Source: Ignavibacteriae bacterium HGW-Ignavibacteriae-4
GTDB lineage: Bacteria > Bacteroidota > Ignavibacteria > Kapaibacteriales > UBA2268
NCBI GenBank assembly: GCA_002839765.1
Contig: PGYR01000011.1
Span: 1-64,000 of the forward strand
Direction: 5' to 3'
DNA: 64,000 bases
Below, in pieces: positions 1 to 64,000 of the stretch (its first letter is position 1; each line of letters starts with the position of its first letter). Both the position numbers and the translations under genes were made by a program. The notes under the pieces were generated by a model. That model searched no databases and was not told the DNA's origin. It was given only the letters and a program-made list of their open reading frames with translations.

Positions 1-2
1 GT

Positions 3-1664
3 AATGAGGGTAGAGGGTATGTATTGCGAAGAATACTTCGTAGAGCAGCGAGATTCTCTCGTGAATTGGGATTCAGAAAGCCAGTACTATTTGAGTTAGT
101 ACCTGTTTTAGTCCAAAATATGGGTGAATTTTTCCCAGAAATAAAAGAAAATAAAGATTTAATAACTAAGATTGTAAAAGCTGAAGAAGAGAGTTTCTTG
201 CAGACTTTGGATCAAGGTCTAATAAAGTTTGAAGAGTTAGCGGCTAATAGTGACAAAGTAATTAGCGGTGATGATGCATTTCTACTTTACGATTCATTCG
301 GGTTCCCACTAGATTTGACTGAGCTAATCGCTCGTGACAAAGGGATGACAGTTGATACGAATGGTTTCGAGAAGAATATGGCAGAGCAAAAAAATCGATC
401 ACGAAGTAGCAGAAAGAACATAAACCAACAAGCAGAAAGTGATAGCTACGACTTCGTTTCAGAATTTGTAGGCTACTCGGCTATGGAATGTGAAAGTACA
501 GTACTTCATGTAGAAGGGAACATAATAATATTAGATAAAACTCCTTTCTATGTAGAAAGTGGTGGGCAGATATCAGATACTGGAATTATCTCTATTGAAG
601 GTAAAGGATACGATGTAACTGGAGTAAAAAAATCTGGCACTGCAATTCTTCATTTCGTTGATGGTGATTTAAGCAAAGATTTAATAGGTAAGAGAGCAAC
701 TGCAAATATTAATATGCAAAGAAGACGTAATATAATGCGTAATCATAGTGCTACTCACTTGCTACATGAAGCATTGAAAAGAGTTTTGGGTTCACATATA
801 CAACAACAAGGGTCACTCGTATCCCCTGATTATCTACGATTTGATTATAATCATTTCGAGAAAATGACTCCTGAGCAGATGACAGAGATAGAAGATATAG
901 TTAATACTAAGATACTCGAAGCACACAAAGTGGAAACATTAGTAATGTCGCTGGAAGAAGCACAGAATAAGGATGGATTGAAAATGTACTTTGGCGATAA
1001 GTACGGCGAGACTGTTCGTGCTGTGATTATGGATAATAACTATTCGCAAGAGTTATGTGGTGGTACACACGTTAGTAATACTTCGGAAATAGGGTATGTG
1101 AAAATCACTTCGGAATCGTCAATTGCATCTGGAATTAGAAGATTAGAGGCAATAACCGGTGCTGCGATTCTTCATCATATTAGAAAATTAGAAAGTAATA
1201 TAGCTAACGAGAAAGAAAAAGAAGCTGATCTACATGACCAAATAAAGAGATTGGAAAAAGAAATATCTGACCTAAAAACGAAAGAGCTTTCAAGTGGATT
1301 GTCAGACATTTCTTCAGAATCAGTTGAAATAAACGGTATTAGTGTAGTCGCTAAAAGAATAGAAGCTGAGAATATGGATCAACTGCGAGATTTAGGTGAC
1401 GAGCTAAGAAAAGGATTCAAAGCCAATGGGATTGGCTTACTTGGAACTGTAGTTGATGATAAAGTACAACTAGTTTGTGTTGTCTCTGATGACATCAAGA
1501 ATAGTTATCCAGCTGGTAAGATAGTTGGGGAAGCAGCGAAATTCGTCGGTGGTGGCGGCGGCGGCAAACCTCACTTAGCTACTGCTGGAGGTAAAGATGT
1601 TTCTAAGTTAGACGAACTATTGGAGACTGAGTTCGTAAATATAGTCGCTAGTTTTAATAAATAA
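3..1664 (+). CDS. alaS: Alanyl-tRNA synthetase, C-terminal part (5' end outside window)
   Basis: Charges tRNA-Ala and clears mischarged Ser/Gly. The frame is open at the left edge and reads NEGRGYVLRRILRRAARF, a conserved stretch from the end of the catalytic region, so the first visible TTG/ATG codons are not starts. The editing domain carries HSATH (codons at 744-758) and CGGTH (1056-1070), which together supply the zinc-binding His and Cys residues. A coiled-coil segment follows, then the C-terminal DHHA1-type domain with a run of six glycines before KPHLATAGGKD. About 554 codons are visible of a family norm near 870-900. The next gene follows after a few bases. Identity is clear; only the N-terminal half is missing. 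Confidence 0.97.
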   Translation, partial: NEGRGYVLRRILRRAARFSRELGFRKPVLFELVPVLVQNMGEFFPEIKENKDLITKIVKAEEESFLQTLDQGLIKFEELAANSDKVISGDDAFLLYDSFGFPLDLTELIARDKGMTVDTNGFEKNMAEQKNRSRSSRKNINQQAESDSYDFVSEFVGYSAMECESTVLHVEGNIIILDKTPFYVESGGQISDTGIISIEGKGYDVTGVKKSGTAILHFVDGDLSKDLIGKRATANINMQRRRNIMRNHSATHLLHEALKRVLGSHIQQQGSLVSPDYLRFDYNHFEKMTPEQMTEIEDIVNTKILEAHKVETLVMSLEEAQNKDGLKMYFGDKYGETVRAVIMDNNYSQELCGGTHVSNTSEIGYVKITSESSIASGIRRLEAITGAAILHHIRKLESNIANEKEKEADLHDQIKRLEKEISDLKTKELSSGLSDISSESVEINGISVVAKRIEAENMDQLRDLGDELRKGFKANGIGLLGTVVDDKVQLVCVVSDDIKNSYPAGKIVGEAAKFVGGGGGGKPHLATAGGKDVSKLDELLETEFVNIVASFNK

Positions 1665-1686
1665 AGAAAAAATGAATGAGTTTAGT

Positions 1687-2211
1687 ATGAAAAAAATAAT
1701 TTTAATTGCATTGCTGTTTACTACTGTGACATTATTTGCTAAAGACACAAGTCCGTATTATTCAACTCCACATCATAAGATATTCGAGAAATTCCTTGGC
1801 AAATGGGATGTTATATATGCGAATAAAACTGATAAAGGTATGCCAACAGGTGGAAGAGGAGAAGCCGAATCAGAATTGGAATTGGGTAAAACTGTATTAA
1901 AAATAGAAAGCAAATTAGGTTTTGATTTGGGAGAAATAAATTTATACTTTATAATAGGGTATGATAAGAATCTTTCAAGATATTATTTTCTAAGCTATGA
2001 TAATTCGGGTGAAACACCAGCTTTGTTTTGGGGAGAGTATATAGCTGAAAGTAAATTATTCGAATTTAAGACTTATGACAAATACCCAAGCGAAGGTGAT
2101 ATTCGGTTAGAAATCAAACTAGAACGAGAAGACAAATTTACAGTTAAGTCATATATCAGAACTAGTGGTGAAGATAAAGTATCCACTGATATGGCTTATA
2201 TAAAGAAATAA
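1687..2211 (+). CDS. Secreted DUF1579-like protein
   Basis: Starts with a Lys-Lys then hydrophobic stretch ending LFAKDT, a typical signal peptide, so I take this ATG rather than one five codons upstream (1672). The mature part opens with HHKIFEKFLGKWDV, then beta-strand-rich sequence (YFIIGYDKNLSRYYFLSYD, then LFWGEY). This layout resembles the DUF1579 lipocalin-like family, with H..L..L.G.W near the start and a G+D....Y motif in the middle. The biochemical role is unknown. It lies about 22 bases after alaS and may be cotranscribed with it. The family assignment is by eye and moderately sure; export is likely. Confidence 0.6.
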   Translation: MKKIILIALLFTTVTLFAKDTSPYYSTPHHKIFEKFLGKWDVIYANKTDKGMPTGGRGEAESELELGKTVLKIESKLGFDLGEINLYFIIGYDKNLSRYYFLSYDNSGETPALFWGEYIAESKLFEFKTYDKYPSEGDIRLEIKLEREDKFTVKSYIRTSGEDKVSTDMAYIKK

Positions 2212-2222
2212 ATAAATGCGGC

Positions 2223-2256
2223 TAAAAATGAAAAGGGCTGATATAAATATCAGCCC
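2223..2256 (-). terminator. Rho-independent terminator of the RRM gene
   Basis: The arms GGGCTGATAT and ATATCAGCCC pair perfectly around two bases (2235-2256). Read on the minus strand, the hairpin is followed by TTTTCATTTTT. It lies just beyond the stop of the RRM gene, between convergent genes. On the plus strand there is no T tract, so it serves mainly the minus strand. Confidence 0.75.
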
Positions 2257-2290
2257 TAAAGTCGTTATCATTTTCTAGAAAAACCGCAGA

Positions 2291-2584
2291 TTAATATCTA
2301 TCGTCTCTATCAAATCTTCTGTTGTTACTTTTTGGTCTTTCTTCTCTCGGATTCGCTTTCTTAACAACAATTGTTCTTTCTTCGAATTCACTTTGATCAG
2401 TTTCGTCGATAGCACGTTGTGCTTCGTCGTCGTTTGCCATTTCTACGAAGCCATATCCTTTAGATTTGCCCGTAACTCTGTCCATAATAACATTGGCAGA
2501 AGTAACTTCACCAAACTCTTCGAATAAATCACGAAGACTGTCGCTTGTAGTTGAAAAATTCAACTTTGCAATAAATATATTCAT
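2291..2584 (-). CDS. Single-RRM RNA-binding protein
   Basis: A 97-residue protein made of one RNA recognition motif plus a short basic tail. RNP2 is MNIFIAKL at the very N-terminus; RNP1 is KSKGYGFVEM near residues 44-53. The tail is charged (REERPKSNNRRFDRDDRY). I start at the ATG that begins RNP2; the open frame runs 39 codons further upstream, but that part is low-complexity and contains the transporter's terminator. Small RRM proteins are common in Bacteroidota and cyanobacteria and bind single-stranded RNA in post-transcriptional control. The gene has its own terminator and probably its own promoter. Targets cannot be told from the sequence. Confidence 0.93.
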   Translation of the reverse strand: MNIFIAKLNFSTTSDSLRDLFEEFGEVTSANVIMDRVTGKSKGYGFVEMANDDEAQRAIDETDQSEFEERTIVVKKANPREERPKSNNRRFDRDDRY

Positions 2585-2621
2585 ACAATAAACTTTAAAT
2601 AAATTATAAAAAAAATGACTG

Positions 2622-2644
2622 AAAAAACACTCTACTTTTAGAGT
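2622..2644 (-). terminator. Terminator after the DMT transporter gene
   Basis: The arms ACTCTA and TAGAGT surround a four-base loop, and on the minus strand they are followed by TTTTTTC. This sits between the transporter stop and the RRM start, so the RRM gene is probably transcribed separately. The stem is only six base pairs. Confidence 0.5.
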
Positions 2645-2731
2645 ATTTAGATTAACCCAGTCAAGAATATTGTAACTTATAACTAATATTTGAATTATCA
2701 AAGAAAAAATGAAAATAATTACAAATATTTA

Positions 2732-3634
2732 TCACTTTTTTTTCAATTTTCCGAATATGAACTTGCCTAACTCTGAGGTCAATACCCCAAACATAAGGAT
2801 TGTAGCACCTATTAGCTCAAGTGTAGACAATATTTCACTTAAGAAAATAGCAGCAAAAATAGATGCAAATATTGGTTCTAAACTAAAAATTAATGCTGCT
2901 TTTACTGGAGTAGTATATCTTTGGTATGTTGTATGTATGATTGTTAGGACGAAACTTGCCAATATAGCATTGAATGCTAATGACATTAATAAATCATTAG
3001 TAAAGCTTACTTTGAGGTTTGGCAATTCCATTAATAGAAAACCTATAATAGGTATAGGCAAAGCAAATATGAACTGAATAGCGACCAACTGCATCGTTTG
3101 ACGGTTCGAGTTATAGCTCTTTGTGTAAGCGTCCATTAGAGTTATGTACGTAGCCCAAAAAGCAGTGGAAATAAGAGTTAATATGTCTCCGGTATTCAGA
3201 TTATCCAAATCCGGATTGGTGAAGACATATAGACCTATGAAAGCTATAATAACGCCAATCTTCGGCCAAAACATTAGTTTGTCTTTAGAAATTAATTTGA
3301 ATGCAAAGGGAGTTAGTACAACTGTCAAACCCGTTATAAAAGCAGAGTTCGTAACACCAGTCATACCTAGCCCTACCGTTTGTAATACGAATCCTCCACC
3401 GAATAGCATTCCCAATATAGCCCCCGATTTCCATGTCGTATTATCTATATTCTTCATATATTTATGAAAAAATATAAGCACTAAAGATAGAGCTATCGTG
3501 AATCTAAGTGTGACATATAGAAATGGAGGACAGCTTTCTAATCCAAGTTTTGTAAAAAGAAATGTAGCTCCCCAAATTAATGTCATCAAGAGCAACATAA
3601 ATTCGGCTTTCCAGTGAGTTATTTTATTACTCAT
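2732..3634 (-). CDS. EamA/DMT-family membrane transporter
   Basis: A 300-residue protein of about ten hydrophobic helices in two repeated halves, the layout of drug/metabolite (EamA) exporters. The N-terminus reads ELLLM-like hydrophobic sequence then LIWGATFLFTKLGL, the classic first-helix signature of the family; the second repeat ends ALIFSLEPIFASIFAAIFL, also typical (SLEP motif). Its start codon directly abuts the stop of the upstream L,D-transpeptidase gene, so the two form an operon. The substrate is unknown: family members move amino acids, nucleotides or drugs. A terminator lies about 90 bases downstream. Confidence 0.92.
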   Translation of the reverse strand: MSNKITHWKAEFMLLLMTLIWGATFLFTKLGLESCPPFLYVTLRFTIALSLVLIFFHKYMKNIDNTTWKSGAILGMLFGGGFVLQTVGLGMTGVTNSAFITGLTVVLTPFAFKLISKDKLMFWPKIGVIIAFIGLYVFTNPDLDNLNTGDILTLISTAFWATYITLMDAYTKSYNSNRQTMQLVAIQFIFALPIPIIGFLLMELPNLKVSFTNDLLMSLAFNAILASFVLTIIHTTYQRYTTPVKAALIFSLEPIFASIFAAIFLSEILSTLELIGATILMFGVLTSELGKFIFGKLKKK

Positions 3635-4825
3635 TTATCGTTTCTCAGTGGTGTCTGAGGGAGTAATTGATGGCTTTCTACCTTCTAGTTCTTCGAGTTT
3701 TTTACGAATGACATCCATATCTGTACTCGATTTTACTCCGTTAATGGAATCTAATCTTGCTCTTTCTTTTGCTTCTTTTAATTTTTTCTCTTTCTTCTCC
3801 CTTCTTCGTTTATTGAAGTTGACAGACTCTATTAGAGTTACATCTTCTGGGATTATACCTCTTGCTCGAAGAGTATCTTCTGAGACTAAATATCTTTTTC
3901 TATTAGGAACCCAACTTTGTATTTCTTCTGGGATTTGCTGGATTGGTATATACGCCTCTTCAACTTTCATAGGGTCTCCCGATAGTTTAACTCTACCTTC
4001 TTTATTATTTGTTAGGTCAAGCCATGGGCCAGTAACTCTATCATAGTCAAACATATCTTGGATAACAACTGGGGTACCAGACAGCCATATTTGCTTTCTA
4101 TTAGTATCTAGTTGTACGCCTTTCCCCCAATTGTAAAGCCACTTCGCATCAGATAGGAATTGTCTAACACAAGAATGCGAAACCGCTCTTCCCGGCATAT
4201 CAAACTGATGGAACGCATTCCCAGCATATCTATGGAAATTCCAAGTATAAGGTAAAACCCAATTAGAGTCAAGCGATGATTTGCGAAGTCTATCTCGCCA
4301 AACCAAAGCGTATCTACCTGGGTACGTAGGGGTTCTTTCTTTACCCGTATTTGCAGCTGCAAATCTGATTAATACACCATTCTCATAAGCTGCATAGCAC
4401 TGATATTTATTAGATACTATAATCAATTTGGGGACATGTTTAGCATCGCAATAGTAAGGTGGATAAATAGAATAAGCACGCATATCAGGAATGATAGTAT
4501 CTGGAACTATTATACTATCCCCTATTTTCAGAAATCTCATCTCTTTTCTATTAAGAGTTAAGAATGCTTTGTTTGCCCATAAGTTAGAATCGCTGTAAGC
4601 GTACTTTTCTTTTATTTCTAAATACTGAGCATAATCTTCTATTTTTAGAGTTTTATAGTTAATAGTAGGGAAAGTATCCAGTTCAACAAATCTCTTTTCA
4701 CATTGGTCTATTTCTTCTGCTTCTTTAGATGCAGTTAAATCTTCCTCACTGATATCTTTCGGAAGTTCAGATTCGCTACAGGCAGCAAAAAATAAAAATA
4801 ATAATGCAAAAAGTGATTTCTTCAT
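3635..4825 (-). CDS. L,D-transpeptidase (YkuD family) lipoprotein
   Basis: A cell-envelope enzyme that forms or remodels 3-3 peptidoglycan crosslinks or attaches proteins to peptidoglycan. The N-terminus is a lipoprotein signal (LLFLFFAAC, lipobox Cys at about residue 16). Residues about 60-110 look like a LysM-type wall-binding segment (YLEIKEKYAYSDSNLW to KIGDSIIVPDTI). The YkuD catalytic motif follows: His at about 206 (HQFDMPGRAV), then SHSCVR with the nucleophile Cys219. The C-terminal 100 residues are charged and Lys/Glu/Arg-rich, probably a helical tail. At 396 residues it is longer than minimal YkuD proteins because of the LysM-like region and tail. First gene of an operon with the EamA transporter. 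Confidence 0.9.
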   Translation of the reverse strand: MKKSLFALLFLFFAACSESELPKDISEEDLTASKEAEEIDQCEKRFVELDTFPTINYKTLKIEDYAQYLEIKEKYAYSDSNLWANKAFLTLNRKEMRFLKIGDSIIVPDTIIPDMRAYSIYPPYYCDAKHVPKLIIVSNKYQCYAAYENGVLIRFAAANTGKERTPTYPGRYALVWRDRLRKSSLDSNWVLPYTWNFHRYAGNAFHQFDMPGRAVSHSCVRQFLSDAKWLYNWGKGVQLDTNRKQIWLSGTPVVIQDMFDYDRVTGPWLDLTNNKEGRVKLSGDPMKVEEAYIPIQQIPEEIQSWVPNRKRYLVSEDTLRARGIIPEDVTLIESVNFNKRRREKKEKKLKEAKERARLDSINGVKSSTDMDVIRKKLEELEGRKPSITPSDTTEKR

Positions 4826-4872
4826 AATAATATTTTTTAATCAATTGACTATTTTGGATATTAAGATATTAA

Positions 4873-4888
4873 TAATTTTGCAAAGTTA
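4873..4888. promoter_or_regulatory. Back-to-back -7 promoter elements for divergent genes
   Basis: The 16 bases read TAATTTTGCAAAGTTA. The left half is a Bacteroidetes-type -7 box (TAnnTTTG) on the plus strand, ahead of the deoxyhypusine-synthase-like gene; the right half is the same box (TAACTTTG) on the minus strand, ahead of the L,D-transpeptidase gene. On the plus strand a TTTG lies 16 bases upstream (4853-4856), a little short for the usual -33 spacing. No clear -33 is seen on the minus strand. Confidence 0.45.
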
Positions 4889-4914
4889 GAACATTTTTTA
4901 ATAAAAGGTTGATT

Positions 4915-5889
4915 ATGGAAAGAAATACGATATCAAAGTTCATAGAAACGAACTTTTTGCACTTCAATTCTGCGGCATTGGTAGATGCAGCAAAAGGTTA
5001 CGAAAAGCAATTGGAAATGGGTAATAAGATGATGATAACTCTCGCTGGTGCAATGAGTACAGCGGAGCTAGGAATATCTTTGGCTGAGATAATTCGCCAA
5101 GGTAAAGTAGATATAATATCTTGTACAGGAGCAAATCTGGAAGAAGATATTATGAACTTAGTAGCTCATAATAGCTACGAAAGAGTTCCACATTATCGCG
5201 ATTTGACACCAAAAGATGAGTGGGCGTTATTAGAAAGAGGTCTTAATAGGGTGACTGATACATGTATTCCTGAAGAAGAAGCATTCCGTAAGCTACAAAA
5301 ACATATATATAAGATATGGAAAACTGCTGAAGAAAACGGTGAAAGATATTTCCCACATGAGTTCATGTACAAAATGCTACTGTCGGGAGTGCTTGAGGGG
5401 GACTACGAGATAGACCCTAAGAACTCTTGGATGTTGGCCGCCGCTGAGAAAAACTTACCTATTATAGTTCCAGGTTGGGAAGACTCAACAATGGGTAATA
5501 TATTCGCATCATATTGCATGAAAGGTGATTTAAAACCGAGTACAATGAAGAGTGGAATAGAATATATGACATTCTTAGCAGATTATTATATTAAAAATAC
5601 AAAGGACAATGGTCTTGGGTTTTTCCAAATAGGAGGTGGTATAGCAGGTGACTTCCCTATTTGCGTAGTACCAATGCTTTATCAAGATATGGAAATGGAA
5701 ACAATACCATTTTGGAGTTATTTCTGTCAAATTTCTGACTCTACAACTAGCTTTGGCTCATACTCTGGAGCAGTTCCTAATGAGAAGATAACTTGGGGTA
5801 AATTAGATATAGATACACCAAAATTCATAATAGAATCAGATGCTACTATAGTCGCACCTTTAATTTTTGCTTGGCTATTAAATAAATAA
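4915..5889 (+). CDS. Deoxyhypusine synthase-family protein
   Basis: A 324-residue member of the deoxyhypusine synthase superfamily, NAD- and polyamine-dependent aminobutyl transferases. Seen: FLHFNSAALVDAAKGYEKQL at the N-terminus, LAGAMSTAELG, ISCTGANLEEDI (dinucleotide-binding region), PGWEDSTMGN, and late glycine-rich QIGGGIAGDFPICVVPML followed by ISDSTTSFGSYSGAVPNEK. The GxxKHH stretch that carries the catalytic lysine in eukaryotic and archaeal enzymes is replaced by GGGIAGDFP. Bacteria lack eIF5A, so the product is probably not hypusine; homospermidine or a related polyamine is a reasonable guess. I chose the ATG after an AAAAGG ribosome site; a TTG two codons upstream is possible. Confidence 0.88.
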   Translation: MERNTISKFIETNFLHFNSAALVDAAKGYEKQLEMGNKMMITLAGAMSTAELGISLAEIIRQGKVDIISCTGANLEEDIMNLVAHNSYERVPHYRDLTPKDEWALLERGLNRVTDTCIPEEEAFRKLQKHIYKIWKTAEENGERYFPHEFMYKMLLSGVLEGDYEIDPKNSWMLAAAEKNLPIIVPGWEDSTMGNIFASYCMKGDLKPSTMKSGIEYMTFLADYYIKNTKDNGLGFFQIGGGIAGDFPICVVPMLYQDMEMETIPFWSYFCQISDSTTSFGSYSGAVPNEKITWGKLDIDTPKFIIESDATIVAPLIFAWLLNK

Positions 5890-5961
5890 TTTGTTAACTT
5901 AAGTAATAGTATTACAACAGTTTGAAAAACATCTAAAATTAATCAACGGAGTTAGTAGGTG

Positions 5962-6834
5962 ATGAAAAAAATAGTTTTGATTTTAATAGCCACAAGTCTT
6001 ATGACTATGAGCAGCTATCCGCAAGAAGATGTACTCCGACCAAAAGGAAGAGCAGATGGTGGTGGTTCTAAATCGAGTACCCATCCATGGGCTTTGGGAC
6101 TAGAAGGTGGGTTGAGTTATAATAAGTATGGTGCAGATTTGAATTGGACTGATGCTAATGGTGAATCAACATCAGCTAATTCAGTTTATAATGTTTTCGA
6201 AAGTCTATCTGGTTTATCACCTCATTTCGGTGTATTTGTTGATTACGATATAGATAAGACATTCGGTATCCATGTCAAATTCTTATATAATCAATTCAAA
6301 TATAGTAATAATTCTGATGGGATTGTGGATTTCTATGACCCAACTACTTTCCCGAGTACATATCTTGGAACAGAAATTGTAAATTTAGAAGTTGAAGATA
6401 AATTCAGCTTCTTTAGTTTTGACCCTAGCTTACGTATTAATGCTAATGAACAGTTATATTTTTTAATCGGACCTTCTTTTAACTATGGGATAGGAACTAG
6501 AACTAATCAATTTGATTTTACAAAGGAAGATACGGGTATTAATTTTGTTGGTCCAAATGCGACAAGTGATAATTCAAGTTCTATATCAGCTAGTGAGGAT
6601 TTCAAATCGACAAGATATGGTATAAATTTGGGTGCGGGTTATAAATTCAAAGTTGCTAATAATGTATACTTAGCCCCGCAAATCAACTATAACTTAGATA
6701 TATCCAGTTATAATAATCAAGGATTATTCAATGATAATCAGACTTTAACGGAAGGTGTGAAAATTCTAAATATATCTAATCAATCGGTTAACCAAATCCG
6801 CTTTTCTATCACTTTATGGTTTGAAAACCTATAA
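5962..6834 (+). CDS. Outer-membrane beta-barrel protein (PorT-like)
   Basis: Signal peptide at the N-terminus (KKIVLILIATSLMTMSSYPQ), then alternating hydrophobic/polar strands: HPWALGLEGGLSYNKYG, LSPHFGVFVDYDIDKTFGI, FSFFSFDPSLRIN, TRYGINLGAGYKF and a final strand ending IRFSITLWFENL with aromatic residues, typical of a small 8- to 10-strand barrel. Length (290 residues) and layout resemble the outer_membrane_beta-barrel (PorT) group common in Bacteroidota. An AGTAGG ribosome site lies just upstream; a GTG one codon earlier is possible. It precedes the OmpA gene by 15 bases, so the two probably form an operon and may cooperate at the outer membrane. Function unproven. Confidence 0.8.
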   Translation: MKKIVLILIATSLMTMSSYPQEDVLRPKGRADGGGSKSSTHPWALGLEGGLSYNKYGADLNWTDANGESTSANSVYNVFESLSGLSPHFGVFVDYDIDKTFGIHVKFLYNQFKYSNNSDGIVDFYDPTTFPSTYLGTEIVNLEVEDKFSFFSFDPSLRINANEQLYFLIGPSFNYGIGTRTNQFDFTKEDTGINFVGPNATSDNSSSISASEDFKSTRYGINLGAGYKFKVANNVYLAPQINYNLDISSYNNQGLFNDNQTLTEGVKILNISNQSVNQIRFSITLWFENL

Positions 6835-6849
6835 TAAGGAGAAATTAAT

Positions 6850-8322
6850 ATGAAAAACTTAAGTATATATATAGCTTTAGTAGTAGCGTCATTCTCCTTA
6901 GCTTTTGGACAGAATATAATAGTAAGTCCTATAGGGGTGAATTCTGACGGCGATGATTTTTCGAGTGGTATTACACTTCGTGCAAATGAGATGTATTTCA
7001 CAGCTGATAAATCTGGTGAGCAAACTCTTTACCACGCTAAACTAAAAAACGGTAAATGGGAAATATCAGAAAAAGTAGATAGCGATGTAAACTCTGGAGA
7101 CCAGAACGGATCTGCTACCCTAACTCCCGATGGACAATATATGGTATTCGCCTCGTATGAACATAGTGTAGATGGAATAGGTAGAACTGACCTATATAGT
7201 GCAAGAAAAGTAAACGGCTCTTGGACTGATGTTCAGAACTTGGGATTGGCAGTGAATAGTAAATACTGGGATTCGCAACCCTCAATTACAAGCGATGGAC
7301 GAACTTTGTATTTTGTTAGTGATAGACCCGCTGCTTCCGGAGGAACAAATATATTTTATAGCGAACGCACAAGAGAGGGTTGGTCACAAGCTAAAGAATT
7401 GACTTCTGTGAATACTGATTCAGATGAGATGAGCCCATTTATTGCTGCTGATAATAAGACATTCACTTACTCTAGTAATAAATCTGGTGGTGAAGGTGGG
7501 TTTGATATTTATTTTGCGAAGATAAACGCAGACAAAAATGCTTTCGGTTTCAAAAATGCAGGTGCGGCCATAAATACTGAATATGACGAGCATTTCTATG
7601 TAGTTGCGGCTAACTCAGAAACAGCTTTTTTTAGTACAAATAAGCCATCAGAAAAAGCGAATTTCAATATATACACTGCTATTCCTAATCCGCATGTAGC
7701 TGAAGATGTAGTTTTCGTTCATGGTTCAGTTCGTGATATAGATGACAGTACGCCTCTAGGTTCTGATATAACAATAACAGATCTGACAACTGGTCAAATA
7801 GTAGCAAACTTAAGAAGTGATGATATATCTGGGGAGTATAGTTCAGTACTTACTGCCGGAAGAAACTACTCGATTACTGCCGAGAAAGAAGGATATTTAT
7901 TCTACTCTGAGAATTTCAACATATCTTCGTCAATCACGAATAAAGACATCACGAAAGATATTACTCTAAGTAAAATAGCTAAAGGTAAAACTAGATTGCT
8001 TATTTTCTTTGATTTCGATAAATCGACATTGCAAAATGAATCGAAACCAGAACTAGCAAGACTAACTAAGTTCATGAATGATAATCCAAATGTGAAAATC
8101 GAACTTCATGGTCATACTGATGACAGAGGTGCTGATGATTATAACAATAATTTATCACTAGAGCGAGCTAAAGCAGTTAGCACTTACCTTGGTAATAACG
8201 GTATCCAATCTGGTCGTATTGGGACTAAGGGATTCGGTAAATCGAAACCACTAATTGTAGATACATCTGACGAGGCTAGAGCTAAGAACAGAAGAGTGGA
8301 ATTGGTTATAGTATCTATCTAA
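6850..8322 (+). CDS. OmpA-family protein with WD40-like (PD40) repeats
   Basis: A 490-residue exported protein. Signal peptide ending SLAFG with Gln next (predicted mature N-terminus Q). Residues about 30-270 hold PD40/WD40-like beta-propeller blades with repeated SxDGxTLYFVSDRP, TPDGQYMVFAS and FTYSSNKSGGEGGFDIYFA patterns. About 285-370 is a carboxypeptidase-regulatory-like beta domain (VHGSVRDIDDSTPLG). About 380-490 is an OmpA C-terminal domain (FFDFDKSTL, then IELHGHTDDRGADDYN and RAKNRRVEL), which binds peptidoglycan. This domain order occurs in Bacteroidota envelope proteins such as PorE of the type IX system, but I cannot say it is PorE. Strong AGGAG ribosome site; strong terminator downstream. 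Confidence 0.9.
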   Translation: MKNLSIYIALVVASFSLAFGQNIIVSPIGVNSDGDDFSSGITLRANEMYFTADKSGEQTLYHAKLKNGKWEISEKVDSDVNSGDQNGSATLTPDGQYMVFASYEHSVDGIGRTDLYSARKVNGSWTDVQNLGLAVNSKYWDSQPSITSDGRTLYFVSDRPAASGGTNIFYSERTREGWSQAKELTSVNTDSDEMSPFIAADNKTFTYSSNKSGGEGGFDIYFAKINADKNAFGFKNAGAAINTEYDEHFYVVAANSETAFFSTNKPSEKANFNIYTAIPNPHVAEDVVFVHGSVRDIDDSTPLGSDITITDLTTGQIVANLRSDDISGEYSSVLTAGRNYSITAEKEGYLFYSENFNISSSITNKDITKDITLSKIAKGKTRLLIFFDFDKSTLQNESKPELARLTKFMNDNPNVKIELHGHTDDRGADDYNNNLSLERAKAVSTYLGNNGIQSGRIGTKGFGKSKPLIVDTSDEARAKNRRVELVIVSI

Positions 8323-8353
8323 GTATAGATTTCCATTAATTCCGAAAATGACG

Positions 8354-8386
8354 AAAGGCTGTCTTTGAAAAAGACAGCCTTTTTAT
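8354..8386 (+). terminator. Strong intrinsic terminator of the OmpA gene
   Basis: Thirteen-base arms (AAAGGCTGTCTTT and AAAGACAGCCTTT) around GAA, followed by TTATT. It lies 30 bases after the OmpA stop, between convergent genes. The A-rich left side means it may also work for the opposing ABC transporter operon. Confidence 0.9.
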
Positions 8387-8424
8387 TATCTCATATAACA
8401 GATTGTTATGTTGGGTTTAATAAA

Positions 8425-9399
8425 TCATAACTCAATGATTTCGCTAATTTCGATTGTAATTATAGGCTCAGTGATTCGCTTGATTGAGAACATTTTTAAT
8501 TCAGCCCCCATACAATCGAGTATTACCATGTTTCCGTTACCTACGAATTTGTGAGCTATTACTTTAGCTTGTGTACCAGTTATTGCAGTTGAAATTGCTT
8601 GTGGGGAAATGCAAACCTTTCTTGCATTCAATCCAAAATGATCAAAAAAGGCTTTGTTCAATTCACCTTTTTCTATTATCTCTGTTTCACTGAAAAAACG
8701 AGCAGAGTGATCATTGATCGGTCTTTTGTAGAGTTCTTCCGGATTTCCTCTAGCTCCTATTTTACCTTCGTCTAGTAATATCACCTCATCTGCTAAATCA
8801 AAAGAATCATCTGCATCGTGGGTTATCATAATAGTAGGGAGCTTTTCCTTTTCTAGAATATTTTTCAAATCAACTTTTAATCTTTCTTTGGTGTGCTTAT
8901 CTAGATTACTGAATGGCTCATCTAACAAAAGTAATCTCGGTTTTGAAGCTAATGTTCTGATAATAGAGATTCTTTGTTTTTCGCCACCTGATAGCTGATG
9001 TGGATAGCTTTTTAGTTTATCTTCTAAACCTAGCATTGCCAGATATGACATTACAACTTCCATTCTCTCTTTCTTAGGTAGCTTATCCATTCCGAATACA
9101 ATATTATGATAAACATCAAGGTGTGGAAATAGCGAATGGTTCTGAAATACATAGCCCATATTCCGCTTTTCTGGTTTAATGTAGCTATTATCCGAGGTTA
9201 GCACTTCTCCATTAATAGATATACTACCGCTATTTGGTATTTCTAATCCAGCTATCAATCGGAGCATAGTTGTTTTCCCACTACCTGATTTACCAATTAA
9301 AGCTAACCGGGAATGAGCTTCCATTTCAAACGAAATACCTCGCAATACTTCAGTTTTTCCAAATGATTTTACTATGTTTTTTACTTGCAAAAAGCTCAT
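8425..9399 (-). CDS. ABC importer ATP-binding protein (FbpC/PotA type)
   Basis: The ATPase of a periplasmic-binding-protein-dependent importer. Walker A is GKSGSGKTT near residue 37, the Q-loop lies in YVFQNHSLFPH, the ABC signature is LSGGEKQR, Walker B is LLLLDEPFSNLD, and the H-loop is ITHDADD. The last 80 residues form a TOBE-like regulatory domain (ISPQAISTAI onward), as in the iron, polyamine and molybdate branch. Its start overlaps the permease stop by four bases (ATGA), so the two are translationally coupled. Sequence style is closest to ferric-iron FbpC. No substrate-binding protein is encoded next to it, so the substrate is inferred only from family resemblance. Confidence 0.9.
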   Translation of the reverse strand: MSFLQVKNIVKSFGKTEVLRGISFEMEAHSRLALIGKSGSGKTTMLRLIAGLEIPNSGSISINGEVLTSDNSYIKPEKRNMGYVFQNHSLFPHLDVYHNIVFGMDKLPKKERMEVVMSYLAMLGLEDKLKSYPHQLSGGEKQRISIIRTLASKPRLLLLDEPFSNLDKHTKERLKVDLKNILEKEKLPTIMITHDADDSFDLADEVILLDEGKIGARGNPEELYKRPINDHSARFFSETEIIEKGELNKAFFDHFGLNARKVCISPQAISTAITGTQAKVIAHKFVGNGNMVILDCMGAELKMFSIKRITEPIITIEISEIIEL

Positions 9400-11000
9400 T
9401 GTTCTTTCTTTGATTTCACAAAAAATATAATTGGCAATATAGAAATAGCTACGATAGAAAGCGAATAAATCGAAGCATCTTTTACCATCTCGTTTTTAGC
9501 ATATTGGTACGCAATAGTCGAAAGCGTCTCATAATTGAAGGGTCTGAGTATAAGAGTCAGGGGTAGCTCTTTTAATATCTCTACAACTGCTACTAACATT
9601 GCTGTTAGTATAGCTGGTTGAATAATTGGTAATTCCACTTTCCAGAATGTTTTAAAATTACCATTCCCAAGCAACCTAGAGGTATCGTATGAATTCATGC
9701 CTTGCTTATCCGTAGTTGATTTGATTGGTGAGTAAGCAGTAGCCATAAATCTGATATTATAAGCATATATCAATACAATCAAAGTCCCAAACCCGAATAT
9801 ACCGAATGAGGCTTTTAATCCAGATAAAAAGAATAGCATAGATACTGCGATGATAGCACCGGGTATTGCATAACCAATCGTGGAAAGTGATATTAGTTTA
9901 CTCACCCATCCGAATTTACCAGTTCGATCACCATAGATTAATGATAGAGAAACGATTACAATCACTGACCCAGCAGCAACTGCTAAAAACACGGTATTCA
10001 TCATTGCCACAATATAAGCGAAGAAATCGACTGAATGATAAGTAGTTATCGCATTATATACTAACTTTGCAATTGGGAATATAAACCCTATTAGAACTGG
10101 TATAAAACAAACTACCATCGCTAATATAGAGCCGAAGAATCCTTTTCTATTTTTAGTGAGATTAGCATGATTTCCTTCTTCGTAGTATTTTGCTTGCCTT
10201 CTGAAAACACGTTCAACATAAATAAATATAAATGAAATTGAGAATAAAATAAGTGCTAAACGAAGCGCTGTTCCCAAGTCATTTAGTCCAAACCAAGTTC
10301 TGAAAATACCTGTCGTGAAGGTTTGAATACCGAAAAAATCCATTGCCCCATAATCATTCAGGAGTTCCATATTCACAAGAAAAAGTCCCGATACAATAGC
10401 TGGCCTTGATAATGGAATTGCTATTCTTCTAAAAATAGTAGAGCGTGATTTACCCATTAACTCAGCAGATTCGATAAACGTTCGATTGTTATTTTCAAAA
10501 GAATCCAAGCAAGTTAGATAGATGTAAGGGTAAAGTACAGAGGACAATATGGGAATTAGATAGTAGATTTTGAATATATCGAAATAAATTTCTTTTATAC
10601 CTAATCCAAAAAGGTGCTCAGCAAGTAAGTAGAACTCTCCCCCGAAACTAAATATATCACCATATAAAAACGCAATAATATATGTAGGAATAGATAACGG
10701 AAGTACCATCATCCATTTCAAACTCTTGGAGAATGGAAACCGGTAATTTGCTATAAGCCATGCTGGTAGTACTGCAAAAAGGAGAGTACAAAGTGATACT
10801 CCAGAAGCTAGTATAACAGTATTAAGCAAATAAGTCTGCATCAAGCCATCAAATATTTCATTCCAACCGTCACCGACCGTTTCGAATATTGAGAGGAATA
10901 TACTACCTAATGGAATTAGAAGCACAATCGAGAAAACAACTGAAAGAATCAACCATAGTTTCGAAGATGACTTCCATTTTATTTGAAAATTATTGCCCAA
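9396..11000 (-). CDS. ABC importer permease (FbpB type, two fused permease domains)
   Basis: A 534-residue inner-membrane protein with about twelve helices in two halves, each a binding-protein-dependent permease domain. The first half has the EAA-type loop ESAELMGKSRSTIFRRIAIP near residue 180; the second has a matching loop with DTSRLLGNGNFKTFWKVELP near 450. This fused two-domain layout is that of FbpB ferric-iron permeases. It ends overlapping the ATPase start. A good Bacteroidetes-type promoter lies about 55 bases upstream. The binding protein expected in such an importer is absent from the window. Confidence 0.9.
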   Translation of the reverse strand: MGNNFQIKWKSSSKLWLILSVVFSIVLLIPLGSIFLSIFETVGDGWNEIFDGLMQTYLLNTVILASGVSLCTLLFAVLPAWLIANYRFPFSKSLKWMMVLPLSIPTYIIAFLYGDIFSFGGEFYLLAEHLFGLGIKEIYFDIFKIYYLIPILSSVLYPYIYLTCLDSFENNNRTFIESAELMGKSRSTIFRRIAIPLSRPAIVSGLFLVNMELLNDYGAMDFFGIQTFTTGIFRTWFGLNDLGTALRLALILFSISFIFIYVERVFRRQAKYYEEGNHANLTKNRKGFFGSILAMVVCFIPVLIGFIFPIAKLVYNAITTYHSVDFFAYIVAMMNTVFLAVAAGSVIVIVSLSLIYGDRTGKFGWVSKLISLSTIGYAIPGAIIAVSMLFFLSGLKASFGIFGFGTLIVLIYAYNIRFMATAYSPIKSTTDKQGMNSYDTSRLLGNGNFKTFWKVELPIIQPAILTAMLVAVVEILKELPLTLILRPFNYETLSTIAYQYAKNEMVKDASIYSLSIVAISILPIIFFVKSKKEQ

Positions 11001-11054
11001 TTAGTATTTAAATATCTCAGTTAATTATTAGTAATTCTGCGTTTCCCGTCTCTA

Positions 11055-11084
11055 CAAAAATACGCTTTAATTGAGACTTACAAA
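11055..11084 (-). promoter_or_regulatory. Bacteroidetes-type promoter of the ABC importer operon
   Basis: On the minus strand TTTG (complement of 11081-11084) is followed after 18 bases by TATTTTTG (complement of 11055-11062). This matches the -33 TTTG / -7 TAnnTTTG consensus with near-normal spacing. It is the best complete promoter of this type that I found here. Confidence 0.6.
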
Positions 11085-11196
11085 GGAAATTAGTAATCTT
11101 GGATTATGAATAAAAAGTTAATTACCAGAAAATAATGTAAAAAAATTACAAATTCGTTTTTATTTATAAAAAATATATTTATCTTGTGATAGTTTT

Positions 11197-11212
11197 TGGC
11201 ACAATAATTTCT
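11197..11212 (+). promoter_or_regulatory. Weak sigma-54-like site before DUF3109-rpoN
   Basis: TGGCAC, five bases, then TTTCT. The -24 half is perfect; the -12 half lacks the conserved GC. An initiation point about 12 bases downstream would remove the AAGGG ribosome site at 11213-11217 from the transcript, which argues against use. Confidence 0.2.
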
Positions 11213-11228
11213 AAGGGTCTTCGAATTT

Positions 11229-11780
11229 ATGATAAAAATTGATAATGTACTAATTGATCATGAGGTTCTAAACGCCCATTTCGCTTGCGACATAGCTAAA
11301 TGCAAAGGAGCGTGCTGTACGTTCGAAGGTGATCATGGTGCACCAGTATTAAAAGAAGAAGTAGCAGAAATAGAGAAAAATCTAGAAGCAGCTAAAAAAT
11401 ATCTTGATGAACGTTCATTAAGAATTATAGAAGAAGATGGATATATAGACGAAAAGCCAGATGGACTATACACAAGATGTATAGATGACAAAGATTGTGT
11501 TTTTGTGTTTTATGATGGCGATGTAGCTAAATGTGCAATTGAAAAAGCATATCACAATGGTGAGTCGGATTTCAGAAAACCAGTTTCATGTCATTTATAT
11601 CCACTCCGAGTTGGAGATTTTGGTGGTGATTATATCTATTATGACAAAATAAAGGAATGCAAACCCGGCAGAATAAACGGCCGAGAAAAGGAAATACACC
11701 TAGTGGATTCAGTAAAAGATGCACTAGTTAGACGATTCGGAAAGAAATGGACAGAGAAATTTATAAATCAAGTCAAGTAA
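11229..11780 (+). CDS. DUF3109 family Cys-rich protein
   Basis: A 183-residue cytoplasmic protein matching DUF3109. An N-terminal cysteine cluster (C20, C25, C29, C30 in FACDIAKCKGACCTFEGD) is followed by further Cys residues in RCIDDKDC, DVAKCAI, KPVSCHLYPLR and KECKPG. The pattern is related to the CxxCxxCC proteins of the YkgJ type, which are thought to bind zinc or an iron-sulfur cluster. Function is unknown. It is the first gene of an operon, with rpoN 16 bases downstream. An AAGGG ribosome site precedes the ATG. Confidence 0.87.
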   Translation: MIKIDNVLIDHEVLNAHFACDIAKCKGACCTFEGDHGAPVLKEEVAEIEKNLEAAKKYLDERSLRIIEEDGYIDEKPDGLYTRCIDDKDCVFVFYDGDVAKCAIEKAYHNGESDFRKPVSCHLYPLRVGDFGGDYIYYDKIKECKPGRINGREKEIHLVDSVKDALVRRFGKKWTEKFINQVK

Positions 11781-11796
11781 TATATGGGGGAACATA

Positions 11797-13536
11797 TTGA
11801 AACTTGGATTAAACATGAAGACGAGTCTCTCGCAGACTCTCACACCGCAGCAAATACAATATCTTAAACTGTTACAGTTGCCTCTTATACAGTTAGAGCA
11901 GCATGTACAGCAGCAAATAGAAGCCAATCCAATGTTGGATGATGCTTCTTTTGATGATGATGAATTTGATATTGATCATGTTCCTATTACTAGGGATGAG
12001 GAAAATAGTACTGTTCGAGAAGAAATGCTAGATAGACCCGAAGAAGCTAAGCAATTCGATGAATCTAACGATCCATTTGAATTCCAGAAATTGCTTTGGG
12101 ACGGCACAACTGACGCAGACAGAAACTCCAACTATTCTGGGAATGATGATGATGAAGACAATGAAATGCCCTACAAATCATCAACTTCAGAATCTGAGAG
12201 TCTAGTATCTCAACTTAGATTATTAAAATTAACTAAGGAAGAGTATGTACTCGGCGAGCAGATAATTGGGAATGTAGATAATGATGGTTACCTCCGCCGT
12301 GATTTGAAAGAAATAGTATTTGAAACCAATCAACTATTAGCCGAACTAAACTATCAGTTAGAAAATAGCTTCAATGAAATAAAGGAAGAAGCTCCTATTA
12401 ATTTCAATAATCCAGCTAAGCAATATGCCCTAGAGGATGAAGAAAGGGAGTATATGAATAAGATTAAGAATATACTTCCAATACATAGTAATGGAGTCAG
12501 TTCCGAGCAAATACAAGATATTTTGGGTGAAAATGGGTCTTTAGATGAGTCTGAAATTAAGTCCATTCTTGACTTCGAGCCATTCGAAGAAGTGACGATG
12601 AAACATGCTGAGAAAGTTCTCTATTCTGTACAACATCTTGACCCTCCAGGGATTGGTTCTCGTTCAATACAGGAATGCTTACTCTCGCAGTTAGATGCCA
12701 TAATGGAACCAAATGAGTACGAAGATTTATCCTATGAGATAATAGAGAATTATTACGACCAATTTATGAAAAAGCACTATGCTGCTATAATTAAAGAATT
12801 GGCGATAACTGAAGATATTTTGAAAAAAGTATTAGATGTAATACGTGGATTGAATCCAAAACCAGGTGGACACGACTATCAGAACGAAATAAATACCGTT
12901 ACTCCTGATTACATAGTATTGAAAGAAGAAGAGACAGGTGAGTTACTTATCTCACTTAATGATAATACAATTCCAGAGCTTAGATTAAACAAAGCTTATG
13001 AGAAAATGCGAAAAGAAGTAAAGTATCGTAAATTCAATCAAGAAACTAGAGATTGGATACGTAAGAAATATGATGATGCTAAATTCTTAATTCAAGCAAT
13101 AAAGCAACGTAAGCACACTATGCTAATGGTGATGACTGCAATTGCACACCTGCAAAAGGATTTCTTTGAAGTTGGTGAATTAGGTATAAAGCCACTTATT
13201 TACAAAGCAGTAGCTGAGGAAACAGGTTTAGATATTTCTACTGTTTGTCGTATAGTTAATGGCAAATATGTAAGAACGGATTTTGGAACTTATGAGCTTA
13301 AGTATTTTTTCAGTGAGTCACTACCAAATGATGAAGGAGAAGAAGTATCAACTCGTATAATCAAACAAAAATTAAAAGACGTAATAGAAGCTGAAGATAA
13401 ACGTAAACCACATAGTGATCAGAAACTAAGTAAGTTGATGAAAGACTACGGTTTCAATGTAGCTCGTAGAACGATTGCTAAATACCGTGAGCAACTAAAA
13501 ATACCAGTAGCAAGATTAAGAAAGGAACTTGTGTGA
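11797..13536 (+). CDS. rpoN: RNA polymerase sigma-54 factor
   Basis: The alternative sigma factor that recognises -24/-12 promoters and needs an AAA+ activator. Region I is at the N-terminus (SLSQTLTPQQIQYLKLLQLP, then EANPML), followed by an acidic region II. The core-binding and DNA-binding domains contain HLDPPGIGSRSIQECLL, LNPKPGG and the HTH around DISTVCRIVNGKYVRT. The RpoN box ARRTIAKYREQLKIP lies near residue 556, close to the C-terminus. At 579 residues it is somewhat longer than average because of the acidic region. The start is a TTG after GGGGG; an in-frame ATG six codons later is the alternative. It overlaps the next gene by four bases. Confidence 0.96.
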   Translation: MKLGLNMKTSLSQTLTPQQIQYLKLLQLPLIQLEQHVQQQIEANPMLDDASFDDDEFDIDHVPITRDEENSTVREEMLDRPEEAKQFDESNDPFEFQKLLWDGTTDADRNSNYSGNDDDEDNEMPYKSSTSESESLVSQLRLLKLTKEEYVLGEQIIGNVDNDGYLRRDLKEIVFETNQLLAELNYQLENSFNEIKEEAPINFNNPAKQYALEDEEREYMNKIKNILPIHSNGVSSEQIQDILGENGSLDESEIKSILDFEPFEEVTMKHAEKVLYSVQHLDPPGIGSRSIQECLLSQLDAIMEPNEYEDLSYEIIENYYDQFMKKHYAAIIKELAITEDILKKVLDVIRGLNPKPGGHDYQNEINTVTPDYIVLKEEETGELLISLNDNTIPELRLNKAYEKMRKEVKYRKFNQETRDWIRKKYDDAKFLIQAIKQRKHTMLMVMTAIAHLQKDFFEVGELGIKPLIYKAVAEETGLDISTVCRIVNGKYVRTDFGTYELKYFFSESLPNDEGEEVSTRIIKQKLKDVIEAEDKRKPHSDQKLSKLMKDYGFNVARRTIAKYREQLKIPVARLRKELV

Positions 13537-14645
13537 GTTTACTTGAAACATTCGCAGAAATAGAACATCATTTCAGGCCACTTCTGGCTTATTTGCCTGC
13601 TGATGCAGCTACAAAAATCACGTCCTTTGGAAAAGCCAAGTTCATGCAGAAGTATGTAGAAGATGTACCTGATGAAAAGGCTATATTCCGAAAGGATCAA
13701 TCTGTAAAATTGTGGGATATTCGCTTCAATACACCAATATTCAACGCAGCAGGAATGTTCAAATTAGGTAAGGGATACAATGTAGTTGCTAATCAGGGAG
13801 CAGGTGCATTCTTAGCTGGTACTACAACCTATCTTAGCCGTGAAGGAAATACTAAATACAAGACAACTCATCCATTTTTACCTTTTCCTCGATCACAAGC
13901 TGCAATTAATTGGTTAGGTTTACCAAATCCTGGACACGAAATAGTAGCAGATAGATTGAGTAAAATAGAAAGAGTGAAGAACTGCCCAATCGGTATTTCA
14001 CTATCTTATGATTCGGTTGATAGCAAAGAAATCGCTTTGAAAAATATGGTGCTAGGCTTAGAAATGTACGAACGAGCTGGAGTAGATTTCATTGAAATAA
14101 ATGAGAGTTGCCCCAATGTTGAAGGTAAGTCTGTTAGCAATAATCTAGAGCCAGAATTAATAGAAAGACTCGAGTATATATATCAGAACTTTATATCAAA
14201 ACTAAATCGCAATCTACCAGTTTTAGTTAAGTTGTCAAATGATACTAATATCAATCAAGTTGAAGATTTGGTACGAATTCTTGTAGATTTGAAATATTCA
14301 GGAGTGAATTTTGGTAATACTTCAACTCGATACAAGGAATTAGAAACTAGTATCAGACGAAAAGAGCTCCATCACTACTATTATTTCTATAATACTTTTG
14401 GTGGTGGATTGTCAGGTGAACCTCTCCGATTAACTTCGCTCGAACTAGCGAGCAAAGCAACAAAGTCAATTGCAAAGATTCACCCTCCTAATGAATTCCA
14501 TGTTATTCGCACGGGTGGTATTAGCTCTATCAATGATATAGAACAATCTATTCAGAATGGCATACAACTAAATCAATGGTACACAGGCTATTTCAAAAAC
14601 TTCGGTTTGCACGGCCATAATCTATACAAGAAGTTACTAGATTAG
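13533..14645 (+). CDS. Dihydroorotate dehydrogenase-like FMN enzyme
   Basis: A 370-residue TIM-barrel flavoenzyme of the dihydroorotate dehydrogenase family, which makes orotate in pyrimidine synthesis. Seen: FNAAGMFKLGKGY (substrate and FMN pocket), GAFLAGTTTYLSREGN, FPRSQAAINWLGLPNPG, EINESCPNVEGKS (class 1/2 N.S.PN motif, here NESCPN), VLVKLSND (FMN-binding Lys), FGGGLSGEPLR and the late phosphate loop HVIRTGGISS. NESCPN instead of the usual NVSSPN or NLSCPN, and the large size, make the exact class unclear. Start is GTG overlapping the rpoN stop (GTGTGA), so it is coupled to rpoN. Confidence 0.78.
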   Translation: MSLLETFAEIEHHFRPLLAYLPADAATKITSFGKAKFMQKYVEDVPDEKAIFRKDQSVKLWDIRFNTPIFNAAGMFKLGKGYNVVANQGAGAFLAGTTTYLSREGNTKYKTTHPFLPFPRSQAAINWLGLPNPGHEIVADRLSKIERVKNCPIGISLSYDSVDSKEIALKNMVLGLEMYERAGVDFIEINESCPNVEGKSVSNNLEPELIERLEYIYQNFISKLNRNLPVLVKLSNDTNINQVEDLVRILVDLKYSGVNFGNTSTRYKELETSIRRKELHHYYYFYNTFGGGLSGEPLRLTSLELASKATKSIAKIHPPNEFHVIRTGGISSINDIEQSIQNGIQLNQWYTGYFKNFGLHGHNLYKKLLD

Positions 14646-14664
14646 ACAAATACAAGTTATATAA

Positions 14665-15345
14665 TTACCTACTACTAGATGTGGCTGATATAGTTGCTGT
14701 AGAAATCATCAACATAGTCATAGCTGCTTGCATCTGAATCAATGCTTGATTAGTAGCACCACCAACAGAATTCTCTGCTGTTAGTTCTTCTATTCTTTTC
14801 GTAATTTTCTTCTTATTTGCTTTATTGCCAAATACTTCTTTTTCCAAATTACAATTCAGCAATACGCTCAATAAAAATAGATTATCTTCATTTTGGGCAG
14901 AGTGATTATTGTCAACTATATCGATAAGTTCGGCTTTTACTCTATTCTCCAAAGTACTATCTACCATCGGGTAGTGAGTAGTAGGAAATAGCCACATAAC
15001 CTTACCTTCTTGCTCTTTTAATATCCCTTTGGACATTAGATCTATAACTATCCCATCTTTCAGCTTTCTAGTTAATCTAGCTAATTTATAGACTACATTT
15101 ACAGCTTTTTTATTTGTAATTCCGTCTAAGAGAGTCATAGCATCATTCAATAGCAAATTGTCGGTAGGGCTATTATCAAGTACTATTACTTTATTATCGA
15201 CTAGTTCTATTTTCTTTTTCTGAGTAAGTTGTAATAGAACCCCTCCAGCCAAAGCGTAATTAAGCCGCATAGAATCAGTCACCCATTTACCAGTGTCATC
15301 GTCTAGAGCTATTAGTGTGATTTTCTCAAGTATAGATAATTCCAT
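14665..15345 (-). CDS. GPP34 (GOLPH3-like) family protein
   Basis: A 226-residue protein with the GPP34 fold pattern: LSILEKITLIALDDDTGKW at the N-terminus, LNYALAGGVLLQLTQ, and later TRKLKDGIVIDLMSKGILKEQEGKVMWLFPT, including the Arg/Lys-rich hairpin that in eukaryotic GOLPH3 contacts phosphatidylinositol-4-phosphate. The last 40 residues are Ala/Thr/Met-rich and hydrophobic (MQAAMTMLMISTATISATSSS), perhaps membrane-associated. Bacterial members are found mainly in actinobacteria and some Bacteroidota, role unknown. It sits alone between a convergent dehydrogenase gene and the TspO-like gene behind it. Confidence 0.85.
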   Translation of the reverse strand: MELSILEKITLIALDDDTGKWVTDSMRLNYALAGGVLLQLTQKKKIELVDNKVIVLDNSPTDNLLLNDAMTLLDGITNKKAVNVVYKLARLTRKLKDGIVIDLMSKGILKEQEGKVMWLFPTTHYPMVDSTLENRVKAELIDIVDNNHSAQNEDNLFLLSVLLNCNLEKEVFGNKANKKKITKRIEELTAENSVGGATNQALIQMQAAMTMLMISTATISATSSSR

Positions 15346-15395
15346 AAGCTATCCTTTTGTTTATAAAGGCAATATAATAATTAATAATTAAATTA

Positions 15396-16190
15396 TCAAA
15401 ATTCTTTTCTTCTAATTTTTTTTATAGGAGTAGTTTCTCTATTCCGCCAAGCATGTCTGCCAGTAACTGAACTCAATATGAGTGCCAAAATAATTGCAAT
15501 GTATGCTATATTCTCGTTTACATCATATTGCTTGACTGCAATAGCGATAAATCCCCAGATTCCAACTAAAGCAGCTTCTCTTAAATTTCTTTTTGCTAGT
15601 AAAACAAGGTAGATAATAGTTGCAATTATAAGCGTAATAATAGCCAGAAGTTCTGTTATTCCTGCTTGAAGACCTAAATTTAAGCTAACTAGCAGTACTG
15701 ATACATTTACAACTGTTGCCAAAATTATCCAACCAAAGTAAAAAGTTATAGGCCACCATACAAAGAGCATTACCCTAAGAGGTGCATCCCAAATCTCTAA
15801 TCTATGTCTAATAACTAGTTTGGAAAGTGAGATTAGGAGCAAGACCATAAAGAACACGGACATTAGTAACCATTCATTCACCCAAGCAATAATCCACATA
15901 GTGTTAGCTAGATTAGAAACAGCGAACCACAAACCTGTTTCTTTAACATAAGTATTGTCTTTTAGTTTGAAAACTGAATACCACTGAAATCCAATAAACC
16001 CGATTATCATAAAATAGATAAATCCCCATATTGCAAAGGCGTATCCAGCAGGAGTAATGAGTGTAGTGTATCTAGAACTAATATCACTTACTGTATCACC
16101 ACTTATAACATCAGTACTTGATAGTATATTAACATATAACACAAGAAGAAAAGTAAGTGTATTCAGTATAACTAAAGTTCTTGGTTTCAT
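15396..16190 (-). CDS. TspO/MBR-related tryptophan-rich membrane protein
   Basis: A 264-residue integral membrane protein with about seven helices. Features of the tryptophan-rich sensory protein group: ITPAGYAFAIWGFIYFMIIGFIGFQ near residues 46-70, NLANTMWIIAWVNEWL, and RVMLFVWWPITFYFGWIILATVVN. It is longer than classical five-helix TspO. Family members bind porphyrins or other hydrophobic ligands; the role here is unknown. Divergent from the GNAT-hydrolase gene; the same strand as the GPP34 gene, 50 bases further on. Confidence 0.78.
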   Translation of the reverse strand: MKPRTLVILNTLTFLLVLYVNILSSTDVISGDTVSDISSRYTTLITPAGYAFAIWGFIYFMIIGFIGFQWYSVFKLKDNTYVKETGLWFAVSNLANTMWIIAWVNEWLLMSVFFMVLLLISLSKLVIRHRLEIWDAPLRVMLFVWWPITFYFGWIILATVVNVSVLLVSLNLGLQAGITELLAIITLIIATIIYLVLLAKRNLREAALVGIWGFIAIAVKQYDVNENIAYIAIILALILSSVTGRHAWRNRETTPIKKIRRKEF

Positions 16191-16329
16191 AATTGTTTCT
16201 CAGAATTGTTGTATTTTCAATAACTAAATCTAAACAATATTATTACTTATCTGTAATAAAGAAATAATATAAACTATGATTTATTTATCTTTATATTAGG
16301 AACTAACCAAAAACAAAATACAAAAAAGT

Positions 16330-17859
16330 ATGATAAAACAAGAAATAGAAAATATAGAACTCGGCTACCTTACTTCTGACGATTACGTAGAACTAAAAAA
16401 CGCCATGATAGAATCTTATGCTAATATGCCACATGATTACTGGGAAGAGTTCCAGATAAAAACTCTAATAGATAAATTCCCAGATGGACAAGTAGTAATA
16501 AAGGTCAACAATCAGTTGGCAGGTTGTGCATTATCAATACTAGTCAATTCATCCAAAGTAGAAAGCAATCACACATACAACGAAATAACTGGCAACTGTA
16601 CATTCAGCACCCACAAGCCAAATGGTGAAGTACTTTACGGTGTAGATGTATTCATCAAGCCAGAATTCCGTGGTCTTAGATTAGCTAGAAGGCTCTATGA
16701 TTATAGAAAAGAACTTTGTGAGAAATTAAATCTCAAGGGAATTGCCTTTGGTGGACGGATACCTAACTACCATCAATACGAAGACGAGATTTCGCCAAAA
16801 GAATACATAGAAAAAGTTAGAAGAAAAGAAATTGATGATCCAGTTTTGAACTTTCAGATTTCAAATGATTTCCATCCATCTAGAATACTTAAAGGGTATT
16901 TGGAAGGTGACAAGCAATCAAGTGAATATGCTGTACTGCTGAAATGGGATAATATATATTACGAGAAGAAATCGAAAGAAGCTGTTTCTCAGAAAAAGAT
17001 AGTACGATTGGGACTTATACAATGGCAGATGAGACCATATAATGACCTTGAAGAATTGATGCAACAAGTAGAATATTTTATTGATACTGTATCTGGCTAT
17101 AGATCAGACTTCGCACTATTCCCAGAGTTTTTCAATGCACCGCTAATGGCAGAAAACAATCATCTTTCCGAATCAGAAGCAATTCGTGAGCTAGCAAAAC
17201 ATACTGAGATTATAGTTCAGAAAATATCAGAACTAGCTATATCTTACAATATAAATGTAATAACAGGAAGTATGCCTGAGATAAAGGACAACCTCTTGTT
17301 CAATGTAGGGTATCTATGTCGCCGTGATGGTACTACTGAGAGATACGAGAAGCTACACGTCACTCCGGATGAGGCGAGAATATGGGGAATGCAAGGTGGG
17401 TATGAACTAAAAGCATTTGATACGGATTGCGGAAAAATTGGGATTCTGATATGCTATGACGTAGAGTTCCCAGAGCTTAGTCGCCTATTGGCTGATGAAG
17501 GTATGGATATACTTTTCATTCCATTCCTAACAGACACACAAAATGGTTACTCTCGTGTACGTAATTGTGCCCAAGCTAGAGCAATTGAAAATGAGTGCTA
17601 TGTTGCGATAGCTGGTAGTGTAGGGAATCTACCAAAAGTACATAATATGGATATACAGTTTGCGCAATCAATGGTATTTACTCCTTGCGATTTTGCATTC
17701 CCTGCTAGTGGAATAAAAGCAGAAGCAACTACTAATACTGAGATGATACTAATTGCTGATGTTGATATAGATTTACTACGTGAGCTAAATCAATTCGGTA
17801 GTGTAAAGAACTTACGTGATAGAAGAAAAGATTTATTCACTTTGAAGAGAAATAAGTAA
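16330..17859 (+). CDS. GNAT acetyltransferase / carbon-nitrogen hydrolase fusion
   Basis: A 509-residue two-domain protein. Residues about 5-210 form a GNAT N-acetyltransferase (acetyl-CoA-binding region VDVFIKPEFRGLRLARRLYD, matching the R/Q-x-x-G-x-G/A loop). Residues about 225-505 form a nitrilase-type amidohydrolase with the triad Glu266 (FPEFFN), Lys341 (YEKLHV) and Cys375 (ILICYDVEFPE). The same pairing is known as a family in Bacteroidota and Actinobacteria; its substrate has not been assigned by this sequence. Expected activities are acetyl transfer to an amine and hydrolysis of an amide. No signal peptide, so cytoplasmic. Single gene, divergent from the TspO-like gene. Confidence 0.92.
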   Translation: MIKQEIENIELGYLTSDDYVELKNAMIESYANMPHDYWEEFQIKTLIDKFPDGQVVIKVNNQLAGCALSILVNSSKVESNHTYNEITGNCTFSTHKPNGEVLYGVDVFIKPEFRGLRLARRLYDYRKELCEKLNLKGIAFGGRIPNYHQYEDEISPKEYIEKVRRKEIDDPVLNFQISNDFHPSRILKGYLEGDKQSSEYAVLLKWDNIYYEKKSKEAVSQKKIVRLGLIQWQMRPYNDLEELMQQVEYFIDTVSGYRSDFALFPEFFNAPLMAENNHLSESEAIRELAKHTEIIVQKISELAISYNINVITGSMPEIKDNLLFNVGYLCRRDGTTERYEKLHVTPDEARIWGMQGGYELKAFDTDCGKIGILICYDVEFPELSRLLADEGMDILFIPFLTDTQNGYSRVRNCAQARAIENECYVAIAGSVGNLPKVHNMDIQFAQSMVFTPCDFAFPASGIKAEATTNTEMILIADVDIDLLRELNQFGSVKNLRDRRKDLFTLKRNK

Positions 17860-17920
17860 CTATTTTAAGAAATTATTGTTTAACCATTAGTTTTTTTTAA
17901 CAAATCAAAAATTTAGAGAT

Positions 17921-19825
17921 ATGAAAACACTATTACTTCTAATATGTGCTAGCATAGCACTATCAATAAACACTTATGCTCAAAAGACAGGAAGTTTCAA
18001 TGAAACAATTACTTTCAATGGAGAGCAAAGAACTGTTTCTTTCTATGTCCCATTAAATTATAGTCCGGATTCTACTTATAAACTAATGGTTGGACTTCAT
18101 GGGGCTGGTGACAATTCGAGTAATTACAGAGCAGCCATTCATAGTACATTAAAATGGGAAACTGTAATACCTAATACTATTTTTGTTTATCCTGATGGTG
18201 GTAGTGATCAGTCAAGAGATTTTTATGCTCCTGCTGGCGATGAACAAATTATAAATGAAGCTATAAATAAAGCTAAATCATTATATTCAAATATAGACAA
18301 TGACGAAATAATCTTACAAGGGTTCTCGTTAGGTGGTCGTAGTGCTTTGATTTTTGGACTAGACAACCCTGAAACGTTTAAAGGTTTAGTTCTGAATACT
18401 CCAGCAATTCAAGGTATTTATGATTTAGAAAATAAACTGGGTCTTGATTATTCAATTAATTACAAGAACTCAAGTAAAATACCAATTGCTATAGTTCACG
18501 GGGAAGATGATTTCGCTTATTTAGAAATCAATCAAAAATTAGAAAAGAAAATAATTAAAGAAAATGGGATAGTATATAGAGTTCAAATTACAAATATGCC
18601 ACATACAATACCACCATCTCAAATTGAAGTTAATTTCTTCAACTTTATAAATAATCCATATCGTGATGGAGTAGATATTCAAATGGTTGAATTGGATATG
18701 CCTCAAAGGACTTGTGATAATACTCTTACAACAAACTTATTAATCAGAAATTTTGGGGGTATAACTTCGGGAAAAATAAATGTTAGAGTAATAATCAATG
18801 GCAAAGTCAAGGAATTCACTCCCGATATTACTCTAGATCCATATAAAGCACTGACTATTTCACTAAATGATGATGATTTAGTCCTTCTAAGTGGTAAAAA
18901 TAATATTGAAGTTATTGCCGAACCTTCAACTGGAACAGATTTGAATGTTAATAACAATTCGATTTCTGGTGAAATTTATATGTATGTGGAATCAATAAGT
19001 GAATCACTAATCATGGGTTTTGAAGGAAATGAAAAATATACTGAAGATTGGTTCAATGAATCTGAAGGTAATTTACTTACTTGGTCTGTCGATAGCGATG
19101 TTTCTAAATCTGGTAATAATTCCATGTCAACATTCAATACAGTTTTGCTTTTTACTAGTCAAGGTCTTTCAGAGGATTTACTTTCTCCATATTTTGATTT
19201 AACGCAATTAGAAAATAAATCAGTTAGCTTCGATTACGCATTTAATTATCACAAATATACGCCACCATATTTCACACAAGACGTTATATTTACTGATACT
19301 TTGAAAGTATTTATTTCTAATGATTGTGGTGATACTTATGACTTATTATTCGAAAAATCTGGTGCCGAATTAGCTACTGCTGATGAACCAATTGTAAACC
19401 CTTTGGACATAACATCAGCTATATTTGTACCAAATAATGATGAGTGGGGAACTATTAATATAGATTTATCAGATTATAGTTTTCAATCAAATTCAACTTT
19501 GAAATTCTCATTAGTTTCAGGTCAAGGTGGCACTATGTACTTAGATAATATAAGAATCGGCGATGCCTCTTCTTCAGTAGAATTTGTTACAGAAAAAACA
19601 TTTTCAATATCTCCCAATCCAGCTAAATCTGAGATAACAATAAACGATACGAAACCTACAGCAGAGACAAAATATACTCTCACTTCATTAAATGGCACTG
19701 TTATTGACAGTTTTAATATAGAAGGTCTGAAGAGTATTAATGTCAATAGTCTTAATAGTGGAGTTTACTTCATATCTAAAACTATTGGTAATACTAAAGA
19801 GACGCATAAGTTCATAAAAGAATAG
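17921..19825 (+). CDS. Secreted esterase-like protein with T9SS sorting domain
   Basis: A 634-residue extracellular protein. Signal peptide ending NTYA with Gln next. Residues about 25-250 form an alpha/beta hydrolase of the PHB-depolymerase/LpqC esterase type: oxyanion region LMVGLHGAGDNSSNY, nucleophile in GFSLGGRSAL, a VHGEDD acid and a MPHTIP His near the domain end. About 255-350 is a CARDB-like beta domain (LDMPQRTCDNTLTTNLLIRN). About 360-545 is a jelly-roll-like domain (SFDYAFNYH, MYLDNIRIGD). The last 75 residues are a type A T9SS sorting domain beginning FSISPNPAKSEITI and ending KETHKFIKE. Likely a surface or secreted esterase. Confidence 0.85.
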   Translation: MKTLLLLICASIALSINTYAQKTGSFNETITFNGEQRTVSFYVPLNYSPDSTYKLMVGLHGAGDNSSNYRAAIHSTLKWETVIPNTIFVYPDGGSDQSRDFYAPAGDEQIINEAINKAKSLYSNIDNDEIILQGFSLGGRSALIFGLDNPETFKGLVLNTPAIQGIYDLENKLGLDYSINYKNSSKIPIAIVHGEDDFAYLEINQKLEKKIIKENGIVYRVQITNMPHTIPPSQIEVNFFNFINNPYRDGVDIQMVELDMPQRTCDNTLTTNLLIRNFGGITSGKINVRVIINGKVKEFTPDITLDPYKALTISLNDDDLVLLSGKNNIEVIAEPSTGTDLNVNNNSISGEIYMYVESISESLIMGFEGNEKYTEDWFNESEGNLLTWSVDSDVSKSGNNSMSTFNTVLLFTSQGLSEDLLSPYFDLTQLENKSVSFDYAFNYHKYTPPYFTQDVIFTDTLKVFISNDCGDTYDLLFEKSGAELATADEPIVNPLDITSAIFVPNNDEWGTINIDLSDYSFQSNSTLKFSLVSGQGGTMYLDNIRIGDASSSVEFVTEKTFSISPNPAKSEITINDTKPTAETKYTLTSLNGTVIDSFNIEGLKSINVNSLNSGVYFISKTIGNTKETHKFIKE

Positions 19826-19848
19826 TCTATATATTAGATGACAAATAA

Positions 19849-20193
19849 ATGAAATATTATAACAAAGCATTAAGTAATTACATGAACTTCAAAGGAAGAG
19901 CTAGAAGAAGAGAATTCTGGCATTTCTTTCTTGCAAATTTCATTGCTTACTTAGTGCTTTCTGTTATAGAAGTAGAATTAGGCATAGCTTATTACCTGAC
20001 GCTAACATACCTAGCATTTATATTTATACCTACTCTCAGCGTCACAGTTCGTAGATTTCATGATTTGGGTAAATCGGGTAAATATGCTCTACTTTATATT
20101 TTGATTTTCGTAGGTGCAGTAATGATAATGTACTATGCCGTACAGGAAGGCGACGAGGGTGCAAATAAATATGGTGAAAGCCCGAAGGCTTAG
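19849..20193 (+). CDS. DUF805 small membrane protein
   Basis: A 114-residue inner-membrane protein matching DUF805: MNFKGRARRREFWHFFLANF at the N-terminus, hydrophobic helices through the middle, and VRRFHDLGKSGKYALLYIL, the family signature, at about residues 65-83. The C-terminus is soluble and acidic. Function is unknown. It follows the T9SS esterase by 23 bases and converges with the next gene, with only six bases between stops. Confidence 0.92.
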   Translation: MKYYNKALSNYMNFKGRARRREFWHFFLANFIAYLVLSVIEVELGIAYYLTLTYLAFIFIPTLSVTVRRFHDLGKSGKYALLYILIFVGAVMIMYYAVQEGDEGANKYGESPKA

Positions 20194-20199
20194 AGTCAC

Positions 20200-21228
20200 C
20201 TATTCCTTGATGAATTTTAGTCTATTTACTTTCCCCGATTCTGTCGTAATTTCTAGTATATAGCTCCCCGAAATTAAACCTGTAATGTCAATTTTCAAAG
20301 AAGCATTATTACTTGTTTCTACTTTTTTCCCATGTATATTGTAAATGTTATAGCCATTATAGCCTACGCTAGAACTTACTCCTAAGTATAGATAATCATT
20401 CAGAGGGTTAGGATAAATATATATTTCTCTATTAAAGTAATTAACTTCAACTGATGTCTGAGTCGAGTTGGTCAACCATTCGAAACCACTTTCGAATAAT
20501 TCCCAATCACTCTCTATGTCATCTAACTCAGCAGCAAACTCAGTTCCGTCTCTATCATCACTTTCCTCTACTTCTAGGTGTGGACCGAGCAATAACACTC
20601 TCCCCTTTTCGTATTCAAAATTGATAATAGCAGGAGTATTTCCCGCAGAGTTCCATGTCGCTATTGTATCTATTTCTACTCCAGGGTTTGGTGTGAGTAT
20701 AGGCCCACCATAGTAAAGTACAGATATTTTATCCGAATTATTTTTGCTTATCGGGTTGTTTTGATTTAATGTTATATCAGTCATCACATAACTAGGCCAA
20801 GGTGCAACATAATTCAATGAACCATAAGCTGTTCCATCGAATAGACCTAGCTCATAAGGATACACACCGCCTTCCCAAGCAACTGTTTTGGATGCGAAAT
20901 AAGCACCAGCACATATACCAATATACCCACCACCATTAGCAACATAACTACGAATTTCGTCTATTGCATCTATGCTGATTGCAAGCTGATAATTATATGA
21001 ATATCCACCTGGGAAAACAATAGCAAGTGCATTCTTGTTCCAAGTATCAGCATTCAGATCAGCAGCATATAACCTTGTATGAGTTACATTCTGGTAATCG
21101 AAAAAGTGCTCCAAAGCAATAATCCCATCTTCCCAAGTCCCATCATCTGAGTAAATTAAAACCTCTTGTGATTGGACACTGAAAGATAGGATTATAAATG
21201 TAATTGTCGTTATTACTAAGTTTCGCAT
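20200..21228 (-). CDS. Secreted BPL_N-domain protein with T9SS sorting domain
   Basis: A 342-residue exported protein. Signal peptide to about FSVQS, with Gln next (QEVLIYSDDGTW). Residues about 20-250 resemble the N-terminal domain of biotin-protein ligase (class I glutamine-amidotransferase-like fold): FPGGYSYNYQ, then GGGYIGICAGAYFAS with the nucleophile-elbow Cys, and later KGRVLLLGPHLEVEE. The last 80 residues are a T9SS sorting domain (IYIYPNPLNDYLYL, ending KVNRLKFIKE). The catalytic role is not established in such secreted members. Convergent with the DUF805 gene. Confidence 0.83.
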   Translation of the reverse strand: MRNLVITTITFIILSFSVQSQEVLIYSDDGTWEDGIIALEHFFDYQNVTHTRLYAADLNADTWNKNALAIVFPGGYSYNYQLAISIDAIDEIRSYVANGGGYIGICAGAYFASKTVAWEGGVYPYELGLFDGTAYGSLNYVAPWPSYVMTDITLNQNNPISKNNSDKISVLYYGGPILTPNPGVEIDTIATWNSAGNTPAIINFEYEKGRVLLLGPHLEVEESDDRDGTEFAAELDDIESDWELFESGFEWLTNSTQTSVEVNYFNREIYIYPNPLNDYLYLGVSSSVGYNGYNIYNIHGKKVETSNNASLKIDITGLISGSYILEITTESGKVNRLKFIKE

Positions 21229-21249
21229 TAGGTTTTGTATTTTGATTAA

Positions 21250-21257
21250 TAACTTTG
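21250..21257 (+). promoter_or_regulatory. Candidate -7 element before the tag gene
   Basis: TAACTTTG fits TAnnTTTG. It lies about 65 bases ahead of the glycosylase start. A TTTTG at 21233-21237 is only 12 bases upstream, too close for a normal -33, so only the -7 part is supported. Confidence 0.3.
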
Positions 21258-21320
21258 TCTAATATAATGACTTTTTTAGTCACAATTATTTTATAAATTC
21301 TATAAAAAAGGATAACGAAA

Positions 21321-21884
21321 ATGGAAGAAAAGATTATAGTAAGATGCCCTTGGTGTGGTGATGACCCATTGTATATGGAATATCACGACAAGGAATGGGG
21401 CAAGCCACTACATGATGACCAAAAACTGTTTGAATTTCTGGTACTCGAATCTTTTCAAGCTGGACTGAGTTGGATAACAATACTTAGGAAAAGAGAGAAT
21501 TTCCGAGTGGCATTCGATAATTTCGATGCAAAGAAAGTAGCGAAATATGGTGAGAAAGAGATAGTAAAATTACTTGCTGATAGTGGAATAGTTAGAAATA
21601 GAGCCAAGATAGAAGCTGCTATAAATAACGCTAATATCTTTCTTGAAATTCAGAAAGAACATAGTACATTCGACAAATATATATGGCAGTTTGTTGACTA
21701 CAAACCAATTTTAAATAAAAGACGTAGTATGACAGAGGTTCCAGCCATAACTCCCGAAGCTACACAGATGAGCAAAACGCTCAAGAAGCGCGGCTTCAAG
21801 TTCATAGGCCCAACTACTAGCTATGCGTTTATGCAAGCAACGGGAATGGTGAACGACCACTTTGTTGGTTGTGATTTTTATTAA
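21321..21884 (+). CDS. tag: DNA-3-methyladenine glycosylase I
   Basis: Base-excision repair enzyme that removes 3-methyladenine from DNA. Nearly every Tag landmark is visible: RCPWCGDDPLYMEYHDKEWG at the N-terminus (first zinc ligands Cys and His, and the conserved DxEWG), ESFQAGLSWITILRKRE (helix-hairpin-helix region), and KKRGFKFIGPTTSYAFMQATG with terminal NDHFVGC giving the last His and Cys zinc ligands. At 187 residues it is full length. No operon partner on this strand. Confidence 0.97.
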   Translation: MEEKIIVRCPWCGDDPLYMEYHDKEWGKPLHDDQKLFEFLVLESFQAGLSWITILRKRENFRVAFDNFDAKKVAKYGEKEIVKLLADSGIVRNRAKIEAAINNANIFLEIQKEHSTFDKYIWQFVDYKPILNKRRSMTEVPAITPEATQMSKTLKKRGFKFIGPTTSYAFMQATGMVNDHFVGCDFY

Positions 21885-21893
21885 TAAGTTATA

Positions 21894-22325
21894 CTAACCC
21901 TCAACAACTGCTTTTATTTGCTCCAACATAGCTGGTAATCCGTCTTGAGTATGCTTGTGACTTTCTTCGCTACGGAAGCCCTCTTGTACCCATGTAAAAA
22001 CCGATTTACCATCGCCAATATCATCTATCAGATAAGTAACGATGAAATAATTTTCTAATTTATCTTCTAAACCCGAAAACCCACTCCAATAGTTGTATTT
22101 GAGTAATTTATTTGGCTCGTTTTCTAATACATTACCCTTATCTTTGTAGTGCTGACCCTCATATTCCCCTTGGAATATAATAGGACTTCCAACTTTCCAA
22201 TCAGTGATAGTTTCAGTTCCGTACAGATATACTTTTATCTTATCAGGATTAGTCATTGCATCCCAAACATCTGCTGGCGAGCCATCTATTTCTATACTAT
22301 GTGTTACGCTTAGGTTTTTGTTCAT
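21894..22325 (-). CDS. SRPBCC (AHSA1-like) domain protein
   Basis: A 143-residue START/Bet-v1-fold protein of the Aha1-C-terminal (AHSA1) group. N-terminal SIEIDGSPADVWDAMTNPDKIKVYLYGTE is the usual opening of the family, followed by WKVGSPIIFQGE, NEPNKLLKYNYWSG and the C-terminal helix at LPAMLEQIKAVVEG. Members bind hydrophobic ligands; the specific ligand is unknown. The start overlaps the stop of the small membrane protein gene upstream by four bases, so they are coupled. Confidence 0.9.
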   Translation of the reverse strand: MNKNLSVTHSIEIDGSPADVWDAMTNPDKIKVYLYGTETITDWKVGSPIIFQGEYEGQHYKDKGNVLENEPNKLLKYNYWSGFSGLEDKLENYFIVTYLIDDIGDGKSVFTWVQEGFRSEESHKHTQDGLPAMLEQIKAVVEG

Positions 22326-22591
22326 TTTATTTTTTTATATTTTGTAAAAAATTTTCTCTTTAAATATACAACAATCAAAACAATAACTATATATATTATA
22401 AAACTCGATATTAGTAATTGTGAAAGTGACATAGTATGAACATTCTTCCCAATTAATAATAACAATAAGTAGCTTGGGATTTGGAATACACTTGATAAAG
22501 CATGCAAAACATCTGAATCTAATTTAATCGATAAATAGATTAGTGTGCAAATTGTCAATGATACTAATACTGCTAAACCTAATTTTCTCAT
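22322..22591 (-). CDS. Small membrane protein, unknown
   Basis: An 89-residue protein with three hydrophobic stretches (LGLAVLVSLTICTLIYLSI, VFQIPSYLLLLLIGK, ISSFIIYIVIVLIVVYL) and a basic tail KRKFFTKYKKIK, so an inner-membrane protein with a cytoplasmic C-terminus by the positive-inside rule. I do not recognise a family. Coupling to the AHSA1-like gene by a four-base overlap supports it being real. It lies 16 bases after the metalloprotease gene. Confidence 0.65.
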   Translation of the reverse strand: MRKLGLAVLVSLTICTLIYLSIKLDSDVLHALSSVFQIPSYLLLLLIGKNVHTMSLSQLLISSFIIYIVIVLIVVYLKRKFFTKYKKIK

Positions 22592-22607
22592 AGCCTAATC
22601 CTAAGAC

Positions 22608-24119
22608 CTACTTCTTTATTACTTTCGAATAAAATACGCCGTTGTTAGAAGTAACTCGTAGGTGATAAACACCAGAATATAAGTTCTCGAGACTAATTGC
22701 ATTATTGCCCTTAGTAACTGAACCACTAAACACAACGTTTCCTAGATTATCAAATATACTAACTTCGTAGCTCGAATATTCCAGATTTCTTATTTCAATT
22801 CTATCACTTGTTGGATTTGGATAAACAAATAAGTCCAAACTCTCTTTCGATTCTCCAACAGATGATTCTGTCTTAGGTATAACTACTATCTCAATTATTG
22901 ATTTATTAGATGCCCCTTCTGTATTAGTAGCCATAAATGAAACTTTAAATTTCCCTGGTGTAGCGAATAGAATAATAGGATTCTGCTCTTTCGAAGTAGC
23001 TGGTGTTCCACCTTCAAAAGTCCATTCCCACTTTATAGGATTACCACAAGATATATCTGTAAATGTTATACTTTCACCCTGTTCTATTAAATTCGTTGAA
23101 GCTGTGAATTTAGAATTTGGTACAGCTGGTTTATAATATTGATAAGTTCCTGTGGCTATTAGATTTTTTATTTGCCACAGACTAATTCTAGTAGGATGAT
23201 AGTTAAGAGCATCTAGCATTCTAGCTACCTGACCTTTGGTAAACATACTATAGCAATCAGTATAATCCATATAGTTATCACCATTCGCTGGATGTCCACA
23301 ACTGAAAGTACCATCTTCACAACCAGCAGATTGCAAAGTAGATGGAGTGTCATCTACATAATCATTTTCACCCTCGCACCCACCATCAAATGTATGAGCC
23401 AAGTTTAGCCAATGTCCAAATTCGTGAGTAAATACAGATTGAAAATTTGGGTCGGCGAATGAACTACCTTTATTACCCAAATAGCTGTAATTATAGACTA
23501 TTCTCGCCAAATTATTGTCAGACATAGCAGTATTAGGATACCACGCTATTCCCGAAGCATTAGTAATACCGTTATTATACAAATCAAGCATAATATAAAC
23601 ATTCATATACTTATAATTATCCCATGCGTAAGTTCTTACACTGTCATCATAATTAAGATAATTACCGAAGCCAGCATTATTCGGATGATATGTAATACCA
23701 TTTGTAGGTTTACCCTCCGGATCTATTGTGGCCAATGCAAATGTAATATTTAGCTTTCCCCTTCTATCCATAAAGTACGGATCTACACTATCGTAATCAT
23801 CGTTCAATCCATTCATATCCCTATTCACAATATCTAAAGCAGATTGGATTTGTTCAAGTGGTACCGTTGTTTCTGCGTTATCAGCAAATACGTGAAACAC
23901 AACTGGTATAACGTAGTGCTGCACACAATCGAATGATTCGCTAGTACTAGATACCCCGCTTTGAAATTTATTATTCTTTGCAATGTAAGTAGCAACTTCA
24001 TCGAAATTATCAGAAGGGTTTACTCCACATTTTATGTCGGAAGCCGTTTGTATTTGCTGAGTATAAGCATTTGAAAATGCAATTATAAATACAAGTGTTA
24101 GTATAAATATATTTTTCAT
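22608..24119 (-). CDS. Secreted M43 metalloprotease with PKD and T9SS sorting domains
   Basis: A 503-residue extracellular zinc protease of the pappalysin (M43) type. Signal peptide ending NAYT with Gln next. The zinc motif HEFGHWLNLAH is at residues 232-242, with the expected downstream Met-turn region (YMDYTDCYSMFTKGQ). A PKD-like domain follows (ITFTDISCGNPIKWEW, then TFEGGTPATSKEQNP), and the last 75 residues are a T9SS sorting domain (FVYPNPTSDRIEI, ending SKVIKK). The start is the ATG before KNIFILTL; the frame runs 18 codons further into the upstream acetyltransferase gene. Probably a nutrient-acquiring or processing protease at the cell surface. Confidence 0.92.
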   Translation of the reverse strand: MKNIFILTLVFIIAFSNAYTQQIQTASDIKCGVNPSDNFDEVATYIAKNNKFQSGVSSTSESFDCVQHYVIPVVFHVFADNAETTVPLEQIQSALDIVNRDMNGLNDDYDSVDPYFMDRRGKLNITFALATIDPEGKPTNGITYHPNNAGFGNYLNYDDSVRTYAWDNYKYMNVYIMLDLYNNGITNASGIAWYPNTAMSDNNLARIVYNYSYLGNKGSSFADPNFQSVFTHEFGHWLNLAHTFDGGCEGENDYVDDTPSTLQSAGCEDGTFSCGHPANGDNYMDYTDCYSMFTKGQVARMLDALNYHPTRISLWQIKNLIATGTYQYYKPAVPNSKFTASTNLIEQGESITFTDISCGNPIKWEWTFEGGTPATSKEQNPIILFATPGKFKVSFMATNTEGASNKSIIEIVVIPKTESSVGESKESLDLFVYPNPTSDRIEIRNLEYSSYEVSIFDNLGNVVFSGSVTKGNNAISLENLYSGVYHLRVTSNNGVFYSKVIKK

Positions 24120-24133
24120 TAAAGTTTCAAGTT

Positions 24134-24628
24134 TTATATTCTGTAATATACTGAATTTGGAATACCATCGCAAGAGTCAATTTTCCAAAATTTCATGCCT
24201 GTTTTCTCTAATACTGTTATCGAAGCGATATTATCTTGTGAAGCTCGACCTATAATCTCAGTCAAACCGAGTGTGTTGAAACCATATTTTAATACAGAGT
24301 TAGCTGACTCAGTAGCATAGCCGTTTCTCCAATACTTCCTGTGAAACCGAAACCCAATATCAGTAAACCCTTCGTCGTGATATTTCAACCCACACCACCC
24401 TAAGAATGTATTACTTTCCTTCTCAATGACTGCCCAGCGGCCATAGCCATTCTTTTTGTAGTCATTGTAATTAGAAAGAAACTCACGAGCATTTTCCACT
24501 GACCCAAAGGCTACATCACCAGTATATCTAAGAACTTCCTCATCAGAGTTCAGTTCATATATTTCCTCAGCATCGGAAAGAGTGAATTCTCTGAGCATTA
24601 AACGTGGTGTTTGGAGGATGGTTTTCAT
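24134..24628 (-). CDS. GNAT N-acetyltransferase (RimJ/RimL type)
   Basis: A 164-residue GNAT protein of the ribosomal-protein-acetyltransferase-like group: TPRLMLREFTLSDAEEIYEL at the N-terminus, FLGWCGLKYHDEGFTDIGF, the acetyl-CoA loop RKYWRNGYATESANSVLKYGF, then IIGRASQDNIASITVLEKTGMKF. All family motifs are intact. The substrate is unknown. It lies between the DUF1361 gene (two bases before) and the metalloprotease gene (14 bases after), in a minus-strand operon. Confidence 0.92.
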   Translation of the reverse strand: MKTILQTPRLMLREFTLSDAEEIYELNSDEEVLRYTGDVAFGSVENAREFLSNYNDYKKNGYGRWAVIEKESNTFLGWCGLKYHDEGFTDIGFRFHRKYWRNGYATESANSVLKYGFNTLGLTEIIGRASQDNIASITVLEKTGMKFWKIDSCDGIPNSVYYRI

Positions 24629-24630
24629 AA

Positions 24631-25329
24631 CTAAACCTTTATATCAGACAAGGTTCTATTTTCATTTGATTTCTGAAAATATTTAAGCGTAAAATATACA
24701 AAAGTTAGAAACAATCCCATTAATATTGTCATTCCCCATGTCCTTGGGTGTTGAAAAGGATTAATAAATCTGTGAAGTATATCATTAAATAATAAAATTG
24801 GATTAGTCAATATATCCCAACTATTCCATCTGAGGAATCGACCAATATAAACACCAAAACCACTTATAAATAAAAACATAATGGAGAAAGCAGAAATATA
24901 TCTGGGGTTTAATCTGAATGAGAATAAATTTTCAATCTGAAATAAGCTAATAAAACCAAACAATAAACCAGTCCAAGCAAAGGAGAGAATGAGCATCAAA
25001 TCGAACCAGATAGGTACATTAGATTGCAGCTTCAAGTGGAATAAGTCGGTCAGAATATATGGTGCATTAGGGAAAAAGGCTATCCAAGATAGTAGTAGGC
25101 TAGTCAGAAATATTTTGTTATCCTTAACCTTTGGGAATAGGACCATAGAAAAACTTAACAACCAAGGTAGAAAGGCTAGAAATAGATTCCAATTTAAAAA
25201 TAAATACACTTTAGTATCAGAATAAATATATCTAAATAAAGATAAACCAATACAACCAATGGACGATATAGAAAGAAGTAGAATTTCATTTAATCTATTG
25301 CTTTCGAGAATCCTTTTCTTTATTCCCAT
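24631..25329 (-). CDS. DUF1361 membrane protein
   Basis: An integral membrane protein with about six to seven helices matching DUF1361: YLFLNWNLFLAFLPWLLSF, SWIAFFPNAPYILTDLFHL (the hallmark FPNAPYI.TDL) and WFDLMLILSFAWTGLLFGF, later FGVYIGRFLRWNSWD. I start at the ATG before GIKKRILESN, which has AGGA six bases upstream; another ATG 22 codons earlier (25395) also has AGGA but would push the start to within 22 bases of the divergent guaA start. Function unknown. First gene of a minus-strand cluster. Confidence 0.85.
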   Translation of the reverse strand: MGIKKRILESNRLNEILLLSISSIGCIGLSLFRYIYSDTKVYLFLNWNLFLAFLPWLLSFSMVLFPKVKDNKIFLTSLLLSWIAFFPNAPYILTDLFHLKLQSNVPIWFDLMLILSFAWTGLLFGFISLFQIENLFSFRLNPRYISAFSIMFLFISGFGVYIGRFLRWNSWDILTNPILLFNDILHRFINPFQHPRTWGMTILMGLFLTFVYFTLKYFQKSNENRTLSDIKV

Positions 25330-25384
25330 TTTGTTCCTATAATTATAAATTGAAATAGCTATATAACAATACGAAATCAACTTC

Positions 25385-25412
25385 TTTTGTTTCATAATTA
25401 TTCCTATTTTTG
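25385..25412 (+). promoter_or_regulatory. Candidate guaA promoter, near-leaderless
   Basis: TTTTG at 25385-25389 and TATTTTTG at 25405-25412 fit TTTG / TAnnTTTG with a short 15-base spacer. The -7 box ends four bases before the guaA ATG, so a transcript starting a normal distance downstream would begin almost at the start codon. Confidence 0.45.
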
Positions 25413-25416
25413 TAGT

Positions 25417-26958
<1,542 letters not shown>

Positions 26959-27004
26959 TAAATAGTTTGAATGAGCGTTTCTGATAAAAAGAAGGTTTAT
27001 AACA

Positions 27005-27229
27005 ATGACAAAAGAAGCACTTATAGAAAAGACAATAAACACAATTTCGCAACTTCCAGAAGATAATATCTCGGAAGTTGCTGATTTTGCTGAGTTCCTA
27101 CTATCCAAATACGAAGACCGAATCCTCACCAAAGGCATAGAAAAGCTTGTCTCCGAATCCGAAAGTTTCTCATTTTTGAGGGAGGATGAAGTGGGGTATG
27201 GGGTTGAAGATTTGAAGGAGAGGTATTAG
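27005..27229 (+). CDS. Antitoxin of a MazF/PemK-type pair
   Basis: A 74-residue acidic protein. The N-terminus reads KEALIEKTINTISQLPEDNISEVADFAEFLLSKYE, the pattern of DUF2281-like antitoxins, and the C-terminus (FLREDEVGYGVEDLKERY) is a likely toxin-binding tail. An AAGG ribosome site lies upstream. Its TAG stop overlaps the GTG start of the toxin by one base, the usual antitoxin-first coupled arrangement. It should neutralise the ribonuclease encoded next and may bind the operator. Confidence 0.78.
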   Translation: MTKEALIEKTINTISQLPEDNISEVADFAEFLLSKYEDRILTKGIEKLVSESESFSFLREDEVGYGVEDLKERY

Positions 27230-27553
27230 TGAAAAAAGGCGATATAGTACTGATACCTTTTCCATTTACAGACCTTACTGGTAATAAGCTAAGACCTGCT
27301 TTGGTATTAGCTATAAATCTAAAAGATATAACTGTTGCTTTTATAACTTCACAAATTGAATTGCTAAGTGATTTTTGATATGTTAATTAATCCTAATCAT
27401 AAGAATGGTATTAAGAAAGAATCTATAATTAAGATAACAAAGCTTGCCTCTATTAAAACTTCTCTCGCCGTTGGGAAATTAGGAGAAATGGAGACTAATA
27501 AACTTCTTGAATTAAATGATAAATTAAAAATGTATTTGGATTTATTAGATTAA
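27229..27553 (+). pseudogene. MazF/PemK-type ribonuclease toxin split by a +1 frameshift
   Basis: The first frame gives KKGDIVLIPFPFTDLTGNKL, then RPALVLAIN and ITSQIELLSDF, then meets TGA after 49 codons. The following frame (+1) continues the family exactly: DMLINPNHKNGIKKESIIKI, then KLASI, VGKLGEM and a C-terminal helix, ending at 27553. The joint is a run of five T at 27372-27376. Removing one T restores a 107-residue protein of normal size. The junction reads TTT TGA T, where a +1 slip of tRNA-Phe would also restore the frame. So it is a recent frameshift mutation, a sequencing error in the T run, or programmed frameshifting. Confidence 0.82.
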
Positions 27554-27573
27554 AGTAATCAAGGGATGGGACA

Positions 27574-28035
27574 ATGAGAATAGCATCAATAATATTAATA
27601 CTTCTTCCATTATTCCTCTTGGCTTGTACTTCCGCAAAGAAACCTGTACTCATATATGAATTAGTAAATTCAAAATACTACCCCTTTGCTTCTGATAGTA
27701 CTATACTAGCGAAAGACACATTAGAAATGAAAACTATGTGTGACAGTTTTTATAAGCCACCTTATATGGATACATATAACTTCCAGAAGGGAATTGAATT
27801 CCCCAAATATGCATTAGAAAATGAAATAACTGGTAGAGTAGTCGTAAGAACTTATGCCAACAAACTAGGCGATGTGATATATTGTAAGATTGAGTCATCT
27901 GATAATGACGTATTCAATGCAAGTGCTTTATATTCAACGATCAGACAGAAATTCATACCAGGTTTTCTAAAAAATGGTGAGTATGCTGGTAGTATTATTT
28001 TTATACCATTGAATTATAATATTAGAAATAAATAA
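27574..28035 (+). CDS. Lipoprotein with TonB C-terminal-like domain
   Basis: A 153-residue lipoprotein: hydrophobic signal IILILLPLFLLAC with the lipobox Cys at about residue 18. Residues about 70-150 resemble the TonB C-terminal fold: FPKYALENEITGRVVVRTYA, then GDVIYCKIESSDNDVFNASA and IRQKFIPG, matching the P..A.......V.V...I...G.V....V..S....D..A pattern. It lacks the N-terminal membrane anchor and proline linker of true TonB, so it is a stand-alone periplasmic domain. Six bases separate it from the next lipoprotein gene. Confidence 0.75.
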   Translation: MRIASIILILLPLFLLACTSAKKPVLIYELVNSKYYPFASDSTILAKDTLEMKTMCDSFYKPPYMDTYNFQKGIEFPKYALENEITGRVVVRTYANKLGDVIYCKIESSDNDVFNASALYSTIRQKFIPGFLKNGEYAGSIIFIPLNYNIRNK

Positions 28036-28041
28036 AAGACT

Positions 28042-28737
28042 ATGAAAAAAACAACAATTCTACTGACACTAATTATACTATTATCTGCATGTAGTGATAA
28101 CTGCATAAATGGAGATAATAATTACATAAAATTAGAAACGAATCTTAGTAAATTCGAGAACATAAGTAACCCATACCCAGGTAGTGTAAACCTGAAAAGT
28201 GGAGATTACAAAGTAATTTATTCAATAGAAAGCAACCTAAAAGACAGACTGAAAATTGAAAATAAAGGTAATACACTCAGGCTAACTAATGATGCTGATG
28301 ATTGCTTTTCAAGTAACGGTATTGATTTTGAAATTTTCTCTACAACCTATCGTGAATTAGAGAATAATGGTAGTGCTGATTGGACTTCAGACTCTTTGGT
28401 GTTTGACCCAATAATAACATCCAACGGTTCTGGTGACTTCCATCTCAAAGGTACCTCGAATAATCAAGAAGTAAAGAGTAATGGCTCAGGCGATATTGAT
28501 TTGACTATGATGCCAACTATTAACGCACAACTAAAATCGAACGGCTCTGGAGAAATTAAGATTACAGCTTCTAATAATGTAGATGTAGTTTCAAATGGGT
28601 CTGGTGATATAACGATTAATAATATCACAGGTGAGTTAACTGTTTTAATTAATGGAAGTGGCGATATATATTACACCGGTTCACCGAGTAAAATTACTGT
28701 ACGTGAGAATGGCTCAGGTAGACTAATTAAGAGATAG
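28042..28737 (+). CDS. DUF2807 (GIN-domain) lipoprotein
   Basis: A 231-residue lipoprotein (LIILLSAC lipobox). From about residue 100 it has the repeated NGSGD/NGSAD motif of the DUF2807 putative auto-transporter adhesin head: SNGSGDFHLKG, KSNGSGDIDL, KSNGSGEIKI, VSNGSGDITI, INGSGDIYYTG and ENGSGRLIKR, spaced about 20-25 residues apart, which gives a parallel beta-helix. Typical for Bacteroidota envelope proteins; the partner or ligand is unknown. Second gene of an operon with the TonB-like lipoprotein. Confidence 0.87.
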   Translation: MKKTTILLTLIILLSACSDNCINGDNNYIKLETNLSKFENISNPYPGSVNLKSGDYKVIYSIESNLKDRLKIENKGNTLRLTNDADDCFSSNGIDFEIFSTTYRELENNGSADWTSDSLVFDPIITSNGSGDFHLKGTSNNQEVKSNGSGDIDLTMMPTINAQLKSNGSGEIKITASNNVDVVSNGSGDITINNITGELTVLINGSGDIYYTGSPSKITVRENGSGRLIKR

Positions 28738-28788
28738 ATTCATAATCAAAATATATCTGTAAATAGAACTAGAAAATATAAGGAAAGG

Positions 28789-28813
28789 CACTATGAGAAT
28801 AGTGTTTTTTTTT
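28789..28813 (+). terminator. Hairpin with T9 tail after the DUF2807 gene
   Basis: The arms CACTAT and ATAGTG around GAGA are followed by nine T. This looks like a Rho-independent terminator about 50 bases past the stop. The stem has only two G:C pairs, and the same bases could encode the start of a 25-codon peptide. Confidence 0.55.
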
Positions 28814-28870
28814 GAACTGATATCAACATTCATTATATTTATTGTTATTAATAACCTCCGACGAACATAA
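28793..28870 (+). CDS. Possible 25-residue hydrophobic peptide coupled to PAP2
   Basis: ATG with an AGGAAAGG ribosome-site-like stretch 4-8 bases upstream opens a 25-codon frame. It encodes MRIVFFFELISTFIIFIVI and then a short basic end, a single predicted membrane helix. Its TAA stop overlaps the ATG of the phosphatase gene (TAATG). It could be a leader peptide or small membrane protein. The competing reading is that the T9 run belongs to a terminator, so confidence is low. Confidence 0.25.
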   Translation: MRIVFFFELISTFIIFIVINNLRRT

Positions 28871-29691
28871 TGAATACCTTCAAAAGCAGATTGTTACTTA
28901 TAATATTAGTCCCAATTATTTTCTTTTCAAATCCATTAGATTCAGTTTCTGAATCACCGTATAACTCCACTTGGACTAAAGAGACGCTTATTTTCGGAGC
29001 CGATATAGGGCTAATTGTCCTTAGTGAAGTTCTTTCCGAAGGTGCTGAGGTGATGACAGTGGAAGAGATTAATGCTCTTAATAGTTCTGATATCAATTCA
29101 TTCGATCGTAGTACAGCTTCCAATTGGTCACCAGATATCAGCAGAGCAAGTGATATTCTTGTCGTTACGACTATTATTAGTCCTATTTCTCTCCTACTCT
29201 CGGAAGATGTAAGAGATGATTTTGGAACTATGACAGTTATGTATTTGCAGACAATTCTATCAACTACATTCCTAACTAGCTCAATAAAATCAGTATCTAG
29301 AGTACGACCACTTGCTTATAATCCCGACACTCCATTGGAAGACAAATTAGCTCTAAAGCAAGATTTGAGAGGATCTTTTCCTTCGGGACATACGGCATTG
29401 GCATTCTCGAGTGCTGTCTTCTTCTCGACCGTTTATTCTGATTATTTTCCTGATTCAGATTGGACACCCTATATTTGGGGTGGTACATTAGTAGCAGCCA
29501 GTGCCGTTGGTTTGTTCCGTCAGCAATCGGGTTATCACTTTCCGACCGATGTTATTGCAGGTGCAGCACTCGGTAGTTTGATAGGTTACGCTATCCCTTA
29601 TCTCCATAGAAAGAGCGAAAAGAAAGATTTATCTATTACACCTTTGGTTTCTCCCTATTATACAGGCATGGGAATTAGGTATGAGTTTTAG
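28870..29691 (+). CDS. PAP2-family phosphatase, exported
   Basis: A 273-residue phosphatidic-acid-phosphatase-type protein. Signal-anchor or signal peptide SRLLLIILVPIIFFSNPLD at the N-terminus. All three catalytic motifs are present: KxxxxRP in KSVSRVRPLAY near residue 141, PSGH in GSFPSGHTALAF near 168, and RxxxxxHxxxD in RQQSGYHFPTDVIAG near 218. The C-terminus has beta-rich sequence (ITPLVSPYYTGMGIRYEF), as in periplasmic PAP2 proteins of Bacteroidota. It probably dephosphorylates undecaprenyl-pyrophosphate or lipids at the periplasmic side; the substrate is not determinable here. Confidence 0.88.
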   Translation: MNTFKSRLLLIILVPIIFFSNPLDSVSESPYNSTWTKETLIFGADIGLIVLSEVLSEGAEVMTVEEINALNSSDINSFDRSTASNWSPDISRASDILVVTTIISPISLLLSEDVRDDFGTMTVMYLQTILSTTFLTSSIKSVSRVRPLAYNPDTPLEDKLALKQDLRGSFPSGHTALAFSSAVFFSTVYSDYFPDSDWTPYIWGGTLVAASAVGLFRQQSGYHFPTDVIAGAALGSLIGYAIPYLHRKSEKKDLSITPLVSPYYTGMGIRYEF

Positions 29692-29721
29692 GGATTCATC
29701 AATATTGAAAAATAATTTGCA

Positions 29722-29774
29722 CAATAGTTACTATTAATTATCGAAACAACTATTGGTTAATAAATTTTTTTACC
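29722..29774 (+). terminator. Possible terminator after the PAP2 gene
   Basis: CAATAGTT and AACTATTG can pair across an 18-base loop, followed shortly by TTTTTTT. The loop is long and the stem AT-rich, so this is tentative. The rest of the 240-base gap up to the next gene is AT-rich sequence in which I see nothing clear. Confidence 0.3.
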
Positions 29775-29935
29775 TCCATTTGCTCATATTAATTGTTGAT
29801 AAATTCGTAAATAAATCATTTCAGATTTATTTCATATCGCATAATTTGTATTAATTATTCTAAATAAATTAAAAACATATTAATTCTCATTAGAGTGAGG
29901 ATTCATTACAATTATCAACATAAACCGACTTACCT

Positions 29936-30850
29936 ATGCAAATCAAAAGCAAATCTTACTTCAAAGACCAACCTGCAGACATTAACTATTTTGAAGATTG
30001 GGTTACTAAACTCGAGAAAAATAACGGCAGGAAATATGAGCGTTACGAAATCCAAACGTCACTTGGTAAAACTCACGTTTGGGGGCTAAATACTAAAGAA
30101 GATAACCTAGAAACTTTAGTCATATTTCCTGGTGCACGCACTACAGCACTCATTTGGGATTTTGACAAAGGATTAGAAAATTTCAATCATAAGATGCGAA
30201 TATTTATGGTTGAAACTAATGGCCTTCCTAATTTAAGTGATGGAGAAACACCTGATATAAAATCATTAGACTATGGACATTGGGCAAATGAAGTTTTTGA
30301 GAAATTGGAAATTGATAAAGCATTTATTGCTGGAGCCTCATTTGGAGGACTAATATGTATGAAATTTGGTATAGTGAATCCAGAAAAAATTAAGGCCGCA
30401 TTCTTGTTAAACCCTGGGTGTTTGCAGCCGTTTTCCATGACTCTTAGTAATCTATATTTCAACTTATTGCCAATAATTAGTCCTACTGAAAATAATGTAT
30501 CGAAATTTTTAGACAAAGCCGTTTTTTCAAAATCTAATCATTCATTGTCAGAGTTTTCCGAAAAAATGCTTGTAGATTATGAAGTATTTGCCATCAGCCG
30601 ATATAAGGACAATACACAAAAGCCATATTATATGAACGAGCAACTCTCTGAAGTCAAAGTTGATACATATCTACTTGAAGGAGACAAAGACTTACTTTTT
30701 CCCTTTCAAAAATCAATTAACAATGCAAAATTACATTTGAAGAATTTGAAAGCCGTGGAGGTATTTGAGAATGTAGGACACGGTATAGAAACATACGATA
30801 AGGCATTGAACTATATTGGCGATAAAATCAAAGAAATAGCAAAGAGTTGA
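29936..30850 (+). CDS. Alpha/beta hydrolase
   Basis: A 304-residue cytoplasmic alpha/beta-hydrolase-fold protein: LVIFPGARTTALIWDF (oxyanion region), the nucleophile elbow GASFGGLICMKFG with Ser near residue 134, an acid in YLLEGDKDLLFPFQK and the catalytic His in VFENVGHGIETYDKAL. No signal peptide. Substrate is unknown; overall style is that of MhpC/BioH-like esterases. It is a single gene. Directly after its stop comes the fragment of another gene, so its 3' flank has been rearranged. Confidence 0.85.
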   Translation: MQIKSKSYFKDQPADINYFEDWVTKLEKNNGRKYERYEIQTSLGKTHVWGLNTKEDNLETLVIFPGARTTALIWDFDKGLENFNHKMRIFMVETNGLPNLSDGETPDIKSLDYGHWANEVFEKLEIDKAFIAGASFGGLICMKFGIVNPEKIKAAFLLNPGCLQPFSMTLSNLYFNLLPIISPTENNVSKFLDKAVFSKSNHSLSEFSEKMLVDYEVFAISRYKDNTQKPYYMNEQLSEVKVDTYLLEGDKDLLFPFQKSINNAKLHLKNLKAVEVFENVGHGIETYDKALNYIGDKIKEIAKS

Positions 30851-30851
30851 A

Positions 30852-30941
30852 AACGAAGCGACAAACTTAACTCTTAAAACTCTTTATGACATAGTTGAGA
30901 AAGGGCTGGGTGGTAAAGTCAAGATATCAATAGAATTGTAG
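30852..30941 (+). pseudogene. Remnant: C-terminal end of an antitoxin-like gene
   Basis: Directly after the hydrolase stop, an in-frame stretch without a start codon encodes NLTLKTLYDIVEKGLGGKVK and a few more residues before a stop. The LKTLY.IV..GLGGK..ISIEL pattern is the typical C-terminus of small HTH-type (HigA-like/XRE) antitoxins. No DNA-binding part, start or toxin partner is present, so I read it as the tail left by a deletion. The family call rests on this short motif. Confidence 0.5.
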
Positions 30942-30974
30942 AAAAAAAACCTCTTTGCTATTAGCAAAGAGGTT
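30942..30974 (-). terminator. Terminator of the DUF3160 gene
   Basis: Perfect 12-base arms (AACCTCTTTGCT and AGCAAAGAGGTT) around three bases. On the minus strand they are followed by eight T. It lies 28 bases beyond the stop of the minus-strand DUF3160 gene. Read on the plus strand there is no T tract. Confidence 0.88.
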
Positions 30975-31002
30975 TGATATTAATTCTATAAGTAATGTCT
31001 TT

Positions 31003-33609
31003 CTATTTAACAACAGTTACTTTTCCGCTATACTTTGATTTATCAAAATCTAAGCTATAGATATAAGCACCTGATTTGATTGTCTCATCGAGTACTATTT
31101 TCTTTATGTTATTTCCTGTTGCTACGAATTGGATTACCTCACTTTGGACTACAACTCCATCCATATTAATCAGATTGAAATTACCAATTAATTCACCTGG
31201 GTTCACACTGCAAGATAGGTTTATATGATTCGATGCGGGATTAGGGTAGATATTTATTTTATCATTCTCATAGCTATAATCTTCAGGATTTACGCTTGTT
31301 ACTAATAGTTCGGGTGCCCCATTGAATGCTTTCCCATCCAAATCAGCAAGGTAATGCTTAGTGAAACTATTTTGTCCGAATTTCAAATTCTTCATATCAA
31401 TCTGCGGTTCTACACCGAAAAATTCGTCTTGCCATTGTGAATCCGTATATCTTTCGAAATCTCTAGTAGTGAATTCATAAAAACTAGACACTGGCCCTGC
31501 GTAAGCAGTCTTTTCTCCATCTTTGTTGTTAGTTACTATAACAGCCATATTAATTGGCCCCGTGGCTATGTGCTTAACCCAACCAACTGGATTACCTTCT
31601 TCATCAGTAGGAGAAGTATGTATATCAGCAACTAGGAAATCCATAAATTCTGATTGACGATCTTTTCTTTCCAAATCTGAAATATCAATTTTTATATCAT
31701 AGAATAATTTGGGATACCAACCATCTAAAAGAGTCATCTCTACACATCCAGTATCGAATCCCTTTGTACAGAAGTATTCATTCAAATATTCTTGATCTTC
31801 ATTTGTCAAAGAATTATTCAAACAATTTCTTGATATAGTTTCTAATCTCTCAAAAATACTAATAGCTTCGTCTAAGAAATAAGTAAGACCTCGAATTCGT
31901 TTTTCATCATCTTTAATGTTCTTTAAGTTAATAAATATATTTTTGATGCTTGCGTACATCTCAGGAACTGGTTCTATAAATGCATCAGGTGTACTACATC
32001 CTGGAGCTGATGCAGTATAAGGTTGCTTGGCATATAGTAAAAAATCATGTCTCAACTCAGCCCAAGAAGCAAGCTGTGTATTCATCGATTTTTGCCACCA
32101 AGCGGCAGTTCTCATAAATTCTGGTAGTTGATCTCTTTCTTCTCTTGTGTTTTTAGGATTTAGTCCTCTTATGGAACTTAACCAAGAAGTATATACATTT
32201 TTTGACCAAAAATCATCGTCATAAGAATTAATCAAATATCTTAATGCAGCTAAGTTCGAAGAATAAGGATAGTGTATTAGTTCTTTTTCAAGTGCTTGAA
32301 TAGAGGCGTTGTTTCCTAAACCAAATAATACATCTAAACTATTTGGTAGCATTCTCATAATCTTATCATTATTATATATAACTCTATCAAAAGTAACTTT
32401 AGAAGTAATAAACCCATCTAGTATTGGCCTTTGCCCCATTAGCATAAATGCAGCGGCTGGTTCTATTTCTTCTTTTATCATTGGGTCAGATGTTAATATC
32501 TGTGACAAATAGGTCTGTTGAGCAGAGTTTAATTCAAGTGCTTTGGCTTGTAATTCTTTTATAAGACCGTTATCAAGCAAGTCATCAGCGCTATTTACTT
32601 TTCCTTCTATAACTTCTTCTAGCTCGAAATTAGTTATATTATCTTGTCTGCCGATAAATGCAGCTATTGTCTCATCTATGTATTGGAGAGCACCAGTTAC
32701 ATCAGTTTTCTTCGCCAAATAAGTTAAGAAGTATGCCAATCGGTTTTGTCTCATTATCTCTGATTTTCGAACTATGTATGTTGAGTCGGTTTCATTATCA
32801 TTCGGGGCAGTTATATATATCTCTGTTCTTCCAAGCCATATTAATGTTTTGAAATATCGTTTTAATTTAGATCCTTCTGAATAATGTCCTCTTGGTTTGA
32901 ATTGACTCCAATCATATCTTCGAAAAGATACATCGCCAAATAGTTGTACTTTATCCATTCCAGTAGCAGATTCAATTTTTGCGTTAATCTCATTATATTT
33001 CTCGCTAATACTTTCAGGAAGTTCGAATTTACCATATTCTGAAAGTGTATTGTATGCAATTATTAAGTATAGATTTGCATCATCTATAAGTTCGCTGTAT
33101 TTCTTATGTTTTATTGGGTCTGAAGAGTATTTATCTCGGTCGTAATTCTTAAGTTCAGTTATTAAAGTGTACAGTACAGTATAAAGTTCTGAATATAATA
33201 TTTCCTTTTCTACATCTATCAAAATATTGTCAACTGACTTATGTACCGAATGTAGCATCATATCAGCAGATAAGTATATTGGTATATCTTTCTTGAAAAG
33301 TTCGTAAAGTCCTTCTATAAAGCTTGGATAGCTATATCTCTCTGAGACCATGAACGAATGCGAGTTCAATAGTGATATCTCATCGGATGTCAAACCAAAG
33401 AATTGGTTGATAGAATCGGAATACTTAGCATCATAAAAATTAGTCTTAGCGTAAGCATTGAACTTGCTAGCAGGATACTCATCCAATAAGTCAGGGTATG
33501 ACATATTCTGATGCGAATTAAGGTATTCCTTATAGTTATCAATATTAAATTCTGTCTGTGCGAATAAACTAATTTGTGCAATTAGTAAAAGTGTAAGTAA
33601 AGTTTTCAT
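31003..33609 (-). CDS. Secreted DUF3160 protein with T9SS sorting domain
   Basis: An 868-residue exported protein. Signal peptide ending SLFA with Gln next (QTEFNIDNY). Residues about 40-700 match DUF3160, a large mostly helical domain: SFIEGLYELFKKDIPIYLSA, DMMLHSVHKSVDNIL, MLMGQRPILDGFITSKV, ASWAELRHDFLLYAKQPYT. The C-terminal 80 residues are a T9SS sorting domain (INIYPNPASNHINL, ending SGKVTVVK). The start follows a GGGAGC ribosome site; the frame is open 16 codons further. Biochemical function of DUF3160 is not known. Confidence 0.88.
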   Translation of the reverse strand: MKTLLTLLLIAQISLFAQTEFNIDNYKEYLNSHQNMSYPDLLDEYPASKFNAYAKTNFYDAKYSDSINQFFGLTSDEISLLNSHSFMVSERYSYPSFIEGLYELFKKDIPIYLSADMMLHSVHKSVDNILIDVEKEILYSELYTVLYTLITELKNYDRDKYSSDPIKHKKYSELIDDANLYLIIAYNTLSEYGKFELPESISEKYNEINAKIESATGMDKVQLFGDVSFRRYDWSQFKPRGHYSEGSKLKRYFKTLIWLGRTEIYITAPNDNETDSTYIVRKSEIMRQNRLAYFLTYLAKKTDVTGALQYIDETIAAFIGRQDNITNFELEEVIEGKVNSADDLLDNGLIKELQAKALELNSAQQTYLSQILTSDPMIKEEIEPAAAFMLMGQRPILDGFITSKVTFDRVIYNNDKIMRMLPNSLDVLFGLGNNASIQALEKELIHYPYSSNLAALRYLINSYDDDFWSKNVYTSWLSSIRGLNPKNTREERDQLPEFMRTAAWWQKSMNTQLASWAELRHDFLLYAKQPYTASAPGCSTPDAFIEPVPEMYASIKNIFINLKNIKDDEKRIRGLTYFLDEAISIFERLETISRNCLNNSLTNEDQEYLNEYFCTKGFDTGCVEMTLLDGWYPKLFYDIKIDISDLERKDRQSEFMDFLVADIHTSPTDEEGNPVGWVKHIATGPINMAVIVTNNKDGEKTAYAGPVSSFYEFTTRDFERYTDSQWQDEFFGVEPQIDMKNLKFGQNSFTKHYLADLDGKAFNGAPELLVTSVNPEDYSYENDKINIYPNPASNHINLSCSVNPGELIGNFNLINMDGVVVQSEVIQFVATGNNIKKIVLDETIKSGAYIYSLDFDKSKYSGKVTVVK

Positions 33610-33812
33610 AATATGCTCCCTAATATTTGTAGTACTTCTGTTATTATAACATTCCAACCCAAGTAGAAATTACAAATTATTTTTAATATATCCAACTTAC
33701 TTTATTGTAATCAGGTAGTTCCCTAAGTCCAGTTCATAAATATTAATGAATAGAACAACTCATATTTTATATAAACCGAAGGAATATAACTCTATCCTCA
33801 TTACATAATCAT

Positions 33813-33820
33813 TATATTTG
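33813..33820 (+). promoter_or_regulatory. Candidate -7 element before the unknown gene at 33.9 kb
   Basis: TATATTTG fits TAnnTTTG, 32 bases ahead of the start codon. No matching TTTG is seen at the -33 position. Confidence 0.35.
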
Positions 33821-33852
33821 TACTCAAACTTTAAATACAAAATCGAAATATT

Positions 33853-34674
33853 ATGATAGAAATAAGAAACGCGATTCGCAAGGCAAGTGGAATAGTCGAA
33901 GGTAAACCGCAGCTATTCATTTCAGAAGAAAACTTCACTTACAAAGGATTACCAATACTCAAAGACTCACTCGTGCTATTCGATGGCGAGGGCAAAGTTG
34001 ATATCAATATGATCTATTTCGGGATATTGCAAGATAGTAATGTGCCGGTCATATTAGATAAAATATTAGAGCCGAAAAACAGCTTACTGAAAACTCTTGG
34101 TAAAGTAAGCGATTGCCCACAAGAGATGGACGAAATAGACATGCTAGATACTGGTATATGGCACAATGACCACTTTGATGAGTGGAATAACTCGTTCGCG
34201 GAATTTTTGCCTCGTATCCAATCAGGAGTGAATCTGGAATACAAAGGCACGGTTTTTAGCTCACTAATGTACTCGTTCAATTCAGAAGCTGGGGTCTTGA
34301 CCAACTTCATAAACGTAGAGCCACTGACAGTAGATGTGAATGGAAACAAGCTGGAGTTGCCACCAATGTTGGAGATTGTACTCCCCAATGTACCAAAAGA
34401 GGGCGAGACTCATTACCCATCGGCAATACAGCCCATTAAAGAAATGGAATACTTCGGTTACAAGCTTCGTGACAAATTGGGAATAGACAAAGAAGGTGCA
34501 GTATTCGGCGAAAGTGCCGAGGAGTTCGAAGCTAAGGTTTACGAGCATCCCAAATTCGAGACTATCACGATGACCGTTGGTGCAAATATAGTGATACTAC
34601 CAGACGGCACTGCTGGCATCCGCCTAAAAGACCAGAAGCACAAGGTACATCATTTCAAGATAGAGCGAGTGTAG
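33853..34674 (+). CDS. Uncharacterised cytoplasmic protein
   Basis: A 273-residue soluble protein with no signal peptide, membrane segment or motif that I recognise. It begins MIEIRNAIRKASGIVEGKPQ and includes ILDKILEPKNSLLKTLGKVS, HNDHFDEWNNSFAEFLPRI and IVILPDGTAGIRLKDQ near the C-terminus. Composition is mixed alpha/beta. Its third codon positions are richer in G/C than in the neighbouring lipoprotein genes, as also seen in guaA, which may mean strong expression or a different history. It has its own likely promoter and stands alone. Confidence 0.75.
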   Translation: MIEIRNAIRKASGIVEGKPQLFISEENFTYKGLPILKDSLVLFDGEGKVDINMIYFGILQDSNVPVILDKILEPKNSLLKTLGKVSDCPQEMDEIDMLDTGIWHNDHFDEWNNSFAEFLPRIQSGVNLEYKGTVFSSLMYSFNSEAGVLTNFINVEPLTVDVNGNKLELPPMLEIVLPNVPKEGETHYPSAIQPIKEMEYFGYKLRDKLGIDKEGAVFGESAEEFEAKVYEHPKFETITMTVGANIVILPDGTAGIRLKDQKHKVHHFKIERV

Positions 34675-34709
34675 GTATATAACTGGGTTCTTATTATAAA
34701 AGGAATTTT

Positions 34710-35666
34710 ATGAGATATTTATTTACATTAATAGTAGTTTTAGTATTCAATTCATGCTCTACATTTAGAAGTATGAACAATGGTGATTTAGTATTTAAAC
34801 CAACATTAAATCTTGGGCATACTTATGTGTATTATCTTAAAAACATAAGGAAAGATATTAAAGACAATCTAATTCAAAGTATTGATTCTAGTACTAATTA
34901 CAGTTATTTTATTGTTGACGAAAAATATGATGATAAGTTTAAACTCGTATTTAAAAAAGCTCAGATGTCAGGCACTAGCTCTCGAAGTGAAGATGCAATA
35001 GATTTAGCCTCTGAGTTTGATTTAGATTACATATCATACGAAACTGATTTAAACGGTAAGTTTGAAGGGGTACTTGGATGGGATACTCTATCTGTGATTA
35101 TCCGAAAAAAGGCAAGTGATATAATTGATTCGGGGACTTTAGATGAGAAGACATTGAAAAATACAATGTTAAGAGTAATTACAAAAAAAATATTGGATTA
35201 TGTCACCTCATCTAGTGGCTTTGTAGATTACTACTTAACTGATGCTAAAAATCTACATTTAGGAATGGGACTAAAGAACAAGGAACTTGGTAAAGAATTT
35301 TCTGAAGATCTTTTTATTTCTCAGTTTGGACTTGTAATACCTACCATTTCTTTAATTGAACGAACTGAAGCATACCAAAAAGGAAAAATTGAATTAATCA
35401 AAACTACAAGAATTGATAATAGTGATTTGAAGAAATGGATATCTCAACTGTATAGACTTTTTATAAAAGACATAATCGAACTTGAAGAACTATTGAAAAG
35501 TATAGAATTCACCATTAGCAAAGAAACTAGAATAATTTATTCAGAATCTTCTGGAATACCTCTATTGATTGAAACTAATTACGAAATTGTCTCGAAGTTC
35601 CCACTTAGTGAAGATAAAATCACTGAGAATAGAAGATTAGAGTTTAAAGAACTTCTGATAGACTAA
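34710..35666 (+). CDS. Lipoprotein, unknown
   Basis: A 318-residue predicted lipoprotein (LIVVLVFNSC lipobox, Cys at about 16). The body is Lys/Asp/Ile-rich with regularly placed charged segments (YLKNIRKDIKDNLIQSIDS, FIKDIIELEELLKSIEF). No family recognised. It lies 36 bases after the unknown gene and 43 bases before another lipoprotein gene; both lipoproteins may sit together at the outer membrane. Confidence 0.75.
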   Translation: MRYLFTLIVVLVFNSCSTFRSMNNGDLVFKPTLNLGHTYVYYLKNIRKDIKDNLIQSIDSSTNYSYFIVDEKYDDKFKLVFKKAQMSGTSSRSEDAIDLASEFDLDYISYETDLNGKFEGVLGWDTLSVIIRKKASDIIDSGTLDEKTLKNTMLRVITKKILDYVTSSSGFVDYYLTDAKNLHLGMGLKNKELGKEFSEDLFISQFGLVIPTISLIERTEAYQKGKIELIKTTRIDNSDLKKWISQLYRLFIKDIIELEELLKSIEFTISKETRIIYSESSGIPLLIETNYEIVSKFPLSEDKITENRRLEFKELLID

Positions 35667-35708
35667 AAAACATAGAGTACTTCAACTTCTTTAATATTGG
35701 ATTAGTAT

Positions 35709-36365
35709 ATGAAAGTAATGACTAAAATTCTGTTAGCCCTTCTGTTTATATTTATTGGTTGCTCTTCAATCAAAGATTTCTCGGGATTGGATTTGGATTA
35801 TCCTTTTGCCTTAGCTGATTCAGGTGATTTCTATTTCCCAATAAATACCGACCCGAATTCTCGAAAGGTGGAAGGAATGCTAGATACATTTTCCAATGAG
35901 TGGTATTCAAAACACTTAAACTCCCTAAAAGAGCCAGTATTATTCAACCAAAAGAAGAGTATCGAAATATATCGATATACTAACCTTTTTACTTGGGGTA
36001 ATCCATTCACTTATAGAATCGTAAAAACAGATTCTACAATTACAATTACGAAGAAAATTACAGATGGGCAAGGTGGGTACCAAACTGGGAAATTAAAAAT
36101 TAACCAGACAAAAAAAGTAGCATTAGTGGAGTGGAATACATTTCTAAATAATATGAATAATTTAGAATTCTGGAACAAACCCACTCATGTTAATTGTAAA
36201 GGAGTTGATGGGGCACAATGGATACTTGAGGGCTATAAGGACGGCGAATATCATTTCTTAAACAGATGGAGTCCTGAACATTGCGATAATAGTCAATTCG
36301 TGAATATTTGTAATTCCTTCGAGGAGTTATTTGAAGAAATCAATAATGAAACCGACACTGAATGA
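35709..36365 (+). CDS. Lipoprotein, unknown
   Basis: A 218-residue predicted lipoprotein (LLALLFIFIGC lipobox). Two Cys late in the protein (THVNCKGVDGAQWILEGYKD, then SPEHCDN and FVNIC) could form a disulfide. The middle has beta-strand-like sequence (IYRYTNLFTWGNPFTYRIV). No family recognised. A second ATG three codons in is possible. Its 3' end overlaps the 3' end of the convergent yoeB gene by 26 bases. Confidence 0.72.
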   Translation: MKVMTKILLALLFIFIGCSSIKDFSGLDLDYPFALADSGDFYFPINTDPNSRKVEGMLDTFSNEWYSKHLNSLKEPVLFNQKKSIEIYRYTNLFTWGNPFTYRIVKTDSTITITKKITDGQGGYQTGKLKINQTKKVALVEWNTFLNNMNNLEFWNKPTHVNCKGVDGAQWILEGYKDGEYHFLNRWSPEHCDNSQFVNICNSFEELFEEINNETDTE

Positions 36366-36609
36366 TAATGCACTTCTGGTCTTCTCCCTTTGTACCAGTA
36401 ATAGTATAGACTAAACGATGTTCTCTTGTTATTCGCCTCGACCAATAGCCTTTCAAATCATATTTTAGTGGCTCTGGCTTACCAATCCCTTTGAATGGGT
36501 CTTGTTTTATTGCTTTGAGTAAATCCTTTATTCTTAGTGCTGTGGCTGTATCATTCGATAGCCAATAGTTGTAGTCTTCCAGAGCATTTTTCGTGAATTC
36601 GAAATTCAT
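36340..36609 (-). CDS. yoeB: YoeB-type mRNA interferase toxin
   Basis: An 89-residue RelE-superfamily ribonuclease that cuts mRNA on the ribosome. The YoeB hallmarks are present: WLSNDTATALRIKDLL, GIGKPEPLKYDL with Glu46, GYWSRRITREHRLVY with Arg65, and the terminal CRFHY holding the catalytic His (88) and Tyr (89). A five-residue insertion (TGTKGEDQK loop) makes it slightly longer than the 84-residue E. coli protein. It is intact and lies one base after its antitoxin gene. Confidence 0.95.
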   Translation of the reverse strand: MNFEFTKNALEDYNYWLSNDTATALRIKDLLKAIKQDPFKGIGKPEPLKYDLKGYWSRRITREHRLVYTITGTKGEDQKCIIIQCRFHY

Positions 36610-36610
36610 A

Positions 36611-36877
36611 TTAATGAACTATTTCTTCTTCAATATTAAAGGCTATTAATTCACCTTTTTCTACTTGCTCCAATGACTCAGTTAGTCGCTTTCTGTTAGC
36701 TTTTGAGTAGAGTAGGTGTTCTGTTTCCTTGAGTGAATTATATTCCTTTATAGACATAATTACAACTCCATCGTCATCTTTGTTTCTTGGTATCACGATT
36801 ATCTCCGATGAGTTACTCACTGCGTCGAAGTACTTTTTCATCGATTTTCTAAGTATGGATATGGTTATTGCTTTCAT
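36611..36877 (-). CDS. yefM: YefM-type antitoxin (Phd/YefM family)
   Basis: An 88-residue antitoxin: N-terminal DNA-binding part [20 protein letters not shown], then [20 protein letters not shown] and [11 protein letters not shown], and a C-terminal toxin-binding helix ending IEEEIVH. All usual Phd/YefM features are present. It precedes the toxin gene, the expected order, and should autorepress the pair together with YoeB. Confidence 0.93.
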
Positions 36878-37002
36878 TATTCATCTATTATTGTTGCAAC
36901 ATTATGTACGTAATATAGTACAAATTATTTTACATTGCAAATCTAAATCATTTAGTTTAAATTCGTATTCAGAATTTGAAAAATAAAAAATAAGACATTA
37001 GC

Positions 37003-37428
37003 ATGAAAAACATAATACCTTACCTAACTTTTAATGGAAAAGCTGAAGAAGCATTGAATCACTATAAATCAATTCTTGGTGGCGAGATTGTATCTTTAAA
37101 TAGATTTAGTGAAGCTCCACCTATGGATGGGGTTGAAATGACGGAAGAATCACTAAATCTAGTTATGAATGCTGTCTATGTTATCAATGAATATACTACA
37201 ATAATGGCTAGTGATGGACATCCAGCATTCGATGAGATTCCATTTGGTCAAAACTTTTCTCTTGCGATAACTGCTGAATCTAAAGAAGAAGTCGATACTT
37301 TCTTCGCTGGATTATCAGAAGGTGGAATAATAACAATGCCACTAGAAGAAACTTTCTGGAACGCATATTTCGGAATGTGTGAAGATAAATTCGGTGTTAA
37401 CTGGATGATTAACTACGATTTGGAATGA
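37003..37428 (+). CDS. VOC/PhnB-like protein
   Basis: A 141-residue protein of the vicinal-oxygen-chelate superfamily, PhnB/3-dmu-9_3-mt type: IIPYLTFNGKAEEALNHYKS at the N-terminus, VMNAVYVINEYTTIMASDGH, then FSLAITAESKEEVDTFFAGL and the end signature FGMCEDKFGVNWMINY. Members bind a metal or small ligand; the function of this group is mostly unassigned. It converges with the GT2 gene, with 17 bases between. Confidence 0.92.
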   Translation: MKNIIPYLTFNGKAEEALNHYKSILGGEIVSLNRFSEAPPMDGVEMTEESLNLVMNAVYVINEYTTIMASDGHPAFDEIPFGQNFSLAITAESKEEVDTFFAGLSEGGIITMPLEETFWNAYFGMCEDKFGVNWMINYDLE

Positions 37429-37445
37429 GCGACAAGCTAAACTCG

Positions 37446-38216
37446 CTATTTTGATTTATTCAAATCATATAGCTTCAAATACTTCAGATAAGTTGCATAA
37501 GCTGAATTGAAAGCTATTACGAAGCCGTAGAATCCATCTAAGAAACCAAGTCGTATGAAATAATCCCTGACGAATTTGAACCATGAGTTGAAGAGGATTG
37601 TAACGACACTTGTAGTCTTCCCTTTTTGGTGTAGCTCCCTAGCAGCAAGCGTAGTAAACTTTTGGATTTGGTCTATGTGTTGGCTAATACTATCGATAGA
37701 GTAATGAAGCAAATCACCATTAAGTTTGATGACTTTCGTATTCTCATCTAGTTGAAGCGTTTCGTGGACTCCTTCGCCTATCCATTTGCCTTTACCCTTT
37801 TCCCAAATTCTAATTTTAGTGTCTGGATACCATCCACCATGCTTTATCCATTTACCACAGAAATTAGTCATTCTACTGAATTCATAAGCATAAGTATTGG
37901 AAGAGATTTTGATATTTTTAATAGAGTCAATTAGCTCAGTAGATAGCACTTCATCTGCATCTATGGACATTATGTATTCGAAATTAGCTCGCTCTATCCC
38001 GAAGTTTTTTTGTGCAGCATAGCCAAGGAATTCCTGGTTAATGACTGTGGCACCCTTGGAATTGCATATCTCAACAGTTCGGTCTGTTGATTGGGAGTCA
38101 ACAACGATTATCTCATCGGCAACACCAATCAGCGAATCTAAACATCTGCCGATTTTATCTTCCTCGTTATAAGTAATAACAACGGCAGAGAGTTTTATCG
38201 AATTGCTACTTTCCAA
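37446..38216 (-). CDS. Glycosyltransferase family 2 (WaaE/KdtX type)
   Basis: A 256-residue GT-A-fold transferase: LSAVVITYNEEDKIGRCLDS at the N-terminus, VVDSQSTDRTVEIC (nucleotide-sugar-binding Asp), and the metal-binding YIMSIDADEVLS. The following WYPDTKIRIWEKGKGKW and HETLQL motifs are typical of the WaaE/KdtX lipopolysaccharide-core beta-glycosyltransferases. The C-terminal part holds an amphipathic or membrane-associating segment (FLDGFYGFVIAFNSAYATYL). Last gene of the gltX operon. A role in lipopolysaccharide core synthesis is inferred from family. Confidence 0.9.
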   Translation of the reverse strand: MESSNSIKLSAVVITYNEEDKIGRCLDSLIGVADEIIVVDSQSTDRTVEICNSKGATVINQEFLGYAAQKNFGIERANFEYIMSIDADEVLSTELIDSIKNIKISSNTYAYEFSRMTNFCGKWIKHGGWYPDTKIRIWEKGKGKWIGEGVHETLQLDENTKVIKLNGDLLHYSIDSISQHIDQIQKFTTLAARELHQKGKTTSVVTILFNSWFKFVRDYFIRLGFLDGFYGFVIAFNSAYATYLKYLKLYDLNKSK

Positions 38217-38231
38217 ATTGTAAGGCTTCGT

Positions 38232-39632
38232 TTATTTTCTATTCTTACGGTATTGTTGTACGTCTAAGTCGTACTTTCTTATTTTATTATGCAATGTCTC
38301 GCGGCTAATACCAAGCTGTGATGCAGACTTACTAACGTTGCCATTACATCTTTTTAGAGTTGCATCTATTTTCTTTTTATCGACTTGCTGCAAATCTTCT
38401 TTCAGGGTTCTATCAGCTGATAGATACGCCTCTGCTTTACCTTCAACAATAGGGGAAGAAGAGCTTGTTTTAAGCATCTTGTGTACATCGCTCACTTCTA
38501 TTTCTTCGTTCTTCACAGTTTGTAATATTACTCTGACCAAACTAGCAAGCTCACGAACGTTCCCTTTCCATATCTGTTCAGACATGAATTCGATTGCTGA
38601 TGGAGAAAATACTTTCTGCTCGTCGAAATTCTCATTATGTATTCTTAGATAATAGTCAACGATTAGAGGAATGTCCTCTTTTCTTTCTCTAAGAGGTGGT
38701 ATATAGATTTCGCACTCACGTAATCTGTGATAAAGAGGTTCTCTGAAAGTGCCCTCTTTCATCTCATTAATAAGATTTTTATCTGTCGCAGAAACTATAC
38801 GAACATCTACATCTTCGCTTTCTACCGAACCGACTTTTCTTACTTGTCTTTCTTCAATTGGTATTAGCAAGTTGCTCTGCAAGTCCAATGGCATATCACC
38901 AATCTCATCTAGGAATAGTGTCCCACGATGAGCTTTATGAAATAACCCACGCTTAGTGTCAGTAGCACCAGAGAAAGCTCCCTTGATGTGTCCAAACAGC
39001 TCACTTTGGAATAGCTCTTTAGGTATGTTTGGTATATCGACAGTTACTATTGAGTTTTTACTTCTTCGGGAAACAGCGTGTATTGCCTTAGCAACTAATT
39101 TCTTACCTGTTCCAGTTTCACCTGTTACTAAAATATTCAAATCTGTACGACCGAATCTTATAACATGATCACCAAGCTCTATCATTTGCTTACTATTACC
39201 TATTAGACCATGCACTTGCAAAAAGTGAAGGATTTCTTTTTCTTCGCCTTTCGATTCTAATCGGCTAACAGCACTTTCTAGAACTTCTTTTATTCTTTTT
39301 TTGCTAACTATACTCTTCTCGATGAAGTTCACCGCACCGAGTTTAGTCGCTTTCACAGCCGTTTCGATTGATCCTTTACCAGAAATCATAACTACTGGAA
39401 TAGATGGATATTTCTTACGGCAATGCTCAAGAATATCTAGACCAGTTTTCTTTTCAGATGGACCAAACTCTATATCTAGCAATGCTAAACCGATTTCACG
39501 GTTGTTCTCACTCAGATAATTCATAGCAGAATCTGGATCATTGAACATCACAGTTTCATATCCAAAACTACTCACAATCTCTGAGATTGTTGAGCAAAAA
39601 TCTACATTATCATCAGCTATTAAAACTTTCAT
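38232..39632 (-). CDS. NtrC-family sigma-54-dependent response regulator
   Basis: A 466-residue transcription activator. Receiver domain residues 1-120: acidic pair D7/D8, phosphoacceptor D53 (ALLDIEF), MISGKGS and the late Lys in FIEKS. AAA+ domain about 145-375: Walker A GETGTGKK near 170, LFGHIKGAFSGA near 216 (the sigma-54-contact GAFTGA loop, here with Ser for Thr), Walker B LFLDEIGDMPL, and the arginine-finger region LRERKEDIPL. C-terminal Fis-type HTH ends SKSASQLGISRETLHNKIRK. No sensor kinase is adjacent. RpoN is encoded 25 kb away in this window. Promoters controlled are unknown. Confidence 0.94.
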   Translation of the reverse strand: MKVLIADDNVDFCSTISEIVSSFGYETVMFNDPDSAMNYLSENNREIGLALLDIEFGPSEKKTGLDILEHCRKKYPSIPVVMISGKGSIETAVKATKLGAVNFIEKSIVSKKRIKEVLESAVSRLESKGEEKEILHFLQVHGLIGNSKQMIELGDHVIRFGRTDLNILVTGETGTGKKLVAKAIHAVSRRSKNSIVTVDIPNIPKELFQSELFGHIKGAFSGATDTKRGLFHKAHRGTLFLDEIGDMPLDLQSNLLIPIEERQVRKVGSVESEDVDVRIVSATDKNLINEMKEGTFREPLYHRLRECEIYIPPLRERKEDIPLIVDYYLRIHNENFDEQKVFSPSAIEFMSEQIWKGNVRELASLVRVILQTVKNEEIEVSDVHKMLKTSSSSPIVEGKAEAYLSADRTLKEDLQQVDKKKIDATLKRCNGNVSKSASQLGISRETLHNKIRKYDLDVQQYRKNRK

Positions 39633-39637
39633 TAAAA

Positions 39638-40099
39638 TTATTCTTCAAATTTGATTGGCGAAATAGTATTCAATATACTAAAAACTTCTCTGTATTCCTT
39701 ACTTCCTATTGCTTTCAGTCGATTATTCCAAAATCCATTTAGACTATATCCGGTTGCCAAGTTAGCATATCTCACGAATCTAACTGTATCTGCTGGTACA
39801 TTGAGTTTCTGCACTTCTAATATAGTGTCCCACAGTTTTTGGCTCATTTCGCAATAAACCGAATCTGTTGTTTTATATAGTGGCACAACGCCTATACTAT
39901 CGCTAAGATTAAATAATTGATAGACTTGCCTATCTGTAGTTACAGCATAACCATTTATCAATTTATTATTTTTCATATCATAATCGCCCCAACTAATTAG
40001 GACTTTTATACGCGATTCAGTGACGCACTCGGCTTCTTGCTTGGCAGAACCGCAACTAATCAGAAAAATTAAAAATATGATAATAAAACTATTTTTCAT
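39638..40099 (-). CDS. Lipoprotein, unknown
   Basis: A 153-residue predicted lipoprotein (IIFLIFLISC lipobox) with no family that I recognise. It contains IKVLISWGDYDMKNNKLING and SLNGFWNNRLKAIGSKEYRE. It overlaps the 3' end of gltX by 11 bases and precedes the response regulator by five, so it belongs to the same operon; whether it senses anything for the regulator is untested. Confidence 0.72.
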   Translation of the reverse strand: MKNSFIIIFLIFLISCGSAKQEAECVTESRIKVLISWGDYDMKNNKLINGYAVTTDRQVYQLFNLSDSIGVVPLYKTTDSVYCEMSQKLWDTILEVQKLNVPADTVRFVRYANLATGYSLNGFWNNRLKAIGSKEYREVFSILNTISPIKFEE

Positions 40100-41543
40100 T
40101 TTTTAATTTTATAAAATCATTAATTCTTTTGAATGATTCTTCTTTACCTAGCAATTCCATAGTAAGCGTTAGACTCGCTCCTACCGACTTGCCAGTTATC
40201 ATTAGTCTGATTGGGTTCATTACTTTACCGAAACCAAGACCTGTAGTCTCAACGAAATTCTTTACCATATCGTGTATCGGCTCATCTTTCCAATCGCTAA
40301 GTCCTTCTAGCTCATCCAACAATGGTTTTATAGATGAATAAGTATCCTCTTTCCATTGTTTTTCCATAAACTTTTCGTCGTAGCCACTAATATCACCGAA
40401 CATATAGTCACCGAAAGCTGGGATTTCTTCTACGAAATCTACTCTTTCACGTAGCAAGTTGATTATCGCCTCAACGTATTCTTTATTCTTATAGTTAACA
40501 CCGTCAGCTTCTAATTTTGGGATTAGTTTATCAGCTAACTCGCTAACTGGTTTAGCTTTCAAATACTCAGAGTTCATCCAAAGTAGCTTTCTTCTATCGA
40601 AAATAGCACCACCTTTGTTCACTTTTTCAATATTGAAACCAGCTATTAGCTCATCCATTGTGTATATCTCGCGTTCGCCGCTTGGGTTCCAACCTAGTAA
40701 TGCTATGAAATTAGTGAATGCTTCGGCGAAATATCCTTTCTGTTTGAAATCTTCTACTGCTACATCTCCGTGTCTCTTGCTTAGCTTTTGCTTGCTCTGA
40801 TTTAGTAATAGTGGCAAGTGAGCGAATTTCGGCATTTCCCAACCGAATGCTTTGTACAGCAAAATATGCTTAGGAACAGATGGCAACCACTCTTCCCCTC
40901 GGATAACATGTGTAATTTCCATCAAATGGTCATCGACAATATTCGCCAAATGGTAAGTTGGAAATCCGTCTGATTTCATTAGAATCTGATCATCGACATC
41001 TTTTCCATTCACAGATACTTTACCACGAATCAAATCTTCGTACTTTATTTCCTCGTGAGGAATTTTTAATCTAATAACATGCGGAACACCCTCCGCTAGT
41101 AATTCTTTAGTCTTTTCTTCACCCAAAGTATATTGGCTACGCATAGTAGAGCGGTCATATTTTGGAGTAATCCCAGCAGATTTTTGTCTCTCACGCATAG
41201 TGTCCAGATCTTCGGAAGTATCGAAGGCATAGTAAGCAGAGCCATTGTCTATTAGAATCTGTGCGTGCTTAGTATAAAGATCAAATCTCTCTGATTGGAT
41301 ATACGGCCCATAATCTCCACCTTGCATAGGACCTTCGTCAAATTCGATACCACACCATTTTAGTGACTCTATCAGATTCGTTTGCGAATCCTCAACGAAT
41401 CTAGTTCTATCAGTATCTTCTATTCTGAGTATCATAGTACCGCCAGTACTTTTGGCGAATAGATAGTTGTATAGTGCTGTTCTAAGTCCACCTACGTGTA
41501 GGTATCCAGTTGGTGAGGGTGCGAATCTAACTCTAGTTGACAT
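40089..41543 (-). CDS. gltX: Glutamyl-tRNA synthetase
   Basis: Charges tRNA-Glu. The class I signature is RFAPSPTGYLHVGGLRTALY (HIGH-equivalent HVGG) at the N-terminus; the zinc-region insert common in the family is followed by HVIRGEEWLPSVPKH, and the KMSKS-equivalent is KLSKRHGDVAV near residue 250. At 484 residues it is full length with a normal C-terminal anticodon-binding domain. First gene of an operon with a lipoprotein, an NtrC-type regulator and a GT2 gene. It could charge tRNA-Gln as well if GatCAB is used, which cannot be told here. Confidence 0.98.
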   Translation of the reverse strand: MSTRVRFAPSPTGYLHVGGLRTALYNYLFAKSTGGTMILRIEDTDRTRFVEDSQTNLIESLKWCGIEFDEGPMQGGDYGPYIQSERFDLYTKHAQILIDNGSAYYAFDTSEDLDTMRERQKSAGITPKYDRSTMRSQYTLGEEKTKELLAEGVPHVIRLKIPHEEIKYEDLIRGKVSVNGKDVDDQILMKSDGFPTYHLANIVDDHLMEITHVIRGEEWLPSVPKHILLYKAFGWEMPKFAHLPLLLNQSKQKLSKRHGDVAVEDFKQKGYFAEAFTNFIALLGWNPSGEREIYTMDELIAGFNIEKVNKGGAIFDRRKLLWMNSEYLKAKPVSELADKLIPKLEADGVNYKNKEYVEAIINLLRERVDFVEEIPAFGDYMFGDISGYDEKFMEKQWKEDTYSSIKPLLDELEGLSDWKDEPIHDMVKNFVETTGLGFGKVMNPIRLMITGKSVGASLTLTMELLGKEESFKRINDFIKLKNEK

Positions 41544-41601
41544 TTGAAATTTCCGTTTTATTTCTGTTTTATTTTTTCGAATATATGTATTAACATAACA
41601 A

Positions 41602-41609
41602 CAAAGATA
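41602..41609 (-). promoter_or_regulatory. Candidate -7 element before gltX
   Basis: On the minus strand it reads TATCTTTG, fitting TAnnTTTG, about 59 bases upstream of the gltX start. No clear -33 TTTG at the right distance. Confidence 0.35.
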
Positions 41610-41750
41610 AGAAATTTAGACGGAAGAAGTAAAATTTCCTTTAAAGTCCCAAGGCTCACTTGTAGCTAGGCAATATTGAGCGCCTAAGTGTTCGTATGTG
41701 TTGAGTGAACTTGCCCCAAAATAGCGACGTCTATCCTGAACGAAGTGCCA

Positions 41751-41789
41751 GCCATTCTGATAACGCTGCAGGCGTTAGAAGAATCTAGG
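41751..41789 (-). repeat. Family A hairpin repeat, copy 1
   Basis: Read on the minus strand this copy runs CCTAGATTCTTC, then a hairpin with arms TAACGC and GCGTTA, then TCAGAATGGC. It matches the copy near 44.5 kb at 34 of 39 positions by eye and has the same flanks as the copy near 56.4 kb. It lies in the gene-poor stretch 41544-41983, which also holds an imperfect inverted repeat with AGGC/GCCT and CACTT/AAGTG arms near 41662-41695. No gene is seen there. Confidence 0.65.
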
Positions 41790-41983
41790 CTATATTACTC
41801 TAACTTCCTAGACTCTTCGCTCTCTACGTTCACTTTAAATGACATGGATATTTGAAATCTTCACTTTGACAGATTCAACTAGAGGATAGAATAAGTGAAT
41901 AAAAAAATAGAAGTCATATTATTTATTTTGACTATTTTAAAAAGTTGGATCATAGATATTTGAAATAAAGTGTATTGATATAG

Positions 41984-42103
41984 ATGAGCATAATTGTAGA
42001 ACTAGATAATATAAGTTTTTCATACAGCAAGAAAAGTTTTCAAATAGAAGAATTTTCTCTGAGATTAGAGAGTGGCAAAAGTCATCTAAAATATAAAAGA
42101 TAA
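41984..42103 (+). pseudogene. ABC transporter ATPase, N-terminal remnant
   Basis: An ATG opens 39 codons: MSIIVELDNISFSYSKKSFQ, then IEEFSLRLESGK and a short unrelated tail. LDNISFSY.....I..FSL.L.SGK is the usual first 30 residues of an ABC ATPase, just before the Walker A loop. The frame ends there; Walker A, signature and Walker B are all missing. An intact permease gene follows after 25 bases. I read this as a deletion that removed most of the ATPase gene. A chance resemblance is less likely given the context. Confidence 0.65.
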
Positions 42104-42128
42104 AAAGAATACTGGAGATATACGTAAG

Positions 42129-42917
42129 ATGGAATTTATAAATAATATCAAATTAGCTTTCGCATCCGAACAAATAAAAATAAAAAATAAGCAATTAATG
42201 TTGATTAGCTTACTTTCACCATTACTATCTTTATTCTTGATATTTATTATAACTGAATTTGACAGTGGGTTTAGTGATTTTTTACAAAATCAGACAATTA
42301 TAAATGACTTATTATATTTTCAATTAGTTATCTATGTAGGAATTGTTCAGCCTTTTTACATAGTTTTGATTTGCCATATTGTTTTCAAACAGATTGAAAG
42401 TCAAAAAGGTATTAGTATTTTACAAAACTCGGTATTACCCCATTATTTCATAGATTATTCTAAAATACTTTTAATTATTAAGTATAATTTCTATAACATA
42501 TTATTTTTATTGGGCTACCTGCTAAGTGCAGCTCTGATTAGCTTTATTTCTTCTGGTATTGAATTTAGTATTAACTATGAAACTTTACCCAACTTCCTTT
42601 TTATTATCTTTTTGTTCCCATTACTTACCTTACCAGTTATAACTTTATTAAACATAATAAGTAAATGGAAATCAAGTTTTTACATCTCATTTCTATTAGT
42701 CTTACCACTAGTTTATTTTGTTAATTTTCAGGCAATGATGATTTTTAAAACAACTATATACTCGTATTTCGATATTCAATTAGTACTTATACAAACTATA
42801 GGTTCAGATTTCCCTATTAGTAGCCATGAGCTATTATGGGTCGTAAGTTCTAATGTGATAGTAGTAACCCTATTTCTATTTATTATCAAGCGTTATCCTA
42901 ATAGTAGGATCAACTAA
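42129..42917 (+). CDS. ABC-2-like permease of a decayed exporter
   Basis: A 262-residue protein with six hydrophobic segments (LMLISLLSPLLSLFLIFII, LLYFQLVIYVGIVQPFYIVL, IILFLL-like helix 3, FLFIIFLFPLLTLPVITLL, FYISFLLVLPLVYFVNF, VVSSNVIVVTLFLFIIK) and soluble N-terminus, like ABC-2 or lantibiotic-immunity-type permeases. A GGAG ribosome site precedes the start. The ATPase expected beside it is reduced to a 39-codon stub upstream, so the transporter is probably not functional unless another ATPase serves it. Confidence 0.7.
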   Translation: MEFINNIKLAFASEQIKIKNKQLMLISLLSPLLSLFLIFIITEFDSGFSDFLQNQTIINDLLYFQLVIYVGIVQPFYIVLICHIVFKQIESQKGISILQNSVLPHYFIDYSKILLIIKYNFYNILFLLGYLLSAALISFISSGIEFSINYETLPNFLFIIFLFPLLTLPVITLLNIISKWKSSFYISFLLVLPLVYFVNFQAMMIFKTTIYSYFDIQLVLIQTIGSDFPISSHELLWVVSSNVIVVTLFLFIIKRYPNSRIN

Positions 42918-42928
42918 GAAACATGAGA

Positions 42929-42950
42929 GATGTAAAACAGTTTTTACATC
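42929..42950. terminator. Hairpin between convergent permease and T9SS protein genes
   Basis: GATGTAAAA and TTTTACATC pair around CAGT, immediately next to the stop of the minus-strand gene and 12 bases past the permease stop. There is no long T tract on either side, but the T-rich arm may suffice. It is a likely shared terminator. Confidence 0.45.
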
Positions 42951-44297
42951 CTACCCCTCTTTTATCACATTAAACACAAACTCCTCTTGCAAACTGAAAA
43001 CTCTGAGTATGTAATGACCACTAGCAATAGCCGAAATATCCAGATTAATCGAGTTCTTATCTAAATTAAGATAGCCTAAAACTCCAGATTGGATTATCTG
43101 CCCAGAATTAGAGATTAACTCATATTGGAATGAAGATGAATGCTTATTCGTAAAACTGATATTGATAGAGCCAATCGTTGGGTTTGGGGATATTATTATC
43201 TCTTCTTCATATTCTGAAAATATACTTGTTTCTCTATCATATAAAAACTTTGACAACTCATTACTGCTAGCACCTATAAAGTAGTTTCCATCATTCGAAT
43301 ATCTTAAGTGTGCTGTATAGACGTTATCAGGAGGAATATTATACCATTCTAATGAATTTAAATTTTGATTAATTATTCCTAATATATTATATGTAGAACT
43401 GATTATTCTTGTTTCATTATCTAAGAAAATCAGATTCCAGCCACCATAAATATCATTTGGTAAAATCAATTTTTGTTCTTTTTTGGAAAGACTATATGTG
43501 TAAATGCTAGGTGGATAAATATCTTGTGAACTAATTTTTTTAGTAAACAATCCTGAGTAATAAATTATATCCGGACTAACTTTAGAAAAATATATATCTT
43601 TTGCTTCACATCTTTTATTGCTTTTCTCATCAAAAAGTGGTTCGTTTATAATCAACTCCATTGACTCTAGATCCCATACTTTTAGATATGCCTTGTTGTC
43701 ATTTAACGTTGCTAAATATTTACCGTCTGATGATACTTCTATAGCAGTATATTCATCTTCTCCATAAGGTGTAAAGTCTTTGATGTGCTCCCCAGTTTCA
43801 TAGTTATAGGCGATTACTTTGGTAAACTTCGGGTATTTTTTAGTACTTAAATCCAAAGAACTTGTCGTAACATAAGCTATTGGTCGAATTGGGTCTATTG
43901 TTATTAATGTAAAATAGGCTAAAACACTATCCTTTGGTCGTTGGATAAAAAATGTTTTCTCAATTGTGAAGTTTTCATCTAAACCTCTTAAAGTAGCACC
44001 AGATCCATTTATTAGAACAAATCTCGTACTATCTGGAGTAAGTGCTATTTTAGTTATTTCTTCTGATAAAGCGATTGGAAATGTATGAATTAATTCTCCG
44101 TCAACTGGATTACGTCTTTGAATCTGTCCATTAATCCCTTCTACAATTACAAGAACCTCCTTCTGTCCTTTCAGAAATTCCATATCTGAGACTTTCCCTT
44201 CGATTGTCCTATTCCAAACTGGAATAATCTCTGCACTTTTCAGTGTTGATGTTATTAGCATTGTTGTAGCTAATATAGTTAATAGTAATTTTTTCAT
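42951..44297 (-). CDS. Secreted beta-propeller protein with T9SS sorting domain
   Basis: A 448-residue exported protein. Signal peptide MKKLLLTILATTMLITSTLK; the start used is the ATG there, although the frame is open 15 codons further. Residues about 30-360 are WD40/quinoprotein-like blades with ALTPDSTRFVLINGSG, VSSDGKYLATLNDNKAYLKV and YSNDGNYFIGASS motifs. The C-terminal 80 residues are a T9SS sorting domain (IIISPNPTIGSINISF, ending FNVIKEG). Predicted mature N-terminus begins with Ala or Glu, not Gln, unlike most other exported proteins here. Confidence 0.83.
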   Translation of the reverse strand: MKKLLLTILATTMLITSTLKSAEIIPVWNRTIEGKVSDMEFLKGQKEVLVIVEGINGQIQRRNPVDGELIHTFPIALSEEITKIALTPDSTRFVLINGSGATLRGLDENFTIEKTFFIQRPKDSVLAYFTLITIDPIRPIAYVTTSSLDLSTKKYPKFTKVIAYNYETGEHIKDFTPYGEDEYTAIEVSSDGKYLATLNDNKAYLKVWDLESMELIINEPLFDEKSNKRCEAKDIYFSKVSPDIIYYSGLFTKKISSQDIYPPSIYTYSLSKKEQKLILPNDIYGGWNLIFLDNETRIISSTYNILGIINQNLNSLEWYNIPPDNVYTAHLRYSNDGNYFIGASSNELSKFLYDRETSIFSEYEEEIIISPNPTIGSINISFTNKHSSSFQYELISNSGQIIQSGVLGYLNLDKNSINLDISAIASGHYILRVFSLQEEFVFNVIKEG

Positions 44298-44420
44298 AGT
44301 CTGTTTTTCATTATTTGACTTTCTAATATACAATATAGACACATCAAGAGCAAAAACGTATCCGAGAAAGTGAAAGTTTTTTTGTTAAAGGGGCTAAAGT
44401 CGAAGTTGGGTTGAGTTGGG

Positions 44421-44454
44421 TATTTTATCCTTTGGCTGAAGCCAACGGCAATAC
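44421..44454 (-). repeat. Family B hairpin repeat, copy 1
   Basis: Read on the minus strand: GTATTGCCGTTGGCTTCAGC and onward to AAGGATAAAATA. It is nearly identical to the sequence at 56289-56322. The core (TTGGCT and AGCCAA) forms a hairpin. It belongs to the gene-poor stretch 44298-44711, which carries copies of families A, B and C. Confidence 0.6.
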
Positions 44455-44463
44455 TTTCTACTT

Positions 44464-44503
44464 CCTGGATCCTTCTAACGCCTGCGGCGTTATCAGAGTG
44501 ACG
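44464..44503 (+). repeat. Family A hairpin repeat, copy 2
   Basis: CCTGGATCCTTC, then a hairpin with arms TAACGCC and GGCGTTA around TGC (44476-44492), then TCAGAGTGACG. The flanks are conserved with copies near 41.8 kb (inverted) and 56.4 kb, while the stem differs from the 56.4 kb copy. Confidence 0.7.
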
Positions 44504-44584
44504 GGGTTTATCACACTCTGTGTTCTTTGTGTGAAAAATTAGAATTACAAACCTTTGTGGCTCTGTGTTAAAATTAGTAATCTT

Positions 44585-44620
44585 GAGACAGCCACGTCCT
44601 TTCAGTCCTCGCTGTGACAG
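44585..44620 (+). repeat. Family C repeat, copy 1
   Basis: Begins GAGACAGCCACGTCCTTTCA and ends GTCCTCGCTGTGACAG. The copy at 56515-56550 matches it at about 30 of 36 positions. ACAGC near one end pairs with GCTGT at the other. It is followed here by nine T and could act as a plus-strand terminator. Confidence 0.65.
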
Positions 44621-44643
44621 TTTTTTTTTCAGAACTACCACTT

Positions 44644-44680
44644 AAAAAAAACAACTAATCCCATTAGTATAGGATTAGTT
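44644..44680 (-). terminator. Terminator of the glycan operon
   Basis: AACTAATCC and GGATTAGTT (44653-44661 and 44672-44680) pair around ten bases. On the minus strand this is followed by TG and then eight T. It lies about 30 bases past the stop of the giant glycosyltransferase gene. Confidence 0.85.
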
Positions 44681-44711
44681 GAGTGTGTGTTATATAATTT
44701 CTGATTTTATT

Positions 44712-47700
44712 CTACAAGGAGTGCAAAATTCCCTCAAGCAAATCAGCAGCTTCTTCGTGTTGAGGATATATTTTTAAAGTACGTTCTAAGTAATCTTTTG
44801 CTTTTTCTGTTTCACCATTTTCAAATAGAATTTCTCCTATTCCGAATAGTGCGTCTATATTATTTTCATTCATTTCTAGCGATGCTTCGTAAATCTGAAC
44901 TGCAGATTCCAAGTCACCCATTGTCGCCATTATCTCGCCTGTGAAAGCAAGGATATGGTCTAGTGTCAAACTTATCTGACTATCATGTCTTAACCGTTGC
45001 CAATTATTCATAATATCAGTTTGCATTTGCAACGCTTCTTCGAACTCACCACCAAAGGCCAATGTTTTAGCTTTCAGATATTGATAATCAACATCTGCAG
45101 GGTTGAAGCTCTCCAAGAACTCGTGAGCAAGCTCATAGTTCCCGGTATTCAGCATTATCAGTACAGTTTCTTTGAGAGCCAATGCTTCGTAATCATCAGA
45201 TAACTCACCTGACTCTACTACTTCTTTGTATAGAGCGAGTGCAGTTTCATAATCGAAATTATTGAATGCCTGCTCTGCCTCACCTAGTAGTATGTATGAG
45301 TCAACAATCTCAGGTAATTTAACCATTGCCTTGGTTGCCATTTCAGTATCGTAAAGAACATCTAATCTTTTCAGAGTTTTGATTGTTGCCTTTCTCCAAG
45401 TAAAGCTAGTTCTAGCTCGGTGCGAGGCAATCAACCCTACGCTTATCAGTGAAGTTGCACTTTCAAAAGCTTCCTTCAATTTATTGCTCAAATCATCTTT
45501 ATCTGGTTCTAGCAAATATGCCTGATCTAAGAAAACCCTATCACCCATAGTCTCACCTAATGGCTTTCTAGTGGCTTTCACTTGCCAACCTACATTTTCA
45601 TCTACGAAATCATCGGTAGCGCCACCTTTTGTAACTATTACAGGCAATCCGCATGCCATAGCTTCCAAAGTTGGCAAAGAAAATCCTTCACCTCTATATG
45701 GAGAAACGAAAACATCGCATGCACGATAAAGTGCAGCAATATCTTTTTCGTCTAACATCTCATCTATATATTCTATATCGGGTGTATCGTTTATTAACTG
45801 TAGTTTATTTATATATTCTTTTGCAGTTTGTCCTTTGTAGAATGAATCACCGCCCATATCTTTGATTACCAAACATACATCGTCATGCTTGGTAAATGTA
45901 GTAACGAAGGCATCTAGGAGTATGTCAATACCCTTTCTGACTATAGTTCCACCTACAAATAAAAACTTTACTTTTTTCTTAGTTTTTAGTGGTAATTTCT
46001 TACCATAAGGTGTAAATAGCACAGGATCTATACCATTTGGGATAACCTGTATTTTGTCAGGATTTATTCCAGACTCTATATAGACATTCCTACACCAAGT
46101 AGAAGGAGTCCACACCTCATCGGCAGCATCAAACACTTCCTTCAGATCGCGTGTAAGCATTGAGAATTCCCACGGCTGATTTACTATCCATCTAGCACCC
46201 TTCGGCACTTCATTTTTCGGTGGCCATTGGTGTCTTATCCATACATACGGCAGCTTTTCTTTTGGCTTATTTTCTGGTTTTACCCTGATGTCATGCCAGT
46301 AAAGTTTTTCGTATTTGTCATTTCCTTTCGGATTGAATTTCTCTGGTTCGTAAGGCACTATAGTCAAATTAGCCACTTCGGCATCTATAATATTCGAGCA
46401 TTGCTCTCTATTTATAAGAGCTAAAGAGTGATGTACAAACTGAGTTCCTTCCCAAACTATGTTTAGCTGCGGTTGATATTCATCTGAGTAATTATACCCT
46501 TTATTGTCGTTATTTTGTGAGTTTTGCTCTGCTCTTTTTATTCCACTTGCTATTACTAGAGGTTTGCGAATTCCTTCGTTTTGATCTGAATCGGTTTGTC
46601 CTACTTCTATATCATTATAGTTTTGAGCTTTTAGTATTTCATTCAATCGAACTGAATTGAAAGTATTGACTAATGCTCTACCACTCTTCTCGAACATCAT
46701 ACTATTGAAAACGGAAAGTGACCACTCACCAGTACTGAAGAGTCTACCCATTTTTTCAATATCTGGGACTATTATTTCTAATTTACCAGATGGTTTTAAC
46801 ACCCTTTTGACTTCGTTAAGTAGTTTTTGAATATCATTATCTTCGTAGAATTCTAGAGTTCTTTCTAAAGTAATAGAATCGGCGAAAGAGTCATCTAAGT
46901 TGATTTTGCAACTATTAGTATCAAATAAAGATTGGCTTTCTGTTTTACTAAAGATGTTTGTTTTTCCACTAGAATTAGTACCATCTAGATTTAAATAAAA
47001 ATCATATGTATCACTTACTTTCTGTTCCATAACGCTCTCCTTTGCTCTCTTTCCTAGTAATTTCTCTTTGAAATCTAGCTCTACATCTTCTCTTTTCAAT
47101 GGATCATTATTAATCAATCCATCATATATACCGCCCAAATGCATCAAATAATCGTTGAAGCTAATAGGCACAGAACAATTCGCTTGCAAGTCATAAAGCA
47201 GCTCTGGATTCTTGATAATATCTAGCAATATATCTCTCAGCTCTAAGCTATTGCTATGATTGTAGATTATACCATTGTACCCATCTTCAATAAAATCAGA
47301 GATACCGCCCAAATCAGAGCCAATAACCGGCAGCCCCATAGCTAACGCTTCTTGTACAACGAACGGAGCACAATCTTCCCATATACTTGGGACTACAACT
47401 ACGTCTAGCTTATTCGCTATCTGGTTGAAATCGTCCTTGCTATAAGCGTCATGGAATACCATCTCGCAAAGTACATTTATGCTCTTAAGGAGAGCCTTAT
47501 ATTCAGGGTCAATGTAGCCGTATATATTCAGTTCCAGATCCGTTGCTTCTATTTGTGAGCAAGCAGCAATCAGTGTTTGAATACCTTTCTGCGGTATGAC
47601 GGCACCAATGAAACCTACTCTCAGTGGTTGTCCTATTTCATAATTATCTTTTCTATTAATCAAGCTAACATTATTATGAATCTGGTTCACTTTGTAGGTG

Positions 47701-50700
47701 ATTTCTGGGTAAACCCCAAATTCATTATAAATCTCAGCTTGTCTGTCAGAAACAGCTAATACCATATCACAAGAGTTTATACCACTTCTTGCACTATTAA
47801 TTCGTTGGCTATAAAGATCGTGCTTTCTATCTAAATCAGGAACGTCAGAGTTAGCAAAAAAGTCAGTATTGCTCCATTTCTCCATATCGTCAGTGAACAT
47901 ATATAGCTTAGGGTCCATCGGATGATAATTATAGGGAGTGAATATAGTCCTGATATTTCGGTCTATTGTAGGCTTTATAATCCCATAAGATAGCCCAATA
48001 AAATTGTGATAATTCACAATATCTGGTTCTATTTTATCTAAGTATTTTTCGAAGATAGTTACTATTCTATCATCACGAATTTCTCTTTCAGGCTTTTCGT
48101 AATCGAGGAATTTGACCGGACGGTTGTAAATACCAATTAGGTTTACACCCTCGTCCGTTGTCTCTTCAGTATAGTATTGGGTATAAATTTGCGGATGATT
48201 ACCGGCAGCATAAATTACAAATACTTCATACCCTTTCAGCACCAAACCTTTCGCCACAGCCTTAGGGAATGTTGTTCCCCCGCCGACTTCATTCCAACCG
48301 TACATAGTGAATAGAACTCGTTTCTTATCTGATGTTGACTTCGTCATATTTTCTATAGGTAAACCTTTAAGGTGTTTATCTGCATCCACTTCTATTTTGT
48401 CTGACCATTTGGATAAGAAATACTCGTGGTTTGCTTTATCATAACTATCTGTATTCTTGAAAAATCTCTCGAATTTCTCCATACCTACATCTATTTTTGT
48501 AATAGACTCATAATGGTAAGCAGAAGCTTTATGATTATACCATACTTTGTACCCAGCTTCGCGAACTTTCATACACAAATCCAAATCCTCATGACCGAAG
48601 TAATATTTCTCATCGAATCCACCGACATCGTGGAATAATTCTCGTCTGATGGCAAGTAAAGCACCCGTCACCATCTGAAATTCTTTGGACACGTTGACTT
48701 TCGGGTCTTCACCATCTGCGACAAGGTGAACGTGATAATGCAGATTCATATTATTGAGCTCGGGAACGGGCCCCCAAACTACACCTGCGTGCTGTATTCT
48801 ATCATCAGGATATAATAACTTAGCTCCTTGTATCCCGATAGTGTCATCATGATCAAAAGTATCTTCGAAGGCTTCCATCCAACCCGAAATACCTTCTATG
48901 TCATTATTCATAAATACTAGGTACTTACCCTTAGCTACTGCTGCACCCTGGTTATTAGCGTGCGAGTAACTTTCGTTTTTCTCATTGACAATTACAGTTG
49001 CGAAATCACCTAGGGTACTTAATAGTTTTCTCGTTTTCGGATCCGAATTATTATCAATTATTATAATTTCAACATTGTGCAAATGAGAAGTAACATGAAT
49101 AGCTCGTAAACACTTGTGAGTATATTCCAGATTTGAATGAACTGGAATAATAATAGATATTTCTATATCATCTTTGTTTTTACCTAATATTTTCCTTCTA
49201 ACTTCTTTATAGTCATACTCAAGACTTTTATTTATAGCTTGTTGTCTTTTATGTGATTCAACTTGTTCAAATAGTGTTTCTTCATCAGATTCTTCTGGGC
49301 TTAAAATATCACCCCACTTCCTATCAAATCTTTGCCAGTTAATTGTATCATATTGATGACGTGACTGCGACATAGATTCGTAATGATAGAGCAAGGACTT
49401 ACCGCAATATATTATTTTCCAATTATGCGTTATTGCCATCATACAATAGTCTGTATCTTCGAATCCATTTATATAGTTATCATCTAGAATACCGATTTCC
49501 TCAATCAGAGTATCCCTTATTAGAAAACATGCACCAGTTACTGCCTTTGCTTCTCTATTTTTGGTTGCTACAGACGTTTCACTAAGTTTCTTAAACATAA
49601 GTGGGTGATAAGGTGCCAAACGCCCCTTATCGTCACTACCTAATACAACTCCACAATGCTGAATATACTCGGACTCAGGAAAAATAAGACAAGATCCAAC
49701 TATTCCAGCTTTTGGTTCATTATTGAATACCAATAGCATCTCTTTTAGCCAATTCTCAGTTACTACTATATCATTATTGAGTAGTAATGCGTGTTTACCT
49801 TTTCTTGATTCTATACCTTGATTGCAAGCCTTAGCGAACCCAAGATTCTCATCATTTCTAATAAAAATAAAGTTGCTGAACTTGTCTTTGTATTGTTCGC
49901 AAATCACCGGAGTGCTATCTTCCGAAGCATTATCTACTACTATAACTTCGTAGTTGATCTCCTTACTTGTCAATCTGAAGAGTGATTCTAGGCATTGCTC
50001 AGTAAGCTGTACTTTGTTGAAACAAGGAATGATTATACTGACTTCGTAGTCAGTATTTTCGGTAGTGATTTCACTTAACTTTTCTTCAGTTTTGTAGTGC
50101 GAATAATCCAGATTTGGTTTATTTTCCATTGCATCACTTATAGCAGATTGCAGCTCATAAGCTTGTTCGAAATCGGGATTGATGATAATCTCAGCATAAA
50201 TGGCTTCGTGTGCCTCATCGTATCGACCAAGCTTAAATAAACAAAGTGCTTTAGAATAATGAAGATTAGACTGGTTTATAGTCTTACGTGGTAGCTTATC
50301 CATTAACCGTTCTGATATCTCCAGTGCCTTCTCGAAGTTTCCTTCTTCCAGATTCTTGATTAACTGAGGGAGGTCTTTTTGGGAGTCGCTTAAATTTTTT
50401 ATTATATCTAGCGTGTTGTCATCTATTAAATCCTCAGGTTTATTCTTAGCCTCAATAAATTCATTATGTAACTTTCGAAATTTTTCGGACTCTTCTATTT
50501 CACCCATCTCATATTTTATCTTTCCTAACATTAAGTAGTAGTTTACATCAGTATAATTAGTTTCAAGTATTAAATTATAACACTCATCTACATATTCATT
50601 TGCAGCTACATATTCTTTATTATTATAATGAATACTACATTTCTCTAATTGTCTCCCAAGCATCCATTTATTTGATTTATCAATACTATCTTCAATCAAT

Positions 50701-51440
50701 AAACTATAATCAGGAAATCTCAACGATAATGCTTTATAACATTCAATTGTTTTTTTGCAAGTGAAAACATCATCCTTTGATGACCAATTACTAGCGCTAT
50801 GCTGTCTGTAGCAAGCAGTAATTTCATCTAGATAAATCAAATCGCCTTTTTCAGCATGGAATAATGAAAACGGCCAATCTCCCAACTTCAAATCATAAAA
50901 CCATTCGGGGATTTCCAAATTTTCTATTCTTCTATACATAATAGAAGCAGTATTAATAAAATTTCCTTTGATCAGTCTTTCAAAATTTAATCTTCTTTGG
51001 GGTTTATGAAACCAACCTATTGCATTATCAGTAAGGTAAAAATTCTTGATGAACTCTTCATTATCACCAATTATTCTTGAGTTTGTGTAGCATATATAAC
51101 AATCAGGATTAGCTTCGAGTAGCTCTACTTGTTTTTGTAGCTTGTTATTGTCTAGCCAGAAATCATCGCCCTCTAGAACGGCTAAGTATTTGCCTTTTGC
51201 TCTATTGACTATATCTATGAAATTCCTGTTCATCCCAAAGTTCTTTTCTCTGAGTATGGGAATCAATCTAGAGTCCTGCTCGGCTAATTCTGCTATTATA
51301 TTAGGTGTGTCATCTTGCGAGGCATCATCACCTATTATTATCTCAATGTCAAAATCAACATTCTGAGCAAAGACTGACTCAATCGCTTGTCTTATGTACT
51401 TCTCTTGATTGTAGCTAATCATTATTACACTAACTAACAT
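44712..51440 (-). CDS. Giant multidomain glycosyltransferase (3x GT2, 2x GT4, TPR)
   Basis: A 2242-residue soluble protein. In order: GT2 domain about 1-230 (VSVIMISYNQEKYIRQAIES, GDDASQDDT, LEGDDFWL); TPR-like helices about 250-440; GT2 about 462-740 (VSIIIPCFNKVQLTEQCLES, LLNNDIVV); GT2 about 757-1020 (ISIIIPVHSNLEYTHKCLRA, FMNNDIEG); GT4 about 1039-1450 (VGFIGAVIPQKGIQTLI, VQEALAMGLPVIGSDLGGIS); a methyltransferase-like segment about 1490-1620 that lacks the Gly-rich SAM loop (EVKRVLKPSGKLEIIVPDIE); GT4 about 1655-2040 (FLFVGGTIVRKGIDILLDAF, SPYRGEGFSLPTLEAMACG); TPR repeats about 2045-2242. It probably builds several linkages of one surface glycan. Last gene of a three-gene operon. Confidence 0.93.
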   Translation of the reverse strand: MLVSVIMISYNQEKYIRQAIESVFAQNVDFDIEIIIGDDASQDDTPNIIAELAEQDSRLIPILREKNFGMNRNFIDIVNRAKGKYLAVLEGDDFWLDNNKLQKQVELLEANPDCYICYTNSRIIGDNEEFIKNFYLTDNAIGWFHKPQRRLNFERLIKGNFINTASIMYRRIENLEIPEWFYDLKLGDWPFSLFHAEKGDLIYLDEITACYRQHSASNWSSKDDVFTCKKTIECYKALSLRFPDYSLLIEDSIDKSNKWMLGRQLEKCSIHYNNKEYVAANEYVDECYNLILETNYTDVNYYLMLGKIKYEMGEIEESEKFRKLHNEFIEAKNKPEDLIDDNTLDIIKNLSDSQKDLPQLIKNLEEGNFEKALEISERLMDKLPRKTINQSNLHYSKALCLFKLGRYDEAHEAIYAEIIINPDFEQAYELQSAISDAMENKPNLDYSHYKTEEKLSEITTENTDYEVSIIIPCFNKVQLTEQCLESLFRLTSKEINYEVIVVDNASEDSTPVICEQYKDKFSNFIFIRNDENLGFAKACNQGIESRKGKHALLLNNDIVVTENWLKEMLLVFNNEPKAGIVGSCLIFPESEYIQHCGVVLGSDDKGRLAPYHPLMFKKLSETSVATKNREAKAVTGACFLIRDTLIEEIGILDDNYINGFEDTDYCMMAITHNWKIIYCGKSLLYHYESMSQSRHQYDTINWQRFDRKWGDILSPEESDEETLFEQVESHKRQQAINKSLEYDYKEVRRKILGKNKDDIEISIIIPVHSNLEYTHKCLRAIHVTSHLHNVEIIIIDNNSDPKTRKLLSTLGDFATVIVNEKNESYSHANNQGAAVAKGKYLVFMNNDIEGISGWMEAFEDTFDHDDTIGIQGAKLLYPDDRIQHAGVVWGPVPELNNMNLHYHVHLVADGEDPKVNVSKEFQMVTGALLAIRRELFHDVGGFDEKYYFGHEDLDLCMKVREAGYKVWYNHKASAYHYESITKIDVGMEKFERFFKNTDSYDKANHEYFLSKWSDKIEVDADKHLKGLPIENMTKSTSDKKRVLFTMYGWNEVGGGTTFPKAVAKGLVLKGYEVFVIYAAGNHPQIYTQYYTEETTDEGVNLIGIYNRPVKFLDYEKPEREIRDDRIVTIFEKYLDKIEPDIVNYHNFIGLSYGIIKPTIDRNIRTIFTPYNYHPMDPKLYMFTDDMEKWSNTDFFANSDVPDLDRKHDLYSQRINSARSGINSCDMVLAVSDRQAEIYNEFGVYPEITYKVNQIHNNVSLINRKDNYEIGQPLRVGFIGAVIPQKGIQTLIAACSQIEATDLELNIYGYIDPEYKALLKSINVLCEMVFHDAYSKDDFNQIANKLDVVVVPSIWEDCAPFVVQEALAMGLPVIGSDLGGISDFIEDGYNGIIYNHSNSLELRDILLDIIKNPELLYDLQANCSVPISFNDYLMHLGGIYDGLINNDPLKREDVELDFKEKLLGKRAKESVMEQKVSDTYDFYLNLDGTNSSGKTNIFSKTESQSLFDTNSCKINLDDSFADSITLERTLEFYEDNDIQKLLNEVKRVLKPSGKLEIIVPDIEKMGRLFSTGEWSLSVFNSMMFEKSGRALVNTFNSVRLNEILKAQNYNDIEVGQTDSDQNEGIRKPLVIASGIKRAEQNSQNNDNKGYNYSDEYQPQLNIVWEGTQFVHHSLALINREQCSNIIDAEVANLTIVPYEPEKFNPKGNDKYEKLYWHDIRVKPENKPKEKLPYVWIRHQWPPKNEVPKGARWIVNQPWEFSMLTRDLKEVFDAADEVWTPSTWCRNVYIESGINPDKIQVIPNGIDPVLFTPYGKKLPLKTKKKVKFLFVGGTIVRKGIDILLDAFVTTFTKHDDVCLVIKDMGGDSFYKGQTAKEYINKLQLINDTPDIEYIDEMLDEKDIAALYRACDVFVSPYRGEGFSLPTLEAMACGLPVIVTKGGATDDFVDENVGWQVKATRKPLGETMGDRVFLDQAYLLEPDKDDLSNKLKEAFESATSLISVGLIASHRARTSFTWRKATIKTLKRLDVLYDTEMATKAMVKLPEIVDSYILLGEAEQAFNNFDYETALALYKEVVESGELSDDYEALALKETVLIMLNTGNYELAHEFLESFNPADVDYQYLKAKTLAFGGEFEEALQMQTDIMNNWQRLRHDSQISLTLDHILAFTGEIMATMGDLESAVQIYEASLEMNENNIDALFGIGEILFENGETEKAKDYLERTLKIYPQHEEAADLLEGILHSL

Positions 51441-52639
51441 TACTCGCCTTTCATTTTATTTTTGATTCCACCAGAGTTCTGATGAATAAATGATACTAAA
51501 CTTGTTATTCTTTTTATTGAATCGGAATCCACAGCTGTTCCCGTAGGGAATGAGATAATTCTATCTGCTAGCCGTTCCGTTTTCTCTAGGAATACTGATG
51601 AATATGGATATAGTGATCTATATGGTTCCATTCTATGAATACCTGGATAGAAGTATTTACGAGCTAATATATTCTCTTTTATCAGCAAATCTATCAACTC
51701 TGTTCTTGATAGACCAAATTGCTTTTCATCAATTTCGCAAGCTATATATTGATAATTGTTCTTTTCCGAATCATTATAATTAATAATCTTTATACCATCT
51801 ATTCTATCATATTCAGTTTTATATAGATTATAATTTTCTTTATTTTTTGCTATAAAAGTATCTATAGAGTCGAATGAAGTTAGCCCCATAGCCGCAGATA
51901 TTTCATTCATTTTCCCATTAGTCCCAATGTAAGTTACATTATCGTAGCCTTGGAAACCAAAATTCTTCATTAAACGAATTCTTGCAGCAAGTTCATCGTC
52001 GTTTGTGACTATAGCCCCACCCTCAAGTGTATTGAAAAACTTAGTAGCGTGGAAGCTAAATACCTCGCCTATCCCGAAGTTACCAATCATTTTTCCATTG
52101 TGAGAACAAGCAAAAGCGTGACTGGCATCGAACAATAATTTAAGATTATGTTTTTTAGCTATTAGCTCAAGCACTTCTATATCGCAAGGTCTGCCCCATA
52201 AGTGTACACCCATAATCGCCGTTGTATTAGGGGTTATGTGCTTTTCAATCTCGGCAGGGTCTAAATTGTGAGTATTTGGGTCTATATCACAAAAGACGGG
52301 CTTTATTTCTTGCCATTGGAATGCGTGAGCACAAGCAACAAAAGTAAAAGATGGGATTATCACCTCACCTGTTATACCTGCCGCTCTTATTAGCAATTCC
52401 AATGCAACAGTCCCATTTGTTATTGCTATAGCATGTTTCACACCAACATATTCTTCTAACTTTCTTTCAAATTTATTGACTTTTGGGCCACTATTGGTTA
52501 GCCATTTACTATCTAAGACTTCATTTACTTGCGACAGGAAATACTCGCGATTACCGATATTCGGTCTACCTACATGTAGTAGACTTTCAAACTCAGTTTC
52601 GCCACCAAATCTTGCCAGATCATTTACGCTTTGTTTCAT
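51440..52639 (-). CDS. DegT/DnrJ/EryC1-family sugar aminotransferase
   Basis: A 399-residue PLP enzyme that aminates a keto-sugar nucleotide. Seen: HAIAITNGTVALELLIRAAG, EVIIPSFTFVACAHAFQW, the Asp of DASHAFACSHNGKMIGNFG, and the PLP lysine in SFHATKFFNTLEGGAIVTND near residue 190. It resembles FdtB/VioA-type enzymes that make amino-deoxy sugars; product not determined. It overlaps both neighbours (four bases with the methyltransferase gene, one with the giant transferase gene), so the three proteins are made together, and its product is likely a sugar used in the glycan. Confidence 0.92.
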   Translation of the reverse strand: MKQSVNDLARFGGETEFESLLHVGRPNIGNREYFLSQVNEVLDSKWLTNSGPKVNKFERKLEEYVGVKHAIAITNGTVALELLIRAAGITGEVIIPSFTFVACAHAFQWQEIKPVFCDIDPNTHNLDPAEIEKHITPNTTAIMGVHLWGRPCDIEVLELIAKKHNLKLLFDASHAFACSHNGKMIGNFGIGEVFSFHATKFFNTLEGGAIVTNDDELAARIRLMKNFGFQGYDNVTYIGTNGKMNEISAAMGLTSFDSIDTFIAKNKENYNLYKTEYDRIDGIKIINYNDSEKNNYQYIACEIDEKQFGLSRTELIDLLIKENILARKYFYPGIHRMEPYRSLYPYSSVFLEKTERLADRIISFPTGTAVDSDSIKRITSLVSFIHQNSGGIKNKMKGE

Positions 52640-53616
52640 TTCAAACCTAAATAAAGTATGCTTTGTTCGGTCACACCATTTCGATGCAACTCGAATTCTC
52701 CAAAATAATCCTTGCCCAATTCTAATAATTTAAAACCGCTTTCCTGTACTCTATCAGTATATCCTTTTTTCGAATAAACTCTCAAGTGGTCATCTTGACC
52801 AAATCTACGCCATCTTTCAGCAATGTCGGTGACTGTGAAATCTTCATCAATTTCCGTTCTATTTAGATTAATGGGAACCATTAGTATAGCCCACCCACCA
52901 GGTTTTAGCACTCTAAATATCTCTTGCATTGCTTTCACATCATCTGGAACATGTTCCAATACGTGAGAACAAATAACACCGTCAAAAGTATTATCATCTA
53001 AATTAACCATATTTTGAACATCAACAACTATGTCATAAGTATCAAGAAGACCATCGGCAGTAACATAATCAAACGATTTATTCCACCTCATATACTCTTC
53101 GAATGGCTTCGAAGGAGAGAAATCAAGTATTTTTAGCTTAGATCCAATCGGAGTTTCAGCCATCAATTTATTTAGGAACATAGCATAGAATCTATCTCTA
53201 TCATTAGAGCCAGATTCGTGACAGTGATATCCTTCTATATTTATAGTCTCGAAATCCTCGATTTTCAAGTCTGAATTATGCTCTTTTAATTTATCAGAAT
53301 ACATACTTGGCAATGGAAGTAATTTACTAATATGAATTCTTTTTACAGGGCAATAATATTTAAACCCAGTTTTTTCCAAAGCTGAATGAAAATAGGCCCT
53401 ATTCGTAAAATTATCTTTATTTTTAAAAATAAATTTATGTGCATCTTCTGAACTATTAATTTGTGATTCGAGTAATGCTAATTTGAACAACTTTTCATCA
53501 CTTAATTCTTTATTTTCAGTCACTAAGCCATTGAGAAAGTCTTTCGCAAGATTGTATTCTCTTAGCTCTATTAACCTATTCGATATTTGATTAAGTTCTT
53601 TTTCTTTATTTTCCAT
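52636..53616 (-). CDS. SAM-dependent methyltransferase of the glycan operon
   Basis: A 326-residue protein. Residues about 1-80 are helical and TPR-like (LRELNLAKDFLNGL-like helices). The class I methyltransferase core is at about 145-280: KLKILDFSPSKPFEEYMRW in place of the usual Gly-rich loop, YDIVVDVQNM, NTFDGVICSHVLEHVPDD (motif with catalytic-face residues), and FRVLKPGGWAILMVPINL. Likely methylates a sugar or caps the glycan. First gene of the operon. A sigma-54-like site lies about 60 bases upstream. Confidence 0.86.
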   Translation of the reverse strand: MENKEKELNQISNRLIELREYNLAKDFLNGLVTENKELSDEKLFKLALLESQINSSEDAHKFIFKNKDNFTNRAYFHSALEKTGFKYYCPVKRIHISKLLPLPSMYSDKLKEHNSDLKIEDFETINIEGYHCHESGSNDRDRFYAMFLNKLMAETPIGSKLKILDFSPSKPFEEYMRWNKSFDYVTADGLLDTYDIVVDVQNMVNLDDNTFDGVICSHVLEHVPDDVKAMQEIFRVLKPGGWAILMVPINLNRTEIDEDFTVTDIAERWRRFGQDDHLRVYSKKGYTDRVQESGFKLLELGKDYFGEFELHRNGVTEQSILYLGLK

Positions 53617-53675
53617 TTACATAAGTATTAAAAATTGTCGATATTTGTGCAATTATTGGTTAACATAAACACTCA

Positions 53676-53690
53676 ACAATCATTGTGCCA
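53676..53690 (-). promoter_or_regulatory. Sigma-54-like promoter upstream of glycan operon
   Basis: On the minus strand: TGGCAC, five bases, TTGT. The consensus is TGGCAC-N5-TTGC, so only the final base differs. Predicted initiation about 12 bases further gives a leader of about 48 bases before the methyltransferase start. RpoN and an NtrC-type activator are both encoded in this window. It also lies just before mnmE on the other strand, so chance cannot be ruled out. Confidence 0.4.
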
Positions 53691-53710
53691 TTAACAAAAC
53701 AAGATAATAT

Positions 53711-55048
53711 ATGTCACGTACAATAGCAGCATTGGCAACGGCTCCCGGTATAGCTGGGCTCAACGTAGTCCGTATTTCTGGTGAAAAAGCCATCTCCATA
53801 GCCGACAAGTGCTTTGTTGGTAAAAAAACATTAGCAGATGCCGCCTCGCACACTATCCAATATGGTAATTTCGTAAGTGATGACACACTTATAGATACCG
53901 TTACGGCTAGCATTTTCAAAGCCCCGAACTCCTATACGGGAGAGGACACAATTGAATTTGGTTGCCACGGTGGTAATATAGTTGCTGGGCAGATAGTAGA
54001 TGCTCTTTTGGCGGCTGGTGCAGTTATGCCCGAGCCGGGCGAGTTTACTCGGACTGCTTTTCTGAATGGAAAATTAGATCTAACACAAGTAGAAGCTGTG
54101 GCTGATATTATCCATTCTACTTCGGTGGCTGGTGCATTGACTTCAGCACGTCAACTAATAGGCGAATTCACTCAACGATTGAAAGACCTACGCCATGGAT
54201 TAATACGTACAGCAGGGCTTTTGGAACTAGAACTCGATTTTTCTGAAGAAGATATAGAACTAATAGACAATAGCGAAGTTCGTGCAAGATTAGTAGAATC
54301 ACAAATTTACTGCAATGATTTGGCAGATAAATTCCGTGCTTCGGAAGTGCTACGTTCCGGCTTCATAGTCGCTGTAGCCGGATTCCCTAATTCTGGTAAA
54401 TCTACTCTTTTCAATAAAATATTACAGAAAAACAGAGCAATCGTAAGTGAAATAGAAGGTACGACTCGCGATTATATAGAAGAAGATATATTGCTTGGTG
54501 ATATAAAAGTAAGACTAATAGATACTGCTGGGCTTCGCGAAACTGAAGATATAATCGAGATCGCTGGTATTAAGTTTGTGGAATCTGTACTCGAGCAATC
54601 AAATCTGGTACTAGTACTGAATGATGCGAGTAAGGGGTTCAAACAATCTGACGAGCTTTTTAGCTCTTTGAAGGAGAAATATCCTAACTCAGAGTTTTTG
54701 TTAGTGCAAAACAAAAGCGATTTGGTAGAGAGTAAAACAGAAGGTGTCTTTGTGTCAGCTAAAACAGGTGATGGAATAGACAAGGTGACTGACAAGATAA
54801 AGTCTGCCTCAAAGGGCAGTATAGACCGTTTGAACGATGTGCTTATAAATAAACGTCACGCCGATTTACTACGCCGCACTACTTCCGAAATACAGAGGGG
54901 AATTGACGCAATAGATGCTAATATGCAAAATGAGATAATTGCAATAGATATACGCAATGCTACAAATACTTTGGGTGAAATAACTGGTGACCGTTGGAAT
55001 GAAGAGGTTTTAGCAGAAATATTCTCGGGATTCTGTATAGGTAAATAA
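53711..55048 (+). CDS. mnmE: tRNA modification GTPase MnmE
   Basis: With MnmG, installs the 5-carboxymethylaminomethyl group on U34 of certain tRNAs. N-terminal formyl-THF-binding domain (TIAALATAPGIAGLNVVRIS, PGEFTRTAFLNGKLDLTQVE), helical domain with inserted G domain: P-loop GFPNSGKSTLFN near residue 221, IEGTTRDYIEE, DTAGLRET, and NKSD. The C-terminus EVLAEIFSGFCIGK contains the conserved Cys of the FCIGK motif. Full length at 445 residues. No strong ribosome site. It is divergent from the glycan operon. Confidence 0.97.
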   Translation: MSRTIAALATAPGIAGLNVVRISGEKAISIADKCFVGKKTLADAASHTIQYGNFVSDDTLIDTVTASIFKAPNSYTGEDTIEFGCHGGNIVAGQIVDALLAAGAVMPEPGEFTRTAFLNGKLDLTQVEAVADIIHSTSVAGALTSARQLIGEFTQRLKDLRHGLIRTAGLLELELDFSEEDIELIDNSEVRARLVESQIYCNDLADKFRASEVLRSGFIVAVAGFPNSGKSTLFNKILQKNRAIVSEIEGTTRDYIEEDILLGDIKVRLIDTAGLRETEDIIEIAGIKFVESVLEQSNLVLVLNDASKGFKQSDELFSSLKEKYPNSEFLLVQNKSDLVESKTEGVFVSAKTGDGIDKVTDKIKSASKGSIDRLNDVLINKRHADLLRRTTSEIQRGIDAIDANMQNEIIAIDIRNATNTLGEITGDRWNEEVLAEIFSGFCIGK

Positions 55049-55091
55049 TATATTTTTAAAAGTAAAAAGCAGAGATATACACCAAATTCTT

Positions 55092-55099
55092 TATATTTG
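55092..55099 (+). promoter_or_regulatory. Candidate -7 element before the isomerase gene
   Basis: TATATTTG fits TAnnTTTG, about 36 bases ahead of the isomerase start. CCAAAT and ATTTGG at 55082-55100 can pair and overlap it. No -33 TTTG at the right distance. Confidence 0.35.
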
Positions 55100-55135
55100 G
55101 GGTTTCGGAAAGTACTTTAGGAAAAAGAGGTTTTA

Positions 55136-56188
55136 GTGGAAATTAACAGAGATAGTATTAGCAAGTTTGACGAAGGGAATATGTTCGCTATTCTAGCGGA
55201 TTTTCATAATCAAGTCGAAATAGGTATAGATGCGGGTCAATCAATCGAAAAACGTAGTTATGATTTTGACAATATCGTAATATGTGGTATTGGTGGGTCA
55301 GCTATTTCGGGCGATATACTCCGTAGCTATTTGGAGCAAGTCGGCTACAAAAAGCAGATATTCGTTAATCGCGAATATACGCTGCCTAACTGGGTAAACG
55401 AAAAAACACTAATAGTTGCTAGCTCTTACTCTGGAAATACAGAAGAAACTCTACAAGCCTATAACGAAGCAATCAAAATCACTAAGAATATAATATGCTT
55501 CACAACTGGTGGCGAGCTTGAAAGCTTGGCAATCAGCAATGGACACCAAATAGTCAAAATGCAATCGGGAATGATGCCACGATGCGCCTTAGCTATGAGC
55601 TTTTTCTCAATTCTAACTGCTTTTTTACATTTGGATATAGTAAGCAAGAATATGTCAGAAGATATAGAACTTGCCATAAAAGACACTTACTATAACTTGA
55701 AAAAATCATCAAATCGACACAAAGAACTATCAAACAACGAAGCTATAAAACTAGCACTATTACTTAATGGTAAAAAGACAGTGCTTTACACAGGTAAAGT
55801 AATGGCTCCAATTGCAATGCGTTGGGCTGGACAATTACATGAAAACTCGAAAGTTCACGCCTTTTTCAACGTAATACCAGAGATGAATCACAATGAAATA
55901 AACTCATGGGATTACAAAGAAAACAATAAGGATTTCAGGATTATTCTACTGAAAGACATTACAGAAAACCCACGAGTACAAAAACGAATTAAAGTATTCA
56001 GCGAATTACTTCAAGACAAAGCTAATGTATATGGGTTTTCTTCGGATGCGGAATATCTGCTAACCCGTATGTTCGAGCTAATATACTTCGGTGATTGGGT
56101 TAGCTACTATCTTGCACTTATGCGTGGAGTGGATCCAACTCCAATCCCTACTATAACTAAGCTAAAAGAGTTAATGTCTGGGGAGTAA
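55136..56188 (+). CDS. Bifunctional phosphoglucose/phosphomannose isomerase
   Basis: A 350-residue SIS-fold isomerase interconverting glucose-6-P or mannose-6-P with fructose-6-P. First SIS domain: YDFDNIVICGIGGSAISGDI near residue 45, TLIVASSYSGNTEETLQAYN near 85. Second: KTVLYTGKVMAPIAMRWAGQ near 220, ENSKVHAFFNVIPEMNHNEI with the catalytic-base Glu and His region. It matches the archaeal/Bacteroidota bifunctional type rather than classical Pgi. The start is a GTG with AAAGAGG upstream. It can feed mannose or glucose into glycan precursors. Confidence 0.9.
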   Translation: MEINRDSISKFDEGNMFAILADFHNQVEIGIDAGQSIEKRSYDFDNIVICGIGGSAISGDILRSYLEQVGYKKQIFVNREYTLPNWVNEKTLIVASSYSGNTEETLQAYNEAIKITKNIICFTTGGELESLAISNGHQIVKMQSGMMPRCALAMSFFSILTAFLHLDIVSKNMSEDIELAIKDTYYNLKKSSNRHKELSNNEAIKLALLLNGKKTVLYTGKVMAPIAMRWAGQLHENSKVHAFFNVIPEMNHNEINSWDYKENNKDFRIILLKDITENPRVQKRIKVFSELLQDKANVYGFSSDAEYLLTRMFELIYFGDWVSYYLALMRGVDPTPIPTITKLKELMSGE

Positions 56189-56288
56189 TTTCGTCATTTG
56201 AGAATCAGGACTCAAAAGGTGGGTGACTGTTTCTACAAATCTGAATCATTATTCACCGGATTCTTCTATCTTGAAATCAAAATAAATT

Positions 56289-56322
56289 GTATTGCCGTTG
56301 GCTTTAAGCCAACGGATAAAAG
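56289..56322 (+). repeat. Family B hairpin repeat, copy 2
   Basis: Begins GTATTGCCGTTGGCTTTAAG; the arms CCGTTGGCTT and AAGCCAACGG are perfectly complementary with one base between. Matches the inverted copy at 44421-44454. It lies in the gene-poor stretch 56189-56557 between two convergent genes, which also carries a small AGGACT/AGTCCT hairpin near 56340. Confidence 0.65.
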
Positions 56323-56380
56323 ACTTTCATAAACCTACGAGGACTTTAGTCCTATTAATATTGGACTGCTCCTTAGTTCT

Positions 56381-56418
56381 CCTGGACTCTTCGGATGCTT
56401 CGCATCCTCTGAGTGACG
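56381..56418 (+). repeat. Family A hairpin repeat, copy 3
   Basis: CCTGGACTCTTC, then a hairpin with arms GGATGC and GCATCC around TTC (56393-56407), then TCTGAGTGACG. The flanks match the copy at 44464-44503 while the stem is different in sequence but still perfectly paired. Confidence 0.65.
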
Positions 56419-56514
56419 TGATTACAAAGAGTTTTAAGAATTTTAGGACTTATGAAATATGTCTCTATAATTCTGAGAATTCTTAAATCCGTTAAATCCA
56501 GAATCTACTTAAAA

Positions 56515-56550
56515 GAGACAGCTACGTCTTTACTATCCTCGCTGTGACAG
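56515..56550 (+). repeat. Family C repeat, copy 2
   Basis: Begins GAGACAGCTACGTCTTTACT and ends ATCCTCGCTGTGACAG, matching 44585-44620. It ends seven bases before the stop of the minus-strand cyclotransferase gene. Confidence 0.65.
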
Positions 56551-56557
56551 ATCTATA

Positions 56558-57391
56558 TCAATCACCCAGCTTCACCTTGAATAGCTTAGGCCATAGCTTG
56601 CCTGTTAGGAAAAATACTTTCTCTGATTCATCATAAGCGATGCCATTGAGTACGTCTATTGCAGGATTGTAACTAACTCGATCGTATAGCTCGGCAAGGT
56701 TATATGCGGCTACTATGTTACCAGTTGTCACATCTATTTTCACTATATCTGCTCTACGCCAAAGGTTAGCATAAAGGAATCCATCAGCAAACTCTAACTC
56801 ATTCAGATATTCGACCTTGTTACCATTCATCGATACATTTATAGTCTTTTCTATTACGAAAGTTTCGGGGTCAATAATTTTGATAACGGAGCTACCATCG
56901 GTCATGTATATTTTGCCGTCATGATACTCTATCCCCCAACCTTCACCCATATAGTTGAATTCTTTTTCTAGCTCGAAAGTCTTTTTGTTGAATACAAAGC
57001 ATTTACCAGCGGTGTAAGTAATCATATATATTTTATCACCTACTTCGCATATTCCCTCGGAGAATATATAGTCTGGCATCTGATGCGTTTGTGCTATCGG
57101 CTGACCGGGTATGTATCGTACTAATCTCGATTGTCCTCGCATTCCTCCACTTTCGTACATCATCCCTTTTCTAATGAATAACCCTTGAGTGAACAGAGTA
57201 CTATCATGTGGGTACTCATTGATTATCTTGTAACCGGGGTATTTGACAACTGTTTGGTTTTGCCCCTGTGGTTTGTCTTTGGTGGAGTCATCTTGTGACG
57301 ACTTTCCATCACCACAAGCAAACCCCATAAACATTAGTAATGGTAACATCAGCGTTGTGCTGAGTATTCTATGCAATGAATTTATGCCCAT
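56558..57391 (-). CDS. Glutaminyl-peptide cyclotransferase lipoprotein
   Basis: A 277-residue enzyme that turns an N-terminal Gln of exported proteins into pyroglutamate. A lipoprotein signal comes first (LPLLMFMGFAC lipobox), then a charged linker. The five-blade propeller of bacterial/plant-type glutamine cyclotransferase follows: YPHDSTLFTQGLFIRKGMMY, YESGGMRGQSRLVRY, GWGIEYHDGKIYMTDGSS, EYLNELEFADGFLYANLW and NGIAYDESEKVFFLTGKLWP. All these are family signatures. It overlaps the 3' end of the dehydrogenase gene by 23 bases. Several exported proteins of this window carry Gln at the mature N-terminus and are likely substrates. Confidence 0.92.
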   Translation of the reverse strand: MGINSLHRILSTTLMLPLLMFMGFACGDGKSSQDDSTKDKPQGQNQTVVKYPGYKIINEYPHDSTLFTQGLFIRKGMMYESGGMRGQSRLVRYIPGQPIAQTHQMPDYIFSEGICEVGDKIYMITYTAGKCFVFNKKTFELEKEFNYMGEGWGIEYHDGKIYMTDGSSVIKIIDPETFVIEKTINVSMNGNKVEYLNELEFADGFLYANLWRRADIVKIDVTTGNIVAAYNLAELYDRVSYNPAIDVLNGIAYDESEKVFFLTGKLWPKLFKVKLGD

Positions 57392-58541
57392 TGTCTTTCA
57401 TCTTCTTTAGTAGGTAATTAGTGCGGTATCTGTCCTCACCATAACTGTTTTGTAGGTCTTCTAGTATATTGACCACGTAATCTAATCCGAGCTCATCAGC
57501 CCATGCTAATAGCCCTTTTGGATAGTTCACACCTTTCGTCATTGCTAACTCTACGTCTTCTGGACTTGCCACGTTCATGTGGACTGCATCTGCCGCTTCG
57601 TTGATTAGCATTGCCAGAATTCTTTCGAAAATCTGTTTACCAAGTATTGCGTTCTTCGTTGGCTCGGTATTAGTCGCTCCTTCTCGATAATCGTAGAATC
57701 CACGTTTGGCTTTTCTCCCCAAAAATCCAGCTTCTACCAAACGTTTTTGGCAAAGTGCTGGCTTGAACCTTGGGTCATAGTAAAACTGCTCGAATACAGT
57801 TTCAGTAACCGCATAGTTCACATCGTGACCGATATAGTCAGTCAGTTCAAACGGTCCCATTCGGAAGCCACCAATCTCTTTCATTGCCCAATCTATAGTT
57901 GGTATATCAGCGATTCCTTCTTCGTAGATTCGCATAGCTTCACCGTAGAATGGACGAGCAACACGGTTGACTATAAAGCCCGGTGTATCCTTTGCTAATA
58001 CAGTGATTTTCTTCCATCCGTCTATCAAATCGCGAGAAGCTTTTGTTACTTCTACTGAAGTGATGAACGACGGTATAATCTCTACTAATGGCATCAAAGG
58101 TGCAGGATTGAAGAAGTGAATACCGATGAAATTCTCTGGATTCTCCAAAGCACCAGCTATAGATGCTATAGAAAGCGACGAAGTATTGGATGCCAATATA
58201 GTTCCGTCAGCCGTCAATTTCTCCAAGTCTTGGAACACTTTTTTCTTTATTTCTAGATTCTCGACTATGGCTTCTATCACTAGGTTGCAATCCTTAGCCG
58301 CTTCCAATGTATACGAGAAAGTGATATTGCCAAGAATAGCCGTTTTCTTTTCTTCTGTTATTCTTTCTTTTTCTACTAATCGAGTTAGTATTGATTCGAG
58401 TGATGATTTGGCATTAGTGAGTGCTGCTTCGTTCACATCATAAAGCACAACCCTATGACCGAAAGTAGCTGCTATCTGAGCAATTCCTTGCCCCATAGTA
58501 CCTGAACCAATCACACCGATTATTGAATTATTATTTAGCAT
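57369..58541 (-). CDS. 3-hydroxyacyl-CoA dehydrogenase (PaaH/Hbd type)
   Basis: A 390-residue NAD-dependent enzyme that oxidises 3-hydroxyacyl-CoA. The Rossmann loop is IGVIGSGTMGQGIAQIAATF at the N-terminus; ASNTSSLSIASIAGALENPE and GIHFFNPAPLMPLVEIIPS hold the catalytic Ser/His/Glu region; KDTPGFIVNRVARPFYGEAM and a C-terminal dimer domain follow. It belongs with the PaaG-like enzyme two genes upstream in beta-oxidation-like or phenylacetate degradation; the other Paa genes are not in the window. Its start directly abuts the stop of the upstream unknown gene. Confidence 0.95.
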   Translation of the reverse strand: MLNNNSIIGVIGSGTMGQGIAQIAATFGHRVVLYDVNEAALTNAKSSLESILTRLVEKERITEEKKTAILGNITFSYTLEAAKDCNLVIEAIVENLEIKKKVFQDLEKLTADGTILASNTSSLSIASIAGALENPENFIGIHFFNPAPLMPLVEIIPSFITSVEVTKASRDLIDGWKKITVLAKDTPGFIVNRVARPFYGEAMRIYEEGIADIPTIDWAMKEIGGFRMGPFELTDYIGHDVNYAVTETVFEQFYYDPRFKPALCQKRLVEAGFLGRKAKRGFYDYREGATNTEPTKNAILGKQIFERILAMLINEAADAVHMNVASPEDVELAMTKGVNYPKGLLAWADELGLDYVVNILEDLQNSYGEDRYRTNYLLKKMKDNGHKFIA

Positions 58542-59453
58542 TTATTTCTCATTGTTTTTTATTTCGTTCAACTCACTATCAAGATAATAAGACTGAGTCA
58601 CTTCTGAAATTAATTTTTTGCTCTCATCATCACAGTTAATTTCAAACTCTTTTCCAACTCTATCTATTTGATTTAAGTTGATATTTGATGTAATAATATT
58701 TTTAAATCCGCAATCAGCATTTAATTCAGCAACTTTTAGACTATTTAATTTTGTCCCATCATTCGAGTATAAATTAATAAAATATGAATCATTAAATCCA
58801 CCGGCTCCACCTATTACTTTATATATGATACATTTTAAGTCATTATTTGTATTAAAACGGTAAACCGCATAGTATTTAAAGTGCGTGAAGTCTTCTTCAT
58901 TTCCCATTAAATTCATATCAATTTCAATAAATTCCTTTATAGAATTAGAATCTAATACCTTAGGATTTGAGGGTAATGAATTTGTCCTCAAAATGGTTTC
59001 ATCAAATGAAATAGGTAATTTAACTACTTCAAATTTCTGTAAGAAATCATTAAATCGATTAACTTTGTTTTTACTTTCATCTATATCAGGATTAAATCTG
59101 ATATACGTTATTGTATCATTAAATTTATACTTCTCAAGAACTAAATTATGACTGAATCCTGATAATATCATCGTATCTTTTGAATGATGAACTATATCTA
59201 TTCTCTCAAGAACTTCACTCAAATTAAGTGATAATCCACCATCGCAAGTACAAAATTTACCCTTATCCAAAGTATCCAAATTATTAAATAAAGTTACTAC
59301 TGAATCTGACTCTAATATTATCCTTGGATAATTGAGCCGTTGTATATTGTCTTCACTTATTCTCCATTCACCTACGATGTCTTTGTTCTGAATACTAAAG
59401 GCAACGCTGGTTAATAGGAAAATACCAATTAATATGATTCTGATAGATTTCAT
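58542..59453 (-). CDS. Secreted protein, unknown
   Basis: A 303-residue protein with a signal peptide (SIRIILIGIFLLTSVAFS). Residues about 25-115 are reminiscent of a lipocalin-like domain (DIVGEWRISEDNIQRLNY, then ILESDSVVTLFNN and DTMILSG). The rest is beta-rich with no family that I recognise (FKYYAVYRFNTNNDLKCIIY). It sits 14 bases after pepA and abuts the dehydrogenase gene within the same operon, though nothing in it suggests a metabolic role. Confidence 0.72.
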   Translation of the reverse strand: MKSIRIILIGIFLLTSVAFSIQNKDIVGEWRISEDNIQRLNYPRIILESDSVVTLFNNLDTLDKGKFCTCDGGLSLNLSEVLERIDIVHHSKDTMILSGFSHNLVLEKYKFNDTITYIRFNPDIDESKNKVNRFNDFLQKFEVVKLPISFDETILRTNSLPSNPKVLDSNSIKEFIEIDMNLMGNEEDFTHFKYYAVYRFNTNNDLKCIIYKVIGGAGGFNDSYFINLYSNDGTKLNSLKVAELNADCGFKNIITSNINLNQIDRVGKEFEINCDDESKKLISEVTQSYYLDSELNEIKNNEK

Positions 59454-59467
59454 TTAACTATGATTAC

Positions 59468-60919
59468 TTACTTACCCGCTTTACTCTTAATGAAATTATA
59501 AAGCAAACGTACACCAACACCTGAACCGCCTTTTAATCTGTAGCTACTTGGGAAATCCAAGAAAGCTGGACCAGCTATATCCAAGTGAATGTATGGATAA
59601 TCTGTGAATCTCTCTAAGAATTTACCAGCCGTGATAGCTCCTGCTTCGCGTCCACCAATATTTTTCATATCAGCGATGTCAGATTTTAGCATTTCCGAAT
59701 AGTCATCCCAGAATGGGAATCTAGCTATACGCTCAAATACTTCATAGCTAGAATCAGAAAGCGATTCGAATTCTTTATCATCCGCAGTACCCATAGCTAC
59801 TACACCATTAGCTCCAATAGCCACAGCAGCAGCACCAGTCAATGTAGCCAAATCAACTACTAATTCTGGTTTGTATCGTTTAGCATAGTGAAGTGCATCA
59901 GCCAATATCATACGTCCTTCAGCATCGGTATTAAGAACCTCAACTGTCAGACCACTCATCATCTTGATAACATCACCGGGTGTGTATGCCAAACCGTCTG
60001 GTCTGTTCTCTGTTGCTGGGACAAGTCCAATTACGTGAACTGGCAACTTGTTCTCGGCAATAGTAGCCATAGCTCCTATCACAGCTGCTGCACCGCCCAT
60101 ATCCGCTTTCATCGAGTCCATAGACCCTTTTGTTGGCTTCAAGCTAAGTCCACCAGTATCATACACAACACCTTTACCAACTAATACGATTGGCTTTTTG
60201 TTAACTGCTTTTGCTGGCTTCCATTCCATAATGTTGAATGTTGGAGGATTCGGAGTACCCAAATTCACTGCCAATAGTCCGCCCATACCAAGCTTTTCGA
60301 TTTCTTTTTTGTTCAATACTTTAAGTGTGAATCCAGATTTCTTGCTAATTCTCTTGATTTCATTGCTTAGCTCTTCCGCTGTAAGGTATGATAATGGCTC
60401 GTTTACTAGAGTTCTTGCTTCGTAAACATTAGCTACTATTGATACTAATTCATCAAGATTTGCTTTAGTAATAGTGTCATCTAACACATATAGATTTTTT
60501 AGTGTGTAAGCTCTCTTAGCAGCATCTTCGAAATATTTTAGGAATTGATAATTAGAAAGAGCAAAACCCTCTATATACGCCATTAGATAAGTAGTAGAGC
60601 CAGTCAAATCGCTAACTGTAACCGCTGTTTCTTTCACGCAATTCAACGAGTTTGAAGTGCAAAATGCTTGCTTACGAGCTTCTTCTAAGTTAAGATATTC
60701 TTCTTTTTTGTCAGCTTTTTTCTCAACTACTATAGTGCCAGTCGCTTTGTTGATAATAGCTGATTTATTTTCTGCTTTGAATTGCTTTGTAACGTAGTCC
60801 AATTCATCTTTTGACAATCCCGTAGTTTTCAAATCTGCAGCCGAATTTACTATGTAAACTACGCTTGCTTTTGCGTTAATTGCCTTTACTTTACTAATCT
60901 TTAATTTCATTTCACTCAT
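59468..60919 (-). CDS. pepA: Leucyl aminopeptidase (M17)
   Basis: A 483-residue cytosolic zinc/manganese aminopeptidase. The catalytic C-terminal domain shows VLVGKGVVYDTGGLSLKP (metal-binding Lys and Asp), MDSMKADMGGAAAVIGAM, VNTDAEGRMILADALHYAKR equivalent (the M17 signature NTDAEGR) and GLVPATENRPDG. The N-terminal domain is divergent, as usual. Four bases separate it from the PaaG-like gene upstream. Confidence 0.96.
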   Translation of the reverse strand: MSEMKLKISKVKAINAKASVVYIVNSAADLKTTGLSKDELDYVTKQFKAENKSAIINKATGTIVVEKKADKKEEYLNLEEARKQAFCTSNSLNCVKETAVTVSDLTGSTTYLMAYIEGFALSNYQFLKYFEDAAKRAYTLKNLYVLDDTITKANLDELVSIVANVYEARTLVNEPLSYLTAEELSNEIKRISKKSGFTLKVLNKKEIEKLGMGGLLAVNLGTPNPPTFNIMEWKPAKAVNKKPIVLVGKGVVYDTGGLSLKPTKGSMDSMKADMGGAAAVIGAMATIAENKLPVHVIGLVPATENRPDGLAYTPGDVIKMMSGLTVEVLNTDAEGRMILADALHYAKRYKPELVVDLATLTGAAAVAIGANGVVAMGTADDKEFESLSDSSYEVFERIARFPFWDDYSEMLKSDIADMKNIGGREAGAITAGKFLERFTDYPYIHLDIAGPAFLDFPSSYRLKGGSGVGVRLLYNFIKSKAGK

Positions 60920-60923
60920 CTTA

Positions 60924-61700
60924 TTATTTCCCTTTAAATATTGGTTGTCTTTTTTCTAAAAATGCAGCTACACCTTCATTGTAATCGTAGGATTCGCTAG
61001 CCATTTTTTGTAATTTTTTTTCTGTGTCTAACTGTTCGTCAAACGTATTTTCTAGTGATTTGTTCAGAGCTCTTTTCGTTAGTCCCAATCCCTTAGTTGG
61101 CATTTGTGCTAATCTGTTAGCTAGAGCAGTAGCCGAGTTCATCAGCTCATCAGCTGGCACTACATCGTAAATTAACCCAAGCTCTTTGGCTCTCTCTGCA
61201 GTTACCTTATCGCCGGTCATCATCAGAGCAGCTGCGTTTTGCATACCAATCATACGAGGCAAATAGAAAGTTCCACCGCTATCTGGTATCAAGCCAATCT
61301 GCGCGAATGACTGTATAAATTTAGCCGAATCTGCAGCCAAAGTAATATCACAAGCGAACGCAATATTAGCACCAGCACCAGCCGCCACACCGTTCACAGA
61401 ACATACTATCGGCTTTTCGATAGAGCGAAGCAACTTCACGATTGGGTTGTATTGCTTTTCGATGATATCCTCTATCTCGTAAGCACCATCGCCCACCGCT
61501 TCGGATAGGTCTTGTCCAGCACAAAAACCACGCCCCTCACCAGTAAGCAGCACCGCACGAACATCATCATTCGATTCGCATTGCCCCAGAGCATCGATTA
61601 ATTCGAGAGACATCTGGCGGTTAAAACTATTGAGTTTATCGGGTCTGTTGAGTGTGATATGTGCCACACCACTCTCAATTTTAAATATAATATTATCCAT
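60924..61700 (-). CDS. Enoyl-CoA hydratase/isomerase (PaaG-like)
   Basis: A 258-residue crotonase-fold enzyme. Seen: AHITLNRPDKLNSFNRQMS, the oxyanion region GRGFCAGQDLSE, NGVAAGAGANIAFACDITLA (second oxyanion loop), and AQIGLIPDSGGTFYLPRMIG. FCAGQDL and SGGT are typical of PaaG (epoxyphenylacetyl-CoA isomerase) rather than plain enoyl-CoA hydratase. With the PaaH-like enzyme downstream it may serve phenylacetate or fatty acid breakdown. First gene of a five-gene operon with a likely promoter just upstream. Confidence 0.93.
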   Translation of the reverse strand: MDNIIFKIESGVAHITLNRPDKLNSFNRQMSLELIDALGQCESNDDVRAVLLTGEGRGFCAGQDLSEAVGDGAYEIEDIIEKQYNPIVKLLRSIEKPIVCSVNGVAAGAGANIAFACDITLAADSAKFIQSFAQIGLIPDSGGTFYLPRMIGMQNAAALMMTGDKVTAERAKELGLIYDVVPADELMNSATALANRLAQMPTKGLGLTKRALNKSLENTFDEQLDTEKKLQKMASESYDYNEGVAAFLEKRQPIFKGK

Positions 61701-61735
61701 AATCTTTTTTGAAGTTGTTAGTTAAATAACAATTA

Positions 61736-61743
61736 CAAATATA
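61736..61743 (-). promoter_or_regulatory. Candidate -7 element of the paaG-like operon
   Basis: TATATTTG on the minus strand, about 36 bases before the PaaG-like start. Fits TAnnTTTG; no clear -33. Confidence 0.35.
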
Positions 61744-61855
61744 CGGAAAAGGGATTAGAATGTAAGAGGGGGGGATATTAATAAAATTAAGTACCTATAA
61801 GTAGGCATTTTTCAAAATAGGAGGATGAAAGTTTTAGAAGAAAGTAAAATTGTAT

Positions 61856-61863
61856 TATATTTG
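61856..61863 (+). promoter_or_regulatory. Candidate -7 element of the VWA-OmpA gene
   Basis: TATATTTG on the plus strand, 33 bases before the start of the VWA-OmpA gene; ATTG lies only a few bases upstream of it, too close for a -33 box. Confidence 0.35.
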
Positions 61864-61895
61864 ACATATAGATATTTTTCAATTCTGAGGACAAT

Positions 61896-63650
61896 ATGAA
61901 AAAAATAATTATTACTTTTCTGATAACAACTATGTTAAGTTTAACATACTCGTGCTCAACCCAAAAGCCGGCAATTAATAGCTTTTCGATAGATAGAGAA
62001 TCTATTGAAATAGGTCAAGAAGTACAGATAAGCTATATTTCAACAAATTCAGAAAGTAGCTTACTGACTTTTACCAACAAAAATGGTATAATAGACACTA
62101 TAAATAAAGTACAAAATATGTATAATACATATTCTTATAAACCCGAATCAAGTGGCGAATTTACACTACAAGTTAAAAACGGCGATGAAGTAACAACATC
62201 TTATAAAAAAGTAGTAGTGAATGTACCAAAGCCACCAAAAGTAGAGCCACCAACTACGATAATTGCTGATGAGTCAAAGGATTCATCACAATATTTGAAA
62301 GGAATAATTCCAATTGATTTGGCGAAGAATAGAGATATATTCTTCGAAATTTTCAGTTATGATAGAACTGGCTTCCCAGATTCAATTAAAGTTTTTATAA
62401 CTGTCAAAGATAGTTATGGGAACTTTATATCTAACATGGCAACACCATATGCAAGTGATGAAATAGAAAAAAAATACTTCAAAGGTATAGTAGAAGTAAT
62501 TAACAATCAAAGATATGAGATAGAGAGTTTCGATGTTGTAGAGCATCATGATGAATATTCAAAACCCTACACATTTTCTTTAGTACTTGATCATAGCGGT
62601 TCAATGCAATATTATAATTCAATTGAAGAATTACAAAAAGCAGCCATAAATTTTATAAAACAAAAAAAGAATATGGATAGGATAGGTATAATTAAATTTG
62701 ATAATCGATTATTGGAGGAAGTTAAGGTTAATATAAGTCGAAGTGAAATTACTAATGATTATATTCCTGATTTATTAACTCGATTCAATGGAGGAACTTC
62801 GTTATATGCGGCGGCTGATATGGCAATTTATCAACTTATTCCCTTTGAAAATAGAATTGTTATTCTTTTTACTGACGGTCTTGATAATATGTCTCTACAA
62901 ACTAGCTTTGAGAAAGACTTCAGGTTAGCATACTCGCCATTAGATTTGGTATATAATGCAAGAAAATCTGACACCAAGATATTCACAATTGGTTACGGTC
63001 AAGCTGATTTCAACATTTTATCAAAAATATCATACCTGACTGATGGTAAAACATTCAAAGCAAATAATGGGAATGAGATAAATGAAATAATAAATTCCTT
63101 ACCAAGGCTATTTAACAATTATTATGAGATAACATATAAACCAAAGTCTATAAAAGGATGGCGTGATATTGAAATAAATACAGTTGACAATTCATTGAAG
63201 GATTTTGTTTTGAATGGTGGTACTCATATTGGAGAAGACTTTGATTTTGGTGAAGAACCGGATATTATATTAAAAGTTGCAAATTTTGATTACAATAAAT
63301 CTTCTATAAATGAAGATGACAATTTTATTAAATCGGTTTTAGCTTTTTATAAAAAATTCCCAGATATAGTCATAGAGTTACATGGGCATTCGGATAGTAA
63401 AGGAAATCCGGACTATAATAAGAAATTATCTTTGAAAAGAGCTAAGAGTATCGAGAAAATTTTAGTAAAAAAAGGAATTCCACAAGAAAAAATAATTTCT
63501 TTAGGTCATGGCTCTGAATATTTAATCTATAACCCAGATACTTTAGAGTGGCAAAGAAAAGAAAACAGACGAGTCGAAGCTAGGTTTATAAGAAGTGGCG
63601 AATTCAAAAAAGGCTATTTTAATTTATCAGACCCTAATTTTAATGGTTAG
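61896..63650 (+). CDS. VWA-domain OmpA-like lipoprotein
   Basis: A 584-residue lipoprotein (TMLSLTYSC lipobox). Residues about 25-110 look like an Ig-like domain. The von Willebrand A domain is at about 225-410: FSLVLDHSGSMQYYNSIEEL with the MIDAS DxSGS near 232, RFNGGTSLYAAADMAIYQL (MIDAS Thr), and IVILFTDGLDNMS. The C-terminal 110 residues are an OmpA domain (KVANFDYNKSSINEDD, IELHGHSDSKGNPDYNKKLS, RRVEARF), which binds peptidoglycan. So the protein is tied to both outer membrane and cell wall and displays a metal-dependent adhesion domain. A likely terminator lies 38 bases downstream. Confidence 0.9.
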   Translation: MKKIIITFLITTMLSLTYSCSTQKPAINSFSIDRESIEIGQEVQISYISTNSESSLLTFTNKNGIIDTINKVQNMYNTYSYKPESSGEFTLQVKNGDEVTTSYKKVVVNVPKPPKVEPPTTIIADESKDSSQYLKGIIPIDLAKNRDIFFEIFSYDRTGFPDSIKVFITVKDSYGNFISNMATPYASDEIEKKYFKGIVEVINNQRYEIESFDVVEHHDEYSKPYTFSLVLDHSGSMQYYNSIEELQKAAINFIKQKKNMDRIGIIKFDNRLLEEVKVNISRSEITNDYIPDLLTRFNGGTSLYAAADMAIYQLIPFENRIVILFTDGLDNMSLQTSFEKDFRLAYSPLDLVYNARKSDTKIFTIGYGQADFNILSKISYLTDGKTFKANNGNEINEIINSLPRLFNNYYEITYKPKSIKGWRDIEINTVDNSLKDFVLNGGTHIGEDFDFGEEPDIILKVANFDYNKSSINEDDNFIKSVLAFYKKFPDIVIELHGHSDSKGNPDYNKKLSLKRAKSIEKILVKKGIPQEKIISLGHGSEYLIYNPDTLEWQRKENRRVEARFIRSGEFKKGYFNLSDPNFNG

Positions 63651-63676
63651 GTTTGCGTAAATATGATTGTTCTTAT

Positions 63677-63709
63677 CTACAGATATCAAGCCCAGCTGGG
63701 GCTTTTTTT
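63677..63709 (+). terminator. Terminator of the VWA-OmpA gene, and family D repeat copy 1
   Basis: CTACAGATAT (63677-63686), then arms AAGCCC and GGGCTT around five bases, followed by seven T. It looks like a working intrinsic terminator and is at the same time the first unit of a four-unit repeat array in this gene-poor stretch. Confidence 0.75.
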
Positions 63710-63728
63710 GTTTGTGTATCACCTTTAG

Positions 63729-63758
63729 CTACAGATATTAAGCCACTATGTGGCTAAG
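63729..63758 (+). repeat. Family D repeat, copy 2
   Basis: CTACAGATAT then a hairpin with arms AGCCAC and GTGGCT around TAT. Same ten-base lead as copy 1 but a different stem. Confidence 0.65.
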
Positions 63759-63771
63759 CCAAATCCAAAAT

Positions 63772-63799
63772 GCCCTAGCGGGGCGATATATCTGTAGCT
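63772..63799 (-). repeat. Family D repeat, copy 3 (inverted)
   Basis: On the minus strand GAGCTACAGATAT leads into arms GCCC and GGGC around five bases. It is the inverted orientation of copies 1 and 2. Confidence 0.6.
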
Positions 63800-63818
63800 C
63801 TTTAGTTTAACAGAAAAC

Positions 63819-63853
63819 CAATTTGCCTCGTAGAGGTAATATACGCATAGCTC
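63819..63853 (-). repeat. Family D repeat, copy 4 (degenerate, inverted)
   Basis: On the minus strand GAGCTATGCGTATAT is a decayed form of GAGCTACAGATATAT, followed by arms CCTC and GAGG around three bases. No coding signal is seen in the surrounding 300-base gap. Confidence 0.45.
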
Positions 63854-63902
63854 ATCAGTCAAATGTAAAACCTCCACTATTGCAAATTTGAAGATTAATA
63901 AC

Positions 63903-63910
63903 TAAATTTG
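63903..63910 (+). promoter_or_regulatory. Candidate -7 element before the gene at the right edge
   Basis: TAAATTTG fits TAnnTTTG, about 56 bases before the last start codon. TTTG at 63887-63890 is only 12 bases upstream. Confidence 0.3.
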
Positions 63911-63966
63911 CTTTGTCTACGTATTTATGAAGTAGAGATTATATAACTTTTTCGGGGGAAGAAGAT

Positions 63967-64000
63967 ATGAAAATATTAGACAAAATAGGAACCATAGAAA
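63967..64000 (+). CDS. Start of a gene cut by the window edge
   Basis: ATG after GGGGGAAGAAG, a good ribosome site, opens MKILDKIGTIE and runs off the edge. Too short to identify. Confidence 0.5.
   Translation, partial: MKILDKIGTIE

Follow-up and report, generated by a model that had tools for sequence, protein, structure and literature searches.

Background

The closest described systems are REP sequences, their doublets (REPINs or BIMEs) and the associated TnpAREP/RAYT transposases, together called REPtrons. Their units are short hairpins bearing a fixed tag that stays unpaired; they are scattered through intergenic DNA, often form inverted doublets, and bracket a Y1 transposase gene. A canonical REP has a stem of at least 7 bp with GT[AG]G lying 0-2 nt 5' of it. 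In the account of Di Nocera et al. 2013 (PMC3733652), REPs are placed mostly between tandem and convergent genes. The same account describes TIRtrons, which are tyrosine transposase genes with inverted-repeat flanks in species without GTAG repeats. Insertion sequences of the IS200/IS605 type, such as IS608 and ISDra2, encode homologous HUH-Y1 transposases and are recognized by one subterminal hairpin per end and by near-identical multi-copy elements. For one group of Y1 enzymes, TnpAY1 subclass 1.2, Table 1 of Quentin et al. 2018 (PMC6006769) gives "no" under REP; the automatic REP search described there required a stem of 7-20 nt with GTAG or GTGG at a distance of 0-2 nt. Among the matches listed in our literature search, which took in no bioRxiv preprints and lacked many subscription papers and so is weak evidence of absence, no report of REPs for subclass 1.2 was recognized by title and abstract.

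Here we describe a hairpin array from a member of the Bacteroidota that probably represents a single copy of a non-coding, REP/REPIN-like repeat belonging with an IS200-like Y1 (HUH) transposase of subclass 1.2. The copy would be an old one, and the assembly would lack its cognate gene.

Layout of the hairpin array

The stretch of DNA analyzed (the window) runs from the start of contig C71 (65,435 bases) to base 64,000, in a genome assembly of 3.36 Mb and 110 contigs. The array lies behind a plus-strand gene encoding a 584 aa VWA-OmpA protein (61896-63650), which is outside the element. A first plus-strand lead, CTACAGATAT, occupies 63677-63686 and precedes hairpin 1 (63688-63704, plus strand; AAGCCC-AGCTG-GGGCTT), which is terminator-like, with a T run next to it. 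A 24 nt plus-strand linker (63705-63728) leads to the second lead (63729-63738, plus strand) and to hairpin 2 (63741-63755, plus strand), whose stem pairs as AGCCAC-TAT-GTGGCT. A central spacer of 16 nt, assigned to neither strand (63756-63771), is followed by the minus-strand half: hairpin 3 (63772-63784; GCCC-CGCTA-GGGC in the minus-strand reading), the third lead (63788-63797), a linker of 27 nt (63798-63824) and hairpin 4 (63825-63837; GCCTC-GTA-GAGGT, with G-T as its outermost pair). The inverted leads are 59 nt apart, and the entire array could also form one long hairpin (fold z scores of -4.25 as DNA and -4.78 as RNA). No Rfam model matched window positions 63400-64000 at E values up to 1.

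The sequence-only reading of this DNA had described three CTACAGATAT leads, two forward and one inverted, each running into a hairpin; its coordinates and stems were correct, and all three leads are exact matches. It had also counted four units, the last of them decayed. The three units of lead plus hairpin stand, whereas the supposed fourth is rather the outer hairpin of a composite. Hairpin 4 need not be decayed, because the complete elements of another genome (G055, below) likewise have outer hairpins without a CTAC lead. The array is better read as one composite element (63688-63837), preceded by an additional lead at 63677, than as four equal units. The order of the composite is hairpin 1, linker, lead, hairpin 2, spacer, hairpin 3, inverted lead, linker and hairpin 4. 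Outer hairpins recur in the genus: a strict perfect hairpin was centered 24-40 nt before the lead in 11 of 49 units, with a mode of 32 nt, compared to 150 of 9900 random positions.

Y1 transposase genes and their flanking repeats

The sequence-only reading made no connection between the repeats and Y1 transposase genes, and one was found here, both in a sister species (G042) and at a Y1 gene of the window's own genome. That genome has two Y1 (PF01797) genes. One of them, P0001 on contig C25, is flanked on either side by a sister repeat with lead CTACTAATAT, arranged as an inverted doublet. By sequence search, P0001 matches Y1_Tnp and also the solved ISHp608 and ISDra2-type transposases. The CTACTAATAT lead occurs 60 times in this genome (41 for its control), and a strict perfect hairpin was present at 6 of 30 places inspected. 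The second gene, P0002 (L037:4043-4598), lies at the end of contig C107 and has no CTAC lead adjoining it; CCTCCCTTGAGGGAGG follows, near the contig end. Just past the window (C71:65278-65342; L038:5279-5343), and also in the genus genome G041 (L254), a CTACAGATAT lead and an inverted CTACTAATAT lead together form a hybrid doublet. Units of the CTACAGATAT or CTACTAATAT type are often followed by a different hairpin repeat, CCTGGACTCTTCGG..CTCTGAGTGACG (window 56361-56417; L005, L010 and L012).

No Y1 gene in the window's assembly is bracketed by CTACAGATAT, and the CTACAGATAT copies of this genome therefore look like orphans. G042 has a Y1 gene (C13:37122-37565) that is 55% identical to P0001. 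Five matches to a covariance model of the CTACAGATAT repeat (described below) bracket it, at 36836 (plus) and 36999 (minus) in front and at 37612 (plus), 37692 (minus) and 37745 (minus) behind. The stems GCCAC/GTGGC and GCCCC/GGGGC are common to these units and the window array. It is likely, judging from this bracketing, that the genus has the cognate enzyme of the window repeat, in G042, and that the enzyme is missing from the window's assembly. At E ≤ 1e-10, G041 had one P0001 match, of 36% identity and with stop codons, and the remaining genus genome, G043, had none.

Across the family, 21 of 54 genomes gave 41 matches that encode relatives of P0001, and named genomes gave 173 such stretches; two plasmid records also contain one. 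We analyzed 110 Y1 loci, 30 from family genomes and 80 from named genomes. Within 100 bp of the Y1 genes, short hairpins occurred at 10.6/kb, about 30 times the density in shuffled sequence (0.34/kb). The density falls steeply on either side of the gene, to 0.59/kb at 1-3 kb (0.34-0.54/kb in shuffles; 1.37/kb in the intergenic DNA at that distance), and the leads are mirrored about the gene. Two or more hairpins lay within 300 bp at 96 of the 110 loci, and adjacent hairpins were most commonly spaced 50-52 nt apart. Where 300 bp was present on each side, hairpins occupied both sides at 63 of 99 loci, compared to 26 of 782 control placements. Hairpins were also present at loci named as Acidobacteria, Ignavibacteria, Melioribacteraceae, Saccharibacteria, SAR324 and Chloracidobacterium, mostly metagenome bins whose host names may be in error. 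The Pyrinomonadaceae locus (L142), cut at a contig start, had none.

The lead itself is less uniform across these loci. An exact CTACnnATAT was found within 600 bp at just 18 of the 110 (32 matches; 0.18/kb, compared to 0.04/kb further out), and the leads at other loci take looser forms. Lead similarity tracks protein similarity (Mantel r = 0.45 over 101 loci, reached in 0 of 1000 permutations), a correlation that may partly reflect shared flanking DNA. Counting the exact lead decamer against its control in eight genomes had a mixed outcome. The sole clear enrichment was in G055 (29 vs. 8), with weak enrichment in G054 (35 vs. 21) and G056 (11 vs. 6). CTACAAATAT was not clearly enriched in the genomes where it flanks a Y1 gene (38 vs. 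41 in G057 and 30 vs. 21 in G058), and it stood as high or higher against its control where it is not the flanking lead (29 vs. 15 in G042 and 26 vs. 13 in G054). CTACCGATAT was likewise above control in G060 (9 vs. 2), where it is not the flanking lead. The expectation that each flanking decamer is enriched in its own genome was thus clearly borne out in G055 alone and failed for CTACAAATAT.

G055 contains eight complete four-hairpin copies (L310-L317) that are dispersed, gene-free and symmetric, with leads 60-62 nt apart, close to the 59 nt of the window array. At eleven further places with the lead, four have single or decayed-looking units (L321, L323, L325 and L326) and seven lack such a hairpin. 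In several of the copies, the four-hairpin element is enclosed by CCTGTCAGGGTTT..AAACCAAGGGTGTACGAAACCTT on one side and its mirror on the other, which make up a larger inverted repeat.

These arrays might instead be ordinary IS200/IS605-type ends, the dispersed copies being solo ends left after deletion of insertion sequences. In favor of this, both Y1 proteins of the window's genome pass the NCBIfam transpos_IS200 cut-off of 55 bits (76.7 for P0001 and 70.6 for P0002) and fall below the cut-off of 80 for REP_Tyr_transpos (22.3 and 40.1, respectively), and the median distance between the innermost hairpin, where there is one, and the two gene ends is 33 and 31 nt. However, the many hairpins per side with their regular pitch, the complete doublets on both sides of P0001 and the gene-free symmetric copies of G055 all argue against solo ends. 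Moreover, the two Y1 proteins of the window's genome are just 39% identical over 133 residues, rather than the products of a near-identical multi-copy element. We regard this explanation as unlikely.

A dispersed repeat family in the genus

The association with a REP/REPIN-like repeat is based as well on the behavior of the CTACAGATAT units themselves. A ten-mer without enrichment between genes elsewhere had been named beforehand as the result that would speak against a repeat family. The ten-mer occurs 33 times in the window's genome, compared to 9 for the same letters reversed, so this condition did not refute the claim. Within the window alone, enrichment was mild when up to one mismatch was allowed (13 vs. 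7.2 expected; 13 was reached in 2 of 100 shuffles). A perfect hairpin of at least 5 bp followed within 0-5 nt of 12 of the 33 ten-mers, compared to 182 of 9800 random positions (1.9%); among the other occurrences, the stem is imperfect or no hairpin accompanies a ten-mer located elsewhere. Nine of the 12 stems are 5-6 bp and three are 8 bp long.

A covariance model built from 15 units of the window's genome identified 18 matches there at E ≤ 0.01 (including the 15 training rows), along with 21 in G042, 8 in G043 and 7 in G041, so that 36 matches lie outside the window's genome and all four genus genomes have copies. In the rest of the family, 13 of 50 genomes had matches at this threshold, just two of these matches being below 1e-3. 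Strong copies are nearly confined to the window's genus.

We obtained 55 regex matches in the genus loci that were fetched and retained 49 for alignment (47 distinct rows, four genomes). The matches set aside were three in-gene matches without a proper hairpin (L241:6738, L243:395 and L246:5749), two likely scaffold duplicates (L254:3058 and L255:1925) and one with its stem out of register (L244:3036). The sequence-only reading had proposed a fixed lead with a variable stem that stays paired. Across the 49 units this was borne out, with the stems mostly paired: 89% of stem cells are paired and the covariation score reaches 0.30, whereas shuffles give 76% and 0.10; neither value was reached in 500 shuffles. 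The 15 units of the window's genome gave a similar result (about 89% paired and a covariation score above all 500 shuffles). In contrast to pairing and score, the number of pairs with two-sided change was unremarkable (reached in 158 of 500 shuffles), as was that of additional pair types (446 of 500). Three pairs account for the two-sided changes, most of them at one inner pair (A-U 20, C-G 19, U-A 6) and at the outermost (A-U 25, U-A 9, C-G 1). Since the copies are also related, there are few independent covariation events. Conservation within the units is highest in the lead, which is not part of the hairpin.

As the sequence-only reading had supposed, the family is placed between genes. The genes on either side are tandem for 23 of the 55 matches, convergent for 21 and divergent for 4; a further 6 are within open reading frames and 1 is at an edge. 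Three of the four divergent matches are at the Y1 gene, and three of the six within open reading frames are not real units. Copies on contigs C107, C65 and C36 are common to the sister species at the same place, which shows their age and does not support recent movement. An empty site sought through L261 was not found; this locus (G000:C14, about 70500-88000) sits in a variable region resembling gene cassettes, with many repeats of 40-100 nt every 0.3-4 kb or so. Similar cassette-like repeats are present in G042 (C109 and C7), G043 (C420) and G041 (C59). An integron integrase model had matches in all four genomes, none above its cut-off, and control genomes matched it too. G041 lacks about 3.5 kb of the window's genome, comprising the VWA-OmpA gene, the array and two further genes (window 61753-64000, continuing to C71:65277). 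It has one unit directly 3' of a hydratase gene (L254), which does not indicate what moved. A second unit at that locus adjoins a run of N and was set aside as a likely scaffold duplicate.

The first unit and transcription termination

Hairpin 1 has the pattern of an intrinsic terminator: a G+C-rich stem that begins 38 nt beyond the end of the VWA-OmpA stop codon and is followed at once by a T run. One such site was found, compared to 0.4 expected from shuffles. The homologous array of G042, which matches at 87% over 77 nt, is found 2.6 kb downstream of the VWA-OmpA orthologue and follows another gene. Its leads have changed (for example, to CTATAGATAT), but the stem and T run are kept as AAGCCCC-GCT-GGGGCTTTTTTTG. 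A T-rich tail, defined as at least five T among the 8 bases that come next, was present in 2 of the 12 perfect-hairpin units. It is therefore plausible that this one unit was co-opted as the terminator of the VWA-OmpA gene, and a general terminator role for the repeats is not indicated. The sequence-only reading had suggested that repeats can be co-opted as terminators, and this is retained for unit 1 only.

This unit bears on another explanation, in which the repeats are RNA-level elements (terminators or mRNA-stabilizing hairpins) that spread by duplication and recombination, with Y1 genes merely inserting among them. Such a role would suit the terminator pattern kept in G042 and the predominance of tandem and convergent placement (23 and 21 of 55). 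It fits poorly with the rarity of T-rich tails, with a conserved lead outside the hairpin, and with a hairpin density that declines steeply in both directions from the Y1 gene, about which the leads are mirrored; we consider it quite improbable. Chance or purely local duplication, which might be invoked for the window array from the direct repeat formed by two of its three leads (52 nt apart, 77% alike over 31 nt), has a negligible probability and is already refuted by the independent copies in all four genus genomes and by the frequency of hairpins at the ten-mers.

Discussion

The fixed lead, the variable but paired stems, the dispersed copies, the four-hairpin plan with its regular pitch and the bracketing of Y1 genes are properties of the sequences themselves, and they suggest that a Y1 enzyme moves or copies such repeats. 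In single-stranded DNA, for example the lagging-strand template, each unit could fold into a short hairpin. We infer that the Y1 enzyme would bind and cleave these units and bring about their movement. If it recognizes the hairpin by shape, the stem would be free to change as long as it remains paired; if it recognizes the unpaired CTACnnATAT lead by sequence, the lead would be held fixed. The movable doublet would then consist of two opposed units, each with an outer hairpin. In the window array, unit 1 was probably taken over by the VWA-OmpA gene as its terminator.

More broadly, we would give even chances to a further REP superfamily, in which subclass 1.2 Y1 enzymes inhabit and spread CTACnnATAT-led four-hairpin elements with a pitch of 50-52 nt and check stem shape and lead sequence separately, lead and enzyme diverging together across the Bacteroidota and a few other phyla. 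If this is right, a class of Y1 transposases described without a REP partner would gain one, and short palindromes scattered between Bacteroidota genes would be explained. There would also be many natural enzyme-repeat pairs, some with leads two letters apart, with which to study how HUH-Y1 enzymes recognize sequence separately from structure.

The Y1 enzymes analyzed here fit TnpAY1 subclass 1.2 in length, motifs, few divergent copies and taxa, an assignment made by motifs and not by a tree. As described by Quentin et al. (PMC6006769), members of this subclass are near 148 aa long, carry DH[IV]H, WQ and Y...Q..HH, and occur as few divergent copies per genome in Bacteroidetes. Y...Q..HH was found in 101 of our 110 proteins and all three motifs (with HxH and WQ) in 95. 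The difference is that the genes analyzed here lie within hairpin arrays. Most of the repeats described here would fail the GTAG/GTGG and stem-length search reported in that work.

Compared to IS200/IS605 elements, the homologous HUH-Y1 transposase and the small hairpins near the gene ends are shared. Mirrored leads on both sides, many hairpins per side and gene-free dispersed doublets set the present repeats apart, and we found neither a single subterminal hairpin per end nor near-identical multi-copy elements. TIRtrons, by their description in PMC3733652, are similar in combining tyrosine transposase genes with inverted-repeat flanks in species without GTAG repeats, and some TIRtron inverted repeats are described as doubly palindromic or dispersed as dimers or clusters.

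In relation to REPs, the tag differs: CTACnnATAT stands 5' of the stem here, in place of GT[AG]G at its 5' foot, and GTAG appears on the 3' side only. The last base of CTACAGATAT is 1-2 nt from the stem, and the stems are mostly 5-6 bp, shorter than the canonical 7 bp. The four-hairpin plan with its 50-52 nt pitch is also unlike REPs and REPINs, and the enzyme scores below the cut-off that marks TnpAREP/RAYT proteins in NCBIfam. Shared with REPtrons are the short hairpins and their constant, unpaired tag, dispersal between mostly tandem and convergent genes, inverted doublets, and a Y1 gene bracketed by the repeat, in the sister species but not in the window's own assembly.
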